From the NCBI GenBank assembly GCA_021773645.1, contig JAJFJU010000011.1, positions 1 through 64,000 of the forward strand: a stretch of DNA of 64,000 bases. The letters are read 5' to 3'. Below the pieces are notes generated by a model. That model saw nothing but the letters and a program-made list of their open reading frames with translations, had not been told where the DNA came from and made no database searches. Below are positions 1-64,000 of the stretch, piece by piece. How positions within the stretch are numbered: position 1 is the stretch's first letter; each line of letters begins with the position of its first letter. The stretch is from Gammaproteobacteria bacterium. Lineage in GTDB: Bacteria > Pseudomonadota > Gammaproteobacteria > HK1. The position numbers and the translations under genes were made by a program.

Positions 1-333
1 TGTCGTAGGGCGCACCATGTGCGCCGCACAACGAAGACCCCCGGCCACAACATGGTGGACATGGTCCACCCTACAAAACCACACCCTCTCAGGTGGTGCG
101 GTCACAATCAATGTCGTAAGGCGCACCATGTGCGCCACACAACGAAGACCCCCGGCCACAACACGGTGGACATGGTCCACCCTACAAAACCACACCCTCT
201 CAGGCGGTGCGGTCACAATCAATGTCGTAGGGCGCACCATGTGCGCCGCACAACGAAGACCCCCGGCCACAACATGGTGGACATGGTCCACCCTACAAAA
301 CCACACCATCTCGGCGGTGCGGCCTCAATCAGG
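1..333. repeat. Tandem repeat, three copies of a 111-bp unit
   Basis: Three nearly identical units begin at 1, 112 and 223, so the period is 111 bp. Each holds two palindromes, GGCGCAC-CAT-GTGCGCC and GGTGGAC-ATG-GTCCACC, enclosed by an outer GTAGGG...CCCTAC pair, so a unit can fold into a nested hairpin. Because 111 is a multiple of three, long repetitive reading frames run through the array; they are by-products and not genes. The third copy ends just before the ribosome binding site of the dehydrogenase gene at 346. Single or paired versions of the same palindrome recur near 1736, 42158, 44778, 49895 and 56727. The first copy may continue to the left of the window. Confidence 0.93.
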
Positions 334-345
334 GAGTAAAACCCA

Positions 346-1674
346 GTGAAAGTCTCAATTTTTGGTCTTGGATATGTCGGCTGCGTGTCTGCTGCGTGTC
401 TGGCACGGCAAGGTCACACCGTGGTCGGCGTCGATGTGAACGAATTCAAGGTAAAGCTGCTCGCCGAAGGAAAAAGCCCCATCGTCGAAGATCAGCTTGA
501 AGACATCCTCAAGGAAGTCACCGGCACGAAGACCAAAGGCCCTGGTTCGTTACGCACTACGACTAGCGCCGCCGAAGCCATACGGGATACCGAGATCTCG
601 CTGCTCTGCGTACCCACCCCGAGCAACGACAACGGCAGCCTCAACCTCGACTTCGTACGCCGCTGCGCCCATGAAATTGGCGAGTGCCTGAAGCACAAGT
701 CCGCCTACCACGTGGTCGTGGTGCGCAGCACCATGCTGCCCGGCTCAGTAGAAAGTGTGGTCATCCCGGAACTGGAAGCAGCCTCTGGCAAAGCCATGGG
801 CACCGACTTCGGCGTCGCCATCAACCCGGAATTCTTGCGCGAAAGCACCTCAGTACAAGACTTCTACAACCCGTCGGTCACTGTCATTGGGGCCAATGAC
901 GAGCACAGCGGAAAAACCGTCGCCAAACTCTACCCATTTCTCGATGCCCCACTGGTCCACACGGATCTCCGTACCGCGGAAATGGTGAAATACAGCTGCA
1001 ACGCCTTCCATGCCCTGAAAGTCACCTTTGCCAACGAGATCGGTGCCATCTGCAAGGGCTCCGGCATCGACAGCCACAAGGTCATGGAGATCTTCTGCAT
1101 GGACCGCAAGCTGAATCTCTCACCCTATTACCTGAAACCCGGCTTCGCCTTCGGTGGCTCCTGCCTGCCCAAGGATCTACGCGCCCTGACCTATTTGGCC
1201 CGCCAAAATGATGTGGAAACCCAGATACTCAACGCCATCTTGCCGAGTAACGACACCCACCTGGATCGAGCCATCCAGTGGATCCTGCGTTCCGGCAAAC
1301 GAAAAATCGGCCTCCTTGGCCTCAGCTTCAAACCCGGCACCGATGATTTGCGAGAATCCCCCATGGTGAGGCTGGCAGAAGCCCTGATCGGCAAAGGCTA
1401 CGAGCTCAACATCTACGACAAGAACGTCAGCCTCTCGCAGCTTATCGGCGCCAACAAGGCCTACATCGAACAACAGATTCCGCACATCTCAAAACTCATG
1501 AGCGGTGATCTCCAACAGGTCATTGACGATGCAGAGGTACTGGTGGTCGGTAACAACGACCCTGACTTCCACGAACTTATGAGTTCCGGATGCAAAACCC
1601 CCATCTTCGACCTCGCACGCCTGCCCAACGAAGAAGCCACATATCCAGAAAATTATGAAGGCCTATGCTGGTAA
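346..1674 (+). CDS. algD: GDP-mannose 6-dehydrogenase, AlgD-like
   Basis: This 442-residue enzyme of the UDP-glucose/GDP-mannose dehydrogenase family probably oxidises GDP-mannose to GDP-mannuronate in two NAD-dependent steps in the cytoplasm. The N terminus has the Rossmann motif GLGYVG (residues 7-12). The catalytic cysteine is Cys273 in FAFGGSCLPKD, and the segment around residues 212-232 (EMVKYSCNAFHALKVTFANE) closely resembles AlgD; the length is also usual for AlgD. It starts with GTG at 346, preceded by AGGGAG at 331-336. ManC at 42237 could supply the substrate. A UDP-sugar or other nucleotide-sugar substrate cannot be excluded, but the motif around the cysteine favours GDP-mannose. 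Confidence 0.85.
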   Translation: MKVSIFGLGYVGCVSAACLARQGHTVVGVDVNEFKVKLLAEGKSPIVEDQLEDILKEVTGTKTKGPGSLRTTTSAAEAIRDTEISLLCVPTPSNDNGSLNLDFVRRCAHEIGECLKHKSAYHVVVVRSTMLPGSVESVVIPELEAASGKAMGTDFGVAINPEFLRESTSVQDFYNPSVTVIGANDEHSGKTVAKLYPFLDAPLVHTDLRTAEMVKYSCNAFHALKVTFANEIGAICKGSGIDSHKVMEIFCMDRKLNLSPYYLKPGFAFGGSCLPKDLRALTYLARQNDVETQILNAILPSNDTHLDRAIQWILRSGKRKIGLLGLSFKPGTDDLRESPMVRLAEALIGKGYELNIYDKNVSLSQLIGANKAYIEQQIPHISKLMSGDLQQVIDDAEVLVVGNNDPDFHELMSSGCKTPIFDLARLPNEEATYPENYEGLCW

Positions 1675-1735
1675 TTGGGCAGTAGCCTAAGGATGGATTT
1701 ATGCCATGTGCGGGAACGGCTCGGAATACAACAAT

Positions 1736-1766
1736 GTAGGGCGCGCCATGTGCGCCGTGCAACGAT
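1736..1766. repeat. Dispersed GTAGGGCG palindrome (half unit)
   Basis: The sequence GTAGGGCGCGCCATGTGCGCC is the left half of the 111-bp unit at the start of the window, with the same GGCGC(A/G)C-CAT-GTGCGCC hairpin. Confidence 0.75.
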
Positions 1767-1902
1767 AGTTCAGGCAAAACTCTACCCGCTATAAACCTCT
1801 CGCCGTCGTCCCGGATGTAGCACAGCGGAAATCCGGGATCCAGGGAACGAATCCACGACAAGGCCAGCGTCATCGACTCGTAAACTTTCACCTTTATCCC
1901 TT

Positions 1903-1948
1903 GGGATTATTTGCTTCGCTCACCCTGCGGGTTGCCTTTTGAACGTTG
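1903..1948. repeat. Dispersed repeat copy, GGATTATT...CACCCTGCGG type
   Basis: This is a diverged copy of an element found at 34243-34300 and inverted at 39251-39310. All three share GGATTATT, a TCGCTCACCCT-like core and CGGGCCGCCCTTT followed by GCGTTCAACG in the better copies. Confidence 0.65.
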
Positions 1949-2017
1949 TTGTCGGATTACGCTATCGCTAATTCGACCGACTCAACATCAAAACTACCGT
2001 AGATACTGTTATAGACA

Positions 2018-2152
<135 letters not shown>

Positions 2153-2206
2153 TCAAGGTACGAGGCGGCCTATTGAATACCGTATACAATATGGCCATCC
2201 CCATTC

Positions 2207-2410
2207 ACTGCTGTCCCGTTAACTAAATTCCGTCATGCCGGGCTTGAGCCGGCATCCAGTAAGTGCATGAAAACACTGGATTCCGGCTCAGCAAAAAACG
2301 CTGTCCGGAATGACGGGACTTTTTTTGATTTTTATGTCTCTCAAGCATCCATCGGGCTATGATCTACAAGGCATCTGGCTAAATTTACCGAAAGTTAACG
2401 GAACAGCAGC
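2207..2410 (+). mobile_element. MITE-like element, copy 1
   Basis: The element starts with ACTGCTGTCCCGTTAACT (2207-2224) and ends with an inverted copy (2393-2410, two mismatches). Between the ends lie a hairpin pair, CCGTCATGCCGGGCTTGAGCC near 2230 and a longer hairpin at 2280-2311, followed by a T run at 2320-2326 that looks like a rho-independent terminator for + strand transcription. No protein is encoded. Five other copies occur at 11290, 19734, 21179, 24587 and 32147. Its length of about 204 bp with terminal inverted repeats is typical of a non-autonomous element; the parent transposase is not identified. Confidence 0.85.
2280..2326 (+). terminator. Hairpin with T run inside the MITE-like element
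   Basis: The arms ATTCCGG...CAGC and GCTG...CCGGAAT pair around an A-rich loop (2280-2311), followed by GACGGGAC and seven T residues. This arrangement can act as a rho-independent terminator. Better-preserved versions of the same hairpin lie in the copies at 21179 and 32147. Confidence 0.5.
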
Positions 2411-2431
2411 GATCCCCATTAGAAACTGTGA

Positions 2432-2734
2432 ATGAATGAGATAATGAACCGCACACGTGCCCTTGAGCTACTGACACAAAGCAAACCGATATTGGCGGCC
2501 CAATACGGCGTCACGCAGCTTGCTCTGTTTGGATCCACCGTGCGCGATGCCGCACGAAGTGACAGCGATATAGACATTCTGGTCGCTTTCGATGGACCAG
2601 CTACGTCAGAGCGCTACTTTGGTGTTCAGTTCTATCTCGAAGACCTTTTTGGCTCGCCGGTTGATCTGGTGACTGAAAAAGCCCTACGGAAACAACTCCG
2701 ACCCTTCATAGAAAGTGAAGCGGTCCGTGTCTGA
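2432..2734 (+). CDS. mntA: MntA-type nucleotidyltransferase antitoxin
   Basis: This 100-residue protein is a minimal nucleotidyltransferase. It shows the exact GSX10DXD motif: Gly34-Ser35, then ten residues, then Asp46-Ile47-Asp48. In characterised MntA/HepT pairs the enzyme adds AMP to a tyrosine of HepT and so neutralises it. The next gene, a HEPN protein, overlaps its end by 20 bp, which is the usual operon arrangement. Translation may begin at the ATG at 2432 or at the one at 2444; neither has a strong ribosome binding site. The gene lies directly after a MITE-like element. Confidence 0.85.
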   Translation: MNEIMNRTRALELLTQSKPILAAQYGVTQLALFGSTVRDAARSDSDIDILVAFDGPATSERYFGVQFYLEDLFGSPVDLVTEKALRKQLRPFIESEAVRV

Positions 2735-3092
2735 CACAGCACAGCGTGTTTGGCTGTTTTATCTTGACGACATGCTCGGCTTTGCCGAAAACGTCATCGC
2801 TTACACTGAAGGCCTTGACCGGGCGCATTTTATTGGCAGCGGATTGAATTACGATGCGACCTTACGCAACTTGGAACTCATCGGTGAAGCTGCGACACAT
2901 ATCCCAGAAGTAATACGAACAAAGCACCCGCAGATTCCATGGAGACTAATCATTGCCACCCGTAACCGACTAATCCATGGCTACCTTGGTATCGACAATG
3001 ATATTTTGTGGAGCATCATCGAAGGTGATATTCCGGCTCTTCTGACCGCTCTACAAACACTTAGATCAATATTGGCCAAGCCCCAAGCCTAA
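2715..3092 (+). CDS. hepT: HepT-type HEPN ribonuclease toxin
   Basis: This 125-residue HEPN-domain protein (DUF86 family) carries the motif RX4HXY as Arg83-x4-His88-x-Tyr90 (RNRLIHGY), which is the ribonuclease site and the tyrosine modified by MntA in known systems. It overlaps mntA by 20 bp and is probably translationally coupled to it. A GTG at 2715 gives the full frame; another GTG at 2727 is possible. The domain looks complete at both ends, so the toxin is likely functional. Target RNA is not predictable from sequence. Confidence 0.85.
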   Translation: MKRSVSDTAQRVWLFYLDDMLGFAENVIAYTEGLDRAHFIGSGLNYDATLRNLELIGEAATHIPEVIRTKHPQIPWRLIIATRNRLIHGYLGIDNDILWSIIEGDIPALLTALQTLRSILAKPQA

Positions 3093-3098
3093 ACACCC

Positions 3099-3353
3099 AT
3101 GAGCCACATAAACAGAACCATCGGAAAACGGAAATCCTGCCTGGAACGGGTATCCCTGAAGCCACGGGCTCCGAGCGAAGACTCAATCCACTGGATCGCC
3201 GATATGGCCAAACATTCCTGTTTCCGTGCCCCTAAAGGCATCTTCCGCTACCGTAACCACGAAGAAGCCAACCGGGACTGGGAGAAATGGGAACTGGAAT
3301 CCATCAAGGCGGCCAAGAATGGCAACGTTCACACGACCCGCAACCTGGGCTGA
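3099..3353 (+). CDS. Small protein upstream of a nucleotidyltransferase
   Basis: This 84-residue frame starts 6 bp after hepT and overlaps the next gene by 35 bp. It contains PKGIFRYRNHEEANRDWEKW near residues 45-64, a basic/aromatic segment resembling short partner proteins often encoded just before AbiEii-like nucleotidyltransferases. No enzymatic motif or signal peptide is visible. It could be the partner of the nucleotidyltransferase at 3319. The family link is from memory and is weak. Confidence 0.5.
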   Translation: MSHINRTIGKRKSCLERVSLKPRAPSEDSIHWIADMAKHSCFRAPKGIFRYRNHEEANRDWEKWELESIKAAKNGNVHTTRNLG

Positions 3354-3822
3354 TGTACTCCAGGTTGCCCGGCTATTAAATAAACACGGAGTCCGCTTTG
3401 TGTTGGTTGGTGGCTATGCGCTTTACGCCCATGGCATCGAGCGTCTGACGGCAGACATCGATATAGCCGTCGATCCAAGCCCTACGAACTCAAAAAACTG
3501 GATCTTGGCCTTGGCTGAGTTACCTGACCAGGCAGCGGCAGAATTGTTGGAAGAAAGTGACCCCTTTGGCGGTGACTATCAGCACGCAATCCGTATCAAC
3601 GATGAATTTACCATCGACATCATGCCATCGGTTGCGGGGATCCCATTCGAGCAACTTGCATCTCGCTCAGAGGCATTTAACGTAAACGGCGTTGAATTTC
3701 CCGTGTTGAGTCTACGCAAGCTATTGGATACCAAGCAGAGTCTCCGGCCCAAAGATAAGGCTGATGCCGAGCGCATTCGAGAAGTATTAGAAATACTCAA
3801 AAAATCAGATCCCACCTCTTAA
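3319..3822 (+). CDS. AbiEii/DUF6036-like nucleotidyltransferase
   Basis: Starting at the ATG at 3319, this 167-residue protein has the signature VLVGGYALYAHGIERLT followed by DIDIAVD, a nucleotidyltransferase fold with a GG...(T)xDID active site like that of AbiEii-type toxins and DUF6036 proteins. A longer frame opens at 3226, but its first 31 residues have no family resemblance and lie over the preceding gene. It follows a complete MntA/HepT pair and precedes a broken HEPN gene, so this is a small cluster of nucleotidyltransferase-based toxin-antitoxin genes. The role, toxin or antitoxin, is not decided by the sequence. Confidence 0.7.
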   Translation: MATFTRPATWADVLQVARLLNKHGVRFVLVGGYALYAHGIERLTADIDIAVDPSPTNSKNWILALAELPDQAAAELLEESDPFGGDYQHAIRINDEFTIDIMPSVAGIPFEQLASRSEAFNVNGVEFPVLSLRKLLDTKQSLRPKDKADAERIREVLEILKKSDPTS

Positions 3823-3850
3823 TGCCAACAGAAGTTCTCCATGCGCCTGA

Positions 3851-4042
3851 CCACTGAGCAATGTAGAAATTTGGCTGGCTACGCGCCGAATGCGTAATCT
3901 TCTAGTACACGAATATATCGAGTCCCCGATAGACATGTTGCCCGCGTTAGCACAGGCACGAGATTTTGTTGGCGAACTTCATGTCACCTTTCAATCCATC
4001 CGTAAATACGTGGATACGCATTTGGGAATGCTGGACAGCTAA
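3851..4042 (+). pseudogene. HEPN (HepT-like) toxin, C-terminal remnant
   Basis: The frame open from 3851 to the TAA at 4040-4042 encodes VEIWLATRRMRNLLVHEYI and a further 40 or so residues. It has the HEPN motif RX4HXY (RNLLVHEY) but lacks the N-terminal helices. Only the ATG at 3890 is available as a start, giving 50 residues. The sequence differs clearly from the HepT at 2715, so it is a remnant of a second HEPN gene rather than a copy of the first. Confidence 0.7.
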
Positions 4043-4384
4043 ACCAGTCTCCTTCCATCACTCATGCCCATGGATCACTTTTCTTTCCCGTCATCCTCGC
4101 GCACGCGGGGAACCAGAGCAGCAATACTAAAGACACCAACTCATAAGCTTTTCACCAACATCAACCATCCACGCAAGCCCCCTTAGACCATGCGCATCCT
4201 CTTCCTCTCCCAAGGTTCCCTCATGCCCATGGATCGTTTTATATTTTGTCACCCCGGGCACCATTTTATAGTTCGTCACCCCGGGCGGAGACCCGGGGCC
4301 CAGAACAACAATAAAAATCGCTCCAATCCATACCCACACATCAATTCTAAACATCCACACCGAATCAACTAAAAGCCCCTAACC
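4043..4384. other. Gene-free stretch with duplicated gene start and hairpins
   Basis: This region holds two partial copies of the beginning of the following glycosyltransferase gene. One, at 4190-4237, matches the gene start at 4385 for about 45 bp with few changes; a shorter one near 4061 matches only CTCATGCCCATGGATC. In both copies, hairpin-forming CCCGGG-rich sequence (4252-4302) or a GTCATCCTCGCGCACGCGG sequence (near 4090) follows immediately after ATGGATC. No gene of its own was found. Confidence 0.65.
4190..4237 (+). pseudogene. Duplicated 5' end of glycosyltransferase gene
   Basis: The frame reads MRILFLSQGSLMPMDR and then loses similarity, matching the first 15 residues of the gene at 4385 except at positions 9-10. 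The DNA upstream (CATCCAC...CCATGCG) is also similar, so a 5' segment of about 195 bp including leader and start codon seems to have been duplicated and then broken by repeat insertion. Confidence 0.7.
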
Positions 4385-5593
4385 ATGCGTATCCTCTTCC
4401 TCTCCCAACGCTTCCTCATGCCCATGGATACCGGCGGCAAAATCCGCACTGGCAACATCCTCAAGTACTTATCACGCGATAACGAAATCACCCTCATCTC
4501 CAATGTTGAAGAGCCCAAAGACACCCCCTATCTTCCGGAAATGAAGAATTTCTGCTCGCGCTTTATCCCGGTGCCGTGGAAAGAGGCATCCAGAAGCCAT
4601 CCCCTATTTCATTTAAAGCTGCTGTTCCAGTGCCTCTCACATCACCCGATCAGCCCCCTGAATGACTACTCCCATGCCCTGCGTACCGCCGTAGAAAAAG
4701 AAGCAGCCACCGGAAATTACGACATCGCCATCTGCGACTTCGCCCAGTCAGCCCTCATGTTCCACAACATCCGTGGCCTGCCCACCCTGCTCTTCCAGCA
4801 CAATGTCGAATCCATGATCCCCAAACGCCATTACCTACAGGCCAGCAACCCGCTCGCCCGCCTGTTCTGGTGGCTGCAATGGAAAAAATGGCTCGCCTAC
4901 GAAGGGAAGGAGATGGCGCGATTCACCCGTGTCATCGCCGTCTCCGAAACCGATCGAGACACTTATAGAGAGCTATACGGCTCAGAACACGTAGACACCA
5001 TCCCCACCGGCACCGATATAGACTTCTTCGCCCCTCAACCCGGCAAAGAGGAAAAGAACCTTCTGGTCTTCTGCGGCTCCATGGACTGGCTTCCCAACCA
5101 GGATGCAGTGGAATTCTTTGCTACCGACGTATTGCCGGAAATACGAAAGTCCACCCCCGATGCCCACTTTCTCATTGTGGGACGCAAACCTGCCCCGGCC
5201 CTTGTTGAAAAGCTGGCAAAGGAAGGGCAAGTCACCTTTACCGGCTGGGTAGAAGACACCCGTCCATACTTGGCCAGAGCAGCTATAGTGGTTGTTCCTA
5301 TCCGTATTGGTGGCGGAACACGGATGAAGATTTACGAGGCCATGGCCATGGGTAAAGCGGTAGTATCAACTCACATCGGTGCCGAAGGATTAGGGCTGAA
5401 AGGTGGAGAAACAATTGCCTACGGCGACGATGCCCAAGTGCTGGCAAAACAAATCAACACCCTCCTCCGAGATCAAAATACCAGAACCATCCTTGGCGAT
5501 GCTGGAAGAAAGCTGGTAGAAAAGCATTATTCCTGGCAACGCGTGTCCATGAGTTTTAAGGAGAATTGCGACAGAGTAGTCTCCCCCGCCTAG
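4385..5593 (+). CDS. GT4-family glycosyltransferase
   Basis: This 402-residue GT-B glycosyltransferase of family GT4 probably adds a sugar from a nucleotide donor to the lipid-linked repeat unit on the cytoplasmic side of the membrane. The N terminus MRILFLSQRFLMPMDTGGK has the acceptor-side glycine loop, and the donor-binding part has GGGTRMKIYEAMAMGKAVV (near residues 308-328) with a conserved Glu. GTDIDFFAP at about residue 215 is a common GT4 signature. It resembles the sugar transferases of PEP-CTERM/EpsH loci. Sugar and linkage cannot be predicted. It begins the long + strand run of the polysaccharide genes. Confidence 0.85.
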   Translation: MRILFLSQRFLMPMDTGGKIRTGNILKYLSRDNEITLISNVEEPKDTPYLPEMKNFCSRFIPVPWKEASRSHPLFHLKLLFQCLSHHPISPLNDYSHALRTAVEKEAATGNYDIAICDFAQSALMFHNIRGLPTLLFQHNVESMIPKRHYLQASNPLARLFWWLQWKKWLAYEGKEMARFTRVIAVSETDRDTYRELYGSEHVDTIPTGTDIDFFAPQPGKEEKNLLVFCGSMDWLPNQDAVEFFATDVLPEIRKSTPDAHFLIVGRKPAPALVEKLAKEGQVTFTGWVEDTRPYLARAAIVVVPIRIGGGTRMKIYEAMAMGKAVVSTHIGAEGLGLKGGETIAYGDDAQVLAKQINTLLRDQNTRTILGDAGRKLVEKHYSWQRVSMSFKENCDRVVSPA

Positions 5594-5669
5594 ATGCCTA
5601 CCAATAGGGCTAAGCGATATGTCCCATGCCCCACCCAGAACAACCCATGTTCCCATCAACGCCTAAATT

Positions 5670-7160
5670 ATGACCTCTAAGATCGGCGGAAGTATAGCCA
5701 AGGGCGCCGCCTGGATGCTTGGTTTCAAACTAGCCGAGCAAGGAATCGGAATGGTAAGCATGGTCATCCTGGCACGGTTACTAATGCCAGAAGATTTTGG
5801 CCTTGTCGCCATGGCAATGGTGCTATACGCACTGCTTGAGCTTCTCGGTGCGATGGGATCCGACATCTTTCTGATCCAGAAGAAAAACCCTGATCGTCAT
5901 CTATACGACACCGCATGGACTGTAGGTGTAATCGTAGCAACCGTAGAAGCTATACTTCTAGCTGGTTTAGCACGCCCTGCTGCCATTTTCTATGAGGAGC
6001 CACGCCTTGAGGCAATCGCCTACTGCTTGGCATTCGCCCTATTTATAGGTGGCTACAAGAATATTGGCGTAGTCGCCTTCCGCAAAGAGATGGAATTTCA
6101 CAAAGAGTTCATATTCATGCTGGGCCGCAAGATCGCGGGGTTCTTGGTAACTGTGCCACTCGCATTTGCACTCCGAAACTATTGGGCCCTAATTGCAGGA
6201 ATCATCACCGCCAACACGGCAAGCCTGATCCTAAGTTACCTCATGCACCGGTTCCGCCCACATTTTTCGCTCACAGGGTGGCGGGAAATTTATCACTTCT
6301 CTAAATGGCTCTATATCAATAATTTTCTATTTTTTTTGGGTCAGAGAGCACCAGAATTTCTTCTGGGGAAGATGGTCGGGGCAAAGGCCGTGGGGCTATT
6401 CAATATTGGCTACGAAGTCGGTACGCTACCCTTGACGGCCTTGGTCGCTCCAATCAATCGTGCGGTATTTCCAGGCTACGCCAAAATAGCCAACAATCCA
6501 GAGTTATTAAAACGCAGCTATCTAGATGTGGCGGCAGCCGTGGCAATAGTCGCACTTCCTGCTGGTTTTGGAATCGCAGCAGTAGCCGAGTTGCTTGTAC
6601 CAGTAGTCCTGGGTAATAAATGGATACCAGCAGTACCCATTATTCAAATGCTCGCTATCACCGGTGCGTTGGGTTCGTTACTAACGAATGCGGGAGCCGT
6701 CTATCTCGCGCTAGGAAAACCTCACTACATAACTGCTCTTGCAGCCATACGCGTAGCTCTACTGCTTCCAGCAATGTATATCCTAACGACACAAAACGGC
6801 GTCATTGGTGCAGCTTGGGCAGCATTAGGGACCGCTGTTATTACGGCGCCGGTTGAATTCGCACTTGCATTTCGTACCGTAGGCGTAAGAACCAGTGAGT
6901 ATCTTATATGTATCTGGCGTTCCATTCTTGGAACAGCCGTAATGTACGGTGCTGTCCGTGGTCTTATTACGGCACCTTTGTTTTCAAACTTCACTGCTCC
7001 AACAGTCTTGCTTGTAGCCATATTACTTGGGTTTTCAGTTTATATACTCTCGACCCTCTCCATATGGGCAGCGACGGGTAACCCCGAGGGCATCGAAGCC
7101 ACTATTCTAAAAAGATTATTTCAACGCGATCAAACGCCTACGATATCTATGCGGGAATAG
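5670..7160 (+). CDS. Wzx-like polysaccharide flippase
   Basis: This 496-residue, strongly hydrophobic protein has the profile of the MOP/polysaccharide exporter superfamily, with roughly 12-14 membrane segments. The start GSIAKGAAWMLGFKLAEQG and ARLLMPEDFGLVAMAMV are typical of Wzx/RfbX-type O-antigen and exopolysaccharide flippases. It should move the undecaprenyl-linked repeat unit across the inner membrane. It is the only flippase candidate in the window. ATG at 5670 follows the glycosyltransferase by 76 bp. Confidence 0.85.
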   Translation: MTSKIGGSIAKGAAWMLGFKLAEQGIGMVSMVILARLLMPEDFGLVAMAMVLYALLELLGAMGSDIFLIQKKNPDRHLYDTAWTVGVIVATVEAILLAGLARPAAIFYEEPRLEAIAYCLAFALFIGGYKNIGVVAFRKEMEFHKEFIFMLGRKIAGFLVTVPLAFALRNYWALIAGIITANTASLILSYLMHRFRPHFSLTGWREIYHFSKWLYINNFLFFLGQRAPEFLLGKMVGAKAVGLFNIGYEVGTLPLTALVAPINRAVFPGYAKIANNPELLKRSYLDVAAAVAIVALPAGFGIAAVAELLVPVVLGNKWIPAVPIIQMLAITGALGSLLTNAGAVYLALGKPHYITALAAIRVALLLPAMYILTTQNGVIGAAWAALGTAVITAPVEFALAFRTVGVRTSEYLICIWRSILGTAVMYGAVRGLITAPLFSNFTAPTVLLVAILLGFSVYILSTLSIWAATGNPEGIEATILKRLFQRDQTPTISMRE

Positions 7161-7192
7161 ACGGAAACTTTTATCGGGAGGGAGGAGTAGTT

Positions 7193-7945
7193 ATGCTAGG
7201 TGAAATAAAGAGATTAATATCGAAAGCCGCCCACAGCCTCGGTTATGAGGTGATCCCACTATGGAAACGCGATGGGTGGCCACTTGCCACGCTCACTCAA
7301 CAACTTTTTCATTTGCATAAGGTTGACTGCGTACTCGATGTAGGTGCAAACCGAGGCCAGTATGCCGATTTTCTGCGTCAACAAGTTGGCTTCCAGGGTC
7401 CAATCATATCTTTCGAACCATTGCCACATCTTGTTGACAATCTTATGGAACGTTCACACAACGACCCTCACTGGACCATCCAACCATATGCTTTAGGGAG
7501 CACTTCTGAGGATAAAATGATTAACGTCATGACAAGCGACACCTTCAGCTCCTTCTTAAATCCCACAGAAAAGGACTTTTCCGACTTCAGCCACCTCAAC
7601 ACAGTAGAGCATCAGGAGAATGTTAAAATTCGAACGTTATCCGAGGTTTCATCCACTCTGAGCAGCCTACAAAAAAGCCATCATCCGTTCCTAAAACTAG
7701 ATACCCAGGGTTACGATTTAGAGGTGATTGAAGGGACTGGTCCCCTCCTATCAAAATTCGTTGGCCTTCAAACAGAAGTTCCAATACTAAAGATCTATGA
7801 ACAAATGCCGGATTTACACCATGTAATAGACTATTTAGGGAACCTGGGATTTGATTGTGCGGGAATATTTCCTGTTTCTCGTGATGATCATCTTCGGATT
7901 GTTGAGTTCGACCTAGTACTCATAAATAGACTTCTATCCACATAA
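7193..7945 (+). CDS. FkbM-family methyltransferase
   Basis: This 250-residue protein has the SAM-binding motif VLDVGANRGQYADFLR (about residues 47-62), then ISFEPLP and LKLDTQGYDLEVIEG, all hallmarks of the FkbM O-methyltransferase family. It probably methylates a hydroxyl of a sugar in the polymer. A strong ribosome binding site, GGGAGGAG, lies 6 bp before the ATG. Its stop overlaps the ATG of the next gene (TAATG), which indicates translational coupling. Confidence 0.87.
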   Translation: MLGEIKRLISKAAHSLGYEVIPLWKRDGWPLATLTQQLFHLHKVDCVLDVGANRGQYADFLRQQVGFQGPIISFEPLPHLVDNLMERSHNDPHWTIQPYALGSTSEDKMINVMTSDTFSSFLNPTEKDFSDFSHLNTVEHQENVKIRTLSEVSSTLSSLQKSHHPFLKLDTQGYDLEVIEGTGPLLSKFVGLQTEVPILKIYEQMPDLHHVIDYLGNLGFDCAGIFPVSRDDHLRIVEFDLVLINRLLST

Positions 7946-9003
7946 TGAGTATTAACGAGGATGTCGTGAATAATATTAGTGCAGTTCCGAAAGTCTCTAT
8001 CATAATTCCACTCTACAATTGTGAAAACTTTATAAGAGAGACCATTGAATCGGTTGTTACGCAGACCTATCACCACCTAGAAATCATTGTCGTAGATGAT
8101 GGATCGACAGATCGCGGGCCGGAAATTGTCCGCACTTTGGCGGCAAGCGATCCCCGCATTAACCTAATTAGCCAAGCTAACTCGGGGAGACCAGGAACCA
8201 CCAGAAACCGTGGCCTTGAGTGTGCCACTGGAGAATATGTAAGCTATCTCGATAGTGATGATCGATGGAATCGCCATCGAGTAGAACATTGTGTCCAAGC
8301 ACTTCATGAACATCCCGAAAGCGCCGCTATTTTTCATGACCTCTATTTTATTAATACTAATGGTGCTCAGCTATCTGGCTCGTTTCTTAAAAATGTGAAC
8401 TTTGAAACGCGATCTGAAAAGCACCTTGAAGAGATTGCACCCAAGTTATTTCGTTTACGTAAAACCTACCTTACATTCATGTCACTTAACTATTGTGGAA
8501 TAAGCACGGATTCAATCATGATCCGACGGAATTTAGTCCTTCAACACGGACTATTTTTCCTTGAAGACGTCTCCTGTGGCGAGGATATTGACGTATGGTT
8601 CCGCCTCGTAGCTGACCACGATGTGCTTTACCTTAATGAGATACTAGGAGACTATCGGCAGCATGACGAAAGCATTACCAAAAATAAGATTCTCTTTTTC
8701 TCCGATGCTGCCCAAGTTCATATCCGTAATCTAAAACGCTTCGGATCACGATTTGATACCGCTGACAGCATAGCCTACAGGGAGAAAATCGCAGGCCATT
8801 TCACGACATTAGCATATCTGTGGTTAGAGAAAGGACGCTCTAAGGAAGCCAGGAAAGCCTATCGAGATGCCTTTCACTACGGCAAGCTATGCGAACCCAT
8901 TATCGGCTACTGCAAATCGTTCTTTCCTCTGATACTGCGTAGGAAACTAAGGAATCTTCGCGCAACCACCTCGCTAACAAACACATCATCACGAAAAGCA
9001 TGA
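7945..9003 (+). CDS. GT2-family glycosyltransferase
   Basis: This 352-residue GT-A enzyme starts with VSIIIPLYNCENFIRETIES and has the VVDDGSTD motif (about residues 50-57), a DSDDRW metal-binding DXD-type motif near residue 110, and GEDIDVWFRL near 212. These are all standard for GT2 inverting transferases. The gene is coupled at both ends: its ATG overlaps the stop of the methyltransferase gene and its own TGA overlaps the next ATG at 9000. It should add one sugar to the repeat unit. Confidence 0.88.
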   Translation: MSINEDVVNNISAVPKVSIIIPLYNCENFIRETIESVVTQTYHHLEIIVVDDGSTDRGPEIVRTLAASDPRINLISQANSGRPGTTRNRGLECATGEYVSYLDSDDRWNRHRVEHCVQALHEHPESAAIFHDLYFINTNGAQLSGSFLKNVNFETRSEKHLEEIAPKLFRLRKTYLTFMSLNYCGISTDSIMIRRNLVLQHGLFFLEDVSCGEDIDVWFRLVADHDVLYLNEILGDYRQHDESITKNKILFFSDAAQVHIRNLKRFGSRFDTADSIAYREKIAGHFTTLAYLWLEKGRSKEARKAYRDAFHYGKLCEPIIGYCKSFFPLILRRKLRNLRATTSLTNTSSRKA

Positions 9004-10184
9004 GCGGACAAGTCCTTTTTATGCTTCCATGGGAATTGCACCACGCAGGTGGTGTTAATACGGTCGTGCGCAATCTGATCGTTCAAGCGCGACGAGACGG
9101 GGAGAAACCTACCCTCCTTATCAATCGCTGGAGCCACTCAATACTGAAGGAGGCTACAGAGAATGGATTGCCCACCGCCCGTTACCGAATTCGGAGTCCA
9201 TTCATATCAAACCGAAAAGTATTCGGTTTTATGGCTTGGTTAATTACACTACCCAGCAGTCTGCTTCTCCTCGCCCGATTCCTACGTTCACATGAAATCA
9301 ACGCCATAAATATCCATTACCCTGGATTAGATGCCTTGCAGTTTGTATGTCTACGGACAGCCCGACTATTTCGTGGCCGCCTCGTATTGTCCTTTCATGG
9401 AGCCGACGTTGATAACATTACGGGAAACTGGGGCGTGCAACGTTTTCTTTGGATGCTTCTGATGCGAAAGTCCGACCTACTCGTCACCTGTTCTGGTGCT
9501 CTCGCAACTCGACTGAAACACCACCTACCAGCCCATCAACATCACAAATTAGTCGTGATTCATAATGGAACGGACATTGGACTACTCCAGAAAAACTCCA
9601 AGGATAATCCTGCTCCAGAAGATTTTTCGAAAACCACATTTCTACTCAACATAGCAACCTACGAACCGAAAAAAGGACAGGAGGTGTTATTACAAGCCTT
9701 CTCCACGCTCCACAGAAACTTCGACAATCTCAAACTCGTCATCATCGGACGCTCTACAGACTATGGCATTCATTTGGAGGCTGAGGCAAAACGACTTGGG
9801 ATTTCTAAACACGTCTCCTTCATTCGTGATATTTCATGGGAACAAGTTTCTGGCTTCCTTAAATGTGCAACTATTTTTGTTCTTCCGTCTTACAAAGAAC
9901 CCTTTGGAATTGTTCTATTGGAAGCAGGCGCTTTTTCACTACCCATAGTCGCAAGCCGCGTAGGAGGAATACCTGAGTTCATCGACGATGGTCAGAACGG
10001 TTTGCTCGTGCCAGCAGGTGACGTCACCGCTCTGGCTGACGCGATCCAAGCCTTATTACGGGATCCCGAGACTGCCCAACGCCTCGGTGCTGCTTTGAAT
10101 AACACCGTCACGAAGCGTTTCACATGGGAACATTGTTGGGAGCGGTATCGACAATGCTTCGAACCAACTACTTCCCACCATTGA
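9000..10184 (+). CDS. GT4-family glycosyltransferase
   Basis: This 394-residue GT-B enzyme begins MSGQVLFMLPWELHHAGGV with the typical glycine pair (HAGGV) and contains IHNGTDI (about residue 193) and EPFGIVLLEAGAFSLPIVAS (near residues 300-319), which provides the E-x7-E pair of retaining GT4 enzymes. Its ATG overlaps the stop of the previous gene (ATGA). It belongs to the coupled run 7193-10184, so methyltransferase and both transferases are probably made together. Confidence 0.87.
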   Translation: MSGQVLFMLPWELHHAGGVNTVVRNLIVQARRDGEKPTLLINRWSHSILKEATENGLPTARYRIRSPFISNRKVFGFMAWLITLPSSLLLLARFLRSHEINAINIHYPGLDALQFVCLRTARLFRGRLVLSFHGADVDNITGNWGVQRFLWMLLMRKSDLLVTCSGALATRLKHHLPAHQHHKLVVIHNGTDIGLLQKNSKDNPAPEDFSKTTFLLNIATYEPKKGQEVLLQAFSTLHRNFDNLKLVIIGRSTDYGIHLEAEAKRLGISKHVSFIRDISWEQVSGFLKCATIFVLPSYKEPFGIVLLEAGAFSLPIVASRVGGIPEFIDDGQNGLLVPAGDVTALADAIQALLRDPETAQRLGAALNNTVTKRFTWEHCWERYRQCFEPTTSHH

Positions 10185-10420
10185 ACCGGAGATCGGCGGC
10201 TTAAATAGCAGTATTCAACTAGGGAAACTCTGAATACTTCTTGCTGACAGGACTTTTCCACCCATGGTGGCAAGTAAACATTTAAAAAACGAGTTGTATT
10301 TCGTAAGCTGTGTGCAACCGCTTGTGCTCCTCTCTCCTGGCAGGGAGAAAAACCCCCAATGTTTCCGCAGTTTATCCACTATCTCCTTAGGTCGAATTGC
10401 ACTTACAAGTTGAATTCAGG

Positions 10421-11101
10421 ATGACCAACAAATCTTTCCGATGGTTTAGTGTGTATACCTTTCTTATACTTATGGGTCATACACCGTATTCATTCTCTGA
10501 ATCTTCTAGGGCTCTCACCAGCCGTTGTGGACCTATAAGTACTAAGGAGACTGCCGGTCCATATAACTATACGAGTAGAGATTCGACCGTCAGATGGCAT
10601 GTTCGTGATGTTACGAAAAACCACTTTTTGAAAGCCAAACGATATATGGAGCTGCCCCGCCCATCTTCCCGACGTATTCACGTAGAGCTAACGTACACTC
10701 TGATACGTGTTCCTAATCATCATAGGGCCCTATATCTTCTTGGAGAATTTCATAACCGATTTCCGAAAGAAGAATTCAACCCCCCTTTAAACCTTTTTTC
10801 TACTGCGCCCGAGTGCTTTTTTGATAGAGCAATGCGCTATGATCCAAATGATATTTATATCCATCAACTTAAAGCCATTTACTACCATAAAAGGAAGAGA
10901 TATAAACAATCCCTTCCTGTATATAAAATCCTTATAGAAAAATATCCGGATTGGGGAGAACTGCATTACAATCTAGGACTGTTATATATGGATATGAAGG
11001 ATTATGAAAAGGCCCTTCTCCATGCCAAACAGGCCTATAAGAACAATTACACCCTGCCAGGGCTAAAAAATAAATTGGAAAAGAAGGGGAAATGGCATTG
11101 A
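10421..11101 (+). CDS. Secreted protein with TPR repeats
   Basis: With the ATG at 10421 this is a 226-residue protein with an N-terminal signal peptide (RWFSVYTFLILMGHTPYSFS). The C-terminal half has TPR-like helices (YKILIEKYPDWGELHYNLG and MDMKDYEKALLHAKQAYKN, about residues 165-205). A longer reading from the TTG at 10397 would put extra residues before the signal peptide and is less likely. No catalytic motif is seen. The DNA is visibly richer in A/T than its neighbours, a property shared with the gene at 11456, which suggests a separate origin. Function is unknown; a scaffold in polymer assembly is possible. Confidence 0.65.
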   Translation: MTNKSFRWFSVYTFLILMGHTPYSFSESSRALTSRCGPISTKETAGPYNYTSRDSTVRWHVRDVTKNHFLKAKRYMELPRPSSRRIHVELTYTLIRVPNHHRALYLLGEFHNRFPKEEFNPPLNLFSTAPECFFDRAMRYDPNDIYIHQLKAIYYHKRKRYKQSLPVYKILIEKYPDWGELHYNLGLLYMDMKDYEKALLHAKQAYKNNYTLPGLKNKLEKKGKWH

Positions 11102-11196
11102 CCAAGGACTTCAGGCTAACTTATGGTATCTCTATTTTATTCATAAATTCAGCGACAATACACTTCATCAACTCAAGCAGCCTGGAGCCCTGCCGA

Positions 11197-11279
11197 ATGC
11201 GTCAACAGACCTTTTCTGATGAAGCTTTCGGAAAGTATCGCGAGCACTTTCTAGCTGAGTTATCTGAGGTGGTGATAAA
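11197..11279 (+). pseudogene. IS5-family transposase, N-terminal remnant
   Basis: The sequence from the ATG at 11197 encodes MRQQTFSDEAFGKYREHFL and AELSEVV. That is the typical start of IS5-family transposases (MRQQT...F..Y.K..R..FL.EM..V), missing a few residues after the Tyr. The similarity ends at about 11279, and the following DNA belongs to a MITE-like element. The 71-residue frame from 11092 to 11307 that covers it is not a gene. Confidence 0.65.
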
Positions 11280-11289
11280 GCCAAATCGC

Positions 11290-11437
11290 CATATAGAAAC
11301 TTGGTAGACACGAGAACATTAAAGAGGCTCCTCATTCAGGGTGTCCTTTTAGCTGACCCCGAATTCCATTTTTTCAATAGCTCACTGGATACCGAGTCAA
11401 GCCCGGCATGACGAGTTTTAGTTAACGGGACAGTAGT
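11290..11437 (-). mobile_element. MITE-like element, copy 2, left end missing
   Basis: It has the segment ATATAGAAACTTGG seen also at 19764, the inner hairpin arms, and a clear right terminal repeat AGTTAACGGGACAGTAGT (11420-11437). It is in the opposite orientation to copy 1. The left terminal repeat is absent; an IS5 transposase fragment takes its place. The gene at 11456 starts 18 bp after its end. Confidence 0.75.
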
Positions 11438-11455
11438 GATGAGAGAGCACGCGAG

Positions 11456-12943
11456 ATGATTAAAGCCTTAATCCAACGATATTTGTTGCTTTCCGGCCTC
11501 TTCTTTAATTTAACGCTATTTGGCCTATTTGTTTATGTGATATTCAAACTTGTTTCGTTAGGGGTTGGTGTCGATATGATTGCCACGAAGGTGGCCAGCC
11601 GGATTGAGCCTTACGCCCCTTGGGTATCTGATGTAATCAGGATTATTGGTTTACCGGGAAAGTCTAGATTTATTATTGAAGGTGTTTCACTTGAGAAATG
11701 GCAAGGAAAAGGGGCTAATCCGAACAATTTATTGACACAAAACGATTCATTAGAAATCACTACCGAGCAGCTTGGAAAACGCTCAAACATCTTTGTTTCT
11801 TCAGCAAAGGATTTTATGGTTGCACTAAAGGCCGCACGTCCTGGCGATACAATCGTACTGGAAGCGGGAACCTACAAAATAAAATCCCACGCTATTTATC
11901 TCGGGAATTCAGGCACAGAGACTAACCGAATTCACGTTCAGGCCAATAAACTTGGCGACGTTGTTTTACAACTAGACACCTTGGACGGATTCTATATTAA
12001 CAAATCATACTGGACATTTAGAAACCTAAGAATCAGTGGCATCTGTGCAAACGATAGTGCCTGTGAACATGCTTTCCATGTCATGGGTGGCGGCCATCAT
12101 GTTGTTATTCAAAACAATATTGTTACTGACTTTAATGCTCATGTGAAAGTAAATCCAAGCGGGAAAAATGGGCCGAACAAATACCCAGATAATGGGGTTA
12201 TTACTGGGAATAGTTTTTATAACCACACCATCCGTGATACATCAAACTCAGTGACCCCTATAGACATGATAGGCGTGAATAACTGGACTATAAGCGATAA
12301 TTTAATTGCTGACTTTATTAAAGGAAGAGGAAATAAGACTAGTTACGGCGCATATTTTAAAGGAAATGCCAGCCATAATGTATTTGAACGAAACCTAGTG
12401 ATGTGTAGCTTTAATTTACATCAGACAGATGCCATACAAATCGGACTCTCTTTTGGCGGCGGTGGAACAGGCCGTCAATATTGCAGAAATAAAAACTGCG
12501 CTACAGAACATAACGAAGGCACTTTACGCCATAACGTGATTATGAATTGCAATGATGTGGGAATTTATTTGAGCAAGGCCAATAACACTGAAATATATAA
12601 TAATACATTAATTAACACGCTGGGAATCGATATTAGATATCCAGTTTCTTCTGCCGTAATTGCTAATAACCTTCTGACCGGTCGCATAAAAAATCGCGAT
12701 TGGGCTTATAGCCAAACACTATCAAACCTAATTCCAAGTATTGATGACTTGGATCAACTTTTCCTAGATGCTGAGCACGGAGATTTTACTTTAAAAAAAG
12801 GCGATGACATTTTGAATCGGGGCGTTGATTTAACAAAACGTGAAGTTGATTTTTGCGGACTAAAACGTCAAACGGCAGATGTGGATATCGGCGCATTTGA
12901 ATATAACGGAAAGAGCACCTGCAATCCTTTTAGGATGCATTAG
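11456..12943 (+). CDS. Right-handed beta-helix protein, membrane-anchored
   Basis: This 495-residue protein has an N-terminal membrane segment (about residues 10-38) followed by a spacer and a parallel beta-helix domain (about 110-420), with strings of Asn-rich coils such as NNIVTDF, GNSFYNH and IYNNTLIN. The segment KDFMVALKAARPGDTIVLEAGTY is typical of the start of chondroitinase-B/PL6 and AlgG-like folds. It could be a lyase or epimerase acting on the exported polymer in the periplasm, but no catalytic residues can be assigned with confidence. The DNA is A/T-rich compared with the cluster. It directly follows a MITE-like element. Confidence 0.75.
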   Translation: MIKALIQRYLLLSGLFFNLTLFGLFVYVIFKLVSLGVGVDMIATKVASRIEPYAPWVSDVIRIIGLPGKSRFIIEGVSLEKWQGKGANPNNLLTQNDSLEITTEQLGKRSNIFVSSAKDFMVALKAARPGDTIVLEAGTYKIKSHAIYLGNSGTETNRIHVQANKLGDVVLQLDTLDGFYINKSYWTFRNLRISGICANDSACEHAFHVMGGGHHVVIQNNIVTDFNAHVKVNPSGKNGPNKYPDNGVITGNSFYNHTIRDTSNSVTPIDMIGVNNWTISDNLIADFIKGRGNKTSYGAYFKGNASHNVFERNLVMCSFNLHQTDAIQIGLSFGGGGTGRQYCRNKNCATEHNEGTLRHNVIMNCNDVGIYLSKANNTEIYNNTLINTLGIDIRYPVSSAVIANNLLTGRIKNRDWAYSQTLSNLIPSIDDLDQLFLDAEHGDFTLKKGDDILNRGVDLTKREVDFCGLKRQTADVDIGAFEYNGKSTCNPFRMH

Positions 12944-13065
12944 ACCAATGATCTTCCTGCCCCGTATGCCCATCAACAAAAAGCAGCTCACCGATCCCTA
13001 CTTGGCACGTTCCGCTCCATGCCGGCGCCTACAAGCATGAAGGACACCAATTCATAATCCCCATC

Positions 13066-14676
13066 ATGACTGATCTACTCCACCAATTAATCGAGACCCG
13101 GGCAGTCATTGCTCCCGAAGCAAAGGCACTACTCTATAAAGACCATACGTTGTCCTATGGCACCTTGGCCGAACAGATTGCTCTGACTAGAAGCGGCCTG
13201 ATAAAACTTAGCCTTGGGAAACAGGAGCGAGTTGGGATCTATCTCGAAAAAAGGCTCGAGACAGTTTTTTCGATTTTTGGAGTTACACAGGCAGGGGGAG
13301 TCTTTGTTCCAGTTAACCCCCTTCTTAAGGGAGAGCAGGTTCAACACATCCTGAATGACTGCAATGTTCGGATTCTAATCACCTCCAGAAATCGGCTGGA
13401 GATGATCGCCCCCGACATCCTTCATTGCCCGGACCTTCACACTGTAGTGATCGTAGATGATAAGCCAGATAGCCCGTTATCAATAGCTCACCTAAATGTT
13501 ATCTCCTGGATAGAGTTCACGAGCGATAGTCAGAATACGCTACGTCACCGTGTTATCGATACTGATATGGCATCGATCATCTATACCTCGGGAAGTACTG
13601 GAAAACCCAAGGGTGTGGTGCTATCACATCGTAATATAGTGGCAGGCGCAAAAAGTGTAGCCACGTATCTTAACAACACCCCAGAAGATCGATTACTTGC
13701 CGCACTACCCCTTAGCTTCGATGCCGGATTCAGCCAGCTCAGTACCGCTTTTTATGCGGGTGCCAGCGTGGTGTTGATGAATTATCTGTTACCTCGGGAT
13801 GTCATCAACAATGCAAGTCGATACGAAATTACCGGTTTGGGCGCCGTTCCGCCTATGTGGATCCCACTCTCCCGGCTTTCCTGGCCCGACGATGTCGTAG
13901 AGAACCTTCGCTATATCACAAATACTGGTGGAGCCATGCCACGCAGTATAGTGGATGGCCTACGAGCAGCTTTGCCAAGAACCCAAGTGTTTCTTATGTA
14001 TGGTCTGACAGAGGCCTTTCGCTCTACCTACCTTCCGCCGGAAGAAATTGATAACCGGCCTGATTCAATAGGTAAAGCGATTCCTAATGCGGAGATCCTG
14101 GTAGTTAGGGAAGATGGTAGCCCGTGCGCGCCCAATGAACCGGGAGAGCTTGTCCATCGCGGCGCGCTGGTAGCCCAAGGCTACTGGAACGATCCCGAGC
14201 GTACCACCCAACGCTTTCGCCTCACGCCTGGAAAAGAAGATGGTTTTCCCGGGAAGGAGCTTGCCGTGTGGTCAGGAGATACGGTGCGTGTGGATGAGGA
14301 GGGTTACCTTTACTTCATTGGTCGCCGGGACGAGATGATTAAAACTTCTGGTTATCGTGTAAGCCCTACCGAGGTTGAGGAAGCAATCTACCGCACTGGG
14401 CTAGTACATGAAGCCATCGTCTTTGGTGCCCCTCATGCCGAACTTGGGCAAGGAGTAGTGGCTATCGCTGTACCCATTGATAAAAACACCTTCTCCACGC
14501 AGGGGTTACTTAAGGCCCTCAAGTCCCTGCTACCTAACTTCATGCTCCCTGCTCATGTGGATGTTCGCGATAACCTTCCCCGTAATCCCAATGGAAAGCT
14601 CGACCGAGCGGCGGCCTCAGAAGATCTGATAGACTTCTTCAGCACCGATAAGCCATTCACTACTACAAAGCCTTAG
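13066..14676 (+). CDS. AMP-forming acyl-CoA ligase, exosortase A-associated
   Basis: This 536-residue ANL-superfamily enzyme has the phosphate-binding motif YTSGSTGKPKG (residues 173-183), the YGLTEAF motif near 316, the SGDTVRVDEEGYLYFIGR hinge region near 408, and the C-terminal catalytic lysine in NPNGKLDR. It matches the acyl-CoA ligase that occurs with exosortase A loci. It activates a carboxylic acid as its adenylate and probably loads CoA or the acyl carrier protein encoded at 23189. The aminotransferase, PLP decarboxylase and hydrolases elsewhere in the window likely act in the same modification path. Confidence 0.88.
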   Translation: MTDLLHQLIETRAVIAPEAKALLYKDHTLSYGTLAEQIALTRSGLIKLSLGKQERVGIYLEKRLETVFSIFGVTQAGGVFVPVNPLLKGEQVQHILNDCNVRILITSRNRLEMIAPDILHCPDLHTVVIVDDKPDSPLSIAHLNVISWIEFTSDSQNTLRHRVIDTDMASIIYTSGSTGKPKGVVLSHRNIVAGAKSVATYLNNTPEDRLLAALPLSFDAGFSQLSTAFYAGASVVLMNYLLPRDVINNASRYEITGLGAVPPMWIPLSRLSWPDDVVENLRYITNTGGAMPRSIVDGLRAALPRTQVFLMYGLTEAFRSTYLPPEEIDNRPDSIGKAIPNAEILVVREDGSPCAPNEPGELVHRGALVAQGYWNDPERTTQRFRLTPGKEDGFPGKELAVWSGDTVRVDEEGYLYFIGRRDEMIKTSGYRVSPTEVEEAIYRTGLVHEAIVFGAPHAELGQGVVAIAVPIDKNTFSTQGLLKALKSLLPNFMLPAHVDVRDNLPRNPNGKLDRAAASEDLIDFFSTDKPFTTTKP

Positions 14677-14698
14677 CCCTAAACCATACAACCGCCTA

Positions 14699-15889
14699 GT
14701 GCCTACCAATCACACCACCACACCGGCCCACGTCACCTTACGTTTTCAGGATCTAAGATGGCCTCAGAATAAGGCGGTCAGCCATATTCTGGATGATGCT
14801 AATCTTATCTACACCTATAATGCCAGAGGAGCGACTTGGCGATTAATCCACAGCCTGGGACACAAGAATCGAAGAGTAGTACTACTGCCTGCTGTTCACT
14901 GCCCAACTATAGTGCTACCAGTGCTTCAAGCGGGTTTTCAACCTCTGTACTATGGCATAGATGAGAATCTCAATATAATTCACGAGGATTTACTGAATAA
15001 ACTCTCACCAAATGTCGCGGCCGTAGTGACTGTTAATTTCTTTGGATTTCCCGCTGCCCTGGACCCGCTAGTTAAACCTTGTCGGGATGCAGGTGTTCTC
15101 CTAATAGAGGATTGCGCTCACTCATTTTTATACGCAAATCCCATTCGCCTAACAGGTGAACGAGGTGATGCCTCAATCTTTAGTTTTCGCAAACTCGTGC
15201 CCTGTGGCCCGGGAGGGGCTATCCGCTTCAATCACAATACCCCCGCGATCGCCTCCCCCAGAAATCGCTCATCCATCAGCCACTCATTCCGCACGCTAAA
15301 AGCTCGCTGGGAGGAGGCATTGAACAACCATGGTGATGGCATTCTTAATCGTGGTTATTTCTGGCTGGAAAACGTGAGGACCTCTGCTAGAGAGATAGCA
15401 CAACCTCCAGCCATAGATAATAATTTTGACGTCGCATCAACTAGTGGTGGTGACTATCGTTGTGAAACATTTCACGGCACGACACGAATTCCCTGGTTAA
15501 CACATCATCTGATACGCCGAGCAAGAATCATGTCTGCAGTGGAAAAGCGACGCGGGAACTATCAGCTATTGTCAGAATGCCTTCACGAGTCGTCAAGGTT
15601 GAAAATAATATCCCCCAATCTACCAAGGGAGGTCGTACCCTGGGCCTTCCCGGTACTACTGGATGACCGTAGTACTCTGGATTATAGAATGCGGGAACAG
15701 GGTGTACCCTTGTTTACCCATGGCGAGACACTACATCCATCGTTAACCGAACTTTCTAACCAAGAGCCCCGCATGGTCAAAAAAGCCCGTTACATATCTA
15801 GTCGCATACTCTGCTTTGGCATACACCAGAATCTAGATCCAAATACCATCAAAACTTACTCTTCGGTCGTAAACAAGTTTGTCACCTAA
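14699..15889 (+). CDS. DegT/DnrJ/EryC1/StrS-type aminotransferase
   Basis: This 396-residue PLP enzyme starts at a GTG at 14699. The internal-aldimine lysine is Lys165 in FSFRKLVPCGPGGA, and the Asp that binds the pyridine nitrogen is in IEDCAHS (Asp138). Family members transaminate keto-sugars or related ketones. It lies 22 bp after the acyl ligase, so the two are probably cotranscribed. Lack of the usual sugar-aminotransferase G-rich N-terminal loop means the substrate may not be a nucleotide sugar. Confidence 0.75.
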   Translation: MPTNHTTTPAHVTLRFQDLRWPQNKAVSHILDDANLIYTYNARGATWRLIHSLGHKNRRVVLLPAVHCPTIVLPVLQAGFQPLYYGIDENLNIIHEDLLNKLSPNVAAVVTVNFFGFPAALDPLVKPCRDAGVLLIEDCAHSFLYANPIRLTGERGDASIFSFRKLVPCGPGGAIRFNHNTPAIASPRNRSSISHSFRTLKARWEEALNNHGDGILNRGYFWLENVRTSAREIAQPPAIDNNFDVASTSGGDYRCETFHGTTRIPWLTHHLIRRARIMSAVEKRRGNYQLLSECLHESSRLKIISPNLPREVVPWAFPVLLDDRSTLDYRMREQGVPLFTHGETLHPSLTELSNQEPRMVKKARYISSRILCFGIHQNLDPNTIKTYSSVVNKFVT

Positions 15890-16107
15890 CCTTTAGCCAT
15901 ATTGATGAATCTAATACTTTTCCTGTATCTCTCATGAACATTAACTCATATAGCGATACTCGAGAGTTGAGGATACTTAACACCGCTTAGGAACATATAA
16001 TTAGAACTCAAACTAGTGATTATCTTTTCGGCTCTAGCCAAAGACCTGCCTCCGATTAGTCGAATTACCCGATCATTTCAAAAATAGAGTGGAATCCCTA
16101 AACAGTC

Positions 16108-17370
16108 ATGGCGAATAATCGTGTCATCCTTATTGCCTATCATTTCCCACCGATTTTAGGGAGTAGTGGCATGCAACGTACTCTCGCCTATGCCCGTTTT
16201 TTGTCCGAGCATGGGTGGGAGCCTATCGTACTCAGTGTGCATCCGCGTACTTATCTTAAAACTGGAGATGATCTCCTCGGATTGATACCCGATAATCTGA
16301 AGGTCTATCACGCACCGGCATGGGATACTGCCCAGCATCTCGCGTGGAATGGCCGTTACCTGAATTGGATGGCACTCCCGGACCGCTGGATTAGCTGGCT
16401 ACCCGGCGGGGTGTTTGCCGGCCTTAACTTAATAAGAAAATATCACCCAAAAGCTATTTGGAGCACCTATCCTATAGCCACCGCTCATCTGATCGCTTGG
16501 GCGCTAAAATCTATTACGGGAACTCCCTGGATTGCGGACTTTCGTGATCCTATGGTAGAAATAGACCCACGCACCAAAGAGATATACCCACCCAGCAAAA
16601 CTCTTCGTAATGCCCGTTTATTCGTAGAAAGAAAATGTGCTGTTAATGCGGATCGACTAGTATTTTGTACCAACGGGGCAAAGCAGATCTGTAGCGAACG
16701 CTATCCATCAGCTCCAATAGAGAAATATAAAATTATTCCTAACGGTTATAACGAAGAGAGTTTTCAAATAGCCGAGAAACTGGTAGCTCAAAGAGCTTTA
16801 ACCGAACAGCCAATAACTTTGCTCCACAGCGGCATTCTTTATAATACCTCTGATCGTGACCCCAGCCACTTCTTCAAGGCGCTAAAGAAGCTCAAGGATG
16901 AAGGTATATTAGTGTGTGGGAAAATCCGCTTTATATTACGAGCAACTCGGCATGATGACCAATATAGGCCATTTTTAGAGCGCCTTGATATTGCCGACTT
17001 AGTGACCTTGGCGCCACCCATCTCCTATCACGAAGCACTTGCAGAAATGTTAACCGCCGATGGCCTCTTGCTCTTTCAAGGCTATACATCCAACGCAGCG
17101 ATTCCGGCTAAACTGTACGAATATCTTCGAGCTGGAAAACCCATACTCGCAATGGCTGACAGCAAAGGAGATACTGCTGCGTTACTTCGTGAATTGAATA
17201 CAGGCTATATTTTCCCATTGGACGATAGTGCTCGTATCGCAGCCGGCCTAGTTCGATTTCTTAGCGATCTGACTAAAAGTCAACTTGTACTACCACCACA
17301 TTCAGTTACCAGTCAGTTTGATCGACGAAATGGAACTGCCCTCCTCTCCAATATACTAAAAGAACTATAA
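16108..17370 (+). CDS. GT4-family glycosyltransferase
   Basis: This 420-residue GT-B enzyme begins RVILIAYHFPPILGSSGMQR, the WcaI/WbuB-like acceptor loop, and contains IADFRDP near residue 145, IIPNGYNEESF near 209 and AKLYEYLRAGKPILAM near 334. These place it in GT4. The sugar is unknown. It lies 218 bp after the aminotransferase; nothing recognisable was seen in that gap. The next gene follows within 12 bp. Confidence 0.85.
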   Translation: MANNRVILIAYHFPPILGSSGMQRTLAYARFLSEHGWEPIVLSVHPRTYLKTGDDLLGLIPDNLKVYHAPAWDTAQHLAWNGRYLNWMALPDRWISWLPGGVFAGLNLIRKYHPKAIWSTYPIATAHLIAWALKSITGTPWIADFRDPMVEIDPRTKEIYPPSKTLRNARLFVERKCAVNADRLVFCTNGAKQICSERYPSAPIEKYKIIPNGYNEESFQIAEKLVAQRALTEQPITLLHSGILYNTSDRDPSHFFKALKKLKDEGILVCGKIRFILRATRHDDQYRPFLERLDIADLVTLAPPISYHEALAEMLTADGLLLFQGYTSNAAIPAKLYEYLRAGKPILAMADSKGDTAALLRELNTGYIFPLDDSARIAAGLVRFLSDLTKSQLVLPPHSVTSQFDRRNGTALLSNILKEL

Positions 17371-17382
17371 AACCCGAAATAT

Positions 17383-18486
17383 ATGAGTAAAAAATACCAT
17401 TCCTTTAGCTGGAATGATGAAAAGAGTAAATTTTGTTCTCCATGGAAAGATCTGGTCGACGAACAACGACTCAATCCATCATTGCTTCCTCAATGGCTAG
17501 AGGCTGCCGTATCCAGCCATGGCCTATTTGATAGCATAAAGATATTTTCGGAAACTTCAGATAATACCGTGCTAGGTATACTTCCTTATATTATCCAGAA
17601 ACGTCCGATGAATCGCTTGCAATTACGTTGGCTGGAACCTGCATTCAACCTCATTTCCTATCACCCTGATTTAATTTGTAGCTCGGCATCTGAAAACCTC
17701 CTGTCCGAACTTTTACTTCAGACCAACCAACACTGGGACGTTGCCTATATCCATAACGTATCAACAGCTGGCCGAGCAGCCCAGCAACTCGAAGCACTTT
17801 CAAAAAAGGAAGGAAACGTGCTCCTGACCTACCCTGGTGAGACGTCTCCGTACCTACGCCTACAAGGAACCTGGAAGGAATACCTCGCTATCAAGGGAAG
17901 TAGTTTTCGCTACAGGTTGAAACGTCGAGTGAGGAAGATAGAGAAATCTGGTGAACTAACCATACATTGGTATAGAAAGGGAGATGATACTAAAACCCTA
18001 CTCAGTGAAATCCTGTCTATAGAAGAGGGCAGCAGGAAGGTAGCAGCCAATATGGCGATTACCCAACGTTCCGAGGAAATTGAATACTATCGGAGGCTAT
18101 TACCATTCCTGTCGGATACAGGGCTCCTATTCGCTAATGTTCTTCATATTGATGGAACCCCCGTTGCCTATAGCTTGTGTTATAACGATAAAGGTGTAAT
18201 TGGACAATTAAAAACATCATTTCTTGATAGCCATCGGAACCTGGCTCCGGGAGCTGTCGTTATCGAAAGTGCGATAAAGAAGTCATTCGACATTGGCGCT
18301 CTCGAATTTGACTTCCTGGGTGACATCATGCCACATAAGATGGAGTGGTCAGATGGGTTCCGTGAACATAATAGCTATTATCTTTTCTCCCGAAGGCTAC
18401 CAGTACATATGTTAGGTCATGCAAAAAAACTGGGGCAGACGTTGAAAAACAAACTTAAAAAAGAAGACCCTTCAAAAGAGAAATAA
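17383..18486 (+). CDS. GNAT/FemAB-like acyltransferase
   Basis: This 367-residue protein contains FRYRLKRRVRKIEKSG (about residues 169-184) and DFLGDIMPHKMEWSDGFREH (about 307-326), features of the Acetyltransf_6 (CelD/BioF2-like) branch of the GNAT fold that accompanies polysaccharide loci. It probably transfers an acyl or aminoacyl group onto the polymer unit or carrier. The PLP decarboxylase gene starts 1 bp after its stop, so the two are coupled. A related protein is encoded at 19978 on the other strand. Confidence 0.75.
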   Translation: MSKKYHSFSWNDEKSKFCSPWKDLVDEQRLNPSLLPQWLEAAVSSHGLFDSIKIFSETSDNTVLGILPYIIQKRPMNRLQLRWLEPAFNLISYHPDLICSSASENLLSELLLQTNQHWDVAYIHNVSTAGRAAQQLEALSKKEGNVLLTYPGETSPYLRLQGTWKEYLAIKGSSFRYRLKRRVRKIEKSGELTIHWYRKGDDTKTLLSEILSIEEGSRKVAANMAITQRSEEIEYYRRLLPFLSDTGLLFANVLHIDGTPVAYSLCYNDKGVIGQLKTSFLDSHRNLAPGAVVIESAIKKSFDIGALEFDFLGDIMPHKMEWSDGFREHNSYYLFSRRLPVHMLGHAKKLGQTLKNKLKKEDPSKEK

Positions 18487-18487
18487 G

Positions 18488-19720
18488 GTGATCCGACAAA
18501 AAACATATTCAGCACTCGACAATCTGTCGGTATCACATGGAGAGCTTTTCTGGGGAGGACAATCCATCAGAAAACTTTCCGGACGTGCTGAACAAAGACC
18601 TTTCTATGCTTATGACCGTGCCCAGATCAGCGCCCGGATTTCCCATATCAGGCAATGTCTTCCGAAAGATATATCACTCCATTACGCAGTTAAAGCGAAC
18701 CCTATGCCCGCCGTTGTCCAACACTTGGCACAACTTGTCGACGGCTTCGATGTTGCCTCCGCCGGAGAAATGCGGGTTGCGCTTGATACCACTATGCCCG
18801 GCATTCAAATAAGTTTTGCTGGTCCTGGAAAAATGAAATCGGAGCTCCGCTCCGCCATCCTGTCAAAACTCGTTATCAACATTGAATCATTTACTGAACT
18901 AAGGACTATCTTGGAGTTGGGTGACTCCCTTGGAGAGCGCCCCCAGGTGGCGTTACGAGTTAATCCAGACTTTGAGCTGAAGGCATCCGGAATGAAAATG
19001 GCTGGCGGTGCCAAGCAGTTTGGTGTCGATGCCGAACAGGCTACCGAACTATTAGCAATAATCGCAACAAGCGACCTCAATTTTCATGGATTTCACATAT
19101 TTTGTGGCTCCCAGAACTTGCAGATAGAGGCAATAAAAGAAGCACAGGAACGAACCATTCAGCTTGGGATAAGGTTAAGTGAACTCACAGGCTCCCAACC
19201 GACAACCCTTAATATTGGGGGAGGATTCGGGATTCCCTACTTTCCAGGAGAACAGGCTCTCGATCTGCCAGCTATTGGCAATAATCTGGAGAGATTAATG
19301 GAAGGGGTTAGAAAAGACCTTCCAAAAACTGCCGTTATCATAGAATTGGGGCGCTATATCGTCGGTGAGGCGGGAATATACGTTTGTCGTGTTATTGATC
19401 GAAAGGTCTCGCGCGGACAAGTTTTTCTAATAACAGACGGCGGTCTACACCATCATTTGGCAGCATCCGGAAATTTTGGCCAAATCCTTCGCAAGAACTA
19501 TCCGGTGGTTATCGGAAACCGTATGGAGGAGGAAGAAAAGGAAATCGCCAGTATTGTTGGCCCACTGTGTACACCACTCGATTTGCTAGCGGATAAGATG
19601 GACCTACCAAAAGCTCAGATAGGTGACTACGCAGTAGTTCTACAATCGGGAGCCTACGGATTTACAGCCAGCCCCACCAATTTTTTAAGTCACCCTCCGC
19701 CGATTGAAATGCTGGTATAG
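18488..19720 (+). CDS. PLP-dependent decarboxylase, exosortase A-associated
   Basis: This 410-residue protein is of the fold-type III (LysA/alanine racemase-like) decarboxylase class. The PLP lysine is Lys69 in YAVKANP, and GGGFGIPY (about residue 248) binds phosphate. It matches the exosortase A system-associated decarboxylase. It starts with GTG at 18488, with AAGG overlapping the previous stop. The acid or amino acid it decarboxylates is not known. It is the last gene of the + strand run, and a MITE-like element separates it from a convergent gene. Confidence 0.88.
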   Translation: MIRQKTYSALDNLSVSHGELFWGGQSIRKLSGRAEQRPFYAYDRAQISARISHIRQCLPKDISLHYAVKANPMPAVVQHLAQLVDGFDVASAGEMRVALDTTMPGIQISFAGPGKMKSELRSAILSKLVINIESFTELRTILELGDSLGERPQVALRVNPDFELKASGMKMAGGAKQFGVDAEQATELLAIIATSDLNFHGFHIFCGSQNLQIEAIKEAQERTIQLGIRLSELTGSQPTTLNIGGGFGIPYFPGEQALDLPAIGNNLERLMEGVRKDLPKTAVIIELGRYIVGEAGIYVCRVIDRKVSRGQVFLITDGGLHHHLAASGNFGQILRKNYPVVIGNRMEEEEKEIASIVGPLCTPLDLLADKMDLPKAQIGDYAVVLQSGAYGFTASPTNFLSHPPPIEMLV

Positions 19721-19733
19721 CCCGTTTTTCATC

Positions 19734-19906
19734 ACTGCTGTCCCGTTAACTTTTGCTGAATTCGGCATATAGAAACTTGGTGGATATTAGAATTACAAAA
19801 GAGTCCCGTCATTCCGGGCAGCGTTTTTTGCTGACCCGGAATCGAATTTTTTTAATAGTTTACTGGATACCGAGTCAAGCCCGCCATGACGGGTTTTAGT
19901 TAACGG
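19734..19906 (-). mobile_element. MITE-like element, copy 3, right end eroded
   Basis: The left terminal repeat ACTGCTGTCCCGTTAACT is intact at 19734-19751. The right end keeps only AGTTAACGG at 19898-19906. The inner hairpin CCCGTCATTCCGGG...GACCCGGAAT is in the inverted orientation relative to copy 1. It sits exactly between two convergent genes (stops at 19720 and 19978), where it may terminate transcription from both sides. Confidence 0.85.
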
Positions 19907-19977
19907 CCATCGTCTAGATAGATAGCGACACTGAACACCCGGGATTACCGGATTGAGATCATAGATTATGATTCGGC

Positions 19978-21081
19978 TCAATCAGCAATCGGCTTTTTGG
20001 TAACCGAACGCTTGCACCATCGTACGCCGCGCAATAATTTCCCCCACAGTGACGGACTATATATTTCGATGCTTTTTGTACGGACTATTGCCGGCTTCCA
20101 TGAACTTGCCCACCGGGTGTCGGAAACAAAATTTATATGGGTGAATCCTTCAAGACCGCAGTACCTCTCGATAGACCAATTGAAGAGTAAAATTCCGGGG
20201 GAAACTTTTGAGAAGTCTTCATCGTAGCCGATCTTAACAGCATACATCGTTTTGCGCATGATGAGACAAACAATAGATGCTATGGGCTTCCCATCGACAC
20301 GGAGTTCATCAATCTCGCACCAACCTTCTTGGTCATCCGGGTACGTTCCAATCAAAAGATTATAAAATTTATGGATTTGAGAATTCTGTTTGACGGAACT
20401 GTTTTCTTTCGACTTCCATCCCGATGATTCCAGATCAAGAAAGGTTTTCAAGGCTACGGGGAGTGATTCCGCATCAGTATGCGATACGAACTCGACGTCA
20501 CCCAGCTTTTTCACGCGATTGGTAGCCTGTCTAATATTTGCTCTGACTTTTTTGGATAATGCTTTTCTTATTTCTGTAACGGGCCGACAACGAAGAACAT
20601 TGTATTTGAGAGTAGCGTAGGTCAGGATATTTGTTTTCTGCGTTGCAGTAATCAGCTCAAAGAGCCCGGCATCTTTAAGCAGGCCATTAAACTCGAGGCA
20701 ATGCCACTTCCCTGCATATTCTTTATTCAACAGGTTTAGAAACTCATCGAATAAGTCATGTGGAACGGCCGAGACATCAACGATCGCATCCCAATAGGGA
20801 AGATAGATCGAACTGGGTGTGCGTAAGACTCGGAAAGAAAAACCAAAAATGCGCCGAGTGTACGCTTCGAGCGGCACAATCTGGACAGGGCGCCCATCCA
20901 AGGATAGAACGAAAAAACTGATGTTGTTTCCCGCCTCACCGAGAGCACGGAGTGCCGCCAAATAGTAATAATAGGAGTCGGTGAAACCCTTTGATTTTAG
21001 GCGGCTTGCCAATTCAATCCACGTCACCTCAAGTTCTTGCAATCCCGCGAGGCCGTCGAGCTTGTTTAGTTTATAAGTCAC
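19978..21081 (-). CDS. GNAT/FemAB-like acyltransferase (second copy type)
   Basis: This protein of about 367 residues belongs to the same Acetyltransf_6-like group as the gene at 17383, with KVRANIRQATNRVKKLGDV in the middle and INFVSDTRWASSWKPAI near the C terminus. I choose the GTG at 21081 because AAGGA lies 5 bp upstream; a longer reading from 21150 is possible. The sequences are too different to be recent duplicates. It is flanked by MITE-like elements on both sides and its own DNA has no other partner gene, so it looks like a separately acquired cassette. Confidence 0.7.
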   Translation of the reverse strand: MTYKLNKLDGLAGLQELEVTWIELASRLKSKGFTDSYYYYLAALRALGEAGNNISFFVLSLDGRPVQIVPLEAYTRRIFGFSFRVLRTPSSIYLPYWDAIVDVSAVPHDLFDEFLNLLNKEYAGKWHCLEFNGLLKDAGLFELITATQKTNILTYATLKYNVLRCRPVTEIRKALSKKVRANIRQATNRVKKLGDVEFVSHTDAESLPVALKTFLDLESSGWKSKENSSVKQNSQIHKFYNLLIGTYPDDQEGWCEIDELRVDGKPIASIVCLIMRKTMYAVKIGYDEDFSKVSPGILLFNWSIERYCGLEGFTHINFVSDTRWASSWKPAIVRTKSIEIYSPSLWGKLLRGVRWCKRSVTKKPIAD

Positions 21082-21178
21082 TATAATCCTTGTCTTTATG
21101 CGCAGCCGACTCTCCAAAATACAAAGTATAGGGAGGACGTGAAACTCCAACCGTAGTTAGAGAATCCATATCTGCGAT

Positions 21179-21392
21179 CACTGCTATCCCTTTAACCAAA
21201 AACCCGTCATACCGGGCTTGAACCGGTATCCAGTAAGCGCTTGAAGAAACTGGATTTCGGCGCAGCAAAAAACGCGGTCCGGAATGACGGGGTTCATTAT
21301 CATTCTCATGTCTACCAAGTATCTATACATCCATCTACCCTTTGCCAGCAAGGCTTCCGACCAATTGTACCGAAAGTTAGGGGGACAGCAGC
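21179..21392 (+). mobile_element. MITE-like element, copy 4
   Basis: The left end CACTGCTATCCCTTTAACC (21179-21197) and right end AGTTAGGGGGACAGCAGC (21375-21392) are diverged terminal repeats, with the hairpin AACCCGTCATACCGGGC and CGGAATGACGGGG in between, as in copy 1. It separates the GNAT-like gene from the hydrolase genes. Confidence 0.8.
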
Positions 21393-21470
21393 GGTCCGGG
21401 ATATAGGTAGAATTAACCGCCCTACCTCCATATACGGATGGGAAATAGAAGATAATAAATAACATGTGCC

Positions 21471-22355
21471 CTAGCATGCCCGCAGCCACTCAATAGTCCA
21501 CTTGGCCACCTTATCCCGCCAAACTTTCCGTGAGAACGTATGGTTAGCCTGAGAACAATCGAGCTGGCTTAGCCGTGATTGTTTCATAAGCCGACGCCAG
21601 ACTCTGGATTGAGACACTTCATCCTTGAATTCGCGAGCAGTCAGGTCGTCGCCACTGAGGATAAATAGAACCTGCCCTTTAAAGGCGGCCAATCCATCTG
21701 CCATACGATCCGCCAAAGACCTCCCGGATATAACCGTATCTTTTACTGACTCCAGATTATCATCGTCAGTTAGCATCTGATTATTTCCAATTCCCAGAGC
21801 AGCAAAAAGCATTTTACATAATGAACTGACAGATGCTCTGAACTGAAACTCCCCTCTAAACACCTTTTTCCATAACTCCCCAGAAATAAGACGTTTTAGG
21901 TAATAGTGTTTGAGATAGGAACGCGCTAGGCCCGATTCGCTTCGCACCCAAGGATTTAATAATACAAGACCGGAAATCCGCGGATCCTTGTGTGCATAAA
22001 AGAGCGCCGCGGATGCGGCATCACACAGTCCCCAGAGCACAACTTTTTTTACGCTTGGAGCACTCTCCATAAAGGTATCGACGGCACTACAAATATCAGT
22101 CTCAATATCCTCGAATCCGCGTAATTCCCCTCCGCTGTCCCCCATCCCCCGATAATCAAAACGCAGCACCGGATAATCATCATCGGCAAGCGCACGTGCT
22201 AGTAATACAAATTGTCGATGGCTACCGACACGATACTGGGGGCCACCCACAATGATCACGACACCGTTATCGGCCGGTTCGGCAGGACGGTGCAAAATCC
22301 CGCAGAGAAGATCGTCCCCGCGTGGAATAGCCAGCACTTCCTCTTTAGCTGCCAC
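21471..22355 (-). CDS. Alpha/beta hydrolase, exosortase A-associated type 1
   Basis: This 294-residue hydrolase has FDYRGMGDSGG (about residues 66-76) and the nucleophile elbow GLCDAAS (about 109-115), so Cys replaces the usual Ser; Asp and His candidates follow (GDDLTAREF; QANHTFS). It matches exosortase A system-associated hydrolase 1. It is the last gene of a block of acyl carrier protein, hydrolase 2 and hydrolase 1, and its GTG start overlaps the end of hydrolase 2 by 11 bp. It may cleave a thioester or transfer the acyl group handled by the acyl ligase. Confidence 0.85.
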   Translation of the reverse strand: MAAKEEVLAIPRGDDLLCGILHRPAEPADNGVVIIVGGPQYRVGSHRQFVLLARALADDDYPVLRFDYRGMGDSGGELRGFEDIETDICSAVDTFMESAPSVKKVVLWGLCDAASAALFYAHKDPRISGLVLLNPWVRSESGLARSYLKHYYLKRLISGELWKKVFRGEFQFRASVSSLCKMLFAALGIGNNQMLTDDDNLESVKDTVISGRSLADRMADGLAAFKGQVLFILSGDDLTAREFKDEVSQSRVWRRLMKQSRLSQLDCSQANHTFSRKVWRDKVAKWTIEWLRAC

Positions 22356-23184
22356 TCGCTAACATCCCGGTAGTCGCTTCTATAAGTGCGGGACAATCGG
22401 TAATTTCCACCGTCTTCCAGAATGGTTCACCCTGGATTACCCTAGAATCCACATTTATTCCTGATTCCGACCAGGCATCCAACTGCTTGCGTGCGGAAAA
22501 TGAGAGAGGTCTCGCGCCATCCCGGGCAATCTCAACCCAATAATATTTGCACTCCGGCAATTCAATATCGGCCATCTTGAGTTTGTCCAGAGAGTGCGCC
22601 AATTCCGGAGCTACCTCATAACCCGCTATTTCAACGGTCTGCCCCCCCGCAAATTTCTCTCGTAGCTGTTTTACGGTTACTCCGTTCCCTGAACTCATCA
22701 TGTCACCGGCAACTGCGATACGCAGGAACTCCGTCAACGCACCCTCCCCCTTTAATACGGGCTGCCACAGGAGCACAAAAGATGGAGGGGTTGGCAGATG
22801 AGGTGTCAGGTTCAAGGCAAGCAGCGCACCGAGGCGCAACCCCCAAAGTCCGATGCCCTGCCCTTTCCCTATTTTTGACTGCAACCAAGTATGGGCTAGT
22901 ACCAGGTCTTCAATCCATTGATCCCAGCTTGCTTCACGAAAATCACCGCTGCTATCACCACAGCCATAGAGATCTACGGTAAGCACTGCATAACCCAGCG
23001 CTGCGAGTTTTCTAGCTTGGAGAGACACCATACGCCGGGATTTATTCATCTCCTCGGCGAGGGGATGAACATAAAGCACACCGCCACGAGGGGACGTTGT
23101 GGGAGAGGGAGGATAATAGGCGAGGAAGAGAGGGCCGCGTCCCGCCTCAAGGAATGAGCATTGTAGGGCGTTCCTTACGCCCAT
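22345..23184 (-). CDS. Alpha/beta hydrolase, exosortase A-associated type 2
   Basis: With the ATG at 23184, 4 bp after the acyl carrier protein stop, this is a 279-residue protein of the exosortase A system-associated hydrolase 2 type. It has LYVHPLAEEMNKSRRM near residue 38 and VDLYGCGDSSGDF near 74. The nucleophile elbow reads GLWGLRLGALLAL, with Arg where a Ser is expected, so ordinary serine hydrolase chemistry is unlikely. The first residues (GVRNALQ) are encoded by half of a dispersed GGGCG...CGCCCTACA palindrome. A frame from 23283 reads through the carrier gene and is not preferred. Confidence 0.8.
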   Translation of the reverse strand: MGVRNALQCSFLEAGRGPLFLAYYPPSPTTSPRGGVLYVHPLAEEMNKSRRMVSLQARKLAALGYAVLTVDLYGCGDSSGDFREASWDQWIEDLVLAHTWLQSKIGKGQGIGLWGLRLGALLALNLTPHLPTPPSFVLLWQPVLKGEGALTEFLRIAVAGDMMSSGNGVTVKQLREKFAGGQTVEIAGYEVAPELAHSLDKLKMADIELPECKYYWVEIARDGARPLSFSARKQLDAWSESGINVDSRVIQGEPFWKTVEITDCPALIEATTGMLASGS

Positions 23185-23188
23185 AGCC

Positions 23189-23440
23189 TCAAGCTGCCAG
23201 CTTACGGCTAACGAAATCGGAGAGAGTGCCCAAGGTCTCAAAAGTCTCCGCGCTGATCTCGTCGTCATCGACGATAAAACCAAATTCCTCCTCCAGTGCG
23301 GTGATTACAGAGACAACGGCCATGGAGTCGAATTCGGGGATATCACCTAGCAGGATCGACTCGTGGGTGAGTGAGGTGCCTCTTTCACCCAGGCCGAGGG
23401 TCTCCACAAGAATAGCCCTGACTTCTTCAATACTGTCCAT
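23189..23440 (-). CDS. Acyl carrier protein
   Basis: This 83-residue acidic protein has EFDSMAVVSVI, with Ser39 as the phosphopantetheine site, in a typical four-helix ACP pattern. The ATG at 23440 is preceded by AGAGG at about 7 bp. It starts an operon with hydrolases 2 and 1 and is the probable acceptor for the acyl group activated by the ligase at 13066. A longer frame from 23503 adds residues without ACP resemblance. Confidence 0.88.
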   Translation of the reverse strand: MDSIEEVRAILVETLGLGERGTSLTHESILLGDIPEFDSMAVVSVITALEEEFGFIVDDDEISAETFETLGTLSDFVSRKLAA

Positions 23441-23573
23441 CAATAACCTCTTATAGCAATCAAGAAAACGCCGGATAATGCAACAAGCTAGGCCTATGTT
23501 CAAACCACTACGTGGCTAAGGCTAACACTGCTTCGAAAGAGTGATGAGGAAAACCCGCGGCTTACTCCAACGC

Positions 23574-23642
23574 TCCTCATCCTCGCGTAAGCGGGGATCT
23601 AGGACTTCACCGCCCGTCATTCCCGCAGAAGCGGGAATCCAG
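23574..23642. repeat. Paired GTCATTCCCGC hairpin elements
   Basis: Two inverted-repeat motifs lie in the gap between the acyl carrier protein and the deacetylase genes: CATCCTCGCGTAAGCGGGGAT and CCCGTCATTCCCGCAGAAGCG followed by GGAATCCAGAC. The second type also occurs at 34455-34490. Confidence 0.65.
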
Positions 23643-23650
23643 ACGCTTCC

Positions 23651-24583
23651 TTAGCTCGCACTCACTGGTTTCGTATTCCATCGATTCAACGCAAAACGGA
23701 GTAGAAAACGCCCAGGTGTACGATCCCATGGTGTAAAGCGTGGCAACTGGTAACGTTGCTGCCTTTTGGAGGCGACTCCGCGCTCCGTAGTAACCGCACC
23801 GATAAAGCCTAATTCCTTCACAAGGTCGACGTGCAACCGTGTGTAGTCCTTACCAGCCTTACCGTTAGGATAGGCAAAAACCTGCACTGGCTTGCCGATG
23901 AGTGCCTCAAGCCTTTCCTTCCCTTCAACGATCTCCCGCCGTGCTTCATCCACTGCCACCGACGCAAGGATAGGATGATTAACGGTATGTCCCCCGATCT
24001 CCATTCCAGCAGCAGCCAAGGCCCTCACTTGGGTGCTGGTCATCATCAATCCATCTGGTAGGCTCGTTCCTGAGATATTGGCTATGGCTTCAACTTTATC
24101 CAACCGTTCGACAGGGTCCTGATGTTTAAGCACGGTCAAAAGATGAGAAATTGCAGCCAGTTGTTCTTTTTGAGACATAATAGGAAAAAGGCCAAGGCCC
24201 AACTCCCACAAATCGAGTTCTTCCCTTTCTGAACCACGAATCGCTTCGATTAGCGTATCGTTCCACATTCGTCCACCATCCAGAAACCCGGTGGCAATGA
24301 AAAATGTTGCAACTAACCCCTGCTTTTTTAGAATAGGCAGCGCGACCTCATAATTATTGGCATAGCCATCGTCAAACGTGATACAGACCGCGCGTGAAGG
24401 TAATTGGCCTGCCCGAAGTAGCTCGATGGCCTTCTCTAATGGCAACACATTGTAGTACTTCCGCAATAGTTCCAAATGCCACTTGAATGTGCTGGCATCA
24501 ATGGCATCCGGAAATAGAAGATCCCGCTGCGCTTCTATCCCGTGGTAGTTGAGTATTGATAAACTTCTTTTTCGAAATACCAT
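23651..24583 (-). CDS. Polysaccharide deacetylase (NodB domain)
   Basis: This 310-residue protein has the NodB-type motif TFDDGYANN (about residues 69-77) and the metal-binding pair in GGHTVNHP (about 197-204), as well as AYPNGK. It probably removes N-acetyl groups from the polymer, acting in the cytoplasm or periplasm; no signal peptide is evident. This is a second deacetylase, distinct in sequence from the XrtA-type one at 41211. It is separated from the sulfatase-like gene upstream by a MITE-like element. Confidence 0.82.
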   Translation of the reverse strand: MVFRKRSLSILNYHGIEAQRDLLFPDAIDASTFKWHLELLRKYYNVLPLEKAIELLRAGQLPSRAVCITFDDGYANNYEVALPILKKQGLVATFFIATGFLDGGRMWNDTLIEAIRGSEREELDLWELGLGLFPIMSQKEQLAAISHLLTVLKHQDPVERLDKVEAIANISGTSLPDGLMMTSTQVRALAAAGMEIGGHTVNHPILASVAVDEARREIVEGKERLEALIGKPVQVFAYPNGKAGKDYTRLHVDLVKELGFIGAVTTERGVASKRQQRYQLPRFTPWDRTPGRFLLRFALNRWNTKPVSAS

Positions 24584-24586
24584 CCC

Positions 24587-24800
24587 TGCTGTCCCGTTAA
24601 CTAGAACCCGTCATACCGGCTTGAAGCGGCATCTAGAAATCGATTAACAATCTTGGATTCCAGCGCAGTAGAAAATTCTGCCCGAAATGACGGGACTCTT
24701 TTTTTAATTTTCATATCTCCCAAGCCTCCATACATCTATCTGGCTATTATCAACATTCCATTTGGTCAAATACGACAAACTTTATGAGAACCGCAGTTAT
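24587..24800 (+). mobile_element. MITE-like element, copy 5, degenerate right end
   Basis: The left end CTGCTGTCCCGTTAACTAG (from about 24587) is sharp. The hairpin part is diverged (CGTCATACCGGCTTGAAGCG; AAATGACGGGACTC followed by T-rich DNA), and the right end near 24780-24800 keeps only traces (GAGAACCGCAGT). It lies at the 3' boundary of the phosphopolymer-like module. Confidence 0.7.
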
Positions 24801-24831
24801 TTTAAATAGTTAACAACATTGTCAAACAAAC

Positions 24832-26583
24832 TTACGGCTTGGATTCATATAGAAAGTTTTCAAATTTATATTTTTCAACGAATTTCATTGCTAAATCAAA
24901 ACGCACAGGATCGTGGGAAAGACATCGCATCACACCTGCGAGAATACGGGCCGGCGTCGCGTATGTCGGTGTGTAGTGCTGTAGTTGTTCGGCCGTGCAG
25001 CCGGTTTTATTGACTAAGACAGTGGCCAAGATACCGTGCTGGTCCTGCACTACGAATGCTGGGTCATCATAGAATGAAATAGTTTGACTCAGATAAGGCC
25101 CATGGTCTCCGATAACGAGCAATATCGAAGGCCTGCTATTTTCGCTGACGAGTTTTCGCAAGTGCTCCATGATCTTGGCAACTTCTGCAGATTTTCTACG
25201 ATAACTTTCCGAAAACCGCGCCAACGCTTCTCGGTCCGAGCTACGGTAATTTGATTTGACGTGACCAATCGGATTGCCAATATAGTGGAGCGTAAACACT
25301 GGTTTGGCCCTAGGAGTAGGGGTGGCACGCTGCACAGCATCTATTACAGTGTTAGGCCATATCTCCACGGGACCAGCGCTTTCAGTTAGGGATGCCACAT
25401 CGCAAAACCCGAAAAACTTAAGGGGATTTTTGGTGGCTAGCGCACATAACGTGCTGTGACGACCTGCCCCCACCTCTACCTCCGTCGGTTGGTATGAATC
25501 AACAAATGGGCCTTTTGTGCCAAAATATAGATTATTAAATCCCGTCGAAATGGTATAGCCGTTAGCATGTAAAATATTGCTAACAGGACCATCCTTGCGT
25601 CCGGCAAAATAGCCTGAATTACTGCCAACATCAGTATTGGCGAGTCGCATCAAGCTATTGAGAGATGCTTTGGTCGGAGCCTTGCTTGCAAATGCGTTCT
25701 TGAAGGTCAACACCCCGTCACGATCCAATACTTTCGCGTAAGGCAAGTCAGACAGCCCCATGTATTTCTTTGTGAGGGCGATAGGTGCTAGCCCATCGAA
25801 TGAAACGATGTGAATGTTGGGCCTAGTACGGAATGTTATTTCGTCCAAATACGTCATAGGATTCGTGCTTTCCGGTACCGTCGACGAAGGAAGTGCAATC
25901 CCGGCTAAAGGCGCTATGAACGTCAGCACTAACACCGTATTAACACGGCGCAAAAGAACAATTCGTTTGCTAACGCTCAGGAAAATTATCCATAAACACA
26001 AAAATGCAAAAATCATAAAGGCCGCACGAATGAAAGCAGGCTGTATAAGAAACTTACCCATCAAAGATAGATAGAGCGCATAGAGATTGAATAGGCTTAA
26101 CGCCGCCATCAGGGGCAGAGGGAACCACCACTGCTGAGATCGTGAGAGAGTGATATAGACGATCAAAGCTTCCAGCGATAACACGAGACTAACCCAGGCA
26201 AATAATGGAACCCAGAACTGGCTACTAAGTTCGTTAATTACCGCAGACAATGATGCCACGAAGCAATTCAAAAAGATGAGCACTACCAGCAGAATAGTCC
26301 CGCGCATTACGGCGGTGTTTGACGAAACGTTGAGACGTGTATCGGCTCGCATCAAGCGCCAGATAAGAAATGCCATCGCGGCGATACCAAAGGTGATCGA
26401 CACACCAAAGATTTGCTCATACCGAGTTATGTTCGTGAGCCGGAAGATCGGATCTGAAGCTTTGTCGGGAAAGCTCCTGTAATTAATAGCTACATAGCTG
26501 AGGTAAAGGGCGTAAATAATGCCAAGTTGGCCAAGAAAGGTCTTGAATTGATTGCGTAAAAATAAAAGAATCGCCTGGAGCAT
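24832..26583 (-). CDS. Sulfatase-fold membrane enzyme (LtaS/EptA-like)
   Basis: This 583-residue protein has about five to seven N-terminal membrane segments (to residue 230) and a C-terminal sulfatase/alkaline-phosphatase domain. Metal-site motifs are IVSFDGLAP (Asp263) and VIGDHGPYL near residue 497. APTKASLNSL (Thr304) is a candidate nucleophile, a Thr as in phosphoethanolamine and lipoteichoic acid transferases. It probably transfers a phospho-group on the periplasmic side. It lies within a module with a glycerophosphotransferase-like and a YidC-like gene. Substrate is inferred, not shown. Confidence 0.75.
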   Translation of the reverse strand: MLQAILLFLRNQFKTFLGQLGIIYALYLSYVAINYRSFPDKASDPIFRLTNITRYEQIFGVSITFGIAAMAFLIWRLMRADTRLNVSSNTAVMRGTILLVVLIFLNCFVASLSAVINELSSQFWVPLFAWVSLVLSLEALIVYITLSRSQQWWFPLPLMAALSLFNLYALYLSLMGKFLIQPAFIRAAFMIFAFLCLWIIFLSVSKRIVLLRRVNTVLVLTFIAPLAGIALPSSTVPESTNPMTYLDEITFRTRPNIHIVSFDGLAPIALTKKYMGLSDLPYAKVLDRDGVLTFKNAFASKAPTKASLNSLMRLANTDVGSNSGYFAGRKDGPVSNILHANGYTISTGFNNLYFGTKGPFVDSYQPTEVEVGAGRHSTLCALATKNPLKFFGFCDVASLTESAGPVEIWPNTVIDAVQRATPTPRAKPVFTLHYIGNPIGHVKSNYRSSDREALARFSESYRRKSAEVAKIMEHLRKLVSENSRPSILLVIGDHGPYLSQTISFYDDPAFVVQDQHGILATVLVNKTGCTAEQLQHYTPTYATPARILAGVMRCLSHDPVRFDLAMKFVEKYKFENFLYESKP

Positions 26584-26678
26584 TATTCTTAACTAGGTCC
26601 GTTTTCAAGTCGTGATTTCACCGACTCAGGGTCCTTTAGAATACCCGATAGGATATCCAGAATCAGATCCTTCGTCAT

Positions 26679-28133
26679 TTACATCGGGGCAAAGGGAGTG
26701 TCTATCTCAAGCAATGAATTCTGGCCAGGCATCTTTACCAGAAACGGCAGCTTCCGTGTTCTTAATCCATCGTATTGCTCGGTGAATCTCCATTCGTGGT
26801 CAGCAGTAAGAACAATAGCAGTTGAATCCCATAACCCGGCCTGCTCGAGCGCTCTGCGTAGTTCGCCAAACAGCCGGTCGGCCAGGACTAGATTACCGAA
26901 ACAACCTGTTTTTGACGTATTAAATAACGTCAGATCCTGAGTTCGCTCGTCATAAATATCGGGGCCGTGGGGAACTGATGCATGTATATAGACCAAATCA
27001 TAGGTCGGGTTCGCGACCACGTGCGGTGCGCGCTCCATGAAATGCTTATAGGTCTGTACGCCATTGATGCGCCGGAATACCGGGGTAATCCCCGTCAAAT
27101 GTGAAACCATCTCGTGCACTACCGAGGTCGTGGCTTGAATAGCGTAGGTATTGATGCCATACCACGAACAATAAGAATAATCGGGATAAAACACTCGGCA
27201 GTACGGATAATAAATGCCCATGATGGCGGTGGTCGCACCGAGCCGCTTTTCCTCGCTAATAACCGTAGACTTATCCGTCCAGGAAAATAGGTTTTTCTCC
27301 TTATCAGCGTCGAGATAGAAGCCAAGAGTTTCCTTTCTCCTCGTCCCACTTTCCTTGACGTACTGACCGAACAGGTACGATGGGATGGCTTCGCCGGTGC
27401 TTTTTGAGCGGCTTTCAGCATTATTTGAGAATATCGATTCATTCCGGAATCGCTGTAGCTCAGGGAGCTCGATCCCGGGTGGGCGATCCAGAAATGCGAG
27501 CCGCAGAGCTAGCTCATCAAAGATTAGCCATATAACTCTTTGAGTAGGAGCAGTAGTGCCCGGAACAGCTTTTCTCTGTACCTCATCAGGAATGTTTGCC
27601 TCAGCATTCGATAACGTGACCATCTGCCAGGTCGCATTACCAACGGTTATCAGCCCGAATGGGGCAAGCACCAACAGGGCCGTAGCCACAAGCTTCGTTA
27701 CCAGAGTCAGTCGGAAAGACAATAGATAGATCGCTCCCAAGGCTATTCCAGTCCCAATCAATACAGCGATCCAGGCATTGTCCTGCAGCGAATAGATGGT
27801 GCTGGAGTCGATATGAAGCGCCATGCGAGCGAAGTTCAATGGAAATACGAGCAAACCAAGAAATACCATGCGGGAAATTTGTTCCAGCCAATGGACACCC
27901 AACTTTCGAATCATCCATAGACAACCCCATAGAATGAAAGTCCAGCCGAGCAAGTTCAACAACACAGCGTAGTAGCTCTGCAGGGTATAGCTCGGCATCC
28001 AGTACAGATCGCTGCTGTTGGCAAAAACGAGTTCCCGCCATACTGTAAGAAAGCTAAGGTTAACCAGGGAGAAGCAAACAACGAGGTCGTACGCTGCCCG
28101 ATTTTTATATTGCGTGCCCAATGCCGTAATCAA
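26679..28133 (-). CDS. Second sulfatase-fold membrane enzyme
   Basis: This 484-residue protein has N-terminal membrane segments (about 1-165) and a sulfatase-like domain with WLIFDELA (Asp206), candidate nucleophile Thr246 in SKSTGEAIPSYL, and LTADHEWR near residue 448. The last third is shorter than in many LtaS relatives, and the frame ends in FAPM without obvious loss. It differs strongly from the enzyme at 24832. The small AYLDPGTGS protein gene ends 6 bp upstream of its start codon, so the two may form a pair. Confidence 0.72.
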   Translation of the reverse strand: MITALGTQYKNRAAYDLVVCFSLVNLSFLTVWRELVFANSSDLYWMPSYTLQSYYAVLLNLLGWTFILWGCLWMIRKLGVHWLEQISRMVFLGLLVFPLNFARMALHIDSSTIYSLQDNAWIAVLIGTGIALGAIYLLSFRLTLVTKLVATALLVLAPFGLITVGNATWQMVTLSNAEANIPDEVQRKAVPGTTAPTQRVIWLIFDELALRLAFLDRPPGIELPELQRFRNESIFSNNAESRSKSTGEAIPSYLFGQYVKESGTRRKETLGFYLDADKEKNLFSWTDKSTVISEEKRLGATTAIMGIYYPYCRVFYPDYSYCSWYGINTYAIQATTSVVHEMVSHLTGITPVFRRINGVQTYKHFMERAPHVVANPTYDLVYIHASVPHGPDIYDERTQDLTLFNTSKTGCFGNLVLADRLFGELRRALEQAGLWDSTAIVLTADHEWRFTEQYDGLRTRKLPFLVKMPGQNSLLEIDTPFAPM

Positions 28134-28139
28134 CAGCTC

Positions 28140-28415
28140 TTAGGAATTACTCTCTTCTTCACTCACGTTATCCACTGGCTCACCCTTTTCCGGCTTCTTC
28201 GAGGACTTAGACTTAAAGAAAAAGGCTTTAATTCGATTCCAGTAGAGCTTCAACGTAAAAGCGGCTCCAGCTATCGCTGCGATTGCCCCCTGAAGGATGA
28301 TGCTGCCGGTACCAGGATCGAGGTAGGCGTATACGGAGGTACTATAAATAACAGACGGGGCAGCGATGAAACCAGCTGATACGATGGGTTGGATCTTCAT
28401 TTTCTTATCCTTCAT
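28140..28415 (-). CDS. Small membrane protein with AYLDPGTGS motif
   Basis: This 91-residue protein begins with a signal-like segment (start at residue 1 or at Met6), continues with the highly characteristic AYLDPGTGSIILQGAIAAI, one membrane segment, and a charged tail rich in Lys, Ser and Glu. Short proteins with AYLDPGTGS are seen next to sulfatase-fold and glycan genes in many bacteria, but to my knowledge their function is not established. Its position next to the sulfatase-like gene suggests a partner or chaperone role. Confidence 0.75.
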   Translation of the reverse strand: MKDKKMKIQPIVSAGFIAAPSVIYSTSVYAYLDPGTGSIILQGAIAAIAGAAFTLKLYWNRIKAFFFKSKSSKKPEKGEPVDNVSEEESNS

Positions 28416-28477
28416 GTAACGACGGAGCTCTTTTGGAGTTTTATGTTTCCCAAGATTCTATACATCCTTCCAGAGTT

Positions 28478-29260
28478 TTAGCTATAGGGTTCCTGCTCAT
28501 ACCATCTCTGGAACTCCTCAAGTGCATTCTCGTAGTCCTGCTCAGTGTCGATCTCCTTCCACCCTCTCTCGATGATAATGCAATGCACTGGCACTCCCAG
28601 ATCAATCATGTCCTGAAGCAAGTCGGCTACGTAAGCTTTCTCGAAGGTCTTCGCGCGCTGGAACGGCTTGCCCAAAAAAAGTGCTTGTGCCCGATCATAG
28701 TGCAGCTTGAAGATCTCACAGCCACGCGGAGAGAGTTTCAGCATTCCGATGAACTCGCCGTGCACATCCATCTCATTTGCAATAACCTGGCCGATTTTTA
28801 CGACCTGATTATTCGCATCAAAAATAACATTCTCCGCTTCCGAAGGTGGATGCTCGGACCGCCCCTTATATGTCTCGCGCCAATCAATATCCACGACCAC
28901 AGAGATATCGTGCTGGGACTGCAATACACGTTCCACTACATGATTTGCAAATAGGATGTCCGAGTATGAGATCAGTACATCTCCCTCAAGTGCATCCTTC
29001 GCGCACAACAAGGAACCAAGCACATTGGTGCTCTTATAATCATCGTTATCGTGATAATGAATATCGGGGTAATTAATCATCTCCTTCTTGTAACCACGTA
29101 CGATATGAACATCATCCACACCATTTTGTTTGAAGGTATTGATCTGTCTTTGCAGGATCGTGCGCTCACCTACTTTAAGCATGCATTTGGGAAGTTCCTC
29201 GGTGTATCCCTTGAGCCGGCTCCCGAGCCCCGCCGCCGTTATGATTGCCTTAATCCCCAT
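28478..29260 (-). CDS. CTP-type nucleotidyltransferase (LicC-like)
   Basis: This 260-residue protein starts at the ATG at 29260, preceded by CAGGAG. AAGLGSRLKGYTEELPKCML (residues 9-28) is the nucleotidyltransferase signature of the phosphocholine/sugar-phosphate cytidylyltransferase group. It probably makes a CDP-alcohol such as CDP-choline, CDP-ethanolamine or CDP-glycerol in the cytoplasm. The adjacent glycerophosphotransferase-like gene is a natural user of such a product. A nucleotide-sugar role is an alternative. Confidence 0.78.
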   Translation of the reverse strand: MGIKAIITAAGLGSRLKGYTEELPKCMLKVGERTILQRQINTFKQNGVDDVHIVRGYKKEMINYPDIHYHDNDDYKSTNVLGSLLCAKDALEGDVLISYSDILFANHVVERVLQSQHDISVVVDIDWRETYKGRSEHPPSEAENVIFDANNQVVKIGQVIANEMDVHGEFIGMLKLSPRGCEIFKLHYDRAQALFLGKPFQRAKTFEKAYVADLLQDMIDLGVPVHCIIIERGWKEIDTEQDYENALEEFQRWYEQEPYS

Positions 29261-29332
29261 GGTTTTTCTCCTGAATACTGATTTCAACAACCCCCGATTT
29301 TATTCATCGGGATAATCAATCACGTACAGACC

Positions 29333-30994
29333 TTAGCCCGAACTCGTATCTGCAGCACGCTGGTCCCACTTAACCACCATCGCTTGCTGCATTGATTGTA
29401 GTAAGTTTGTACAAAGCCAATAGAGCATCAGCGCCGCTGGAAAATTGTAGAGTAAAAAGAAAAATACTAACGCCATGATGCCCATTGCCTTGCGCTGCCC
29501 GTTTACCTGCTTGGGGTCCGCGCCAGGGGCCGACTGTCCGCTCACGAGAACTTGGGATGCAGCCATCAATACCGGCAGCAAATTCAGGTAAGGGCCGAAA
29601 TATGGAATCTCGAAACCAAAGGAAAGGAGCCGGTCGGGCAGCGCAAGATCTTCCATCCAGAGGAAGCCAACACCCCGAAGCTCGAAGGATTCACCGATGA
29701 CGAAATATAGACCGATAAAGATTGGAATCTGAATTAGCACCCATAAGCAGCCTGTCAATGGTGCCAACATGCTCATACCATGCTCCTCATAAAGCTGCTT
29801 TGTTGCGAGATGTTTCTTATCAAAGTCGCCCTTGAACTCCTCATTAATTCGTTGAAGTGCCGGTTTGATCCTTGCCTGTTCAAGCTGGGTCCTGGCCTGA
29901 TGGCGCTGCGCGGCTATTCCAACCGGCACCAGAATCAATCGAATAACCACCGCGAGTGAGATGAGGGCAAGCCCCCAATTCTGGAGGAGAAGATACAGGG
30001 CACTCAATAACCACTGAATCCCAAGGCACAGCCACTGCATCCAGAACCAGAGATCAGCAAAAAATAACTGCTTGAGTTCTGAGTCCTCTGCGAACGCCGC
30101 AGCCGTCTTTGGTCCCGCATAGATTCGATAGGCTAGCACTGCGGATTCACCAGGTGCGATAGATATCTGTGAGACCGCAAGTTCGAGTTGCATCATCTGG
30201 GTCGCAGGGTCTGTGTCGGACTGTAGCTCTGATATCGGGCTCAGGATCGCCGACTCAAGGCGCCCTGCACTATCACCAGATTTCAAAGCGAGCAAGAAGT
30301 ACCTGTTTTCGATACCCGCCCACTCAATCCCTGCCGGCGTGAAGCGATCTGATTCCAAACCATCCTCTGGCGGCTCTACGGGCACCACCCCGTCAGCCGA
30401 GAGCAACACACCACGAGTAAGGGAGGGTGCGACCGCCTCCAATGATCCAAGCCGTGGGCCGAGTCGGATAGCAAAGTTGTTTTTGCCATCGCCTAAGGTA
30501 ACGGTACGATCTCCCTCATTACGCAATTCGATTGAATGCCCAACGGCGTATCTGTCTCCGGCAAACCGATAGGTCTTGATGATGCGAAGTCCATCGTCAA
30601 GGCGCGGTGAGGTAAACCGAAGTACCTCCGTTGATCCCTCCGTGGTACGGGCAAGGGCATAGCCTGCTCGATTAACGATTTCGGAAAGGTCGACATCGCC
30701 CTGAGACAGCACGAGGTCTAGAGGCCGACCCGAGTCTGACATTGTGATCGCTGGGTCGATTAGGGTTTCCCGGGCCATACCGCCCGGTCTGGGGATACGC
30801 AATCGCCACTCAACGGGAACTCCACCCTCAAGAGTGAACATCACCATGTGAGGACCGTGTTCGATCGAGGTGAAATTCTCGTCGTCCCCGAGCGCGACCC
30901 GCCACAGCGAAAGCACGATGAGGGCAAAGCACACTAGAATTGTGCGGGCTAGGATCTGCACTATATTAAGGCCGATGAGTGGTCGTGTGGTCAT
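29333..30994 (-). CDS. YidC/Oxa1-family membrane insertase paralogue
   Basis: This 553-residue protein is a full-length Gram-negative-type YidC. It has an N-terminal membrane segment, a periplasmic beta domain (about residues 45-300) and a C-terminal insertase core of about five membrane segments with the conserved groove arginine (Arg352 in LAVVIRLILVPVG). The housekeeping yidC normally sits with rnpA and mnmE, so this is almost certainly an additional copy. It overlaps the glycerophosphotransferase-like gene by 4 bp (ATGA) and is probably translated with it. The periplasmic domain is diverged. It may insert the membrane enzymes of this module. Confidence 0.9.
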   Translation of the reverse strand: MTTRPLIGLNIVQILARTILVCFALIVLSLWRVALGDDENFTSIEHGPHMVMFTLEGGVPVEWRLRIPRPGGMARETLIDPAITMSDSGRPLDLVLSQGDVDLSEIVNRAGYALARTTEGSTEVLRFTSPRLDDGLRIIKTYRFAGDRYAVGHSIELRNEGDRTVTLGDGKNNFAIRLGPRLGSLEAVAPSLTRGVLLSADGVVPVEPPEDGLESDRFTPAGIEWAGIENRYFLLALKSGDSAGRLESAILSPISELQSDTDPATQMMQLELAVSQISIAPGESAVLAYRIYAGPKTAAAFAEDSELKQLFFADLWFWMQWLCLGIQWLLSALYLLLQNWGLALISLAVVIRLILVPVGIAAQRHQARTQLEQARIKPALQRINEEFKGDFDKKHLATKQLYEEHGMSMLAPLTGCLWVLIQIPIFIGLYFVIGESFELRGVGFLWMEDLALPDRLLSFGFEIPYFGPYLNLLPVLMAASQVLVSGQSAPGADPKQVNGQRKAMGIMALVFFFLLYNFPAALMLYWLCTNLLQSMQQAMVVKWDQRAADTSSG

Positions 30995-32148
30995 CGCTCG
31001 TCCCGGATTCGATCAGACAACTCTGCCAGAATCCGGGCACCAACCTCGCCACTTTGGCCCACATTGTAGACCCACGCCTCACGTGCAGCGCGAATGCGCT
31101 CGCGATACTCCTCGGCCCCAGTGCGCAGGAACTCGATCTGGTCGCCTGCATCATCAATATCCTCTACCGCCAGCACTAACCCGATCTCCTTACGCAACTG
31201 GTCTTCGAGCGGCAGGCAGTCAATACACTCGTAATCCGGATTATTCACTTTGCGGGGAACATCGATAAACAGCACTGGGCGCTCGAGACCGAAGGCAAAC
31301 TCCAGGGCAGCCCCGGACCAATCACTCACCATCACGTGAGAGTTATAGAAGGAATCATGGGATCGGATATCCTCTTCATGTCGATAGCCCTCCTGCCCCT
31401 CAAATTTCTGGCGGATTCGATCAATGGCGTCGGGATTGGTTTTTCTCGTATTGGGATGAGGTCGCAGATATACCTCAAATCCCGCGCGTAGCAATGAACC
31501 CACCAGCTGCTCACCATGAAGCTCAAGCATCCCCTTAGGTCCCCACGAGGGAGCCACCAACACCCGGGTACGATCTTCCCCTGGAGACTCTCGGCGTGCA
31601 CCTTCCTCAATGATGCTATCCAAGGGCCCGTATCCGTGCTTGAAGAGCTCCTTGGATTTTAAACCACGCGCCTCTTCCCAGGCTCGTATCTCGGTCTCAT
31701 GATGTGGGCCAGCACAAAGAACACCATCAAAGTGATCGAAAGCGCCAGTCCTATAGACCATGTGGGTACTGACGATAGAGTGCTGCAGATACGCATAGTA
31801 GACCGGATACTTAGAGCGCTTCAGATGGAAGGTCTCCAGATCTGGCATGGTCATAACCAACATGCCCGCTTCCAGATTCTTGAAGAACGCGATCAGTGTA
31901 GATGTCGACTCCATATAAAAGGCAGACAATCCGGGAATTTCTTCGCTAAGCAGGGGATCATCGGCATCGTTCGTCACATAACACAAAGAACGTCCCCGGT
32001 CTTCAAGCAGGCGCTTCATGACCGGCCAGAGATATATGGAGTACCCCGCACCCTCGGAATAGAAAAAAATCGATCTGTCTTCCTGTGAGAGGTTCTTAAA
32101 GCGCGAGTATTCACGCCACGATCGGATGAATTTACTGAATAACATCAC
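30991..32148 (-). CDS. CDP-glycerol glycerophosphotransferase-like protein
   Basis: This 385-residue protein has the TagB/TagF-type GT-B fold: VLVAPSWGPKG near residue 196, VYLRPHPN near 226, and MVSDWSGAALEFAFGLERP near 274. These are the features of glycerophosphotransferases that build wall teichoic acid. In this Gram-negative locus it may add glycerol- or ribitol-phosphate, or a related phosphoalcohol, to the polymer. It is the first gene of the module 24832-32148; the YidC-like gene starts within its last codons. A MITE-like element overlaps its first base pairs. Confidence 0.8.
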   Translation of the reverse strand: MMLFSKFIRSWREYSRFKNLSQEDRSIFFYSEGAGYSIYLWPVMKRLLEDRGRSLCYVTNDADDPLLSEEIPGLSAFYMESTSTLIAFFKNLEAGMLVMTMPDLETFHLKRSKYPVYYAYLQHSIVSTHMVYRTGAFDHFDGVLCAGPHHETEIRAWEEARGLKSKELFKHGYGPLDSIIEEGARRESPGEDRTRVLVAPSWGPKGMLELHGEQLVGSLLRAGFEVYLRPHPNTRKTNPDAIDRIRQKFEGQEGYRHEEDIRSHDSFYNSHVMVSDWSGAALEFAFGLERPVLFIDVPRKVNNPDYECIDCLPLEDQLRKEIGLVLAVEDIDDAGDQIEFLRTGAEEYRERIRAAREAWVYNVGQSGEVGARILAELSDRIRDER

Positions 32149-32363
32149 TGTTGTCCCGTTAATCGAAGACCCGTCATCCCGGGCTTGAACCGGGATCCAG
32201 CAAACGCTTTAAAAACCTGGATTCCGGCTCAGCAAAAAACGCTGTCCGGAATGACGGCGTTAATTTGTTGGCATCATGTCTAGCTAACTAACATTGGAGA
32301 TTGAACTAGCCTTTGCCAGCTAGGCTTCTGACCAATTTCTCCCGAAGTTAACGGGACAGCAGT
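32147..32363 (+). mobile_element. MITE-like element, copy 6
   Basis: Terminal repeats ACTGTTGTCCCGTTAATC (32147-32164) and AGTTAACGGGACAGCAGT (32346-32363) enclose 180 bp with a clear hairpin of the type CCCGTCATCCCGGGCTTGAACC / GGATTCCGGCTCAGC...GCTGTCCGGAATGACGG. It is the best-conserved copy. It marks the upstream boundary of the phosphopolymer-like module. Confidence 0.88.
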
Positions 32364-34207
32364 GGCTTTTCATGAATCGTCTGTTGAAAGTCTTCCAGAA
32401 TCATCATTACCCAAATTAACCCGCCATAGAACCCCGGCGTCTCCTGAAGCCATTTATTTCTTATCTCATCGATAAAATCTGCCCGAATGATATTTCTTGA
32501 TTTCAGGCTCTCCAGAGAATCAAAGGCAAGTTCCCTGAACTTTCCTGGAGCCTGCATCCAGGGACCCACCGGTAGTCCAAAGCCATGTTTCTTCTTGTGG
32601 ATGATTTCTTCAGGCAGAAAATCCCTCAGAGCTTCCTTGTAAAAATACCTCAGCTTGAATCCTTTTAGCTTTAGGTCAATCGGCAATCGGGTTGAGAACT
32701 CGACCAAAGCATCCGACATAAAGGGATAGGCGGCATTGATATCCGCCAAATCACACATGCCGGTCACTTTTGGCAGGTCGTTATCTGCCAGGGTGTATTT
32801 ATAATCCAGGGCTAACATACGATTGAGCATGGTATTCGCCTCAGGAGCATTATAGGTTCGGCGGCGCTCATTCAAAGGTGTAGCTTGATCTATAGATGTC
32901 AGGAAATCGGGTTCAAATATATTATTAGCCCCAAACCAATGGATGAAGTTATAGGATTCCATCCGGTCCGGCATGGGTTCACGAGCCTGCTCCACATAGC
33001 GCCATGCTTTTCTTATGGGCCAGATAGCGTCTCGTGCAGGAAACTTCTCTAGCGTGGGCTCAATTAGGTTTCTCTGAACGCCTTTAGGGATCTTGTCGTA
33101 CCAGGAGAACAGTTTCTGTTTCGCATAGCGTTCATTCCCACCAAATAGCTCATCTCCTCCATCACCACCCATTATTCGATCATTGCCATCTGCACGTGCC
33201 AGCTTTGCGCAGTAATAGGCGGGAATAACCGATGAATTCCCGAATGGCTGCCCATAGACCCCGATAATTTTCGGCACGAGATTTACGATATCATCCGGGG
33301 TTACGAAGTATTCGTGGTGGTCTGTCTGAAAATGCTCGGCTGCAATATGTGCGTAGTGGGTTTCATCATAGCCCTTGGCATCAAAGCCGATGGAGTAGGT
33401 GCGTGCAGGTTCTCCCGTTACCTCGCCTAGATATCCGGCAAGGGTGGATGAGTCGGTACCCCCACTCAAAAAGCAGCTAAGGCGATCTCCATGCTTGAGT
33501 TCCCTTTTTACTGAATCACCTATTAGAGAACGAAACTCATCCTTATAGTCCGCTACGCTCCTGTTTAATTTCTCATCGGAATACTTGAGGTGCCAATAAC
33601 TGGATATGGATGTATTACCATTCTCAAACTTTATGCAGGTTCCCGGATCTAGCCGCATCACTTGCTTATAGATAGTGCGCGGAGCAGGAATGACGTGAAA
33701 ATACAGGTAGTTGTATATGGCCTGTGGATCCACATCTAAAGTAAGAAATGGGTTGTCTACGAAGCTATTGAGGTGACTGGAAAAGACGATGCCGTTCTCA
33801 ACGAATGCGTAGTAAAGAGGACATATGGCAGCCCTGTCGGTGGCGATAAGTGCCTTTCGCTTAACTATATCGAGGATGACCAGGGAGAAGGGGCCCGAGA
33901 TGTGATCCAGCACGCCGTCACCGAGGCGACGATGGCCCCTCAGGATGGCAGGTCCTCCGCCGTGGGCTCTCTCATCCTTGGCGAGCTCTGGGGTATTGAA
34001 GTCTGGCGTGCCAGATAACGCAGCGGCATATTCAGCATCTGCAGTTAGATAGTTTCCCCAAGGTGCCACTACCGCTATGCCCCAGTCTTCGCCCGTGGCT
34101 GTGGTTATCTCTGAGACATCATTCGTATCCAAGGATTGGGCCATCTTGGTTACAACAAGCTCGCTGGAGATTTCCCCCGGAGGTTGGAGTCCGATAAATC
34201 CGCACAT
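32348..34207 (-). CDS. Asparagine synthase-like amidotransferase, degenerate glutaminase
   Basis: This 619-residue protein starts at the ATG at 34207 so that Cys2 becomes the N-terminal nucleophile (MCGFIGL). The synthetase domain is complete, with SGGTDSS near residue 252. The glutaminase domain lacks the usual RGPD and YNGEIYN motifs seen in the related enzyme at 37108. It may therefore use ammonia, or act as a ligase with poor glutamine use. The role is probably amide formation on a uronic acid of the polymer or on the precursor. Its C-terminal end lies next to a MITE-like element. Confidence 0.8.
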   Translation of the reverse strand: MCGFIGLQPPGEISSELVVTKMAQSLDTNDVSEITTATGEDWGIAVVAPWGNYLTADAEYAAALSGTPDFNTPELAKDERAHGGGPAILRGHRRLGDGVLDHISGPFSLVILDIVKRKALIATDRAAICPLYYAFVENGIVFSSHLNSFVDNPFLTLDVDPQAIYNYLYFHVIPAPRTIYKQVMRLDPGTCIKFENGNTSISSYWHLKYSDEKLNRSVADYKDEFRSLIGDSVKRELKHGDRLSCFLSGGTDSSTLAGYLGEVTGEPARTYSIGFDAKGYDETHYAHIAAEHFQTDHHEYFVTPDDIVNLVPKIIGVYGQPFGNSSVIPAYYCAKLARADGNDRIMGGDGGDELFGGNERYAKQKLFSWYDKIPKGVQRNLIEPTLEKFPARDAIWPIRKAWRYVEQAREPMPDRMESYNFIHWFGANNIFEPDFLTSIDQATPLNERRRTYNAPEANTMLNRMLALDYKYTLADNDLPKVTGMCDLADINAAYPFMSDALVEFSTRLPIDLKLKGFKLRYFYKEALRDFLPEEIIHKKKHGFGLPVGPWMQAPGKFRELAFDSLESLKSRNIIRADFIDEIRNKWLQETPGFYGGLIWVMMILEDFQQTIHEKPLLSR

Positions 34208-34580
34208 TCCTGTCATTTGATATGGAGCCTGATTGTGTGATCTGGATTATTCGTTGCGCTCACCCTACGGGCCGCCCTTTGGGCGTTCAACGCGCTGCGT
34301 GGTTTTGTGATGCGGGATGGGGAGGGGAATGGGCGGAGCATACGCGCCTCCCCGTCATCCCGGTCAAGCGGAGCGCCATAGCTGGGATCCAAGGAACGGA
34401 GCCACGGCCAAGCGGGTATCGTTGGTCTGTAGAGATCTATTTTCACTGCCTTTGTTTCCTGGATTCCCGCTTCCGCGGGAATGACGGTGGTTTTGTGATA
34501 CAGGGCAACCCCCCAGGAATGACGGTAGTTTTATAATATGGGGCGGGCTGTACGGAAATGATCAAATAAACGGCGTTTGC
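34208..34580. other. Gene-free stretch made of dispersed repeats
   Basis: Between two - strand genes this region holds the GGATTATTCG...CGGGCCGCCCTTT element (34243-34300), a CCCGTCATCCCGGTC...GGGATCC element (34351-34397) and CCTGGATTCCCGCTTCCGCGG with AATGACGG (34459-34486). No open reading frame with family resemblance was found. Confidence 0.65.
34243..34300. repeat. Dispersed repeat, GGATTATTCG...GCGCTGCG type
   Basis: Same element as at 39251-39310, where it lies in reverse orientation; a diverged copy is at 1903. It contains the palindrome GGGCCGCCCTTTGGGCG. Confidence 0.7.
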
Positions 34581-35897
34581 TTACCCCGCCCGGTTTCCAT
34601 AACTTTTTGGCATCCTTTTAGTCGCCTTGGGAAAGCGGCGAGTATTTTCCGGGATGCCCAATTCCCGGGCGACATATAACTTGGTTAATACCGCAAGACC
34701 AATCAGATGGTACGGAAGATCGAAATAGGCAAGGCCCAGAAACAATCCACCCACCGCATATCCGATGAGGCTTACTTGTAGCATAGTTCCAAGGTCATAA
34801 GCCCATCGCAGATCTTCTCGTCGTCGGGTATAGCGGATAGTCCATTGGCAACTAGAAAATGCCATTAATCCTAAAGTCAGAAACAGCACTAGTCCTACAA
34901 ATCCTTGTTCCCCTAGCACTTCAAAATAGATGCTATGGGCATCATGATGATCCTCTGGTATAGGTGCATAGCGATAGAACAATTCTGGAGTAAAGGTGCC
35001 ATATCCGCCGCCGATCAAGGGCCTATCGGCCGCCAAATTGTAGGCAAACTTCCAGGCATTGATGCGCCCCATAGCCGAGCCATCCTCTTGGTAGGTCTGA
35101 ATGGTATTCATTCGCTCTGACCATCTCTCAGGCATGAATGCCAACATGACGGGAATAGCAAGGATTCCTAACAGGATCATGAGGCCGCGCTTCCGGCTTC
35201 GAAGAACCATAACTCCGAGCATGGCAATCACTGCCAACAGCGCCCCTCGCGAGTAGGTTGATAGAATACTTAGGCCACATAGCAACATGGCCAAACTCAT
35301 TCCCATAACCTGCCAGCGCTTTTTTAACTGCATCTGTAGATAGCGCATGAGTGGCAGTATCATGACCAGCGCAAATCCAACTTCATTGTTGCCATAAAAA
35401 AAACTCCCCGGAGGCCCTTGAACAGTAAAATTACCCCCAGTTCTTATTGCAAAGACCCCACCCTTTACCCCGAAAAATGCTATAGAAAGAGCAATTACCC
35501 ACACTAAGGCATTAATACGTTCTTTGCTCTGCATGATCATGAGCGTCAATATAGCCATGAGTTGGATTTTCATCGCCCTATTCCATTCGGTATAGGCTCC
35601 AACCGAATTTAATGCGAAAACTGTGGTTACATTCATCCAGAATATAAAGGCAAACCACACATATAGTATTGGGCTCCAGGGAAGTTTCTTTGGCTCCTTG
35701 CTAATAAAAATGCTAATGAGAAATGCACCACCAACGATCGCTGCCACGGGGAAATCGTAGGCAACCCCCCAAGTTAAACGATGTGGGTTCATATAACTGA
35801 CCCACGCCCACATCAGGATTCCTATATGAGGACGCTTCAGAATATAAGGGATCGATCCGAAAATGATCGCCAGGATTATTAGATCACGTATAGGCAT
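34581..35897 (-). CDS. O-antigen ligase-like membrane protein, exosortase A-type
   Basis: This 438-residue protein has about ten to twelve membrane segments and the Wzy/WaaL-type large periplasmic loop (about residues 250-340) with YGTFTPELFYRYAP and HHDAHSIYFEVLGEQGF. It matches the putative O-glycosylation ligase found with exosortase A. It could polymerise repeat units or transfer polymer to PEP-CTERM proteins. No other Wzy candidate lies in the window. The glycosyltransferase gene upstream ends 5 bp before it. Confidence 0.85.
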   Translation of the reverse strand: MPIRDLIILAIIFGSIPYILKRPHIGILMWAWVSYMNPHRLTWGVAYDFPVAAIVGGAFLISIFISKEPKKLPWSPILYVWFAFIFWMNVTTVFALNSVGAYTEWNRAMKIQLMAILTLMIMQSKERINALVWVIALSIAFFGVKGGVFAIRTGGNFTVQGPPGSFFYGNNEVGFALVMILPLMRYLQMQLKKRWQVMGMSLAMLLCGLSILSTYSRGALLAVIAMLGVMVLRSRKRGLMILLGILAIPVMLAFMPERWSERMNTIQTYQEDGSAMGRINAWKFAYNLAADRPLIGGGYGTFTPELFYRYAPIPEDHHDAHSIYFEVLGEQGFVGLVLFLTLGLMAFSSCQWTIRYTRRREDLRWAYDLGTMLQVSLIGYAVGGLFLGLAYFDLPYHLIGLAVLTKLYVARELGIPENTRRFPKATKRMPKSYGNRAG

Positions 35898-35902
35898 GAT
35901 GG

Positions 35903-37111
35903 TTAATCTGAAACTGAGACATCCGCCTTGTAGCTCATTGAACTCTTTAGAATAATTTTTTCAAACAGTACTTGCTGACCTCGACTGGTCGCCTCCCAAT
36001 CGAAAGTTTCCGCATAACGTCGAGTAGCCATCGGCTTTGGATAGGCTCCAAAAAGTTTTGCTACAGCCTCAACAATCCCCTGTGGACTTCGCTCTGACAA
36101 CAATACCCCCGCTTCAGGGGCCTGCACTACCTCAGGAATCCCCCATACGCTGGAGGCTATGACCGGGGTGCCGCAGGCCATAGACTCAAGCAAGACATTG
36201 GGCCAACCCTCCCGGCTAGAGGCCAACACCAGCGCATCGGCAGCACGATAATAGTCTAGCAACTCATGCTGCTGCACTGTGGGGATAAAACGCACCCGTT
36301 CAGCCAAACCGAGTTTATTTGCCAAGGCCCTGAGTCGCCGGTCTTCCTCACCGCTACCGACGATCACCAAGTCTATATCGTCGAGTTCAGCGAGGGCCTG
36401 GATGACCAGTTCGTGTCCCTTTAACTTTCGTAGAGCGCCAACACAAAGTAGTGTTTTATGTCTAAATCCCAGCCTCTTCCTCGCTTCATCCCGGTCTCCC
36501 GGACAGAATAATTCGAGGTCCACACCATTGCGCAAGGTGTTGAGCTTGGCGGGTTCCACACCCAAATCAGCAAGTGTCTGCTCCAACGCCCGGCAAACAC
36601 TAATAACGGCTGCAGCCTGACGTGCTGCCCATAGAATCATGCGCCGAGGAAGGCGGTAGGCTGGATAGGTATGAATATCGGTGCCACGTGCCGTTATTAC
36701 CACCGGCTTTCCTAATTGCTTACCTAATATTGCGGCAGCCACACCGTCCGGATAGAAAAAGTGGGCATCTATGAGATCAAAATCATAGCCTTCACGAATC
36801 ATGCGTTTTAGCGTAGGGGCCACGGCCAAGGCCATCAGCAAGGGGGCCACACTCATACCAATTTTTGGGATCACCGGATATCGGGGATGCAGTATCTCTA
36901 TCCCACCCCGCTTTTCCACTAGCGGTACACGAGCAAAGCCCGCATAACTACCGAAGGCCAGGTTTGTAGAGGGAAACCAGGGAACTGGCGCAACGACCCG
37001 GGCCTCGACCCCCGTATGGGCGATCAGTTGACGCAGGCGATGCTCAACGAACAGGCCATGGGAGGGCTGAGCGCTGTTTGGATAGAGGGTACTGAAAGTA
37101 AGTATTTTCAC
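35903..37111 (-). CDS. GT4-family glycosyltransferase
   Basis: This 402-residue GT-B enzyme begins MKILTFSTLYPNSAQPSHGLF and has NGVDLELF near residue 202 and EGWPNVLLESMACGTPVIAS near 303. It resembles TuaC-like and XrtA-cluster GT4 enzymes. Its start overlaps the amidotransferase stop by 4 bp (ATGA), so these two genes and probably the ligase at 34581 are cotranscribed. Confidence 0.87.
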   Translation of the reverse strand: MKILTFSTLYPNSAQPSHGLFVEHRLRQLIAHTGVEARVVAPVPWFPSTNLAFGSYAGFARVPLVEKRGGIEILHPRYPVIPKIGMSVAPLLMALAVAPTLKRMIREGYDFDLIDAHFFYPDGVAAAILGKQLGKPVVITARGTDIHTYPAYRLPRRMILWAARQAAAVISVCRALEQTLADLGVEPAKLNTLRNGVDLELFCPGDRDEARKRLGFRHKTLLCVGALRKLKGHELVIQALAELDDIDLVIVGSGEEDRRLRALANKLGLAERVRFIPTVQQHELLDYYRAADALVLASSREGWPNVLLESMACGTPVIASSVWGIPEVVQAPEAGVLLSERSPQGIVEAVAKLFGAYPKPMATRRYAETFDWEATSRGQQVLFEKIILKSSMSYKADVSVSD

Positions 37112-39018
37112 GCCACGCGCTGCGAACTGTCTACAAGGCCACGCTGGAAGCCCTCAAACATCAGCAAAGACCAAATAGGTGCACTATGGTCACGAAGACC
37201 ACTCTGATGTTCATCTACCAGACGTTTTAGATAAGCCGTATCAAACAGGCCTGATTCAGCCAACGAAGGGCCAAGGATAGACTCGCGTACCCGCTCCCGC
37301 AGATCTTCCCGAAACCAACGCGCCAACGGTACTGCAAAGCCCATCTTGGGACGATAGAGAATGTCCTTGGGCAGATGCTTTTCCAAGCCCTTTTTGAAGA
37401 TATATTTCCCCTCCCGATGATGCAGCTTAAAGCTTGGCGGCAGACTGGAAATCCATTCCACCAATTCGTGATCGAGAATGGGGACGCGCACCTCAAGAGA
37501 GTGGGCCATGCTGGCACGATCCACCTTGGTCAGGATGTCGCCCGGGAGATAAGTCTTGAAATCGAGATACTGCACCAATGACAGCGGAGCATCTGTAGGA
37601 GCACGAGCCGCATGTTCTCGAAATACCTCTATGGCCTGATAGCCCTGCAACTCACGCTTTAATTCTGGACTGAATAGACGCTGACGCAGGTTGTCCGGTA
37701 GCAAACTAATGGTATGAAAATAGCCATTTATAGAGTCCCGCGCACAACCCTGAAAGGTACTCTTGGCACGGAATATTTTCGGCGCCCAATCCGCCTTCGG
37801 ATACACCGAGCCAAGGAAACCGAATAACGGCCGACGTATGGGTCCGGGGATATGGGCGCGAGCCATTTCCTCGTACATATGCCAGCGGTAACGCCGGTAG
37901 CCCGCGAGATTCTCATCGCCACCATCACCTGAAAGGGCAACCGTCACCTGCTCACGTGCAGACTCACACAAGCGGTAGGTAGGCATAGCTGAGCTATCCG
38001 CATAAGGCTCGTCGTAGACGCCTATGAGTTTGTCTATCAGATCGAAGTCATCCGGCTCCACCTGCCGGACCCGATGCTCGGTGGCGAATAGCTTCGCCAC
38101 CTGATCCGCGTGACTGGCCTCGTTATAGGCGGGATCCCCGAATGAAATGGTGCTGGTTTGAACTGGCTTGTCGTCAAGCTCCGCCATCATGGCGACCACC
38201 GCACTGGAATCGACCCCGCCCGAGAGAAAGGCACCGAGAGGTACTTCCGCAACCAGGCGAATGCGTACCGCTTCACGCAGGCGAGAAATGAGCTCTTCCT
38301 GTGCTTCCTCGAAGTCAGTTACTCCCGCATCTTTAAATGGCAGGTCCCAGTATTGACGCGGCTCACGTGCCTTTTCACCACGACGGAGGCTCAAAACATA
38401 ACCGGGTGAAAGCTTTCTGGCCAGCCGATAAATAGTCTTTGGCTCTGGTACGTAACCGTAGGCAAAGTAGTCCTCTACTGCCTGGGGCTCCAGCTCACGG
38501 GAAAAGTCGGGATGCTCGGTCAGAGCCTTTAACTCGGAGCCAAAAATGCAGTGGCCATCGGGAAGCAAAGCGTAGTAAAGCGGCTTGATGCCCAACCTGT
38601 CGCGGGCGAGAAAAAGGGTCTGTTGGTTACGATCCCATATAGCAAAGGCAAACATACCGCGGAAACGCTGCACGCAGTCCTCGCCCCACTCTTCCCAGGC
38701 ATGAACAATAACTTCGGTATCACAGTGAGTTCTGAAGGTGTGCCCCAAAGCCTGCAGCTCAACGGCAAGTTCAGCGAAGTTATAGATCTCACCGTTGTAG
38801 ACCACGACCACCGAGTGATCTTCATTAAACAAGGGTTGGTGGCCGTTAGAGAGGTCGATGATGGACAAACGACGGTGCCCAAGGCCCACACCCGGCTCCA
38901 GATGCAAACCACCGTCATCCGGACCACGATGATGGAGCGACTCGTTCATACGATGGAGCACACCACGGTCTATCGGGCGACGCTCACGCAGATCAACTAT
39001 TCCTGTCAGGCCACACAT
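37108..39018 (-). CDS. XrtA-associated class II amidotransferase
   Basis: This 636-residue asparagine synthase-like enzyme has Cys2 (MCGLTGI), RGPDDGG near residue 32, VYNGEIYN near 73, and the ATP-binding SGGVDSS near 266. Both glutaminase and synthetase sites look intact. It matches the exosortase A system-associated amidotransferase found in most XrtA polysaccharide loci. It probably forms an amide on a carboxyl group of the polymer precursor. The following glycosyltransferase gene overlaps its end by 4 bp. Confidence 0.9.
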   Translation of the reverse strand: MCGLTGIVDLRERRPIDRGVLHRMNESLHHRGPDDGGLHLEPGVGLGHRRLSIIDLSNGHQPLFNEDHSVVVVYNGEIYNFAELAVELQALGHTFRTHCDTEVIVHAWEEWGEDCVQRFRGMFAFAIWDRNQQTLFLARDRLGIKPLYYALLPDGHCIFGSELKALTEHPDFSRELEPQAVEDYFAYGYVPEPKTIYRLARKLSPGYVLSLRRGEKAREPRQYWDLPFKDAGVTDFEEAQEELISRLREAVRIRLVAEVPLGAFLSGGVDSSAVVAMMAELDDKPVQTSTISFGDPAYNEASHADQVAKLFATEHRVRQVEPDDFDLIDKLIGVYDEPYADSSAMPTYRLCESAREQVTVALSGDGGDENLAGYRRYRWHMYEEMARAHIPGPIRRPLFGFLGSVYPKADWAPKIFRAKSTFQGCARDSINGYFHTISLLPDNLRQRLFSPELKRELQGYQAIEVFREHAARAPTDAPLSLVQYLDFKTYLPGDILTKVDRASMAHSLEVRVPILDHELVEWISSLPPSFKLHHREGKYIFKKGLEKHLPKDILYRPKMGFAVPLARWFREDLRERVRESILGPSLAESGLFDTAYLKRLVDEHQSGLRDHSAPIWSLLMFEGFQRGLVDSSQRVA

Positions 39019-39074
39019 TTATTTTTTGATATTTCCTTGGTTGTCATTTGAAGATCTGTCGTTGTTTCTAAGGG

Positions 39075-39310
39075 AGGGGACCAATGCTTATTGCAGTGCC
39101 TTCGTTCCCTGGATCCCGGCTACGGCGCTTCGCTTGACCGGGATGACGGAGGTGTGGTGACGCTCCGCTTGGCCGGGATGACGGGGAGAAGTTGATACCT
39201 AGCCCGGGATAACACACTACCCTCGTCATTCCCGTGGAAGCGGGACAAAAACGCGCAGCGCGTTGAACGCCCAAAGGGCGGCCCGCAGGGTGAGCAAAGC
39301 GAATAATCCA
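39075..39310. repeat. Array of dispersed repeats 5' of the XrtA amidotransferase gene
   Basis: This stretch holds CTGGATCCCGGCTACGGCGCT and further CCGGGATGACGG motifs (39106-39185), then the element with CGCAGCGCGTTGAACGCCC (39251-39310), an inverted copy of that at 34243. The GIY-YIG gene ends 2 bp after it. No gene was seen in 39019-39311. Confidence 0.7.
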
Positions 39311-39311
39311 C

Positions 39312-39602
39312 TCAAATCAATTCTTTGTACAAATCCCGCCATTGCGGATTTTCTTTCTCAATGAGTTCAAGTTTCCAACGCCTTTTCCATCTCTTTAGCG
39401 ACTTCTCCCGAATGATTGCGGATTCCATAGTGCCATGAAGTTCGTACCAGACGAGGTGGTGAATTTTGTGGCGACTGGTGAATCCCTCTACAACATTGTT
39501 CTTATGTTCCCAGATGCGCTTGACGAGGTCGGAGGTGACGCCCACGTAGAGGGTGCCATTTCGTTTGCTTGCCAGTAGGTAGACGTGAGGTTGCCTGTCC
39601 AT
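39312..39602 (-). CDS. GIY-YIG domain endonuclease-like protein
   Basis: This 96-residue protein has VYLLASKRNGTLYVGVTSD (residues 7-25), a GIY-YIG motif, Arg and His in VKRIWEHKNN, and Glu near LHGTMES. It is a small stand-alone GIY-YIG nuclease like those found widely in proteobacteria, often among dispersed repeats. It does not belong to the polysaccharide pathway and separates the amidotransferase from a glycosyltransferase. Repeats flank it on both sides. Confidence 0.85.
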   Translation of the reverse strand: MDRQPHVYLLASKRNGTLYVGVTSDLVKRIWEHKNNVVEGFTSRHKIHHLVWYELHGTMESAIIREKSLKRWKRRWKLELIEKENPQWRDLYKELI

Positions 39603-39988
39603 AGGCGTTGATTTCCTTTTAGGTCTGGGGCTTCCCGGAGAACTGGCACGCTATCCGTCCGATTATTACCGTGCCATTGTTCCCTGGATTCCGGGTCTCC
39701 GCCCGGAATGACGGAGGAGTGTAGCCTCTCGCGCCTTCCCGTCGTCTCGGTGGAATGACAAGTGGGTGTAGCCTCTCGCTTTTTCCCGTCATCCCGGTGG
39801 AATGACAGGTGGGTGCGGCCTCTCGCTTTTCCCCGTCATCCCGGATGTAGCGGAGCGGAAATCCGGGATCCAGGGAACAAAGGCAGTGAAAATCGTACTC
39901 TACAGTCCAACGACACCCACTTGGCCGTGCCTTCATTCTCTGGATCACGGGTCTCCGCCCGGGATGACGAGGAAGTAATTCGGGCTAA
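39603..39988. other. Gene-free stretch of repeats beside the GIY-YIG gene
   Basis: The region holds CCTGGATTCCGGGTCTCCGCC-type hairpins (39682-39716, 39936-39967), a 47-bp tandem repeat (39721-39850) and a copy of the CCCGTCATCCCGGATGTAG...GGATCCAGGGAAC element (39833-39879) also found at 1801. No gene is apparent. Confidence 0.7.
39721..39850. repeat. 47-bp direct tandem repeat, about 2.7 copies
   Basis: Units begin at 39721, 39768 and 39815 with (T/C)(A/G)GCCTCTCGC, CCCGTC, CGGTGGAATGACA and GTGGGTG in order. The last copy merges into the GTCATCCCGGATGTAG element. Confidence 0.75.
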
Positions 39989-41134
39989 TCACGCGGAAAC
40001 CAGCTGATCATAAGTGGCAGCATATTGCTCCACCATATGAGGAATGCTGAAGGTGGCCTCCGCCCGTTCCCGGGCATTTCCACCGTGAGCCCGAATCAGT
40101 GAGGAATCCTGTATATAAGGTAATAGGGCTTTAGCCAATGCTTCTGGATCGCCCCGGGGCGCTAAGGCGCCAGCCTCACCTTCTACCACCAATTCACCAT
40201 TACCACCCACATCGGTAGCGATGATTGGCAGACCACTGGCCATGGCCTCGAGGATGGTATTGGAGATGCCTTCGGCAAGAGACGGCAGTACGAATAGGTC
40301 GAAAGCCCGATAGAGGTGATCTACATCATTTCTGGCACCCGGGAGCCAGGCGAGATCGCTGACTCCTGCCAACTCCAGCAGCTGCTTTGCCTCTGCCATC
40401 AACGGGCCATCGCCAATATGCACCAGACGAATCCGCTGACGGGCTTTTGGAACACTTTCCAGCAATAGCAGAAAAGCCTGAATCAGGGTCAGTTGATCCT
40501 TGACCGGGTCCATTCGACCTACTGAGCCAATAATCAGGTGATCTCCAGACTTAAAAGGGAAATCTTTGGGCAGCTCGTCGCCTTCCACAGGCGGGTGAAA
40601 ACGCTGACAGTCCACGCCATTATTAATCTGTCTGGTTTTACTATGCGCCACCGGCACCGTCGCCCGCAGCCAGGTATCCAGATCCCGGGAAACGGTGATG
40701 AAGCGCTGAACCAGAGGTTTCAATATACGTCGCATGCGCAGATACGCCGGATTAACACCGTCCACATCCGCAATATCCCGGCCATGCTCCCCGTGCACAC
40801 GGTGTTTGACTCCCGCCAGCCACGCGATGAATTGGCAATCCAGAGTGCCTATATTTCGCGTGTGTACGATGGTGGGACGAAGTTTTCGCAGCAAGCGCCA
40901 TAGCCGAAGATAGGCACCGAGATCTTTACCGGGACGCTTATGGAGGGCATGGACTGTTACGTCAGAGCGCTGGATACGGGCACGAAAGTCGGTGTATTCG
41001 GTCAGGCAGATGATGGCGTGACGATAACGAGTCGCATCCATATTGTTGATGAGGTTAACCAGACCATTTTCCAGGCCACCGATATCGAGACGGAAGATGA
41101 TGTGGACGACGAGGGGGGGGACGGGTTGTGGCAT
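39989..41134 (-). CDS. XrtA/PEP-CTERM system GT4 sugar transferase
   Basis: This 381-residue GT-B enzyme begins VVHIIFRLDIGGLENGLVN and has VHTRNIGTLDCQ near residue 94, NNGVDCQRFHP near 168 and EGISNTILEAMASGLPIIAT near 283. The pattern matches the sugar transferase of PEP-CTERM/EpsH1-type clusters. It should add one residue to the repeat unit. The deacetylase gene of the XrtA type lies 76 bp upstream. Confidence 0.88.
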   Translation of the reverse strand: MPQPVPPLVVHIIFRLDIGGLENGLVNLINNMDATRYRHAIICLTEYTDFRARIQRSDVTVHALHKRPGKDLGAYLRLWRLLRKLRPTIVHTRNIGTLDCQFIAWLAGVKHRVHGEHGRDIADVDGVNPAYLRMRRILKPLVQRFITVSRDLDTWLRATVPVAHSKTRQINNGVDCQRFHPPVEGDELPKDFPFKSGDHLIIGSVGRMDPVKDQLTLIQAFLLLLESVPKARQRIRLVHIGDGPLMAEAKQLLELAGVSDLAWLPGARNDVDHLYRAFDLFVLPSLAEGISNTILEAMASGLPIIATDVGGNGELVVEGEAGALAPRGDPEALAKALLPYIQDSSLIRAHGGNARERAEATFSIPHMVEQYAATYDQLVSA

Positions 41135-41210
41135 GGAGTTAAGGGTTGCCTACAAGCGGAAGGCGGACACGGCCCGCCCTACATGCTGATGCGCAGGCCG
41201 CGATAGAAAT

Positions 41211-42128
41211 TTATTGTCCATGGCTTTGTTCGGGAGCAGACGGGATGACGGATGGAGTGGCTTCCGGATCGTAGGTCATCGTTGGATGCTCCAGGAAAAT
41301 CTTATCCATTCGCCCCCAGTGAAAATCAGTGAGCAAGCGCCGGATTCTTGCCTCAGCACGACCCAAGTTCAGGTAATGGCGGAATCGAGTCTTGAAATTA
41401 ATGCCGGGCTGGCGTGGCTGTCCCGGGTCCAGTTCCCAAGGGTGGAAGTAAAAGATCCCTGCTTGCTCATCGCGCACATTGACTTGGCGCAGGCCCCAGC
41501 GGAACAACGCATAGGGAAGCAATCGGAAGTAGCCACCACCGCCAAAAGGCAGGTTGGCACCCATCATCGACACGGTGGTTATGGGAATCTCCACCAATCC
41601 GTCTTCCCGATAGCGAAAGGCAAAACGTGGCGCCTCGGGCATGCCGTAGTGATCGTGTCGCACCGGATAGACACTTGAGCTGTAGTGATAGCCGAGCTCC
41701 TTCAGCACATCCAGAGCCCAAAGATTGTCACGCCCTATGGAAAAACTCGCTGCTCGGTAGCCCTTGACCTCACAATCAACAGCATCTTCCAGCAATTTTT
41801 TGGTGCGTCCAGCATCTTCACGAAATTGATCGGCGGTCTGCCCGCTGACACGGAAATGGGCATAGCCGTGGCTTGCTACCTCGTGCCCCGCCGCGTGTAC
41901 CTGGCGAATGAGATCGGGGTAGCGTTCTACTATCCAGCCAAGGACAAAGAAGGTGGCGTGAGTCCCCGCCTCATCGAACAGACGGAGAATCCGCTCTACA
42001 TTAGCTTCCACGCGGGAGGGATAGCTATCCCAGTCCTCACGTTGCACCACATCTTCAAAGGCCGAAACCTGGAAGTAGTCCTCCAGATCAACGGTGAGAG
42101 CGTTTTGAATTGATGAGTTTTTAGGCAT
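41211..42128 (-). CDS. XrtA-system polysaccharide deacetylase
   Basis: This 305-residue protein has ALTVDLEDYFQVSAFE at the N terminus, THATFFVLGWIVERYP near residue 53, and the metal-binding VASHGYAHFRVSG near 82. It matches the polysaccharide deacetylase found in exosortase A loci. It probably de-N-acetylates the polymer or intermediate. It has no clear signal peptide. A GTAGGGCACACC palindrome separates it from the ManC gene. Confidence 0.9.
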   Translation of the reverse strand: MPKNSSIQNALTVDLEDYFQVSAFEDVVQREDWDSYPSRVEANVERILRLFDEAGTHATFFVLGWIVERYPDLIRQVHAAGHEVASHGYAHFRVSGQTADQFREDAGRTKKLLEDAVDCEVKGYRAASFSIGRDNLWALDVLKELGYHYSSSVYPVRHDHYGMPEAPRFAFRYREDGLVEIPITTVSMMGANLPFGGGGYFRLLPYALFRWGLRQVNVRDEQAGIFYFHPWELDPGQPRQPGINFKTRFRHYLNLGRAEARIRRLLTDFHWGRMDKIFLEHPTMTYDPEATPSVIPSAPEQSHGQ

Positions 42129-42157
42129 TACAGGGGGGGATTCATATTATCTACTTA

Positions 42158-42222
42158 TGTAGGGCACACCGTGTGTGCCTTACGGAAATGGCTACGGTCG
42201 GCGGGCACAGCCAGCCCTACAT
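42158..42222. repeat. Dispersed GTAGGGC palindrome
   Basis: ATGTAGGGCACACCGTGTGTGCC at the left and GGCGGGCACAGCCAGCCCTACAT at the right form an imperfect nested palindrome of the same family as the 111-bp units. Confidence 0.7.
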
Positions 42223-42236
42223 AGCGTATTAGCGCG

Positions 42237-43715
42237 TTAATCCTGCTCGCGATGATAGAGATCTTCAAAACGAACGATATCGTCCTCACGCAGGTAGCTG
42301 CCAGACTGCACCTCAATGACTTCCAGAGACACCCTGCCCGGGTTCTCCAGGCGGTGCTTCACACCTAGCGGGATATAGGTGGACTGGTTCTCGGTGAGCA
42401 AAAATGTCTCCTCACCGCGGGTCACGCGCGCGGTACCACGCACTACCACCCAGTGCTCGGCACGATGATGGTGGAGTTGCAAAGACAGTACCGCACCGGG
42501 TTTCACTGAAAGCCGCTTTACTTGATGGCGACTGCCCGCATCAAGCTGTTCATAGGCACCCCAAGGCCGATACACCTTGCGATGGCTACGACCTTCCTTG
42601 CGGCCCTCCTTTTTCAGCCAGTCGACTACTTTACGCACATCCTGGCAGTGATCTTTGTGGACTACCAGCACAGCATCCGCAGTTTCAACGGCAATGATGT
42701 CCTTTACTCCAACGGCAGCAAGAAAACGGCTTTCGGAGATGAGCAGGCTATTGCTCGCCCCTTCCACATGCACATCACCATGAGCCACATTACCCGCCTT
42801 ATCTGTCTCACCCAGTTCCAGTACCGCAGGCCATGCACCCACATCGGACCAGCCCGCATCCAATGGCACCACGGCCGCCGAGATGCGCACCTTTCCGGCC
42901 TTTACCGGCAGCTTCTCCATCACCGCGTAATCAATGGAATCTGAGGGGCAGGCGGAAAATTCATCGCGGTCGACCCGGAAAAAATCACCGTCCTCACTGC
43001 CACCCACATCTGCCTGGAGACAGGCCTTTGCTATCCCGGGCTGGCAGGCTTTAATGGCAGCCAACCAAATACTGGCACGCACCATGAACATGCCGCTATT
43101 CCATAAATACTGGCCGGACTCAAGATAATCTTGCGCCGTTTTGGTGTCCGGTTTTTCCACAAAGGCCTTGAGCGCACAGGCCCTATCGTGCCCCTTCAGG
43201 CGCGAACCTTTCTGGATATAACCATAACCCGTCTCGGGACGGTCCGGGACAATACCGAAGGTCACAATGTGCCCGTTCAGAGCCAGTTCCAGGCCCATCA
43301 ATACGGCTGTGTGGAAGCGAGCCTCATCACGAATAATGTGATCTGCGGCCATCACCAGCATCACCGGATCGTCGCTCCCGGCCATCACCGAATGAGCGGC
43401 GATGGTCAGAGCTGGCGCAGTATTTCTGCCAATAGGTTCAAGCAACAAGCGCTGTGCGCTACGTTCTGCGGCACGAAGTTGCTCGGCAATCAGAAAGCGA
43501 TGCTCCTCATTACAAACCACCAATGGCGGATTCACTTTAAACGGAATCGTCGAGGATTTTTGTTGCAGGCCGTCCAACCGCGCAACGGTGTCCTGAAACA
43601 TGGTTTTCGAGCCATTGAGACACAGCAACTGTTTTGGATAGCCTTCACGGGAGAGGGGCCACAGACGGCTACCCGAGCCACCGGCAAGAATGACCGGGCT
43701 AATGTTTGCGTGCAT
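42237..43715 (-). CDS. manC: Mannose-1-phosphate guanylyltransferase / mannose-6-phosphate isomerase
   Basis: This 492-residue bifunctional ManC/AlgA-type enzyme has the pyrophosphorylase signature GGSGSRLWPLSREGYPKQ near residue 12 and AFVEKP near 167. It also carries a C-terminal cupin with QLHHHRAEHWVVV near 408 for the isomerase activity. It supplies GDP-mannose and thus the substrate of the AlgD-like enzyme at 346. The ATG at 43715 has GGAG 8 bp upstream; the GTG at 43724 overlaps the ATPase stop codon and is a possible alternative. Confidence 0.92.
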   Translation of the reverse strand: MHANISPVILAGGSGSRLWPLSREGYPKQLLCLNGSKTMFQDTVARLDGLQQKSSTIPFKVNPPLVVCNEEHRFLIAEQLRAAERSAQRLLLEPIGRNTAPALTIAAHSVMAGSDDPVMLVMAADHIIRDEARFHTAVLMGLELALNGHIVTFGIVPDRPETGYGYIQKGSRLKGHDRACALKAFVEKPDTKTAQDYLESGQYLWNSGMFMVRASIWLAAIKACQPGIAKACLQADVGGSEDGDFFRVDRDEFSACPSDSIDYAVMEKLPVKAGKVRISAAVVPLDAGWSDVGAWPAVLELGETDKAGNVAHGDVHVEGASNSLLISESRFLAAVGVKDIIAVETADAVLVVHKDHCQDVRKVVDWLKKEGRKEGRSHRKVYRPWGAYEQLDAGSRHQVKRLSVKPGAVLSLQLHHHRAEHWVVVRGTARVTRGEETFLLTENQSTYIPLGVKHRLENPGRVSLEVIEVQSGSYLREDDIVRFEDLYHREQD

Positions 43716-43720
43716 GGCAT

Positions 43721-44752
43721 TCACTCCGGTTTGTCCTTATTGCTCTCGGTTTTTTTGCCCATTGCATGACGAAGCTCGGCCAACTCTTCACGCAATGTAC
43801 CGACCAGAACACTCATGGACTCTTCTACCACGGCCAATCGGTCGCTATCCGTTGGTGTTGTTGTCGATGCCGGCTTTGATGTCTGTTTAACAGGCTTGAG
43901 GGTTACCAGAGCCGGCAACTCCGGCTCCACGTCACCATCGCCTTGTTCATCCAGAAGCTCCTGTGTTACCGATACCAGAGTCTCAGGGCTCAGTGCATGC
44001 AATTCCTCAAGGCAGCTGTAGAGGAATAGCCGGTCACACAGGTTATTGATACGGCGCGGGACTCCGCCAGCGTATTCGTAGATACCCTGATAGACCGCAT
44101 CATCGATCTCCGGGTCACCCTGCCAGCCGGCGGTCAGCAAGCGATGCTCGATATAACCGCGCGTTTCTTCTGCATTCAGGGGCTTTAGATGATAGGCGGC
44201 GATCACCCGCTGCCGCAGTTGCTCGAAACCCTCGGAACGCATGGTGTTGCGAAATTCCCTTTGCCCGAGCAAAAAGCTCTGCAACAAGGGCTCCCCGTTC
44301 ATCGAAAAATTCGAAAGCATGCGCAACTCCTCAATGGCCTTGCGTGGCAGACCCTGAGCTTCATCCACCAGCAGCAACGCACGTTTCCCTTCCTGGCGAA
44401 TGGCACGAAAATAGGATTCCAGACTGGTTAAAAGTGCTGCCTTACCAATACGTTTGATGGGCAGCCCGAACGCAGCAGCCACCATGCGCAACAGGTCATC
44501 CGCCTGAAGCTGGGTGCTCACCACTTGGGCAGCAACCACATTTTCATGTTCCAGGGATTTCAGCAATGCACCTACGAGGGTGGTCTTGCCGGTTCCCACG
44601 TTACCAGTGATAACGATAAAGCCTTCGCCTTGTTTGACCCCGTAGCGCAGATAGGCCAGTGCGCGTTTATGCCCAGCGCTATTGAAGAAAAACCGCGGGT
44701 CTGGGCTAAGACGGAAAGGCTTGGCGCGAAAGTTATAGAAGGTTTCGTACAT
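43721..44752 (-). CDS. XrtA-associated ATPase
   Basis: This 343-residue AAA-type ATPase starts at the ATG at 44752 (MYETFYNFRAKPFRLSPDPR). Walker A is GNVGTGKTT (residues 50-58), Walker B LLLVDEAQGL near 125, and GGVPRRINNLCDR near 233 is a sensor/arginine-containing segment, as in ExeA-like proteins. The last 80 residues are low complexity and charged. It matches the ATPase of PEP-CTERM loci. A longer frame upstream to 44848 is encoded by a dispersed palindrome and is not believed to be translated. Confidence 0.87.
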   Translation of the reverse strand: MYETFYNFRAKPFRLSPDPRFFFNSAGHKRALAYLRYGVKQGEGFIVITGNVGTGKTTLVGALLKSLEHENVVAAQVVSTQLQADDLLRMVAAAFGLPIKRIGKAALLTSLESYFRAIRQEGKRALLLVDEAQGLPRKAIEELRMLSNFSMNGEPLLQSFLLGQREFRNTMRSEGFEQLRQRVIAAYHLKPLNAEETRGYIEHRLLTAGWQGDPEIDDAVYQGIYEYAGGVPRRINNLCDRLFLYSCLEELHALSPETLVSVTQELLDEQGDGDVEPELPALVTLKPVKQTSKPASTTTPTDSDRLAVVEESMSVLVGTLREELAELRHAMGKKTESNKDKPE

Positions 44753-44777
44753 CTGCTTTGGTTTCCATGTCGGAACG

Positions 44778-44885
44778 GCGCACACGGTGCGCCCTACAAA
44801 ATGTGGATGAGTATTCCGTGCCTGTGTAGGGCGGACCATGTCCGCCACAACATCGCCACTGGGTGGCGGACATGGTCCGCCCTAC
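44778..44885. repeat. Nested palindromes of the GTAGGGCGGACC family
   Basis: GTAGGGCGGACCATGTCCGCC with GGCGGACATGGTCCGCCCTAC forms a 60-bp near-perfect palindrome at 44826-44885; a half element GGCGCACACGGTGCGCCCTAC precedes it at 44778. It lies between the barrel gene and the ATPase gene and could form a strong hairpin in the transcript. Confidence 0.85.
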
Positions 44886-44911
44886 GATTAAACGGCCGGA
44901 ATGGCCCAAGC

Positions 44912-46366
44912 TTAAAAGGAAAGATTCAGGTTAACGGTAAAGCGGTTTTCTTCGTATTCGCTTGCGGCCAAATCGGATTCCTGCTGCACGCGCTGGAAAC
45001 TGGCCTGGGCACTCAGATCGCGGAACTGCCGGGTCATGGAGACTCCTGCATTCCAACGCCGATCCTCGCGTGCACCACCCGCTAATTCAGACTGTTGCCA
45101 ACCACCGTTAAGGGATACCGTGGTGCGTTGTGACAGCCGGCGACTGATGCTTGCAGAGGCGCCAAACACCTCCTCATCAGCACCGCTTAACTGGAACTCA
45201 CGCTGGGTATTGAAGAGGCTGACGCTGGCGTCGGTGCGCCGACCACGTAGCGTTACCCCACCGCGAAACTGCTTCTCCACCAAGACTTCCTCGGTGATCG
45301 TCGCCGTATCCACTGGCACCTGAACCAGCAACCCAGTGCCCGGGTCCAGAACTGGATCTCCAAAGGCATCCACCAATGGAATGAGCTGGCGGTCTATCTG
45401 ACTTTGGCGGGTGGTGGTGATGTCCTCCTGATAACTCGCCGTCCAGGCCGCTCGTCGGCTCTGATGACTTAGGGAGAAGGAAAAATTGTTGCCGAAGAAA
45501 CGCTCTCCGTACCCTGCCTCCAGCTCGGTTCGGGGGCTTGGAGTCCAGGTGGCGCCTGCATCCCAGCTAAATCCGTCGCTATCATCCTGACTAGTAGAAA
45601 ATTGATTGTTTTCTACCCCGGCATTTACAAATGCACTGTATTTCCGGCTAAAAACATAGCGCAGGGTACCGTTAAGCCGTTCAAATTTGGATATCGTATC
45701 GCTCTCGTTGTCCACCCGTTGCTGGTGATAACTAATACTCCAGGGCAAACGACTAAAACGTGAACCACTATCGATAAGCAGATCGCTGCCGGTGGAGGCG
45801 CTATTGCTGCCACCCCCACTGTTCAACACCTGGTCCACCGTGAACCTCGCTTCCCCGTTGGCGTAGTTACCAAAATGGTGGCGCACCACCGGACTAATGC
45901 GCCAGGTATAGACCTCGTTACGATTGCCGGTGACTGAAATATTGCTATCGGAAAGGCGTCCGCTGTTGCTGCTGTTTTCCTGCCGTGCCGAGGCGTCCAC
46001 ATCCACAAAAACGATCTGCTTCACCAGCTCCGCATTGGCGCTAGCCTGCAACTGATGGCTGAGGGAGTTGCGATCACTGTCGTTAGCATAAAATAGCTGT
46101 TGCAGGCTGTAGTCGAAATTAGCACTTAGCCGACCGCCTTGGCCACGCAGGCTGAGTGACGGCGTCACCTCGGTAATAAAATCATCATCTTCGAGGCCAG
46201 AAGACGCGAGATTGACGTTATCGGTATAGCTCTCCTGCACCGAGATTCCCGGCACAATCCGCCATTCCCCGGCAAAAGCCGCACCACCGCCCAGCATCAG
46301 CACAAGTCCTATGCCGAACAACCGCAATGGCAAAACCGTTTTTTGGCAGTCCGGCCAGAAAGACAT
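44912..46366 (-). CDS. PEP-CTERM-system outer-membrane beta-barrel protein
   Basis: From the ATG at 46366, 4 bp after the kinase stop, this is a 484-residue protein with a signal peptide (LRLFGIGLVLMLGGGAAFA). Strands alternate in the pattern of an outer-membrane barrel, and it ends FTVNLNLSF, with the C-terminal Phe typical of barrel assembly. The early segment VQESYTDNVNLASSG matches the PEP-CTERM-system-associated barrel family. It is a candidate outer-membrane pore for polymer export. Confidence 0.85.
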   Translation of the reverse strand: MSFWPDCQKTVLPLRLFGIGLVLMLGGGAAFAGEWRIVPGISVQESYTDNVNLASSGLEDDDFITEVTPSLSLRGQGGRLSANFDYSLQQLFYANDSDRNSLSHQLQASANAELVKQIVFVDVDASARQENSSNSGRLSDSNISVTGNRNEVYTWRISPVVRHHFGNYANGEARFTVDQVLNSGGGSNSASTGSDLLIDSGSRFSRLPWSISYHQQRVDNESDTISKFERLNGTLRYVFSRKYSAFVNAGVENNQFSTSQDDSDGFSWDAGATWTPSPRTELEAGYGERFFGNNFSFSLSHQSRRAAWTASYQEDITTTRQSQIDRQLIPLVDAFGDPVLDPGTGLLVQVPVDTATITEEVLVEKQFRGGVTLRGRRTDASVSLFNTQREFQLSGADEEVFGASASISRRLSQRTTVSLNGGWQQSELAGGAREDRRWNAGVSMTRQFRDLSAQASFQRVQQESDLAASEYEENRFTVNLNLSF

Positions 46367-46370
46367 AGCC

Positions 46371-47363
46371 TTAATTGCCCCCGCCATAACCATAGCCGTA
46401 CCCGTAACCGTAACCATATCCCAGGCGATCCCCGCCCCGCTCCTTATTGAGCAATAGCCCGATATTCTTATCCGAGCCTAACCGCTCCAACGCCTCCCGC
46501 ACCGCACTCTGGGGAGTGCGCACAGCCTCCACCACCATAACAATCTGTCCCACCAGGCTCGCCAACACATTGGCACCGGCAGCGGCCAGCACCGGCGGCG
46601 AGTCAATAACCACGATGCGATCCCGGTAACGGGAGGCAAGTTCGCCGGCCAAGCGTGTCATACCCTCACTGGATAAAATCTCCGTAAGATTGGGGTGACG
46701 CCTGCCAGTAGGCAGCAAAGTAAGCTTGGGTATATCCGTTGCTACCAGGGCATCCGACAAGGGCATGTCTTCGTTAATCAGGAAGTCCGTCAAACCATCA
46801 CTGTCCTCAAGCCCAAACTGGCGAGTGAGATCCGCCTTGGCAAGATCCGCATCCACCAACAGCACGGTACGGTCACGCTCCATGGCGATACTCAGCGCAA
46901 GGTTCAGTGCAGTAGAAGTCTTCCCCTCTCCCGGCAAGGCACTGGCAATCATAATGAGGTTGCCGTTCTCGAGTGCCTGCTCACCCTCCGGTGCCGCCTG
47001 CATCAACAAGGGGCGCTTGATGATCCGAAACTGTTCTGCAAGACGTGAGTTATCCGTTTCCTGGTTAACAACCAGATCGGTGCCGAAACGACTGAGGTCC
47101 ATCTTGAGCTGTCGATGAGTATGGGGCTGTGCAGAAATCTCAGAGGTTTCGTTGGGAACGGAAGAATCTTTAGTATCCGTAGCAGCTTCTGTTTTAACTG
47201 TCGGCTTCACCACGACTTCCGGACGCACCTCCTCCTCAAACACCTCTGGCTGTGGTGAAAATGAAGCACTCACTTCATTTTCAGGGGTGGCAGCAGGTGC
47301 TAGGCCAGATCGCTTCCGCGCCTTCGGCTCCAGCCTTTCTAAGGCCTTTTCAATAATACTCAC
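46371..47363 (-). CDS. XrtA-associated tyrosine autokinase
   Basis: This 330-residue BY-kinase has Walker A ALPGEGKTS near residue 138, Walker A' LLVDADLAKADLT near 168 and Walker B VVIDSPPVL near 249. The C terminus is a (Gly-Tyr)6 tail, six alternating tyrosines followed by GGGN, the likely phosphorylation cluster. Its ATG overlaps the stop of the chain-length protein gene by 4 bp. The partner at 47360 activates it in related systems. Confidence 0.92.
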   Translation of the reverse strand: MSIIEKALERLEPKARKRSGLAPAATPENEVSASFSPQPEVFEEEVRPEVVVKPTVKTEAATDTKDSSVPNETSEISAQPHTHRQLKMDLSRFGTDLVVNQETDNSRLAEQFRIIKRPLLMQAAPEGEQALENGNLIMIASALPGEGKTSTALNLALSIAMERDRTVLLVDADLAKADLTRQFGLEDSDGLTDFLINEDMPLSDALVATDIPKLTLLPTGRRHPNLTEILSSEGMTRLAGELASRYRDRIVVIDSPPVLAAAGANVLASLVGQIVMVVEAVRTPQSAVREALERLGSDKNIGLLLNKERGGDRLGYGYGYGYGYGYGGGN

Positions 47364-48949
47364 AGGAAGCCCTCCCTGAGGCTGGCAACCTTACCGACGA
47401 TATCCACACGCATTACCTGCAAAGTCACCAGCCCGGCATAGACTCCGACAAGGGCCAGACAACCTGCAGCGAAACTCGCCACCGCAACCCTTCGCTGCAC
47501 TTTCTCCTTAGGAGTCCATACCCGTGAAACGACGCCAAGCACCGGCAAGTCCGTCAACTCGGCAAAGCCCTCCCTGGAGTAAATGGCAGGCCGCAACATG
47601 GCGAGTAACCAGGCAAGGCCCACACCACCGCCGAGCCCTGCCAGCAATACCATCCCGCTCAGAGTAGGACGGTTGGGTGCGGTGGGGACCAGTGGCTCCC
47701 TCGGCGGCTCAATGATATTGAATTGCACATCATCGGTAGTCTGGCTCGCATCATCACCCAGCTTCAGCGCTTCACGACGCTGGACCAGGGCATTGTAATT
47801 TTTGCGATCATTATTGTAATCACGATTTAACCGAGCGAGTTCCGCCTCAACCTTGGGAATGGTATCCACCAGTTTCGCCAGGCCCAGCTCGCGTTTTTTA
47901 TACTCGGAAACCCGTGCCTGCAAAGCTGCCACCTCAGCTTCCACAGCACCCAGGGATATCTTCAGCTCCTGATAGACCGGGTTCTGGTTAAGCTGATAAT
48001 TGCCTTGTGGATTGGCGGCAGCAAATTGCTTTTGCTCTTCTGCACGTTCCTTCTTGAGCTGATCCATCACCCGACGCGTGGAGATCACATCCGGATGTTT
48101 CTCAGTGTATTGCAGCAGTAACTGATCCAGATTCTTCTCCAATCCCAGAATCCGGGCATCCAGCGGGCTACCCACATCCGTTGCCCCAGGGGGCCTCGGA
48201 CCCAGACCAAAGCTCGGTTCCTCTCCGGAAATTTGCTTGCGTAGCGACTGGCGACGCCTGCTCGCCTCATTGAGTTCCAGCTTCGCACTCGCCAACTGCG
48301 CCGACATCTGCTGACGCTGACTGAAATAGCTCTGCCCTTCGCCCGGCATTAAACCCACGTTACGCTGTTTGAATTCCTTCAGACGTGCCTCCGCTGCCTC
48401 CAGCCTGCCTTCGTACTCCTTGATCTGCTCCTCGATGAATTGCTTGGTCTTGCTGGTGTCTTTGCGAGTGTCCCCCAGGGAACGCTCAACAAAAAGATTC
48501 AACAGCGCCTCCACCACCCGGGTGGCCAATTTGGCATCGGTATTGGAGTACTTGATAACGAAAATATTATCCTTTCCGGTCCCGGTGACCTGGACATTCT
48601 CTGCCAATCCGAACAGCAGCTTCTCCATGTCCTCGGGAGTCTTGGCCTTGAGATCCATATCTGTCTTGCGCGCCACGGCCTCGAGGTTGGGCCGGACCAG
48701 CAAGGTACGGCGCATCATCAGGGCCGCATCCCGGCGTGCATTACTTTGTACCGCCAGGCCCTTGAGTAATGGCCTGAGTAGTGAGCGGGTATCAAGGAAG
48801 ATCTTGGCTGAAACCTCGTAGCGGTCAGGCATGAGCAGTACCGCGACCCATCCGGACATGCAAAAAACCACCGCCGCAATCAGGGCCAGCCAGCGATACT
48901 GCCAGACCATGCGGACATGGTTGAGTCCCTGGACTACGAGCTCATGCAT
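47360..48949 (-). CDS. XrtA-system polysaccharide chain-length determinant (Wzz/GumC-like)
   Basis: This 529-residue protein has two membrane segments (about residues 18-35 and 425-445), VLLMPDRYEVSAKIFLDTRS at the start of a periplasmic Wzz domain, and a long coiled coil (about 165-370). It works with the tyrosine kinase to set chain length and to link the inner membrane to the export lipoprotein. The last membrane segment (near 490-510) is an additional one beyond the normal two and may be a family feature. Confidence 0.9.
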   Translation of the reverse strand: MHELVVQGLNHVRMVWQYRWLALIAAVVFCMSGWVAVLLMPDRYEVSAKIFLDTRSLLRPLLKGLAVQSNARRDAALMMRRTLLVRPNLEAVARKTDMDLKAKTPEDMEKLLFGLAENVQVTGTGKDNIFVIKYSNTDAKLATRVVEALLNLFVERSLGDTRKDTSKTKQFIEEQIKEYEGRLEAAEARLKEFKQRNVGLMPGEGQSYFSQRQQMSAQLASAKLELNEASRRRQSLRKQISGEEPSFGLGPRPPGATDVGSPLDARILGLEKNLDQLLLQYTEKHPDVISTRRVMDQLKKERAEEQKQFAAANPQGNYQLNQNPVYQELKISLGAVEAEVAALQARVSEYKKRELGLAKLVDTIPKVEAELARLNRDYNNDRKNYNALVQRREALKLGDDASQTTDDVQFNIIEPPREPLVPTAPNRPTLSGMVLLAGLGGGVGLAWLLAMLRPAIYSREGFAELTDLPVLGVVSRVWTPKEKVQRRVAVASFAAGCLALVGVYAGLVTLQVMRVDIVGKVASLREGFL

Positions 48950-49064
48950 GACCGGTTCTCATGAATTCCGGGGAGCGATCCTTGGCCAAATCTGCGTTGC
49001 ACTTGGCCGGAGTGACGAGACATTAAATCGATGATCATTGTCAATGCTGTTTTACGGAACCAGC

Positions 49065-49697
49065 TCAGAACCAGGCCTCAGGAATAATGATGATATCGCC
49101 AGGTGCCACGGGCACATTGGCACTGATATCACCGTCTTTCAGCAGGTCCTCCAAGCGCACCTTGGCCTGATGCTGCTGGCCACCCGCGGTGCGCACGATA
49201 CGTGCCTTGTTACCGGCGGCGAATTCCGTCAGCCCACCCACCGCAATCATTACATCCAAGACGGTCATATGTTCCCGAAACGGTAGTGAGCGCGGTTGAG
49301 CTGCCTCTCCAACCACCCGGATCTGCTTGTCGTAAGTGCCCTGAAAACCACTGACCATCACGGTAACCAGCGGTGTCTTGACGTACTTCGAAAGCTCGCC
49401 TTCAATCTTCCGGGCCAGCTGGGTAGAGGTCTGCCCGCTGGCAACCAGGTCCTCTACCAATGGCACCGATATCTTGCCGTCAGGTTTCACAGTAACCGAG
49501 CGGGAAAGCTCTGGATTACGCCACACGAAGATAGAAAGTCCGTCCCCAGGCCCAATGATGTAGTCATAGGCGCTGGCCTCACCCTTTGGCAGGTCCTCCA
49601 CCTTAATATCCGAGGTCTCACAACCCGCAAGGGAAAGAGCCAACAATACTGCGATACCCATACCCCAAAGCCTTGAGATGCCCCTATGCTTAACCAT
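49065..49697 (-). CDS. XrtA-system polysaccharide export lipoprotein (Wza-like)
   Basis: This 210-residue protein starts at the ATG at 49697 with GGAG 8 bp upstream. It has a lipoprotein signal with LSLAGC, so Cys26 is the lipidated residue, then YIIGPGDGLSIFVWRNPELSRSV, the Poly_export domain, and SLBB-type repeats (about 105-190). It forms the outer-membrane or periplasmic export path. It is the gene following XrtA in the operon direction. A -35-like TTGACA lies upstream at 49799. Confidence 0.9.
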   Translation of the reverse strand: MVKHRGISRLWGMGIAVLLALSLAGCETSDIKVEDLPKGEASAYDYIIGPGDGLSIFVWRNPELSRSVTVKPDGKISVPLVEDLVASGQTSTQLARKIEGELSKYVKTPLVTVMVSGFQGTYDKQIRVVGEAAQPRSLPFREHMTVLDVMIAVGGLTEFAAGNKARIVRTAGGQQHQAKVRLEDLLKDGDISANVPVAPGDIIIIPEAWF

Positions 49698-49774
49698 CAG
49701 TTTTCTCCTCACGTTCCCAATACAGAGCCACACCGCGCGATTGTATGCTTCCAAGCGCCAGCATGTCTAATAAA

Positions 49775-49804
49775 TATGCAGTTTTGTTAAATGAAAATGT
49801 CAAT
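49775..49804 (-). promoter_or_regulatory. Possible sigma-70 promoter for the export/assembly genes
   Basis: Reading on the reverse strand, TTGACA (49804-49799) is followed by an 18-bp spacer and TGCATA (49780-49775). The -35 is perfect, but the -10 is weak. It lies about 80 bp before the export lipoprotein start. There is a 183-bp gap with A/T-rich DNA here after a long coupled run of genes. Confidence 0.3.
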
Positions 49805-49880
49805 GAATAAAGGGGATTGCGAAATATCCCTAATGTTTTTCATGAATGTTTTCTAATGCTGGGATAAATTCGGCTATAGC

Positions 49881-51506
49881 CTAAACTTTATCCGGAATGG
49901 CGGCCACAGGCCGTCCTACATCAGCCCCATTAGAAATGTAGGGCGGAGCATGTCCGCCGGACGATAGCTGGCGCAAGGTGCGGGCTAATACCGGCATCAG
50001 AGCAGCCCCAGCATCCCGTAATACTTTTCGTGCTTCTTCCCGTTCACCGTGAACCGCGGTGGACAAGGCGATCACGGCAGCCCCCGGTTGGCCACTGAGC
50101 AGCCCCCATACCTGGAACAATTTCGCCTCATAATCACTGGCGGTCAGACGGCCGCCCGCATAATACCAGTGCCAGATAAGTCGGCTACCCTGCCCCCGGG
50201 TGGATTTTAATTCGGTTTCTTTCACCTTCAGGCTTGTACCATTTTCCAGGCGAATCACTCCCTCCCTGCGAGCACTCCGCCGCCACGCCGTGCCGTCGTA
50301 AAGGGCATTGGTATCATTGACGAGCTCCTTTCCCTGTCGCTGCGAGGCGTAATAGGCCAGATAGAGCTCGATCTCCGCCGCTTCGCGATGATACGCACCG
50401 TGTGCCTCTCCATCGGCTCCGATGTATTGCGGCCGCCAATTTTGGGCAATCTCCACCGAGCCTGTCCAGGGCCCTGAAACTTGAGGGGCAACGATCATAA
50501 TTTTCTCAGCCCCGGCGCCCCCCATCTCACGCCAGTAGGCGGCAGCGGGCCCCAGGCTGGCAATAAACAGCGCCAATACGGACAAACCAGCGATTCCCCT
50601 GGCACCATAGCGGGAACCCTGAAATCGGGGTCCCGGGGCCTTTTTATCCCACTCCTTTTCAGCCAACCAGGCTCCGAAGAGAAACAGCGGTACCAGTGTC
50701 GCCGCAAACATGAACCAGCCGAAGGTAATATGGTCACGTACCAGCCAGTGCTGCATACCACCGTAGTGGCCGGCGGCCACGATGATAATCACCCGAAGCC
50801 AATTGAATACCACCGCACAGACGATGCTGATAGTGAAAAACAACACTCCACGCCACAGCGCCTGAAAATTAAGATAGGCGTATAAGCCTCCCACTGACAT
50901 CGTGGCCAGCAGAAATCTGAGCCCCGCACACACCTCCTCCACCACAAACCGGCCTTCTGGAATAGACAGGTAATAGCCCTCCAGCAGCACGGGGATATTC
51001 ATGTTCTGTAATACCCGGGTCGAGGCTAACGCAGTATTCATCTGTAACACCGGAATAAAGGCGGACCACACAGGCACCGCAAGCACCAGATAGGCGATGG
51101 GAAAGAGCAGCAACCAAAGAGCACGCCAGCCGAGAAATGTGAGCACGATGCCGGCAGGCAAGGCCACCAGCATCAATTGCATTCCCACTTCCACCCCAGC
51201 TACGTGGGCAATAAACCACCCAAAACCCAATATCCCCAGACCGGCCAGCCCAAGGATGCTTGGCCTTGGGGGGATTCGAGCAATTTCCATCCGCCGCTCC
51301 CACACCAGATAGAGACCGATAGGCAACACCAGCAGCCCATGTCCGTAAGGTGCCGAATGCAACCAGGTATCCCACAGGGTCGCTACTGTTTGGCCATATA
51401 TGAAGGGCAGAATCCCAAGGATTCCGGCAATCGCCCACAAGTCTAGGCGCCTGGAATTCACACCCATGGCCCGATTCGGGCTTAATGGTGCACTCACCAT
51501 ACTCAT
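49881..51506 (-). CDS. xrtA: Exosortase A fused to EpsI domain
   Basis: This 541-residue membrane protein has about eight membrane segments and the exosortase catalytic residues Cys193 (VEEVCAGLRF), Arg238 (FNWLRVI) and His259 (DHITFG). The exosortase part ends near residue 295 and is followed by a periplasmic EpsI-like (DUF3485) domain (about 330-490). It should cleave PEP-CTERM proteins at the membrane. The last 30 residues, from about RTLRQLSSGG, are encoded by a dispersed GTAGGGCGG palindrome. It overlaps the PrsR stop by 4 bp. Confidence 0.93.
   Translation of the reverse strand: MSMVSAPLSPNRAMGVNSRRLDLWAIAGILGILPFIYGQTVATLWDTWLHSAPYGHGLLVLPIGLYLVWERRMEIARIPPRPSILGLAGLGILGFGWFIAHVAGVEVGMQLMLVALPAGIVLTFLGWRALWLLLFPIAYLVLAVPVWSAFIPVLQMNTALASTRVLQNMNIPVLLEGYYLSIPEGRFVVEEVCAGLRFLLATMSVGGLYAYLNFQALWRGVLFFTISIVCAVVFNWLRVIIIVAAGHYGGMQHWLVRDHITFGWFMFAATLVPLFLFGAWLAEKEWDKKAPGPRFQGSRYGARGIAGLSVLALFIASLGPAAAYWREMGGAGAEKIMIVAPQVSGPWTGSVEIAQNWRPQYIGADGEAHGAYHREAAEIELYLAYYASQRQGKELVNDTNALYDGTAWRRSARREGVIRLENGTSLKVKETELKSTRGQGSRLIWHWYYAGGRLTASDYEAKLFQVWGLLSGQPGAAVIALSTAVHGEREEARKVLRDAGAALMPVLARTLRQLSSGGHAPPYISNGADVGRPVAAIPDKV
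49895..49962. repeat. GTAGGGCGG palindrome inside the 3' end of xrtA
   Basis: GGCGGCCACAGGCCGTCCTACA and TGTAGGGCGGAGCATGTCCGCC form an imperfect palindrome of the dispersed family. It lies inside the last codons of the xrtA frame and so encodes the C-terminal tail of that protein. Confidence 0.75.
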
Positions 51507-52864
51507 TTCAGTCCAAATTTCTCCATCAACGCATACAGGGTCGGCCGGCTGACGCCCAGCATTTCTGCCGCCGATGCCACTTTGTTAGCGGTTAACGAAA
51601 GGGCTCGACGAACGGCCTGAAGTTCGGCTGTATCACGGACCTGGCGAAGATTGAGCGGCATCGGCTCCTGTTCAGAGCCCGGCAGTTCCAGATCGGAGAC
51701 CTCCACCAGACTACCCTCCACCATGATGGCCGCCCGCTTGACCCGATTTTCCAACTCACGGGCATTGCCCGGCCAGGGATAAGCCTCTATAGCGGCCACG
51801 GCGGCCTCACTGAAGCCCTTGATCTTGCTGCCATGTTCGCGGTGATAACGGTGCAGAAAGGCCTGTGCCAGTAAAATAGGATCACCCTTGCGCTCACGCA
51901 GTGGCGGGATCTCTATACTGATCTCGCTGATACGGTAATAAAGATCCTCGCGGAAACGGGCCTCGGCAATCTGCTCCTGCAGGTTTTGGTGGGTGGCGCA
52001 AAGCACCCGGACATCCACTGCAATCTCACTCCGCCCGCCCAAACGCTCAATCGTCCGTTCCTGCAGGAAGCGCAGCAGCTTGGCCTGCAGCGACTGGGGC
52101 AAATCACCTATTTCATCGAGAAAGAGCGTGCCGCCACTGGCGTGCTCGATCTTGCCTATGGTCTGTTTGACGGCCCCGGTAAAAGCACCCTTCTCATAGC
52201 CAAATAGCTCACTCTCGAGCAGTGCCTCCGGAATCGCAGCACAGTTGATAGCAACAAAACGTTCACGCCGGCGGCCACTCAAGTCATGCAGGGCACGGGC
52301 CAGCAATTCCTTGCCGGTACCACTCTCGCCCAGCAGCAATACCCTGGCATCGCTGGGAGCCACCTTCTCCACCATGGCACACACCCGGGTCATTTCAGCG
52401 CTGGCGGCAATAATGCCTTCCAGCGGAGAAATGCCGCCCTCGTCCGTCAGGCGCCGGTTTTCCTGTTCCAGTTCATGGAGATGATGGGCACGCTCAACGA
52501 TGAGGCCGAGGATGTCCGCATCCACTGGTTTCTGGTAGAAATCGTACGCGCCGAGGGCAATGGCACGCACGGCATTCTCCCGATCATCGTTGCCAGTCAC
52601 CACGATGACCTTGGTGGATGGAGCCAGCTTGAGTATTTCCTCCAGGGTGGCAAGACCCTCGCTCGCATTGGCGGGGTCCGGTGGCAATCCGAGATCCAGA
52701 GTCACCACCGGGGGCTCTCGCCGCCTCACCAGCTTGACGGCTGATTCCCGATCACCGGCAAGGTGCAGGTCGTAGCCTTCAAAGCTCCAGCGCAACTGCT
52801 TCTGCAAACCCGGGTCATCTTCCACTATCAGCAAGCTACGCTTGCCCGCCGTCTCAGCATTCAC
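51503..52864 (-). CDS. prsR: PrsR, PEP-CTERM-system sigma-54 activator
   Basis: This 453-residue NtrC-type regulator has a receiver domain with phospho-acceptor Asp57 (TLDLGL), a sigma-54 interaction AAA domain with Walker A GESGTGKE (residues 179-186) and GAFTGA (226-231), and a Fis-type helix-turn-helix at the C terminus (ASAAEMLGVSRPTLYALME). It activates RNA polymerase with sigma-54 on PEP-CTERM gene promoters in related bacteria. It overlaps PrsK and XrtA by 4 bp each. Confidence 0.93.
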   Translation of the reverse strand: MNAETAGKRSLLIVEDDPGLQKQLRWSFEGYDLHLAGDRESAVKLVRRREPPVVTLDLGLPPDPANASEGLATLEEILKLAPSTKVIVVTGNDDRENAVRAIALGAYDFYQKPVDADILGLIVERAHHLHELEQENRRLTDEGGISPLEGIIAASAEMTRVCAMVEKVAPSDARVLLLGESGTGKELLARALHDLSGRRRERFVAINCAAIPEALLESELFGYEKGAFTGAVKQTIGKIEHASGGTLFLDEIGDLPQSLQAKLLRFLQERTIERLGGRSEIAVDVRVLCATHQNLQEQIAEARFREDLYYRISEISIEIPPLRERKGDPILLAQAFLHRYHREHGSKIKGFSEAAVAAIEAYPWPGNARELENRVKRAAIMVEGSLVEVSDLELPGSEQEPMPLNLRQVRDTAELQAVRRALSLTANKVASAAEMLGVSRPTLYALMEKFGLK

Positions 52865-54981
52865 TTGGCCATCTCCATGCTTGTCTGAATCTCTTCTTCC
52901 ACCGTGGGCTCGGCACCTGCCAGGGGCAAAATGAGACGAAATACCGTGCCCTTTCCCGGCGTGCTGGCCACCTCTACATCACCGCCCCGCCCGCGGAAAA
53001 ATTCCCGGCTCTCATACACCCCAATGCCCATGCCCGCATTACCCTTGGTGGTATCAAAGGGACGGAATAAACGCTCCGCAATAAATTGTGGCGCCATACC
53101 GCAGCCACTATCCTCAACCTCGATAATCACCTGCTGACCATCCCGCTCCCCACGTACTCGCACCTCACCGTCGTCGGCAGTCGCCTCTTGGGCATTTTGA
53201 ATAATGTGTTCCACCATGGTCCCCAGGCGCTCGGCATCGGTAGTCACAATCAACCCCTCATCGATATGCTGAACCACCGGCCGCGGCTGATTGATGGCAC
53301 GCGCTTTCACCACCTTATGGAGGATGGGTTTGAGATTGACCATCTTGCTGGTGGTCTCATCCATCCGCCCCTTGCGCAGTTGCCCAAGTAATCGATTCAT
53401 CTTCGCTGTGGCATTAGCCACCGTCCCAAACGCATCGCGGATGAATTCCGGGTTGCTCCCATGCTTGCGTGCGTTTTCGCCCACCAGCGACAACTGGGCC
53501 ACGAGATTTTTGAGATCGTGCACCACGTAGGAAGATAGCCGGTTAAAGGCCTCAAACTGGCGAGCATCGGCAAGTGCGTCAGAAAGACCCAGCAGGGCCA
53601 GATAACTCGCCGCCTGACGACCCACGGTACGTAGCAGGTCACTATCTTCCCAATTAAGCTGACGTTTGGTCTGTGAACGAGTGAGCAGCACGAATCCCAG
53701 CACCTCGGCGCCGTGCATCAGCGGCAGGATGACCCAGGGGTTTTGATACTTCTCCAACCACGATGGCAGTTCCAGCCCCGCGTAGAGTTCCGGATCACCG
53801 GTAATCTCATCCAAAAAGATGATCCACTCACGTTCCCGAAGAAAGCCCACCAGTGAAGAGTCCGCTGGTACTTTGGCAGTAACAGGAAAGGCGGCATGCC
53901 AGGCCGCTACCGGCTGGAAGCGCGCATCCTCTCCCCGAGCCCACATCACCCCACCCGGGCTTTCGACGATACCGGCGATGGCGCGAATGATATTTTCCTT
54001 GACGTTGCTATCGTGCTCACTGCGGGACAGGGTCTCGGTAAATTTCAGCCACTCCTCGCGATAGTCATATTTGTTTCGAAAAAAGTGTTTGGCGAGAAAA
54101 ACCTTGGCACGCGCACGAAGCTGGCCCGATAACATCAGCAGTGCTAGCAGCAGCACCGCCCCGAAGAAGAAAACCGCCTGTGCCACGCCACCCCAATTGC
54201 CACCATAGAGACGGATATAATAACCCGCTCCAGCCATCAGGATCAGGTAGCAGCCGGCGCCCAGCAGCGCTGCCGAATGGAAGACGATGTGGCGGGAGAC
54301 AAAAATTTCCACCGACCAAGAGGGACTACGGGCCGCAGAGACCGCAATAAGTGGAACGGCAAGAGCATTAATCACGCCACGCGCCATCCATAAGCCGGGA
54401 TCCATCTGACGATACAACAGGGCCTTTGAGTAGAGGAAAAAATCGAAGGCAAATATGGCCCCAACACCAAAACAAAGGAATTTAATCGCCCAGCGATGCT
54501 CGGGCAGGGTATTGCGATAAAACTGCTCCACCAGCACCAACCCCAGCACCGCAACCACCACCTGCCCGAATACCAGCAGGCTGATACCCGCCCTCCGTGA
54601 CAGGAATTCTGGTGACAAATAGGGCTGGAATAACAGTAGAGCGGCAATACCGGCACAGGCCATCACCGCCGGGACTATAAAGGGGCGCAGGTGGCGATCC
54701 GGGCCCCTCTCCTCCCCACGTGCCGCACCCAGCACCCGTAATAAAAAGGCTATCCACGCACCATTACGCACAACTTCAAGCAAGCCGATGGCGGTAAAGC
54801 TGAGGTGTCCGGTGAGGGATTGCCAAGCCAGCGCTGCGCACCAGATAGCCGAGACCAGGCAGGCGGTGAGCAGCAATGCACCGCGCATACGCCCCCGCCA
54901 AGCGGTAGCAAGCAGCGCGCTGAGCAGCAAAAAAAGTAGCGCTCCGGCGGCATGGGAAAGCGTCCCCAAATGAATCAGCAT
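52861..54981 (-). CDS. prsK: PrsK, PEP-CTERM-system membrane histidine kinase
   Basis: This 706-residue kinase has about eight N-terminal membrane segments, a GAF domain (about 325-465), a phospho-acceptor His488 (VVHDLKNL) and an ATPase domain with DSGCGM and GMGIGVYESREFF near the C terminus. It matches the PEP-CTERM histidine kinase PrsK. It is encoded just upstream of and overlapping prsR and should phosphorylate it. The signal is not known. Confidence 0.93.
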   Translation of the reverse strand: MLIHLGTLSHAAGALLFLLLSALLATAWRGRMRGALLLTACLVSAIWCAALAWQSLTGHLSFTAIGLLEVVRNGAWIAFLLRVLGAARGEERGPDRHLRPFIVPAVMACAGIAALLLFQPYLSPEFLSRRAGISLLVFGQVVVAVLGLVLVEQFYRNTLPEHRWAIKFLCFGVGAIFAFDFFLYSKALLYRQMDPGLWMARGVINALAVPLIAVSAARSPSWSVEIFVSRHIVFHSAALLGAGCYLILMAGAGYYIRLYGGNWGGVAQAVFFFGAVLLLALLMLSGQLRARAKVFLAKHFFRNKYDYREEWLKFTETLSRSEHDSNVKENIIRAIAGIVESPGGVMWARGEDARFQPVAAWHAAFPVTAKVPADSSLVGFLREREWIIFLDEITGDPELYAGLELPSWLEKYQNPWVILPLMHGAEVLGFVLLTRSQTKRQLNWEDSDLLRTVGRQAASYLALLGLSDALADARQFEAFNRLSSYVVHDLKNLVAQLSLVGENARKHGSNPEFIRDAFGTVANATAKMNRLLGQLRKGRMDETTSKMVNLKPILHKVVKARAINQPRPVVQHIDEGLIVTTDAERLGTMVEHIIQNAQEATADDGEVRVRGERDGQQVIIEVEDSGCGMAPQFIAERLFRPFDTTKGNAGMGIGVYESREFFRGRGGDVEVASTPGKGTVFRLILPLAGAEPTVEEEIQTSMEMAK

Positions 54982-55000
54982 TGACTGTTAACGCTGAAAA

Positions 55001-56398
55001 TCAACGCCCACCCTTACGCCACAGCACAACCTGTGCGGTCTGGATCAGAATCATGATGTCCAGGAACAGGCTGTAATTTTTGATGTAATAGAGATCGTAC
55101 TGGAGCTTCTGGCGGGCATCGTCTGTAGAAGATCCATAAGGAAAGCAAATCTGCGCCCATCCGGTAATGCCCGGATTCACCGACTCGCGCAGGTGATAAT
55201 AGGGAATCTGCTTCGCCAGTTCCTCGATAAACTCCGGCCGCTCCGGACGCGGGCCGACAAAACTCATCTCCCCTTTCAGGACATTGATAAGTTGGGGCAA
55301 CTCATCGATACGCGTCTTGCGCATGAAGGCGCCCACCCGCGTAACGCGCATGTCATTGGCAGACGCCCACTGGGCCTTGCCATCACTTTCGGCATCCGGG
55401 CGCATACTGCGAAACTTGAGGATGGTAAACGGCTTACCCTTTCGACCCGCCCGCACCTGCTGGTAAAGCACCCCACCCCGACCGCTGGAGTCAATGAGAA
55501 TAGCCAGGGCCGCAATCAGCATGATCGGCGCCGTCAGCAGCAATCCAACAGCCGCCACCACAATATCGAAACCGCGGTGGATGTAGCCCTTGAGTACCGC
55601 CTGGATAAAGCCATCGGCAAAAATGATGTCGTGCGGGCGCAAGGCATCAAGCCGGATGGTCCCGGTACGCTGCTCAAAAAAGCTCATGATATCAATGATA
55701 TCGATGCCATTCATCTTGCACTCAAGCACCTCGCTGACCGGCACTCTGCCAAGTTCCTCATCGGCACCCACGACGATTTCATCAATGCGATGACGGTTTG
55801 CAAACTCGATCAGAGGAACATCCAAGTGGATACATTTATTCTCCGGCACCACCGTTTCCTCTCCCTCCAGGCTAATAAAGCCAATCAGCTCTGACTCCTG
55901 CCAATCGCTTTTGCGCCGCAAACGCTCGACCTCACTCGCGGCATGACCAGCTCCCAACACCACCACCCGGCGCCGAAAAAAAGTATTGCCAAGATAGTGA
56001 TGCAGCAGAATGCGGAAAATAACAATGCCGAGCAGAGAGCTCGTAAAGGCAATAGCAAATGCCGCGCGGCCGATAGACAAGGAAGGATTGAATTGGAGTG
56101 CCGTCAACACCAGTATCAGCGTACCGCCGAAGGCCACGCCCAGACGCAACAATATGCCGCGAGGCTCATCCCGCAACCCCCGTTGGTACAGACCAGTGGC
56201 CGTCATCATGGCCATCACCGTCACCGTATAGAAAAGCGCCTTGATCCACAGTTCACCGACTACCAAGTGACTCGCAGGATTGAATTCCAACAGGCGTACG
56301 GTGACGCCGAGATACACGGCACCAAATAGCATGAGCGCCTCGCTGGTGCCCAGCACCAGCAGGAACTTGGGGATGTAGTGACGAAATATACGAAGCAT
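55001..56398 (-). CDS. Sugar-phosphate transferase, PEP-CTERM system (EpsB-like)
   Basis: This 465-residue polyprenyl-phosphate sugar-1-phosphate transferase has four or five N-terminal membrane segments, a central CoA-binding-like domain (about 140-240) and the C-terminal PHPT catalytic part with KGEMSFVGPRPERPEF near residue 378. It starts the lipid-linked repeat unit. It is the first gene of the run EpsB-PrsK-PrsR-XrtA, with prsK 19 bp downstream. The box at 56516-56532 lies about 115 bp upstream of its start. Confidence 0.9.
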   Translation of the reverse strand: MLRIFRHYIPKFLLVLGTSEALMLFGAVYLGVTVRLLEFNPASHLVVGELWIKALFYTVTVMAMMTATGLYQRGLRDEPRGILLRLGVAFGGTLILVLTALQFNPSLSIGRAAFAIAFTSSLLGIVIFRILLHHYLGNTFFRRRVVVLGAGHAASEVERLRRKSDWQESELIGFISLEGEETVVPENKCIHLDVPLIEFANRHRIDEIVVGADEELGRVPVSEVLECKMNGIDIIDIMSFFEQRTGTIRLDALRPHDIIFADGFIQAVLKGYIHRGFDIVVAAVGLLLTAPIMLIAALAILIDSSGRGGVLYQQVRAGRKGKPFTILKFRSMRPDAESDGKAQWASANDMRVTRVGAFMRKTRIDELPQLINVLKGEMSFVGPRPERPEFIEELAKQIPYYHLRESVNPGITGWAQICFPYGSSTDDARQKLQYDLYYIKNYSLFLDIMILIQTAQVVLWRKGGR

Positions 56399-56515
56399 GG
56401 AAAGAGGGTTCCGGGCACGCTACCGCCATTCCATCACCGGAGAATTCCGCTGACGGCTGGCTGCAAAAGGAAATGACGGGTACGTTTTTGCCTTACCCGC
56501 CCTATAGCGGACTAT

Positions 56516-56532
56516 TGTCAGAATTCTTTACA
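56516..56532 (-). promoter_or_regulatory. PEP-CTERM-box-like site 1 (possible PrsR target)
   Basis: TGTCAGAATTCTTTACA is a near palindrome with AGAATTCT at its centre. Two related sites lie at 60759 and 60892 upstream of the PEP-CTERM gene. Location 5' of the EpsB-PrsK-PrsR-XrtA run suggests autoregulation, which the sequence cannot prove. Confidence 0.55.
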
Positions 56533-56726
56533 TCTTTTTCTGCCAAGGGAATCACACAAAAAAGGATGGGTTATGGGCGAGATACGGCCAGTGGGATGAA
56601 TCATGGCGCGGCCTGTGCGCAAGGGATGAGGAAATCCAGAGAATGCTGGTGTTGTGGGGTTACACTGCACTAACCCGATTCAGTACAGGGCGGGAATCCG
56701 AAACCCCCGCATCAGGGCTGCGACGT

Positions 56727-56753
56727 CGTAGGGCAGACCATGTCTGCCAAATG
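56727..56753. repeat. Dispersed GTAGGGC palindrome (half unit)
   Basis: GTAGGGCAGACCATGTCTGCC belongs to the dispersed palindrome family; GGCAGAC-CAT-GTCTGCC is its hairpin. Confidence 0.7.
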
Positions 56754-56874
56754 GCAGTGGTTTAGGCAAGCATAATCGGCGGGCTGCTCCCGCGCATCCT
56801 GCGCTTCTCAACATAAGGGGCCATCCATGACCAAAGATCGTTGAATTAGCGCAGCGTATCAGAGCAACAACCCC

Positions 56875-59800
56875 TCACTGCAGCCCTGACAGGGCGGATT
56901 TAGCCCGATCTTTTTCTGGAAAACTGATCCCTGTGGATAACAGAACCTTGAGTTCACCCACTGCCGCATTAATGTTCCCGCTCAGGCGGTATGCCTCCGC
57001 CAAATGAAATCGCGTGGTCGCGCGATCCGCCGGGCTCACCACCTGTTTTTCCAGACTAACTGCCCGGCGAAGCACATTTATACCTTTCTGGAACTGCTCC
57101 TTTTTGACCAACAGGCTGCCGTAGGCATCCAGAATATCCGGGGCTTGATCATCAAGCTTATAAGCGGCCTCCAACATGCTTTCAGCACGATCATCACTTT
57201 GGTTAGCATAAGCGGAAGCCAGTTTATTCATCACTGATGCATTATTGGATTGGGTCTTCAGGACTTGTTCATATTCCCGGCTTGCGATGGACCATTTCTT
57301 TTCGACCATCAACATATCGCCTAGGGCAGTGTGCACCTCAGCGTTATCAGGTTTAGAATTCAACCATTTTCTCAATAGCTCTTTTCCAAGAGCCTTATTG
57401 CCAATTAGCCAATTCGCTTTGGCCAGGTTAATGATGTTATTCGTGGAATGGAGAAGCTTGTCTGCCTGGCGATAATTTTCAACAGCCTGCCTAGCATTTT
57501 TCAGTTGCCAATTAGCCTTTCCCATAAGTGTCCAGGCCGCCGCTATATCGGGCTGCTTATTCAAGACGGCCTGAAGAATAGCTATCGCTTTTCCTAACCG
57601 GCCTGCATTGATTTCCAGAGAAGCAAGCATGATTCCAACACGAGGGTTATCGGGCTGAAGTTTCGACGCCTTCCGCAAATCCTCACGCCCAAGATCATAG
57701 GATTTCTGCAGCGTCCTTATCTCTCCTCTGATCAACAGAGCCTTGGCAGAATTGGGTGTAAGTTTCAGCAAGTGATCCGCTAGGCGACTCGCATTTTCAA
57801 AGTCACCCGTGATAACGAGCGCAGAACTCATAATGCGCAGCAAAGTTATATTGTTAGGTGCCCTCTTTAGACCTGCCTGTGCCAGACTAATTGCTTCCCG
57901 CCATTGCCCTTTCTTGGCATGCAGTTTCGCCAACAACAATATGGGCTCAAAAGTATCCGGGCGGACCTCACGAAAGCGTTGTAACAATTCCAAAGCCTGT
58001 TCGTCATTTGATAGCTTCGCAAGACCTATATTGGCTTCAACATGACTTGGATCACGTTTGAGCACTTCACTGAACTGTGCTCTCGCAGCTTCGCGATCCC
58101 CTTCCTGTACTGAGAGACCAGCGAGATTTAATGCTGCAACGTTGCTAGAGGGATTCAAAGAAAGAATTCTTCCAAAGGCTTGTTTAGCTGATGCATAATC
58201 GTTTTTAGCCCGATAAACACTTCCCAAAAGTACCAGCGCGTTGATATTTTTCGGTGATTTTTCTACCGACTTTTTGGAAATTTTCAGAGCCCCATCAAGC
58301 TTTCCTTGGGACAATAAACTACGCACCTGATTTAAGTCATCAACTACCGAGGTGCTTTGGACCGTCTGATAGGAAGATTGGCTGCTCAATTTTTTTCCAG
58401 ATGCCACACCCATCCGAAGTTCAAGATTTGACAACGCAATTTTCGCACCCGCATCTTGCGGACTCAGCTTTAACAATTTCTGCAAAACCCCAAGCCCCGC
58501 TTTCAGCTCTCCTTTCCGTATGTTCACGATAGCCAACTGATACAATGCGGGAGTAAATTCAGGATTTAATTCCAAGATCTTAGAAACGCTTGTACGCGCC
58601 TCAACAAATTCTCCAAGCGAAAGCTGCACACGTGACTGAAGCAGCAAACTGCGGGCATCTTCGGGTTGCAATGACAAGGCTTCTTTTGCGATCTGTAGTG
58701 CCTCGGAATTCCTCCCCTGCTGGAAGTTTAAATTGGCCAGCAACAATCGAGAATGAAAATCACCTGGATTATGCATACGTGCCTGCTGCAGACGCTCTAT
58801 CGCCTCGGACACCTTGCCATCACTTAACAAAATCTTTGCCAACCCCACTAGTGCAGCGGAGTTAAACGGTCGTTTAATTAAAATATTCTCATACCCGCGC
58901 ACAGCCTCCTTGACACGACCTGCCCGCAAGTGGAGCTTTATCAGATTAAGAGCCGGTGTAATATATTTCGGATCAAGTTCAACCGCCTTGGTGAACATGC
59001 CTGCGGCACTTTTCAGATCACCCAGCCCTATAAAGGCAGAACCCATTAAGTTTAAGGGTGCCGCATTGTCTGGATGCTTCTTGGATAACTGCTCAGCTGC
59101 CACAAGTGCAGCCGGATAATCCTTTTCACGCAACAAGGTCGTTGCCAAAAGGTAACCAGCCTGTTCATTATCCGGTTCTGCCTCGATAGCTTTGTGCAAC
59201 TCTTTCAGTGCTGCATCATTCTCGCCAACTGCCAAATAACTCAGCGCCAGCTGGCCACGAACATCCGCTGATTCCGGGATCAGGACCGAGGCACGAGTCA
59301 GCGCCCGGGTCGCGCCATCAAGATTACCGCTCTTTATGTAAGCATTTCCCAGCAAGGTCCAGGTAAATGCCTCATTCGGGAGTGCCCGCACTACGGGCTC
59401 GAGAATAGCTATCGCTTCTGGATATTGTTCCAGTGAGATATAGACTAGACCTAACAGCTGTCTCGTATAAAGACTGTTGGGCTGCACGGACAAAGCCCGA
59501 GCGAGGTATTCCCTGGATTGGCCCAAATTCCCCCGCTCCCGCTCCATGGCACCCAGAAGCAACAGGCTACGGCCATGATTCGGCAGCATCCTGATAACGT
59601 CTTGTAGTTCGGAGAACGCGGTATCAAGATTTCCTTTCTGGTAATTGAAACGTGCATCCAGGTGTTTATAGATAGGCCCCTGAATATTTATCTCGCCAAT
59701 AGCATCTATATGAGCTTTGGCCTTATCTGGCTGTTTGTTATCCAGCAACAACCGCGCCGCAGCCGAACGGGTATCGAGCACATGCCGCGAGATATTGTGT

Positions 59801-60504
59801 CGGCTGACTGTCAACGCAGTATCATAGGCCTCCAGGGCTTCAGGGATCTGCTTCTGGTAGGTGGCTAACAGCCCCTTCATTAGCCAGATTTCAATATCCT
59901 TTGGCGCGTGCTTGAGAGCCTTTGAGATATTCTCGGCCATCTTGTTAACACCACCATCAAACCAGGCTAGTCGAGCCTTGCCCTTATAGGCATCGGACGC
60001 AGTAGCATCTTTAGCAATTGCCTGGTCGTATAACCGTGTCGCCAATATATGGTCTTTTAGGCCTCTTCGAGCGTCACCTTTCAGGATTAACTCGGCAACC
60101 GTTCCGCCGTCCTTGGGCAACAGCTCCAAAGCCTCTTGGTATTTCTCCTGGAGAATAAGTGCCCGCACGAGGCCATGGATATCGTCGGGCAAGGCCACAT
60201 CCGATTCAACCACACGCCTGAGTTCCTTCTCCGCTCCCGTCCCCAATCCTACTATCAGGTAGGCGTTGCCAAGAGCCCGGCGGGCACTAAACAATTGTGG
60301 ATCTTTCTGGAGCGCGGTTTTCAGGTGAATGACGGCCGACCGAACATCCCCCGCCTGCATTTCTTCCGTGGCCATCTCAAGATTATCCGTCGCCGAGGTT
60401 CGGTCGCCACAACCACCCAGCAATATGATTGAGCTTGCCAAAGCTCCTATGAAGGAAAAACGCATAATTAGTTTTGAAACCGAGGGAAAGGTGTTTCCAT
60501 GCAT
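56875..60504 (-). CDS. prsT: PrsT, PEP-CTERM-system TPR lipoprotein
   Basis: From the ATG at 60504 this is a 1209-residue lipoprotein with IILLGGC (lipidated Cys) and more than twenty TPR-like helical pairs running to the C terminus. It matches the TPR lipoprotein of PEP-CTERM loci, but is longer than the roughly 900 residues I recall as usual. It probably scaffolds the export machinery at the outer membrane. A GTG at 60516 and an ATG at 60465 are other possible starts. GGTGG lies about 8 bp before the ATG at 60504. Confidence 0.9.
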   Translation of the reverse strand: MHGNTFPSVSKLIMRFSFIGALASSIILLGGCGDRTSATDNLEMATEEMQAGDVRSAVIHLKTALQKDPQLFSARRALGNAYLIVGLGTGAEKELRRVVESDVALPDDIHGLVRALILQEKYQEALELLPKDGGTVAELILKGDARRGLKDHILATRLYDQAIAKDATASDAYKGKARLAWFDGGVNKMAENISKALKHAPKDIEIWLMKGLLATYQKQIPEALEAYDTALTVSRHNISRHVLDTRSAAARLLLDNKQPDKAKAHIDAIGEINIQGPIYKHLDARFNYQKGNLDTAFSELQDVIRMLPNHGRSLLLLGAMERERGNLGQSREYLARALSVQPNSLYTRQLLGLVYISLEQYPEAIAILEPVVRALPNEAFTWTLLGNAYIKSGNLDGATRALTRASVLIPESADVRGQLALSYLAVGENDAALKELHKAIEAEPDNEQAGYLLATTLLREKDYPAALVAAEQLSKKHPDNAAPLNLMGSAFIGLGDLKSAAGMFTKAVELDPKYITPALNLIKLHLRAGRVKEAVRGYENILIKRPFNSAALVGLAKILLSDGKVSEAIERLQQARMHNPGDFHSRLLLANLNFQQGRNSEALQIAKEALSLQPEDARSLLLQSRVQLSLGEFVEARTSVSKILELNPEFTPALYQLAIVNIRKGELKAGLGVLQKLLKLSPQDAGAKIALSNLELRMGVASGKKLSSQSSYQTVQSTSVVDDLNQVRSLLSQGKLDGALKISKKSVEKSPKNINALVLLGSVYRAKNDYASAKQAFGRILSLNPSSNVAALNLAGLSVQEGDREAARAQFSEVLKRDPSHVEANIGLAKLSNDEQALELLQRFREVRPDTFEPILLLAKLHAKKGQWREAISLAQAGLKRAPNNITLLRIMSSALVITGDFENASRLADHLLKLTPNSAKALLIRGEIRTLQKSYDLGREDLRKASKLQPDNPRVGIMLASLEINAGRLGKAIAILQAVLNKQPDIAAAWTLMGKANWQLKNARQAVENYRQADKLLHSTNNIINLAKANWLIGNKALGKELLRKWLNSKPDNAEVHTALGDMLMVEKKWSIASREYEQVLKTQSNNASVMNKLASAYANQSDDRAESMLEAAYKLDDQAPDILDAYGSLLVKKEQFQKGINVLRRAVSLEKQVVSPADRATTRFHLAEAYRLSGNINAAVGELKVLLSTGISFPEKDRAKSALSGLQ

Positions 60505-60758
60505 GTCTATAACCACCGAGTCGTCGCGAAAACTACTATTGGAGAGTGTACCTGATCAACAATACTCTGATGAAATACATGGCAAATCTGACGCTAACAT
60601 TCCCCTATGCCAATCGATAACTAAGCCCAAAGGAATCCTGGATGTGCATATTTCGGATTGCCGCCAAGGCAACACCCCAGTATTTCGCCTGAATGACGCG
60701 ATGATTCAGGGTTTTCAGATTGCCGACACGCCGAGAAGAGGACACCGACACAGCAAAT

Positions 60759-60775
60759 TGCCGGAATTCTTTACA
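60759..60775 (+). promoter_or_regulatory. PEP-CTERM-box-like site 2
   Basis: TGCCGGAATTCTTTACA matches site 1 at 15 of 17 positions. It lies 225 bp upstream of the -24 element of the PEP-CTERM gene and 255 bp from the PrsT start, so it may serve either or both. Confidence 0.5.
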
Positions 60776-60891
60776 GTAGATAACAAGGCGTTATTAGATG
60801 GTATCTAATTGTTTTATATGGTTATTTAAAGGACATAGCATGAACATGAATAGTATTCACAGGGCGATCGCTAACCAAGAGGGCTGTTTTT

Positions 60892-60908
60892 TGTCAGATT
60901 TATTTACA
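60892..60908 (+). promoter_or_regulatory. PEP-CTERM-box-like site 3
   Basis: TGTCAGATTTATTTACA shares TGTCAGA, TT and TTTACA with site 1. Its centre is about 85 bp upstream of the -24 element, the usual distance for a sigma-54 enhancer site. It is the best candidate for the PrsR site of the PEP-CTERM gene. Confidence 0.6.
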
Positions 60909-60983
60909 CATTTACGTTTTTCGCTGGTACCCAGACAAGCACAACAAATCCAACTTGTTGTTTTTCATGATATTAACAATAGC

Positions 60984-61000
60984 TGGCACGCCACATGCAT
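60984..61000 (+). promoter_or_regulatory. Sigma-54-type promoter of the PEP-CTERM gene
   Basis: TGGCACGCCACATGCAT has the -24 element TGGCACG and the -12 element TGCA, with GG and GC separated by 10 bp exactly as required. It lies 66 bp upstream of the ATG at 61066. Sigma-54 control of PEP-CTERM genes through PrsK/PrsR is known in related bacteria. Confidence 0.8.
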
Positions 61001-61065
61001 ACGTTATGGCTGAATACCCAAATCAACACAACATGTTTAGCTTCACAACTAAAAGGGCCAGGAAA

Positions 61066-62040
61066 ATGAAAAAATCACTAATCGCCGCAGGTATCGTGCT
61101 GGGAATGAGCAGCTCGGCTTGGGGTTTGAACATAGACTTTAGCGGCACCGGCAACATAGGCGGTTCCGAATTCTTCAATCAAATCAACTGGGGTAGCGAC
61201 AACGCCATCATCCAGGACATTCGGGCCGATTCCTTTGGCGGACTCACCACCAGCGCCACAATCTTCGCACAGAATGCATTCGCCTTTGGTGGCACGTCTG
61301 GTGATGTGATTACCTACCAGATGGTTCTGCCAGTCATCGCCACGTTCGATGGTTTAAATGCAACCTCCTTCACTTTGGACGGGACCCGGACTTCATCCTT
61401 CAAGATGTTCCTTGATACCGTTAGTGGCGGTGTCGGTGACCTAACCCAAACCAATATCAGCACCGGCACCGGCTACGGCAATCTTGGCGGTGGTGCATTG
61501 CTTGCCGATCAGGTCGAAATTGCCTCGGGTTCGATTAGCACCATCATCACACCTCCCGGCGCAGGCGTCGCCGTACAGGCTTTCGGAACGGCTGGTCCAA
61601 TAGATAGCGTGGATGCCACGGTTAACGGCGTGCTGGTTGATTCAGACCCAATACTGGGTTCCATGGCAATTGAGATTGACATTGCTACCAAAAATGACCT
61701 GTTTATCGTCAGTACCCTGGATGCCCTGGCACTGGATATGAATATCTCCGACTTCGCGTTCTCGGCCCCGTTCCCGACGGTAGAGGCATCAGACACGGTG
61801 GTTGGTGTTGCGGCGGTATTCAACAGCGCTGCTCCGAACCCGCTGAATACCAATATCTCATGTTCCGGCGGCCACGCGGCGACGGATGGTAGTAACAACA
61901 ATACCTGCGATGCGCAGTTCCAGATTGGCTCTAACAGCCTGTTCTTCGACCCCCGGGTTCCGGAGCCTGCGACCTTGGCATTGGCCGGGCTCGGATTTGG
62001 CCTGCTGGGTTTCTCCGGGCGCCGTCGCCGGAAAGCCTAA
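61066..62040 (+). CDS. PEP-CTERM sorting-domain protein
   Basis: From the ATG at 61066, with CCAGGA 3-4 bp upstream, this is a 324-residue secreted protein. The signal peptide is KKSLIAAGIVLGMSSSAWG. The C terminus from residue 298 is VPEPATLALAGLGFGLLGFS, then GRRRRKA: the PEP motif, a membrane segment and an Arg cluster, the substrate signal for exosortase A. The middle is low complexity, with many Asn, Gly, Ser and Thr and few Lys, typical of surface proteins that become glycosylated. Two Cys lie near residues 266 and 281. A frame opening at 60955 reads over the promoter and is not the start. Confidence 0.93.
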   Translation: MKKSLIAAGIVLGMSSSAWGLNIDFSGTGNIGGSEFFNQINWGSDNAIIQDIRADSFGGLTTSATIFAQNAFAFGGTSGDVITYQMVLPVIATFDGLNATSFTLDGTRTSSFKMFLDTVSGGVGDLTQTNISTGTGYGNLGGGALLADQVEIASGSISTIITPPGAGVAVQAFGTAGPIDSVDATVNGVLVDSDPILGSMAIEIDIATKNDLFIVSTLDALALDMNISDFAFSAPFPTVEASDTVVGVAAVFNSAAPNPLNTNISCSGGHAATDGSNNNTCDAQFQIGSNSLFFDPRVPEPATLALAGLGFGLLGFSGRRRRKA

Positions 62041-62068
62041 GGCTTAAAAAGCGTTAGCCCTTTTAGGG

Positions 62069-62100
62069 AAAAGGCGGCCGTCAGGCCGCCTTTTCTTTTT
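62069..62100 (+). terminator. Rho-independent terminator after the PEP-CTERM gene
   Basis: The perfect 11-bp stem AAAAGGCGGCC / GGCCGCCTTTT with a GTCA loop (62069-62094) is followed by CTTTTT. It lies 29 bp after the stop codon. Confidence 0.93.
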
Positions 62101-62220
62101 GTCTGCGTCTAGGTGCAGCCCCCCTTTCCCCAGACCAAGTGATATCAGATACTGCTGGCCGCGAACACTCGGGAAGGCACCGTTGCCAGCGTGATTTCCG
62201 CGCTTAGCAGCCAGAAACTA

Positions 62221-64000
62221 TCAGGCAACAACATTTTGATTCAGGTTAACGTCTATTAATAATGTCCCGAGGCCATCGACGGGGTTATAGATATTGTAGG
62301 TAATGCCGCCATCGAGCTGTGTCCCTGGAGACACCGGATTAAATCCACTGGCATTCACGGAATCATCTACTGCATCGCCATCGGCAATACTGTCACCGGT
62401 AATGAACAGTTTGTGCGTCGTCTCCGACATATCCAGCAGATCACGTAAATCCAGTGTGACGCTGTTAGTACCTGCCCCGCCCATATCGATCCGTTCAATC
62501 CCCGTATAGGCGTTGTTATTACTGATAGCGGTGAAATCCAGCACCACGTTCGTATCCGATAGCGTCAGAGTATCATCACCACCTCCACCATCGACGCGCA
62601 ATTCATTACCGTTGACTCTCAGCGTATCATCGCCAGCACCAGCCCTGAGCACAGTGCCAGTATTCGCCGCAACGCCACTACTCAGGACATCCCCATCACC
62701 GCGGCTACCGATAATCACCACGTCATTACCTGCTGCCGTCTGATTAACCGGGCTGACTGATGCGTCGGTAAAGGCTTGTCCATAGACCAAGAAGGCCTGT
62801 CCCGCACCAAGATCTGTCGATGTCGCCGGGGTAACACTCGGTGCTCCGATGAGTATATCGTCGAAGCCGTCACCATTGACGTCACCGCTTATATCGACAC
62901 TCGTTCCTGTTCCCGTAAACGCGTCACCGGAGAGAAAAAGTCCCTGGCCGTGGAGCAACCCACCTGCCTGGAAAAAGGCACCATCGCCAATGCCAAAATT
63001 CACAAACGGACCGGGCAGTGGTCCTGGATTTGTTGGGTGGGGTACCGTAAAGGGGCTGATATCATCTGTACCGAACAAAACGTAGGCATCATCGGATCCG
63101 CCATCATCACCAATGATGATGTCATCATAGCCATCACCATTAACGTCACCACCGCTTATACTCGTGCCCAGATTGGTGCTGCCTTGAGGCACTATACGGA
63201 AACCATTGGCCAATTCGGGCAATGTATCAAAATCACTGCTCAGATTGACGCCGCTAAAGCCGCTAGCCTTACCGAAGATAACCGTGACTAGGGGGAAACT
63301 CTGATTGGGACCACCAATGGCGAAGTCGTCATAGCCGTCACCATTGAAATCTCCGATACCGGAAACAGTGGTCCCCATATTATTGGAAGCGGCGTAATCA
63401 CTGGTCAGCTTGAAACCACCATTGCTGCCATTAAGGGAATCCATACCATTGGGAAAGGTGCCGCTGGTGTTGTTCACAATATTGTCAAACAGTGTATCCA
63501 GAGTTGCCCGTTCATCCCCAAAAATCACATAGGCCTTGCCTTTTTCTAGCGTGGCCTTGGTTGCACCGAACAACATATCAGTGTAACCATCGTTATTAAT
63601 ATCGCCGATGAGGCTTACTGAGGCCCCTAGATTGTCACCGGCAGCAGCACCTTGAATGGTCAGCGCGCCGGTAGCCTCAGTTGCCGTGGTTAAATCAAGG
63701 TTATCGAGATCATTCAGATTTCCATCAGGGTTCCCGTCACCATCCGCATCACCAAATACCAGATAGGCCGTTCCCGAATCCGCACCATTAGAATCTGAGA
63801 GCCGCTGGCCGGCGATAAAATCATCGACGCCGTCATTATCTACGTCACCACCACCAGATACGGCGAATGGCTGAGTCCCTGCGAACTCCCCAAATAAATC
63901 GGCACCATTGGTACCATTCAGTCCATCCAATTCAAACCCGTTACCGGTATGCAGGGAGCCTATACTGGCATCACCCAGCACTGCATAGGTTTGCTGGATA
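62221..64000 (-). CDS. FG-GAP/calcium-binding repeat secreted protein, 5' end outside window
   Basis: The frame continues through the right edge; the codons before the first GTG in the window (63979-63981) also read FG-GAP-like sequence (IQQTYAVLGD). At least 593 residues remain. It contains FG-GAP repeats (DNDGVDDFIAG, DINNDGYTDMLFGA, DFNGDGYDDFAIGG, DVNGDGYDDIIIGD, DVNGDGFDDILIGAP) with Asp-rich calcium-binding loops. A C-terminal RTX-like part follows (GAGDDTLRVNG, GGGGDDTLTL). No PEP-CTERM signal is present. It is probably a type I-secreted surface protein. Confidence 0.85.
   Translation of the reverse strand, partial: IQQTYAVLGDASIGSLHTGNGFELDGLNGTNGADLFGEFAGTQPFAVSGGGDVDNDGVDDFIAGQRLSDSNGADSGTAYLVFGDADGDGNPDGNLNDLDNLDLTTATEATGALTIQGAAAGDNLGASVSLIGDINNDGYTDMLFGATKATLEKGKAYVIFGDERATLDTLFDNIVNNTSGTFPNGMDSLNGSNGGFKLTSDYAASNNMGTTVSGIGDFNGDGYDDFAIGGPNQSFPLVTVIFGKASGFSGVNLSSDFDTLPELANGFRIVPQGSTNLGTSISGGDVNGDGYDDIIIGDDGGSDDAYVLFGTDDISPFTVPHPTNPGPLPGPFVNFGIGDGAFFQAGGLLHGQGLFLSGDAFTGTGTSVDISGDVNGDGFDDILIGAPSVTPATSTDLGAGQAFLVYGQAFTDASVSPVNQTAAGNDVVIIGSRGDGDVLSSGVAANTGTVLRAGAGDDTLRVNGNELRVDGGGGDDTLTLSDTNVVLDFTAISNNNAYTGIERIDMGGAGTNSVTLDLRDLLDMSETTHKLFITGDSIADGDAVDDSVNASGFNPVSPGTQLDGGITYNIYNPVDGLGTLLIDVNLNQNVVA

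Follow-up and report, generated by a model that had tools for sequence, protein, structure and literature searches.

A full-length paralogue of YidC, here called YidC2, is encoded within an eight-gene insert of an exosortase A (XrtA) polysaccharide locus in the window, i.e., the whole 64,000-nucleotide stretch analyzed here. Proteins of the YidC/Oxa1 family are known for protein insertion. On balance it is probable, judging from sequence comparisons, that the block serves as a module adding phosphoryl groups to the XrtA exopolysaccharide, in which YidC2 would be a dedicated and lasting membrane partner of a sulfatase-fold enzyme. In many unrelated Gammaproteobacteria a second, non-housekeeping YidC accompanies enzymes that put phosphorus-containing groups on surface sugars, and in some it is fused to such an enzyme, which suggests that a protein-insertion fold was recruited for cell-surface decoration. 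No description of such a module was found within the open-access literature. Lipid scrambling by YidC/Oxa1 proteins has so far been demonstrated in vitro and in simulation (PMC10491306), and a YidC clade tied by operon and gene fusion to enzymes of glycan phospho-decoration would provide a physiological setting for testing a non-protein role of this fold. The module could also guide searches of Gram-negative bacteria for surface polymers that carry phosphorus in phosphonate, phosphoramidate or unknown form and are as yet uncharacterised; the steps following C–P bond formation have been called enigmatic (PMC6697681).

Gene block and its protein families

The XrtA polysaccharide locus around the block was complete. 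XrtA itself scored 240.6 bits against a cut-off of 208 (NCBIfam), and PrsK/PrsR, the chain-length factor, the O-ligase PEP_O_lig, the XrtA amidotransferase and others in the locus also exceeded their NCBIfam cut-offs, which bears out the exosortase A setting proposed in the preliminary description. The six open reading frames that it had placed between positions 24832 and 32148 were likewise located there on the minus strand (Table 1). The block is wider than these six genes, as an AsnB-like gene upstream and a polysaccharide deacetylase gene downstream are both conserved with it. Compared with the XrtA/PEP-CTERM exopolysaccharide locus, the window has the full canonical gene set flanking the block and adds these eight genes between PEP_O_lig and hydrolase 2, so that the insert looks like an added module.

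Table 1. Genes of the insert, with positions in the window and profile matches
Feature	Positions	Strand	Match or remark
AsnB-like amidotransferase paralogue (asnB2)	32348..34216	-	TIGR03108 281 bits, cut-off 817; conserved upstream neighbour
TagF/TarL-like phosphoryl transferase (glyphos), GT-B type	30991..32148	-	PF04464 (Glyphos_transf) 22.7 bits, cut-off 22.1
YidC2, full-length YidC/Oxa1 paralogue	29333..30994	-	PF02096 (60KD_IMP core) 129 bits, cut-off 35; PF14849 (YidC_periplas, P1 domain) 45 bits, cut-off 24, partial
LicC/PntC/phosphoglutamine-type cytidylyltransferase, predicted donor activation	28478..29290	-	PF12804 48.9 bits
Small one-TM AYLDPGTGS protein	28140..28415	-	No Pfam or NCBIfam family matched
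sulfB, ~5-TM, C-terminal sulfatase/phosphodiesterase fold	26679..28133	-	22.9 bits with each of PF00884 (cut-off 25) and PF01663, slightly under both cut-offs
sulfA, ~6-TM, C-terminal sulfatase fold, candidate nucleophile Thr304	24832..26583	-	PF00884 23.6 bits, cut-off 25
Polysaccharide deacetylase	23651..24583	-	PF01522 85.8 bits; conserved downstream neighbour

The order asnB2, transferase gene, yidC2, cytidylyltransferase gene, AYLDPGTGS gene and deacetylase gene was the same in the MAGs OFTM50 and OFTM98, which represent two further species of the genus. The 4-bp overlap between the transferase gene and yidC2, noted previously, is real and present in all three species. The expectation that the six genes stay together in related genomes held for this core and failed for the sulfatase-like pair: sulfB was lost in one of the three species, OFTM98, where a C-terminal remnant is left (L007:12800-13024), and sulfA is 26–27% identical to its positional counterparts. 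Residues D263, T304, H441, D493 and H494 of sulfA are invariant despite this divergence. An asnB gene also adjoins the transferase gene in another locus (L029).

The match of the transferase to PF04464 is marginal. A profile of 11 members of its family matched TarL (8va1, E = 4e-4) and Cps3D (8qoy, E = 9e-3) among solved structures. Its residues H123 and H231 (RPHP motif) are invariant in all 11 homologues aligned, and we take them to be the equivalents of the catalytic His pair of TagF. The GT-B core and two His motifs are thus shared with the TagF/TarL-like capsule and teichoic acid polymerases, with which the predicted logic of a CTP-activated donor and a phospho-group in a Gram-negative glycan is also common; Gram-negative examples of these are Cps3D (PDB 8qoy) and HS1.09 of C. 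jejuni HS:1 (PMC11924219). In contrast to these polymerases, the window transferase is short and single-domain, is accompanied in its XrtA locus by a YidC paralogue and by sulfatase-fold enzymes, and has relatives that may use a phosphonate or phosphoramidate donor. No NCBIfam model names the transferase or the sulfatase-like proteins of the window, and the viral collection held no relative of the transferase. AlphaFold models built on three-sequence alignments gave a pLDDT of 49.2 for the transferase and 39.5 for YidC2, values too low for any use of the models.

The proteins sulfA and sulfB score slightly under the PF00884 cut-off, and their metal-site motifs are conserved, those of sulfB being FDE and ADHEW. 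Both proteins appear to share a multi-TM N-terminus, an outward sulfatase-fold domain, and Thr and metal-site motifs with enzymes of the LtaS/EptA/YejM(PbgA) type, but they match no solved chain convincingly; a PDB sequence search gave no match for sulfA and weak sulfatase matches for sulfB. True YejM-like DUF3413 proteins take the sulfatase slot in two other loci (L025 and L026). The AYLDPGTGS protein had been proposed from its reading frame, and it proved real, since a degenerate DNA motif for it was detected in 11 of the 369 genomes of the class and in none of the reversed controls. It is kept in the three species of the genus and in seven other loci.

The genome of the window (99.9% complete) encodes exactly two PF02096 proteins. 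The second one lies on another contig adjoining yidD and mnmE, and is hence the separate housekeeping copy that a dedicated YidC2 had been suggested to accompany. YidC2 is located outside the rnpA-yidD-yidC-mnmE location, a place held by that other yidC. The Arg352 assigned earlier to the groove of YidC2 does occupy the groove position and is invariant across the three species. Arg was also found there in the stand-alone full-length YidC2s of G001, G002, G360 and G155, and Lys in those of G381, G370 and G211. In a core-domain tree, all 18 housekeeping YidCs formed one group (support 96/97), and the 12 YidC2s all fell on one side of a branch (support 96/86), within which the inner order is unsure because some YidC2 branches are long. 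YidC2 is not a recent within-genome duplicate. It shares the 60KD_IMP core, the periplasmic domain and the groove Arg with the YidC/Oxa1/Alb3 insertases, but differs from them in forming a separate clade, in its polysaccharide context, and in having relatives that carry a fused sulfatase fold.

Co-occurrence and fusion of the module parts

Co-occurrence was evaluated in 369 Gammaproteobacteria genomes, one genome per species. A transferase relative was detected in 11 of them and two PF02096 matches in 18. A second YidC was present in 10 of the 11 genomes with the transferase versus 8 of the 358 without it (Fisher p = 4e-14, every species entering with a single genome); counting the genus of the window once, the sole correction for shared ancestry, gave p = 1.5e-11. 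Linkage of the module parts reaches well beyond the window's genus.

The genomes with a second YidC match and no transferase are of several kinds. In G054 and G308 a single gene seems to have been broken in two, and the match in G092 is sub-threshold. G141, G367 and G208 encode large proteins that include a YidC domain; they would be an unrelated PEP-synthase fusion type, as rhodanese and PEP-synthase domains were also found in G141 and G208, the two that were scanned for domains. In G155, YidC2 lies next to an AYLDPGSGS gene and not far from a sulfatase gene; in G124 a short YidC2 adjoins a methyltransferase-like gene. On the other side, G356 (85% complete) has the transferase and donor genes, no YidC2, and a Wzx-type flippase. 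The transferase and a YidC–sulfatase fusion lie on separate contigs in G131. In G211, the contigs of the transferase and YidC2 share an exact 141-base end with the order as in G381, so that the junction is likely, though not proven, as this common end is apparently repetitive. A phylum-wide sample added weak transferase relatives only, and the two class members checked among them have one YidC each.

Gene fusions connect the parts further. In three proteins, of 959 (L028), 830 (L030) and 941 residues (L082), a YidC core is followed by additional helices and then by a sulfatase-fold domain, and the C-terminal halves of these proteins are homologous (E of about 1e-12 to 1e-18) to a stand-alone sulfatase encoded near YidC2 and AYLDPGSGS in L077. 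The groove residues of these three fusions are N, N and T, and the periplasmic (P1) domain PF14849 was not found in them. Apart from the common fold, the sulfatase-like enzymes of the window show no clear homology to these fused domains, which sulfB matches at E = 0.003–0.006. The AYLDPGSGS sequence is itself fused to the N-terminus of the transferase in L028 and L030, and a YIDPGTGS form occurs in L031. An overlapping stop-start couples the transferase and the YidC–sulfatase fusion in L028; in L026, 4-bp overlaps link the successive genes for the transferase, a YejM-like sulfatase and YidC2. The plasmid collection contained no relative of either the AYLDPG–transferase or the YidC–sulfatase fusion. 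These fusions and overlaps are the strongest signs that the module parts may work together. The earlier proposal of a dedicated module whose YidC is not the housekeeping one is supported by the second yidC and the kept core and, more strongly, by the class-wide co-occurrence, the fusions and the separate clade.

Possible roles of YidC2

A classical insertase or chaperone, in line with the preliminary description, would have the AYLDPG protein or the multi-spanning sulfatase-fold enzymes as its clients and leave once these are inserted, a role to which the window YidC2 appears suited by its full YidC domain, periplasmic domain and R352, as do the seven other stand-alone full-length YidC2s by their Arg or Lys in the groove; membrane-enzyme genes also adjoin yidC2. 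Three YidC2s are, however, fused to the putative client, and insertion through a basic groove is unlikely in these because of their N, N and T residues. Similar multi-spanning sulfatase enzymes also exist without YidC2, and AYLDPG plus a sulfatase are present without it in three genomes. Insertion by the window YidC2 with its R352 is possible, and a dedicated insertase as the explanation for YidC2 is somewhat unlikely; fusion and loss of the groove charge would fit a permanent partner or a lipid-handling role at least as well as insertion. Lipid handling could take the form of a scramblase or flippase, by which YidC2 moves a phospholipid or a lipid-linked phospho-glycan across the membrane for the periplasmic sulfatase-fold enzyme. 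Lipid scrambling in liposomes is known for E. coli YidC as well as for other insertases of the Oxa1 family (PMC10491306); it is generic to the YidC/Oxa1 family and hence no specific evidence for YidC2. The fusion to an outward-facing sulfatase-fold domain and the Wzx-type flippase gene in the only case in the class sample where a transferase locus has no YidC2 in its genome are consistent with such transport, but the complete XrtA locus of the window should bring its own export machinery, and we regard this role as unlikely. It is very improbable that yidC2 is a passive neighbour, a duplicate that reached a variable polysaccharide locus accidentally or is kept there as a reserve: such loci are gene-rich and variable, and sulfB and sulfA do differ between the species, but the association recurs in many families (Fisher p = 4e-14), genes are translationally coupled, three fusions exist, and the YidC2s form one separate clade.

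A lasting partnership between YidC2 and the sulfatase-fold enzyme is favoured because of the fusions, and a three-step scheme can be drawn for it. The LicC-like enzyme would activate a phospho-compound X-P with CTP, as expected from its family. The TagF-like transferase, judged by its fold and conserved His residues, would then transfer P-X from its CTP-derived donor onto a hydroxyl group of a sugar in the lipid-linked glycan, on the cytoplasmic side. Finally, YidC2, the AYLDPGTGS protein and the membrane sulfatase-fold enzyme may form a complex acting at and outside the membrane, which would move or trim the phospho-group or hand it to another acceptor. YidC2 would here be an assembly platform and/or provide lipid access for the sulfatase-fold enzyme, rather than being a spare housekeeping insertase. 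We put forward only tentatively the wider proposal that this YidC clade has given up protein insertion. It would now supply the membrane-spanning part, perhaps as a lipid flippase or scramblase, of a sulfatase-fold phosphotransferase in the periplasm, and the AYLDPGTGS peptide and the TagF-like transferase would act with this enzyme in adding phospho-, phosphono- or phosphoramidate groups to surface polysaccharides.

Cytidylyltransferase and phosphorus donors

Among solved structures, the cytidylyltransferase of the window is closest to LicC (1jyk, E = 4e-15), followed by PntC (6pd1, E = 4e-8). It shares with these two (PDB 1jyk and 6pd1; PMC6697681) the NTP_transf_3 fold, the N-terminal nucleotide-binding half and a phosphotransferase neighbour, but among the loci compared it is most similar to the cytidylyltransferases of glutamine-kinase operons, and is 30% identical to the counterpart in one such operon (L024). 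The earlier proposal that its product is used by the TagF-like phosphotransferase is supported in outline, because distant transferase relatives adjoin phosphonate or phosphoramidate genes that use CTP-activated intermediates; the CDP-alcohol named in that proposal is just one possible donor.

Several donors were considered for the window itself. A phosphonate (AEP) donor was rejected for its genome, in which the PepM EDKxxxxxNS motif is absent from both PF13714 proteins, one of them being a PrpB-type lyase. A phosphoramidate donor made by known routes was also rejected, as no glutamine kinase was detected in three congeners by a search that recovered its positive controls in four other genomes at E = 1e-134 or better. 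The C26 search, which had no positive control, was empty. For choline kinase, no PF01633 match was obtained in the genome of the window, the control being positive in 5 of 14 genomes only; LicA-type kinases may fall outside PF01633.

Donor genes linked to the transferase were of the phosphonate type in three loci and of the glutamine-kinase phosphoramidate type in two to four. In the former, the transferase relative is adjoined by PepM, Ppd and an Fe-alcohol dehydrogenase (L027), by a PepM–cytidylyltransferase, Ppd and an aminotransferase (L026), or by PepM, Ppd and LicD (L028). In L024 and L029, it is adjoined by a PPDK_N/PEP-utiliser (glutamine) kinase, a C26 amidotransferase and a cytidylyltransferase, the same gene trio as in the Campylobacter O-methyl phosphoramidate pathway, whereas the window has a related cytidylyltransferase in a genus without the glutamine kinase. 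The roles of the Campylobacter trio are presumably those of a glutamine kinase, a CTP:phosphoglutamine cytidylyltransferase and a C26 hydrolase, partly following references in PMC11924219. A CTP-activated phosphorus donor is the apparent theme common to the transferase loci. Two genomes with one YidC each, G624 and G747, also have a homologous kinase and cytidylyltransferase close to a weaker relative of the transferase.

Donor genes beside TagF-like transferases

Kinase and cytidylyltransferase operons of the glutamine-kinase type were found close to TagF-like transferases in four gammaproteobacterial genomes, and their C26 hydrolase was checked in two of the four loci (L024 and L029). This arrangement suggests phosphoramidate glycans beyond Campylobacter. 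In locus L027 (655-5435), PepM, Ppd, and an Fe-alcohol dehydrogenase are encoded immediately ahead of the TagF-like transferase and YidC2, the non-housekeeping YidC paralogue, a placement suggesting a decoration of hydroxyethylphosphonate type.

YidC fusions and the AYLDPGTGS trio

Giant YidC-domain proteins of approximately 1400-1540 aa occur in three genomes. Pfam analysis, run on those of L078 and L080, located two rhodanese domains, the YidC core, and PPDK_N and PEP-utiliser domains in one chain, with PilZ additionally present in one protein; this is a YidC fusion distinct from the sulfatase-fold one. A trio of the small AYLDPGTGS protein, a methyltransferase-like protein, and a sulfatase-fold membrane enzyme is repeated in three genomes having one YidC each, and G155 carries it with YidC2 in addition.

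Coordinates of features in the comparison loci
Feature	Genome	Locus	Positions
Glutamine-kinase-type operon		L024	1-4920
Glutamine-kinase-type operon		L029	3205-11410
Glutamine-kinase-type operons		L057 and L058	
Giant YidC-domain protein	G141	L078	7241-11431
Giant YidC-domain protein	G208	L080	5008-9318
Giant YidC-domain protein	G367	L079	6746-11365
Trio	G027	L097	5156-8639
Trio	G197	L098	5410-8624
Trio	G182	L099	8953-12410

sulfB and the AsnB-like paralogue

The sulfatase-fold enzyme sulfB (window 26679-28133) ends approximately 30 residues short of its orthologue in the congeneric OFTM50, and that of OFTM98 is reduced to a C-terminal remnant. Class II amidotransferases usually employ Cys2 as the N-terminal catalytic residue. 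The AsnB-like paralogue (window 32348-34216) starts with MTG(M/I)CG in all three species, and this residue is therefore absent from position 2.

Follow-up and report, generated by a model that had tools for sequence, protein, structure and literature searches.

A second YidC in an exosortase A locus, a probable fixed membrane subunit of a surface-modification machine

A gammaproteobacterial genome was found to encode, within an exopolysaccharide locus, a second YidC, here called YidC2 (the name denotes paralogs of this type and not the Gram-positive YidC2). Comparison of genomes shows two YidC copies, a separate clan for the second one, its repeated association, by linkage and by co-occurrence, with a small AYLDPGTG membrane protein and with a glycerophosphotransferase-like protein (GlyT), and two kinds of gene fusion within this set. 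On these comparisons, YidC2 is probably a fixed subunit of a surface-modification machine and not a spare general insertase, and its partner enzymes would put groups that bear phosphate or phosphonate onto the cell surface. A scramblase-like step performed by YidC2 is a more tentative proposal, made by analogy. Taken as a whole, the description of YidC2 as a dedicated, horizontally spread paralog that is a fixed membrane subunit of such a machine, scramblase-like step included, seems to us evenly balanced between right and wrong.

The window, i.e., the whole stretch of 64,000 nucleotides that was analysed, is an exosortase A (XrtA/PEP-CTERM) exopolysaccharide locus. In addition to exosortase A itself (Table 1), a chain length determinant, an export protein, the PrsK kinase, and the XrtA-associated ligase, decarboxylase, and hydrolase pass their NCBIfam cut-offs, with TIGR03097/3098/3099/3100 among the families matched. 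The window also holds a pair of XrtA-system amidotransferase paralogs, one typical and one diverged. The YidC2 gene is a single open frame of 553 codons, opposite a plus strand rich in stops. Its product matched PF02096 (60KD_IMP) with 129 bits (cut-off 35) and PF14849 (YidC_periplas) with 45 bits (cut-off 24), the latter covering the profile in part (positions 85-259 of 283). The insertase core lies at about residues 316-545, and the groove arginine is residue 352. The initial annotation had described a full-length Gram-negative YidC, not a short fragment, set between a glycerophosphotransferase and a cytidylyltransferase gene; the length, both domains above cut-off, the Glyphos_transf match upstream (with a 4-bp overlap between YidC2 and GlyT), and the PF12804 match downstream agree with this description.

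Table 1 Features of the window around YidC2 and the exosortase A gene
Feature	Coordinates	Strand	Remarks
Polysaccharide deacetylase	23651..24583	minus	kept in genus
Sulfatase-fold membrane protein 1	24832..26583	minus	PF00884 23.6 bits, below cut-off 25
Sulfatase-fold membrane protein 2	26679..28133	minus	PF00884 22.9 bits, below cut-off 25; DH metal motif kept
Small AYLDPGTG membrane protein, 91 aa	28140..28415	minus	YLDPGTGS loop
LicC/PntC-like CTP-dependent cytidylyltransferase	28478..29290	minus	PF12804; downstream neighbour of YidC2
YidC2, second YidC	29333..30994	minus	553 aa, periplasmic domain + insertase core
GlyT, CDP-glycerol glycerophosphotransferase-like	30991..32148	minus	Glyphos_transf 22.7 bits, barely above cut-off 22.1
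Diverged paralog of XrtA-system amidotransferase	32348..34216	minus	281 bits; next gene upstream of GlyT; kept in genus
Typical XrtA-system amidotransferase	37108..39018		TIGR03108, 1073 bits
Exosortase A (XrtA)	49881..51506	minus	exosort_XrtA 240.6 bits, cut-off 208

The AYLDPGTG protein consists of a signal-like hydrophobic start, the YLDPGTGS loop, one clear membrane helix, and a basic and then acidic tail. In sulfatase-fold protein 1, residues D263, T304, D493, and H494 are invariant across the genus. The gene for sulfatase-fold protein 2 is intact in G000 and G002 and reduced to a 74-aa remnant in G001 (L035 7846-8070), so the set can do without this gene. The quality of the AlphaFold models was too low for use, both for YidC2 (with three relatives; mean pLDDT 40.3, pTM 0.32), which therefore gains no structural support, and for sulfatase-fold protein 1 (with two relatives; mean pLDDT 45.4, pTM 0.42).

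The genome containing the window (28 contigs, 2.49 Mb, 99.92% complete) has two 60KD_IMP matches above cut-off. The other one is the housekeeping yidC, located on a separate contig (L003 4860-6518) in the order dnaA, rpmH, rnpA, yidD, yidC, mnmE, with gene names assigned by ORF sizes and order. The proposal that the window gene sits outside the usual yidC locus was thus borne out: the genome has two YidC genes, and the rpmH-rnpA-yidD-yidC-mnmE setting is absent around YidC2. The two proteins of this genome share ~31% identity. Within the genus, the periplasmic part of YidC2 is 55-63% identical and the core 84-87%, as expected from the earlier remark that the periplasmic domain had diverged more than the core; the corresponding values for housekeeping YidC are 83-84% and 93-96%. 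With dN/dS of ~0.14-0.18 in three pairs, YidC2 is under purifying selection, though changing faster than the housekeeping copy (0.06-0.07).

A phylogeny of the insertase core against housekeeping YidC, which had been suggested as a check, placed YidC2 outside all 64 housekeeping rows and away from the YidC of its own species. The outcome named beforehand as a refutation, a place inside the housekeeping clade of its species in a genome with a single copy, therefore did not arise. In this core-domain tree (76 rows, 216 columns), one split with support of 100/99 divides the 12 YidC2 rows from the housekeeping ones; the tree is unrooted with several long branches, its bootstrap had not settled (0.975), and its only housekeeping YidC from outside the phylum is that of Fibrobacterota. 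The housekeeping side includes the same-genome copies of G000, G001, G002, G113, G155, G211, G339, and the Chitinivibrionales genome. The tree omits partial matches and any locus that duplicates a gene already included, and it also omits L133 for its very long branch; in a quick tree to which it was added, L133 fell on the YidC2 side (split support 99). Comparison of the core sequences thus shows YidC2 to be a clan separate from housekeeping YidC.

YidC2 was present in all three genomes of the genus (G000, G001, G002) with 70-75% identity, kept gene order, and open frames; the genus is also represented by the MAGs OFTM50 and OFTM98. The 14 other members of the family that were examined (G003-G016) had one YidC match in 13 cases and none in one. 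Scanning GTDB genomes with the genus alignment recovered one further relative, in a Chitinivibrionales MAG (Fibrobacterota; 30% identity), and a sample spread evenly over the class (369 genomes) yielded five more second copies that outscored the housekeeping copy of their own genome (G360, G155, G211, G381, G370). Altogether, 13 of the 369 gammaproteobacterial genomes sampled, falling in 11 families, carry YidC2. This count starts from 14 genomes with two YidC matches, leaves out G308 (one gene split over two frames) and G208 (a rhodanese-YidC-PEP-synthase-like ORF), and adds a fragment at a contig end in G374. The G208 frame (L134, G208:C114, 5011-9384, minus strand) is 1458 aa long, contains a diverged YidC core (40 bits), and is unrelated to the AYLDPGTG set; by eye, two rhodanese-like domains precede the core and a PEP-synthase-like tail follows it. 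In a phylum sample (398 genomes, most of them complete), the window genome alone scored YidC2-like (725 bits; next 208 bits, with one match per genome), which makes the clan rare in that sample. The genus alignment found no YidC2 relative in IMG/VR. Among 72,556 plasmid records, 36 matched YidC2 at E <= 1e-12, all with <60% identity, and the 12 inspected showed 26-28%, the level of ordinary YidC; the YidC-sulfatase fusion described below matched only 22% (its YidC part), in 2 of the 72,556 records.

Profile searches for the AYLDPGTG protein matched 33 of the 369 class genomes at E <= 0.001, and 24 were trusted: nine weak matches (E above 1e-9) that had no neighbour family in common with the others were dropped, and two at ~3e-7 (G131, G057) were kept for their GlyT fusion or usual methyltransferase neighbour. 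All 13 YidC2 genomes contain the AYLDPGTG protein. Conversely, 11 of the 24 trusted genomes lack YidC2, so the AYLDPGTG protein does not always depend on it, a point that counts against a joint machine. GlyT was found in 11 genomes at E <= 1e-20, and YidC2 is present in 10 of these compared with 3 of the 358 others (G155, G124, G374). The sole GlyT genome with neither YidC2 nor AYLDPGTG is G356, whose relative (L159, G356:C12, 10181-11407) is a weaker match (1e-65) covering profile positions 112-377. Fisher tests of co-occurrence, with kinship ignored and G208 entered as YidC2 without AYLDPGTG, gave p values of 1e-16 and 3e-16, that for YidC2 with GlyT being ~3e-16; counting the genus once left the latter at 2e-13.

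Linkage was assessed in 14 loci, those of the 13 genomes plus the Chitinivibrionales one. In 11 of them, the retrieved stretch that carries YidC2 also carries AYLDPGTG; in 10, a sulfatase-fold partner is on that stretch or in one protein with YidC2. The YidC2-AYLDPGTG linkage recurs in eight families of the class and in the Fibrobacterota MAG. Distant loci repeat parts of the set, namely AYLDPGTG, GlyT, a sulfatase-fold membrane protein, and a nucleotidyltransferase, not all of them in every locus. In L044, 4-bp overlaps connect the genes for GlyT, sulfatase, and YidC2, and DUF3413 accompanies the sulfatase fold in L044 and L040. In G211, AYLDPGTG-GlyT-sulfatase reaches the end of one contig and YidC2 begins near the end of another, which suggests that they are adjacent. 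Against a machine of fixed composition count the parts of G131 and G124, which are not all linked, and L041, where no sulfatase-fold gene was recognised. The GlyT relative of G356 and the two window sulfatase-fold proteins, whose scores fall short of the Pfam cut-off, speak in the same direction. A second setting of the AYLDPGTG protein involves a methyltransferase-like family with an FRDP motif (12 loci: L042, L107, L110-L114, L116-L118, L126, L133), with AYLDPGTG near in 11 and often a sulfatase-fold gene; three of these loci (L042, L113, L133) carry YidC2. In L133, the methyltransferase adjoins a short YidC core rather than AYLDPGTG. The co-occurrence thus ties YidC2 closely to GlyT and, in some cases only, to the methyltransferase setting.

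In three genomes (G113, G339, G131), AYLDPGTG and GlyT are fused in long frames matched by the AYLDPGTG profile, and in the same genomes one frame joins a YidC core that lacks the periplasmic domain to membrane helices and, after them, a sulfatase-fold domain (830 aa in L119, 960 aa in L120, 945 aa in L132). Two of the latter fusions were scanned with Pfam, giving 85.8 and 92.7 bits for 60KD_IMP and 38.5 and 36.3 for Sulfatase, all above cut-off. Residues D582, T612/T619, D841, and H842 (L120 numbering), presumably the metal and nucleophile residues in view of the fold, are invariant in all three. The two fused genes adjoin in L119 and L120, with overlaps of 8 bp and 4 bp, so that four genes became two; in G131 they lie apart. 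Since the G339 genome is one contig, the fusion is no assembly join. Its distribution among relatives is patchy, with 1 of 115 genomes (G339) and 1 of 114 (G113), and 11 other genomes of G339's genus lack it. This absence and the placement of the Fibrobacterota YidC2 among the gammaproteobacterial ones are consistent with a surface locus that spread horizontally.

The positively charged residue of the hydrophilic groove was Lys or Arg in 64 of 64 housekeeping rows and in 9 of 13 YidC2 rows, including Arg in the window copy. The fused forms have Asn, Asn, and Thr, and the short form of G124 has Ala. Loss of the charge in the fused forms fits a role other than ordinary insertion; its retention in all nine unfused YidC2 with a periplasmic part or remnant counts against the proposed machine.

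The nature of the group handled by this set was approached through its activating enzyme. Among solved structures, the window cytidylyltransferase is closest to 1jyk (CTP:phosphocholine cytidylyltransferase, LicC; 4e-15), followed at 4e-8 by 6pd1, which we take to be the PntC structure of PMC6697681. The PEP mutase motif EDKX5NS occurs in 5 of the 13 YidC2 genomes (raw count). It is linked to the set in G370 (L045), G339 (L120), and G381 (L139/L044), where decarboxylase-like and transaminase-like genes stand in L139 just upstream of the L044 set, and lies outside the YidC2 locus in G211 and G113. The motif was absent from the window and from the inspected matches of its genome G000 (L141, L163), which counts against the machine as proposed, and was likewise absent among the inspected matches of G002, G360, G155, G124, and G374; in G155, G124, G374, and G211, inspection covered all but some weaker matches. 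G001 and G131 had no PF13714 match. Phosphonate would accordingly be one version only, and the window version is predicted to use a different CTP-activated group. The Pnt tailoring pathway (PMC6697681) activates aminoethylphosphonate with CTP for surface glycans and shares with the YidC2 sets the cytidylyltransferase families, the PepM linkage, and the surface-glycan target. Its clusters are marked by the PEP mutase motif, absent from the inspected matches of the window genome; the paper names LicD-like transferases, and its main text mentions no YidC, insertase, or sulfatase (PMC6697681).

How might these parts work together? In the reading that we set out here, which we consider possible, YidC2 would be a flippase or scramblase in phospho- or phosphonyl-glycan modification, with AYLDPGTG-GlyT loading on the inside and the sulfatase-fold enzyme working on the outside. 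First, the cytidylyltransferase (LicC/PntC-like in the window, PepM-linked elsewhere) would yield a CDP- or CMP-activated small group, candidates being phosphocholine, glycerol-phosphate, and aminoethylphosphonate. The AYLDPGTG protein would hold GlyT at the inner membrane face, where GlyT would pass the group to a lipid-borne or nascent glycan acceptor. YidC2 would then let the modified lipid-borne intermediate cross the membrane through the lipid-open hydrophilic groove of the YidC family, and an outward-facing sulfatase-fold enzyme would act on the glycan by transferring or trimming its phospho- or phosphonyl group. In the case of the window, the exopolysaccharide of the exosortase A locus would be decorated. 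A crossing between a cytosolic enzyme for CDP- or CMP-activated groups and an outward sulfatase fold would be needed, and a scramblase-like passage is favoured by the lipid-open groove, by the fusion that joins the groove to the outer enzyme, and by E. coli YidC, which scrambles glycerophospholipids in liposomes in vitro (PMC10491306). Such scrambling may, however, come incidentally with any protein that has a groove.

The serious alternative, and the main one, is a dedicated insertase or assembly chaperone that inserts AYLDPGTG or helps to assemble the multi-spanning sulfatase-fold protein, with no role in chemistry or transport. The AYLDPGTG protein accompanies every sampled YidC2, and its small size, signal-like start, short outer loop, single helix, and basic tail resemble substrates that need YidC only; M13 procoat, Pf3 coat, and ATP synthase subunit c are examples of small proteins that YidC inserts alone (PMC7618853). 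The groove charge retained in the nine longer unfused proteins speaks for the same function. We nevertheless regard it as somewhat unlikely: the 11 AYLDPGTG genomes without YidC2 presumably rely on the housekeeping copy, YidC2 is tied more closely to GlyT than to AYLDPGTG, and three genomes join the YidC core to a sulfatase fold without periplasmic domain or groove charge, when a catalytic inserter has no obvious gain from a one-to-one fusion with a single client. The initial annotation had argued for a specialised substrate such as these neighbours. Specialisation and the bond with the neighbours hold, given the second copy, the separate side of the tree, and the linkage in unrelated families; insertion of the neighbours as substrates is a candidate role only, and the fusions make them look like working partners in one machine.

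Fusions and co-occurrence as such indicate partnership and not transport. YidC2 might therefore be a stoichiometric partner that joins GlyT/AYLDPGTG to the sulfatase-fold enzyme and moves neither protein nor lipid, consistent with the missing groove charge of the fused forms. This appears improbable, as the core in the aligned rows retains its membrane helices, conserved motifs, and coiled-coil loop, beyond what a bare scaffold should need. Much less probable still is an ordinary extra housekeeping insertase, a recent duplicate or backup that came by chance to lie in an exopolysaccharide locus: both Gram-negative YidC domains are present, yet the 100/99 split with same-genome housekeeping copies on its opposite side contradicts this, as do the low identity between the two copies and the AYLDPGTG linkage across eight families and a second phylum. 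That the gene is decaying or linked by chance and currently has no role, to which the raised dN/dS could point, is a negligible prospect in view of purifying selection, open frames, synteny in all three genus genomes, and fusions elsewhere.

How does the fixed subunit proposed here compare with known systems? Housekeeping Gram-negative YidC of the YidC/Oxa1/Alb3 family (4utq, 3wvf) shares with the window protein the two domains, the core motifs, and the groove Lys/Arg. The YidC2 clan differs from it in locus, side of the tree, fixed glycan-gene partners, and sulfatase-fold fusion, in inserts within the coiled-coil loop and before the later core helices, and in several members also in a shrunken or lost periplasmic domain. 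The YidC1/YidC2 pair of Streptococcus mutans is likewise described as two YidC paralogs that share the work within a cell. Those are general insertases, whereas the second copy described here is bound to a single set of enzymes and includes the periplasmic domain of Gram-negative YidC. LtaS, EptA, and YejM (PbgA) combine membrane helices with a sulfatase fold as the partner proteins do, but the window proteins are too diverged for the Pfam cut-off. We take DUF3413 in L044 and L040 to be the membrane part of YejM/PbgA, and we know of no protein of these types that is fused to YidC or encoded together with it. E. coli YidC as a lipid scramblase is the model for the proposed crossing step, and the available part of its report describes no dedicated glycan-linked substrate or partner enzyme (PMC10491306). 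In the literature searched (titles and abstract beginnings, few subscription journals), no work links YidC to an exosortase, AYLDPGTG, phosphonate activation, or a sulfatase-fold partner, and a YidC clan wired to a set of surface-modification enzymes, with YidC-enzyme fusions, was not found in print.

YidC is regarded as a universal protein insertase. If the flippase or scramblase reading is true, a YidC fold would move a small-molecule or lipid-borne group instead of inserting a protein. The YidC2 clan and its fusions make it testable whether lipid scrambling by insertases is an in vitro side effect or has been used by evolution. They also offer a candidate route by which CDP- or CMP-activated decorations, including phosphonates, may reach the cell exterior, and they define a set of partners (AYLDPGTG, GlyT, sulfatase fold) for a small membrane protein that has no name. 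Together, this suggests that a membrane-insertion protein has been recruited for building the cell envelope.
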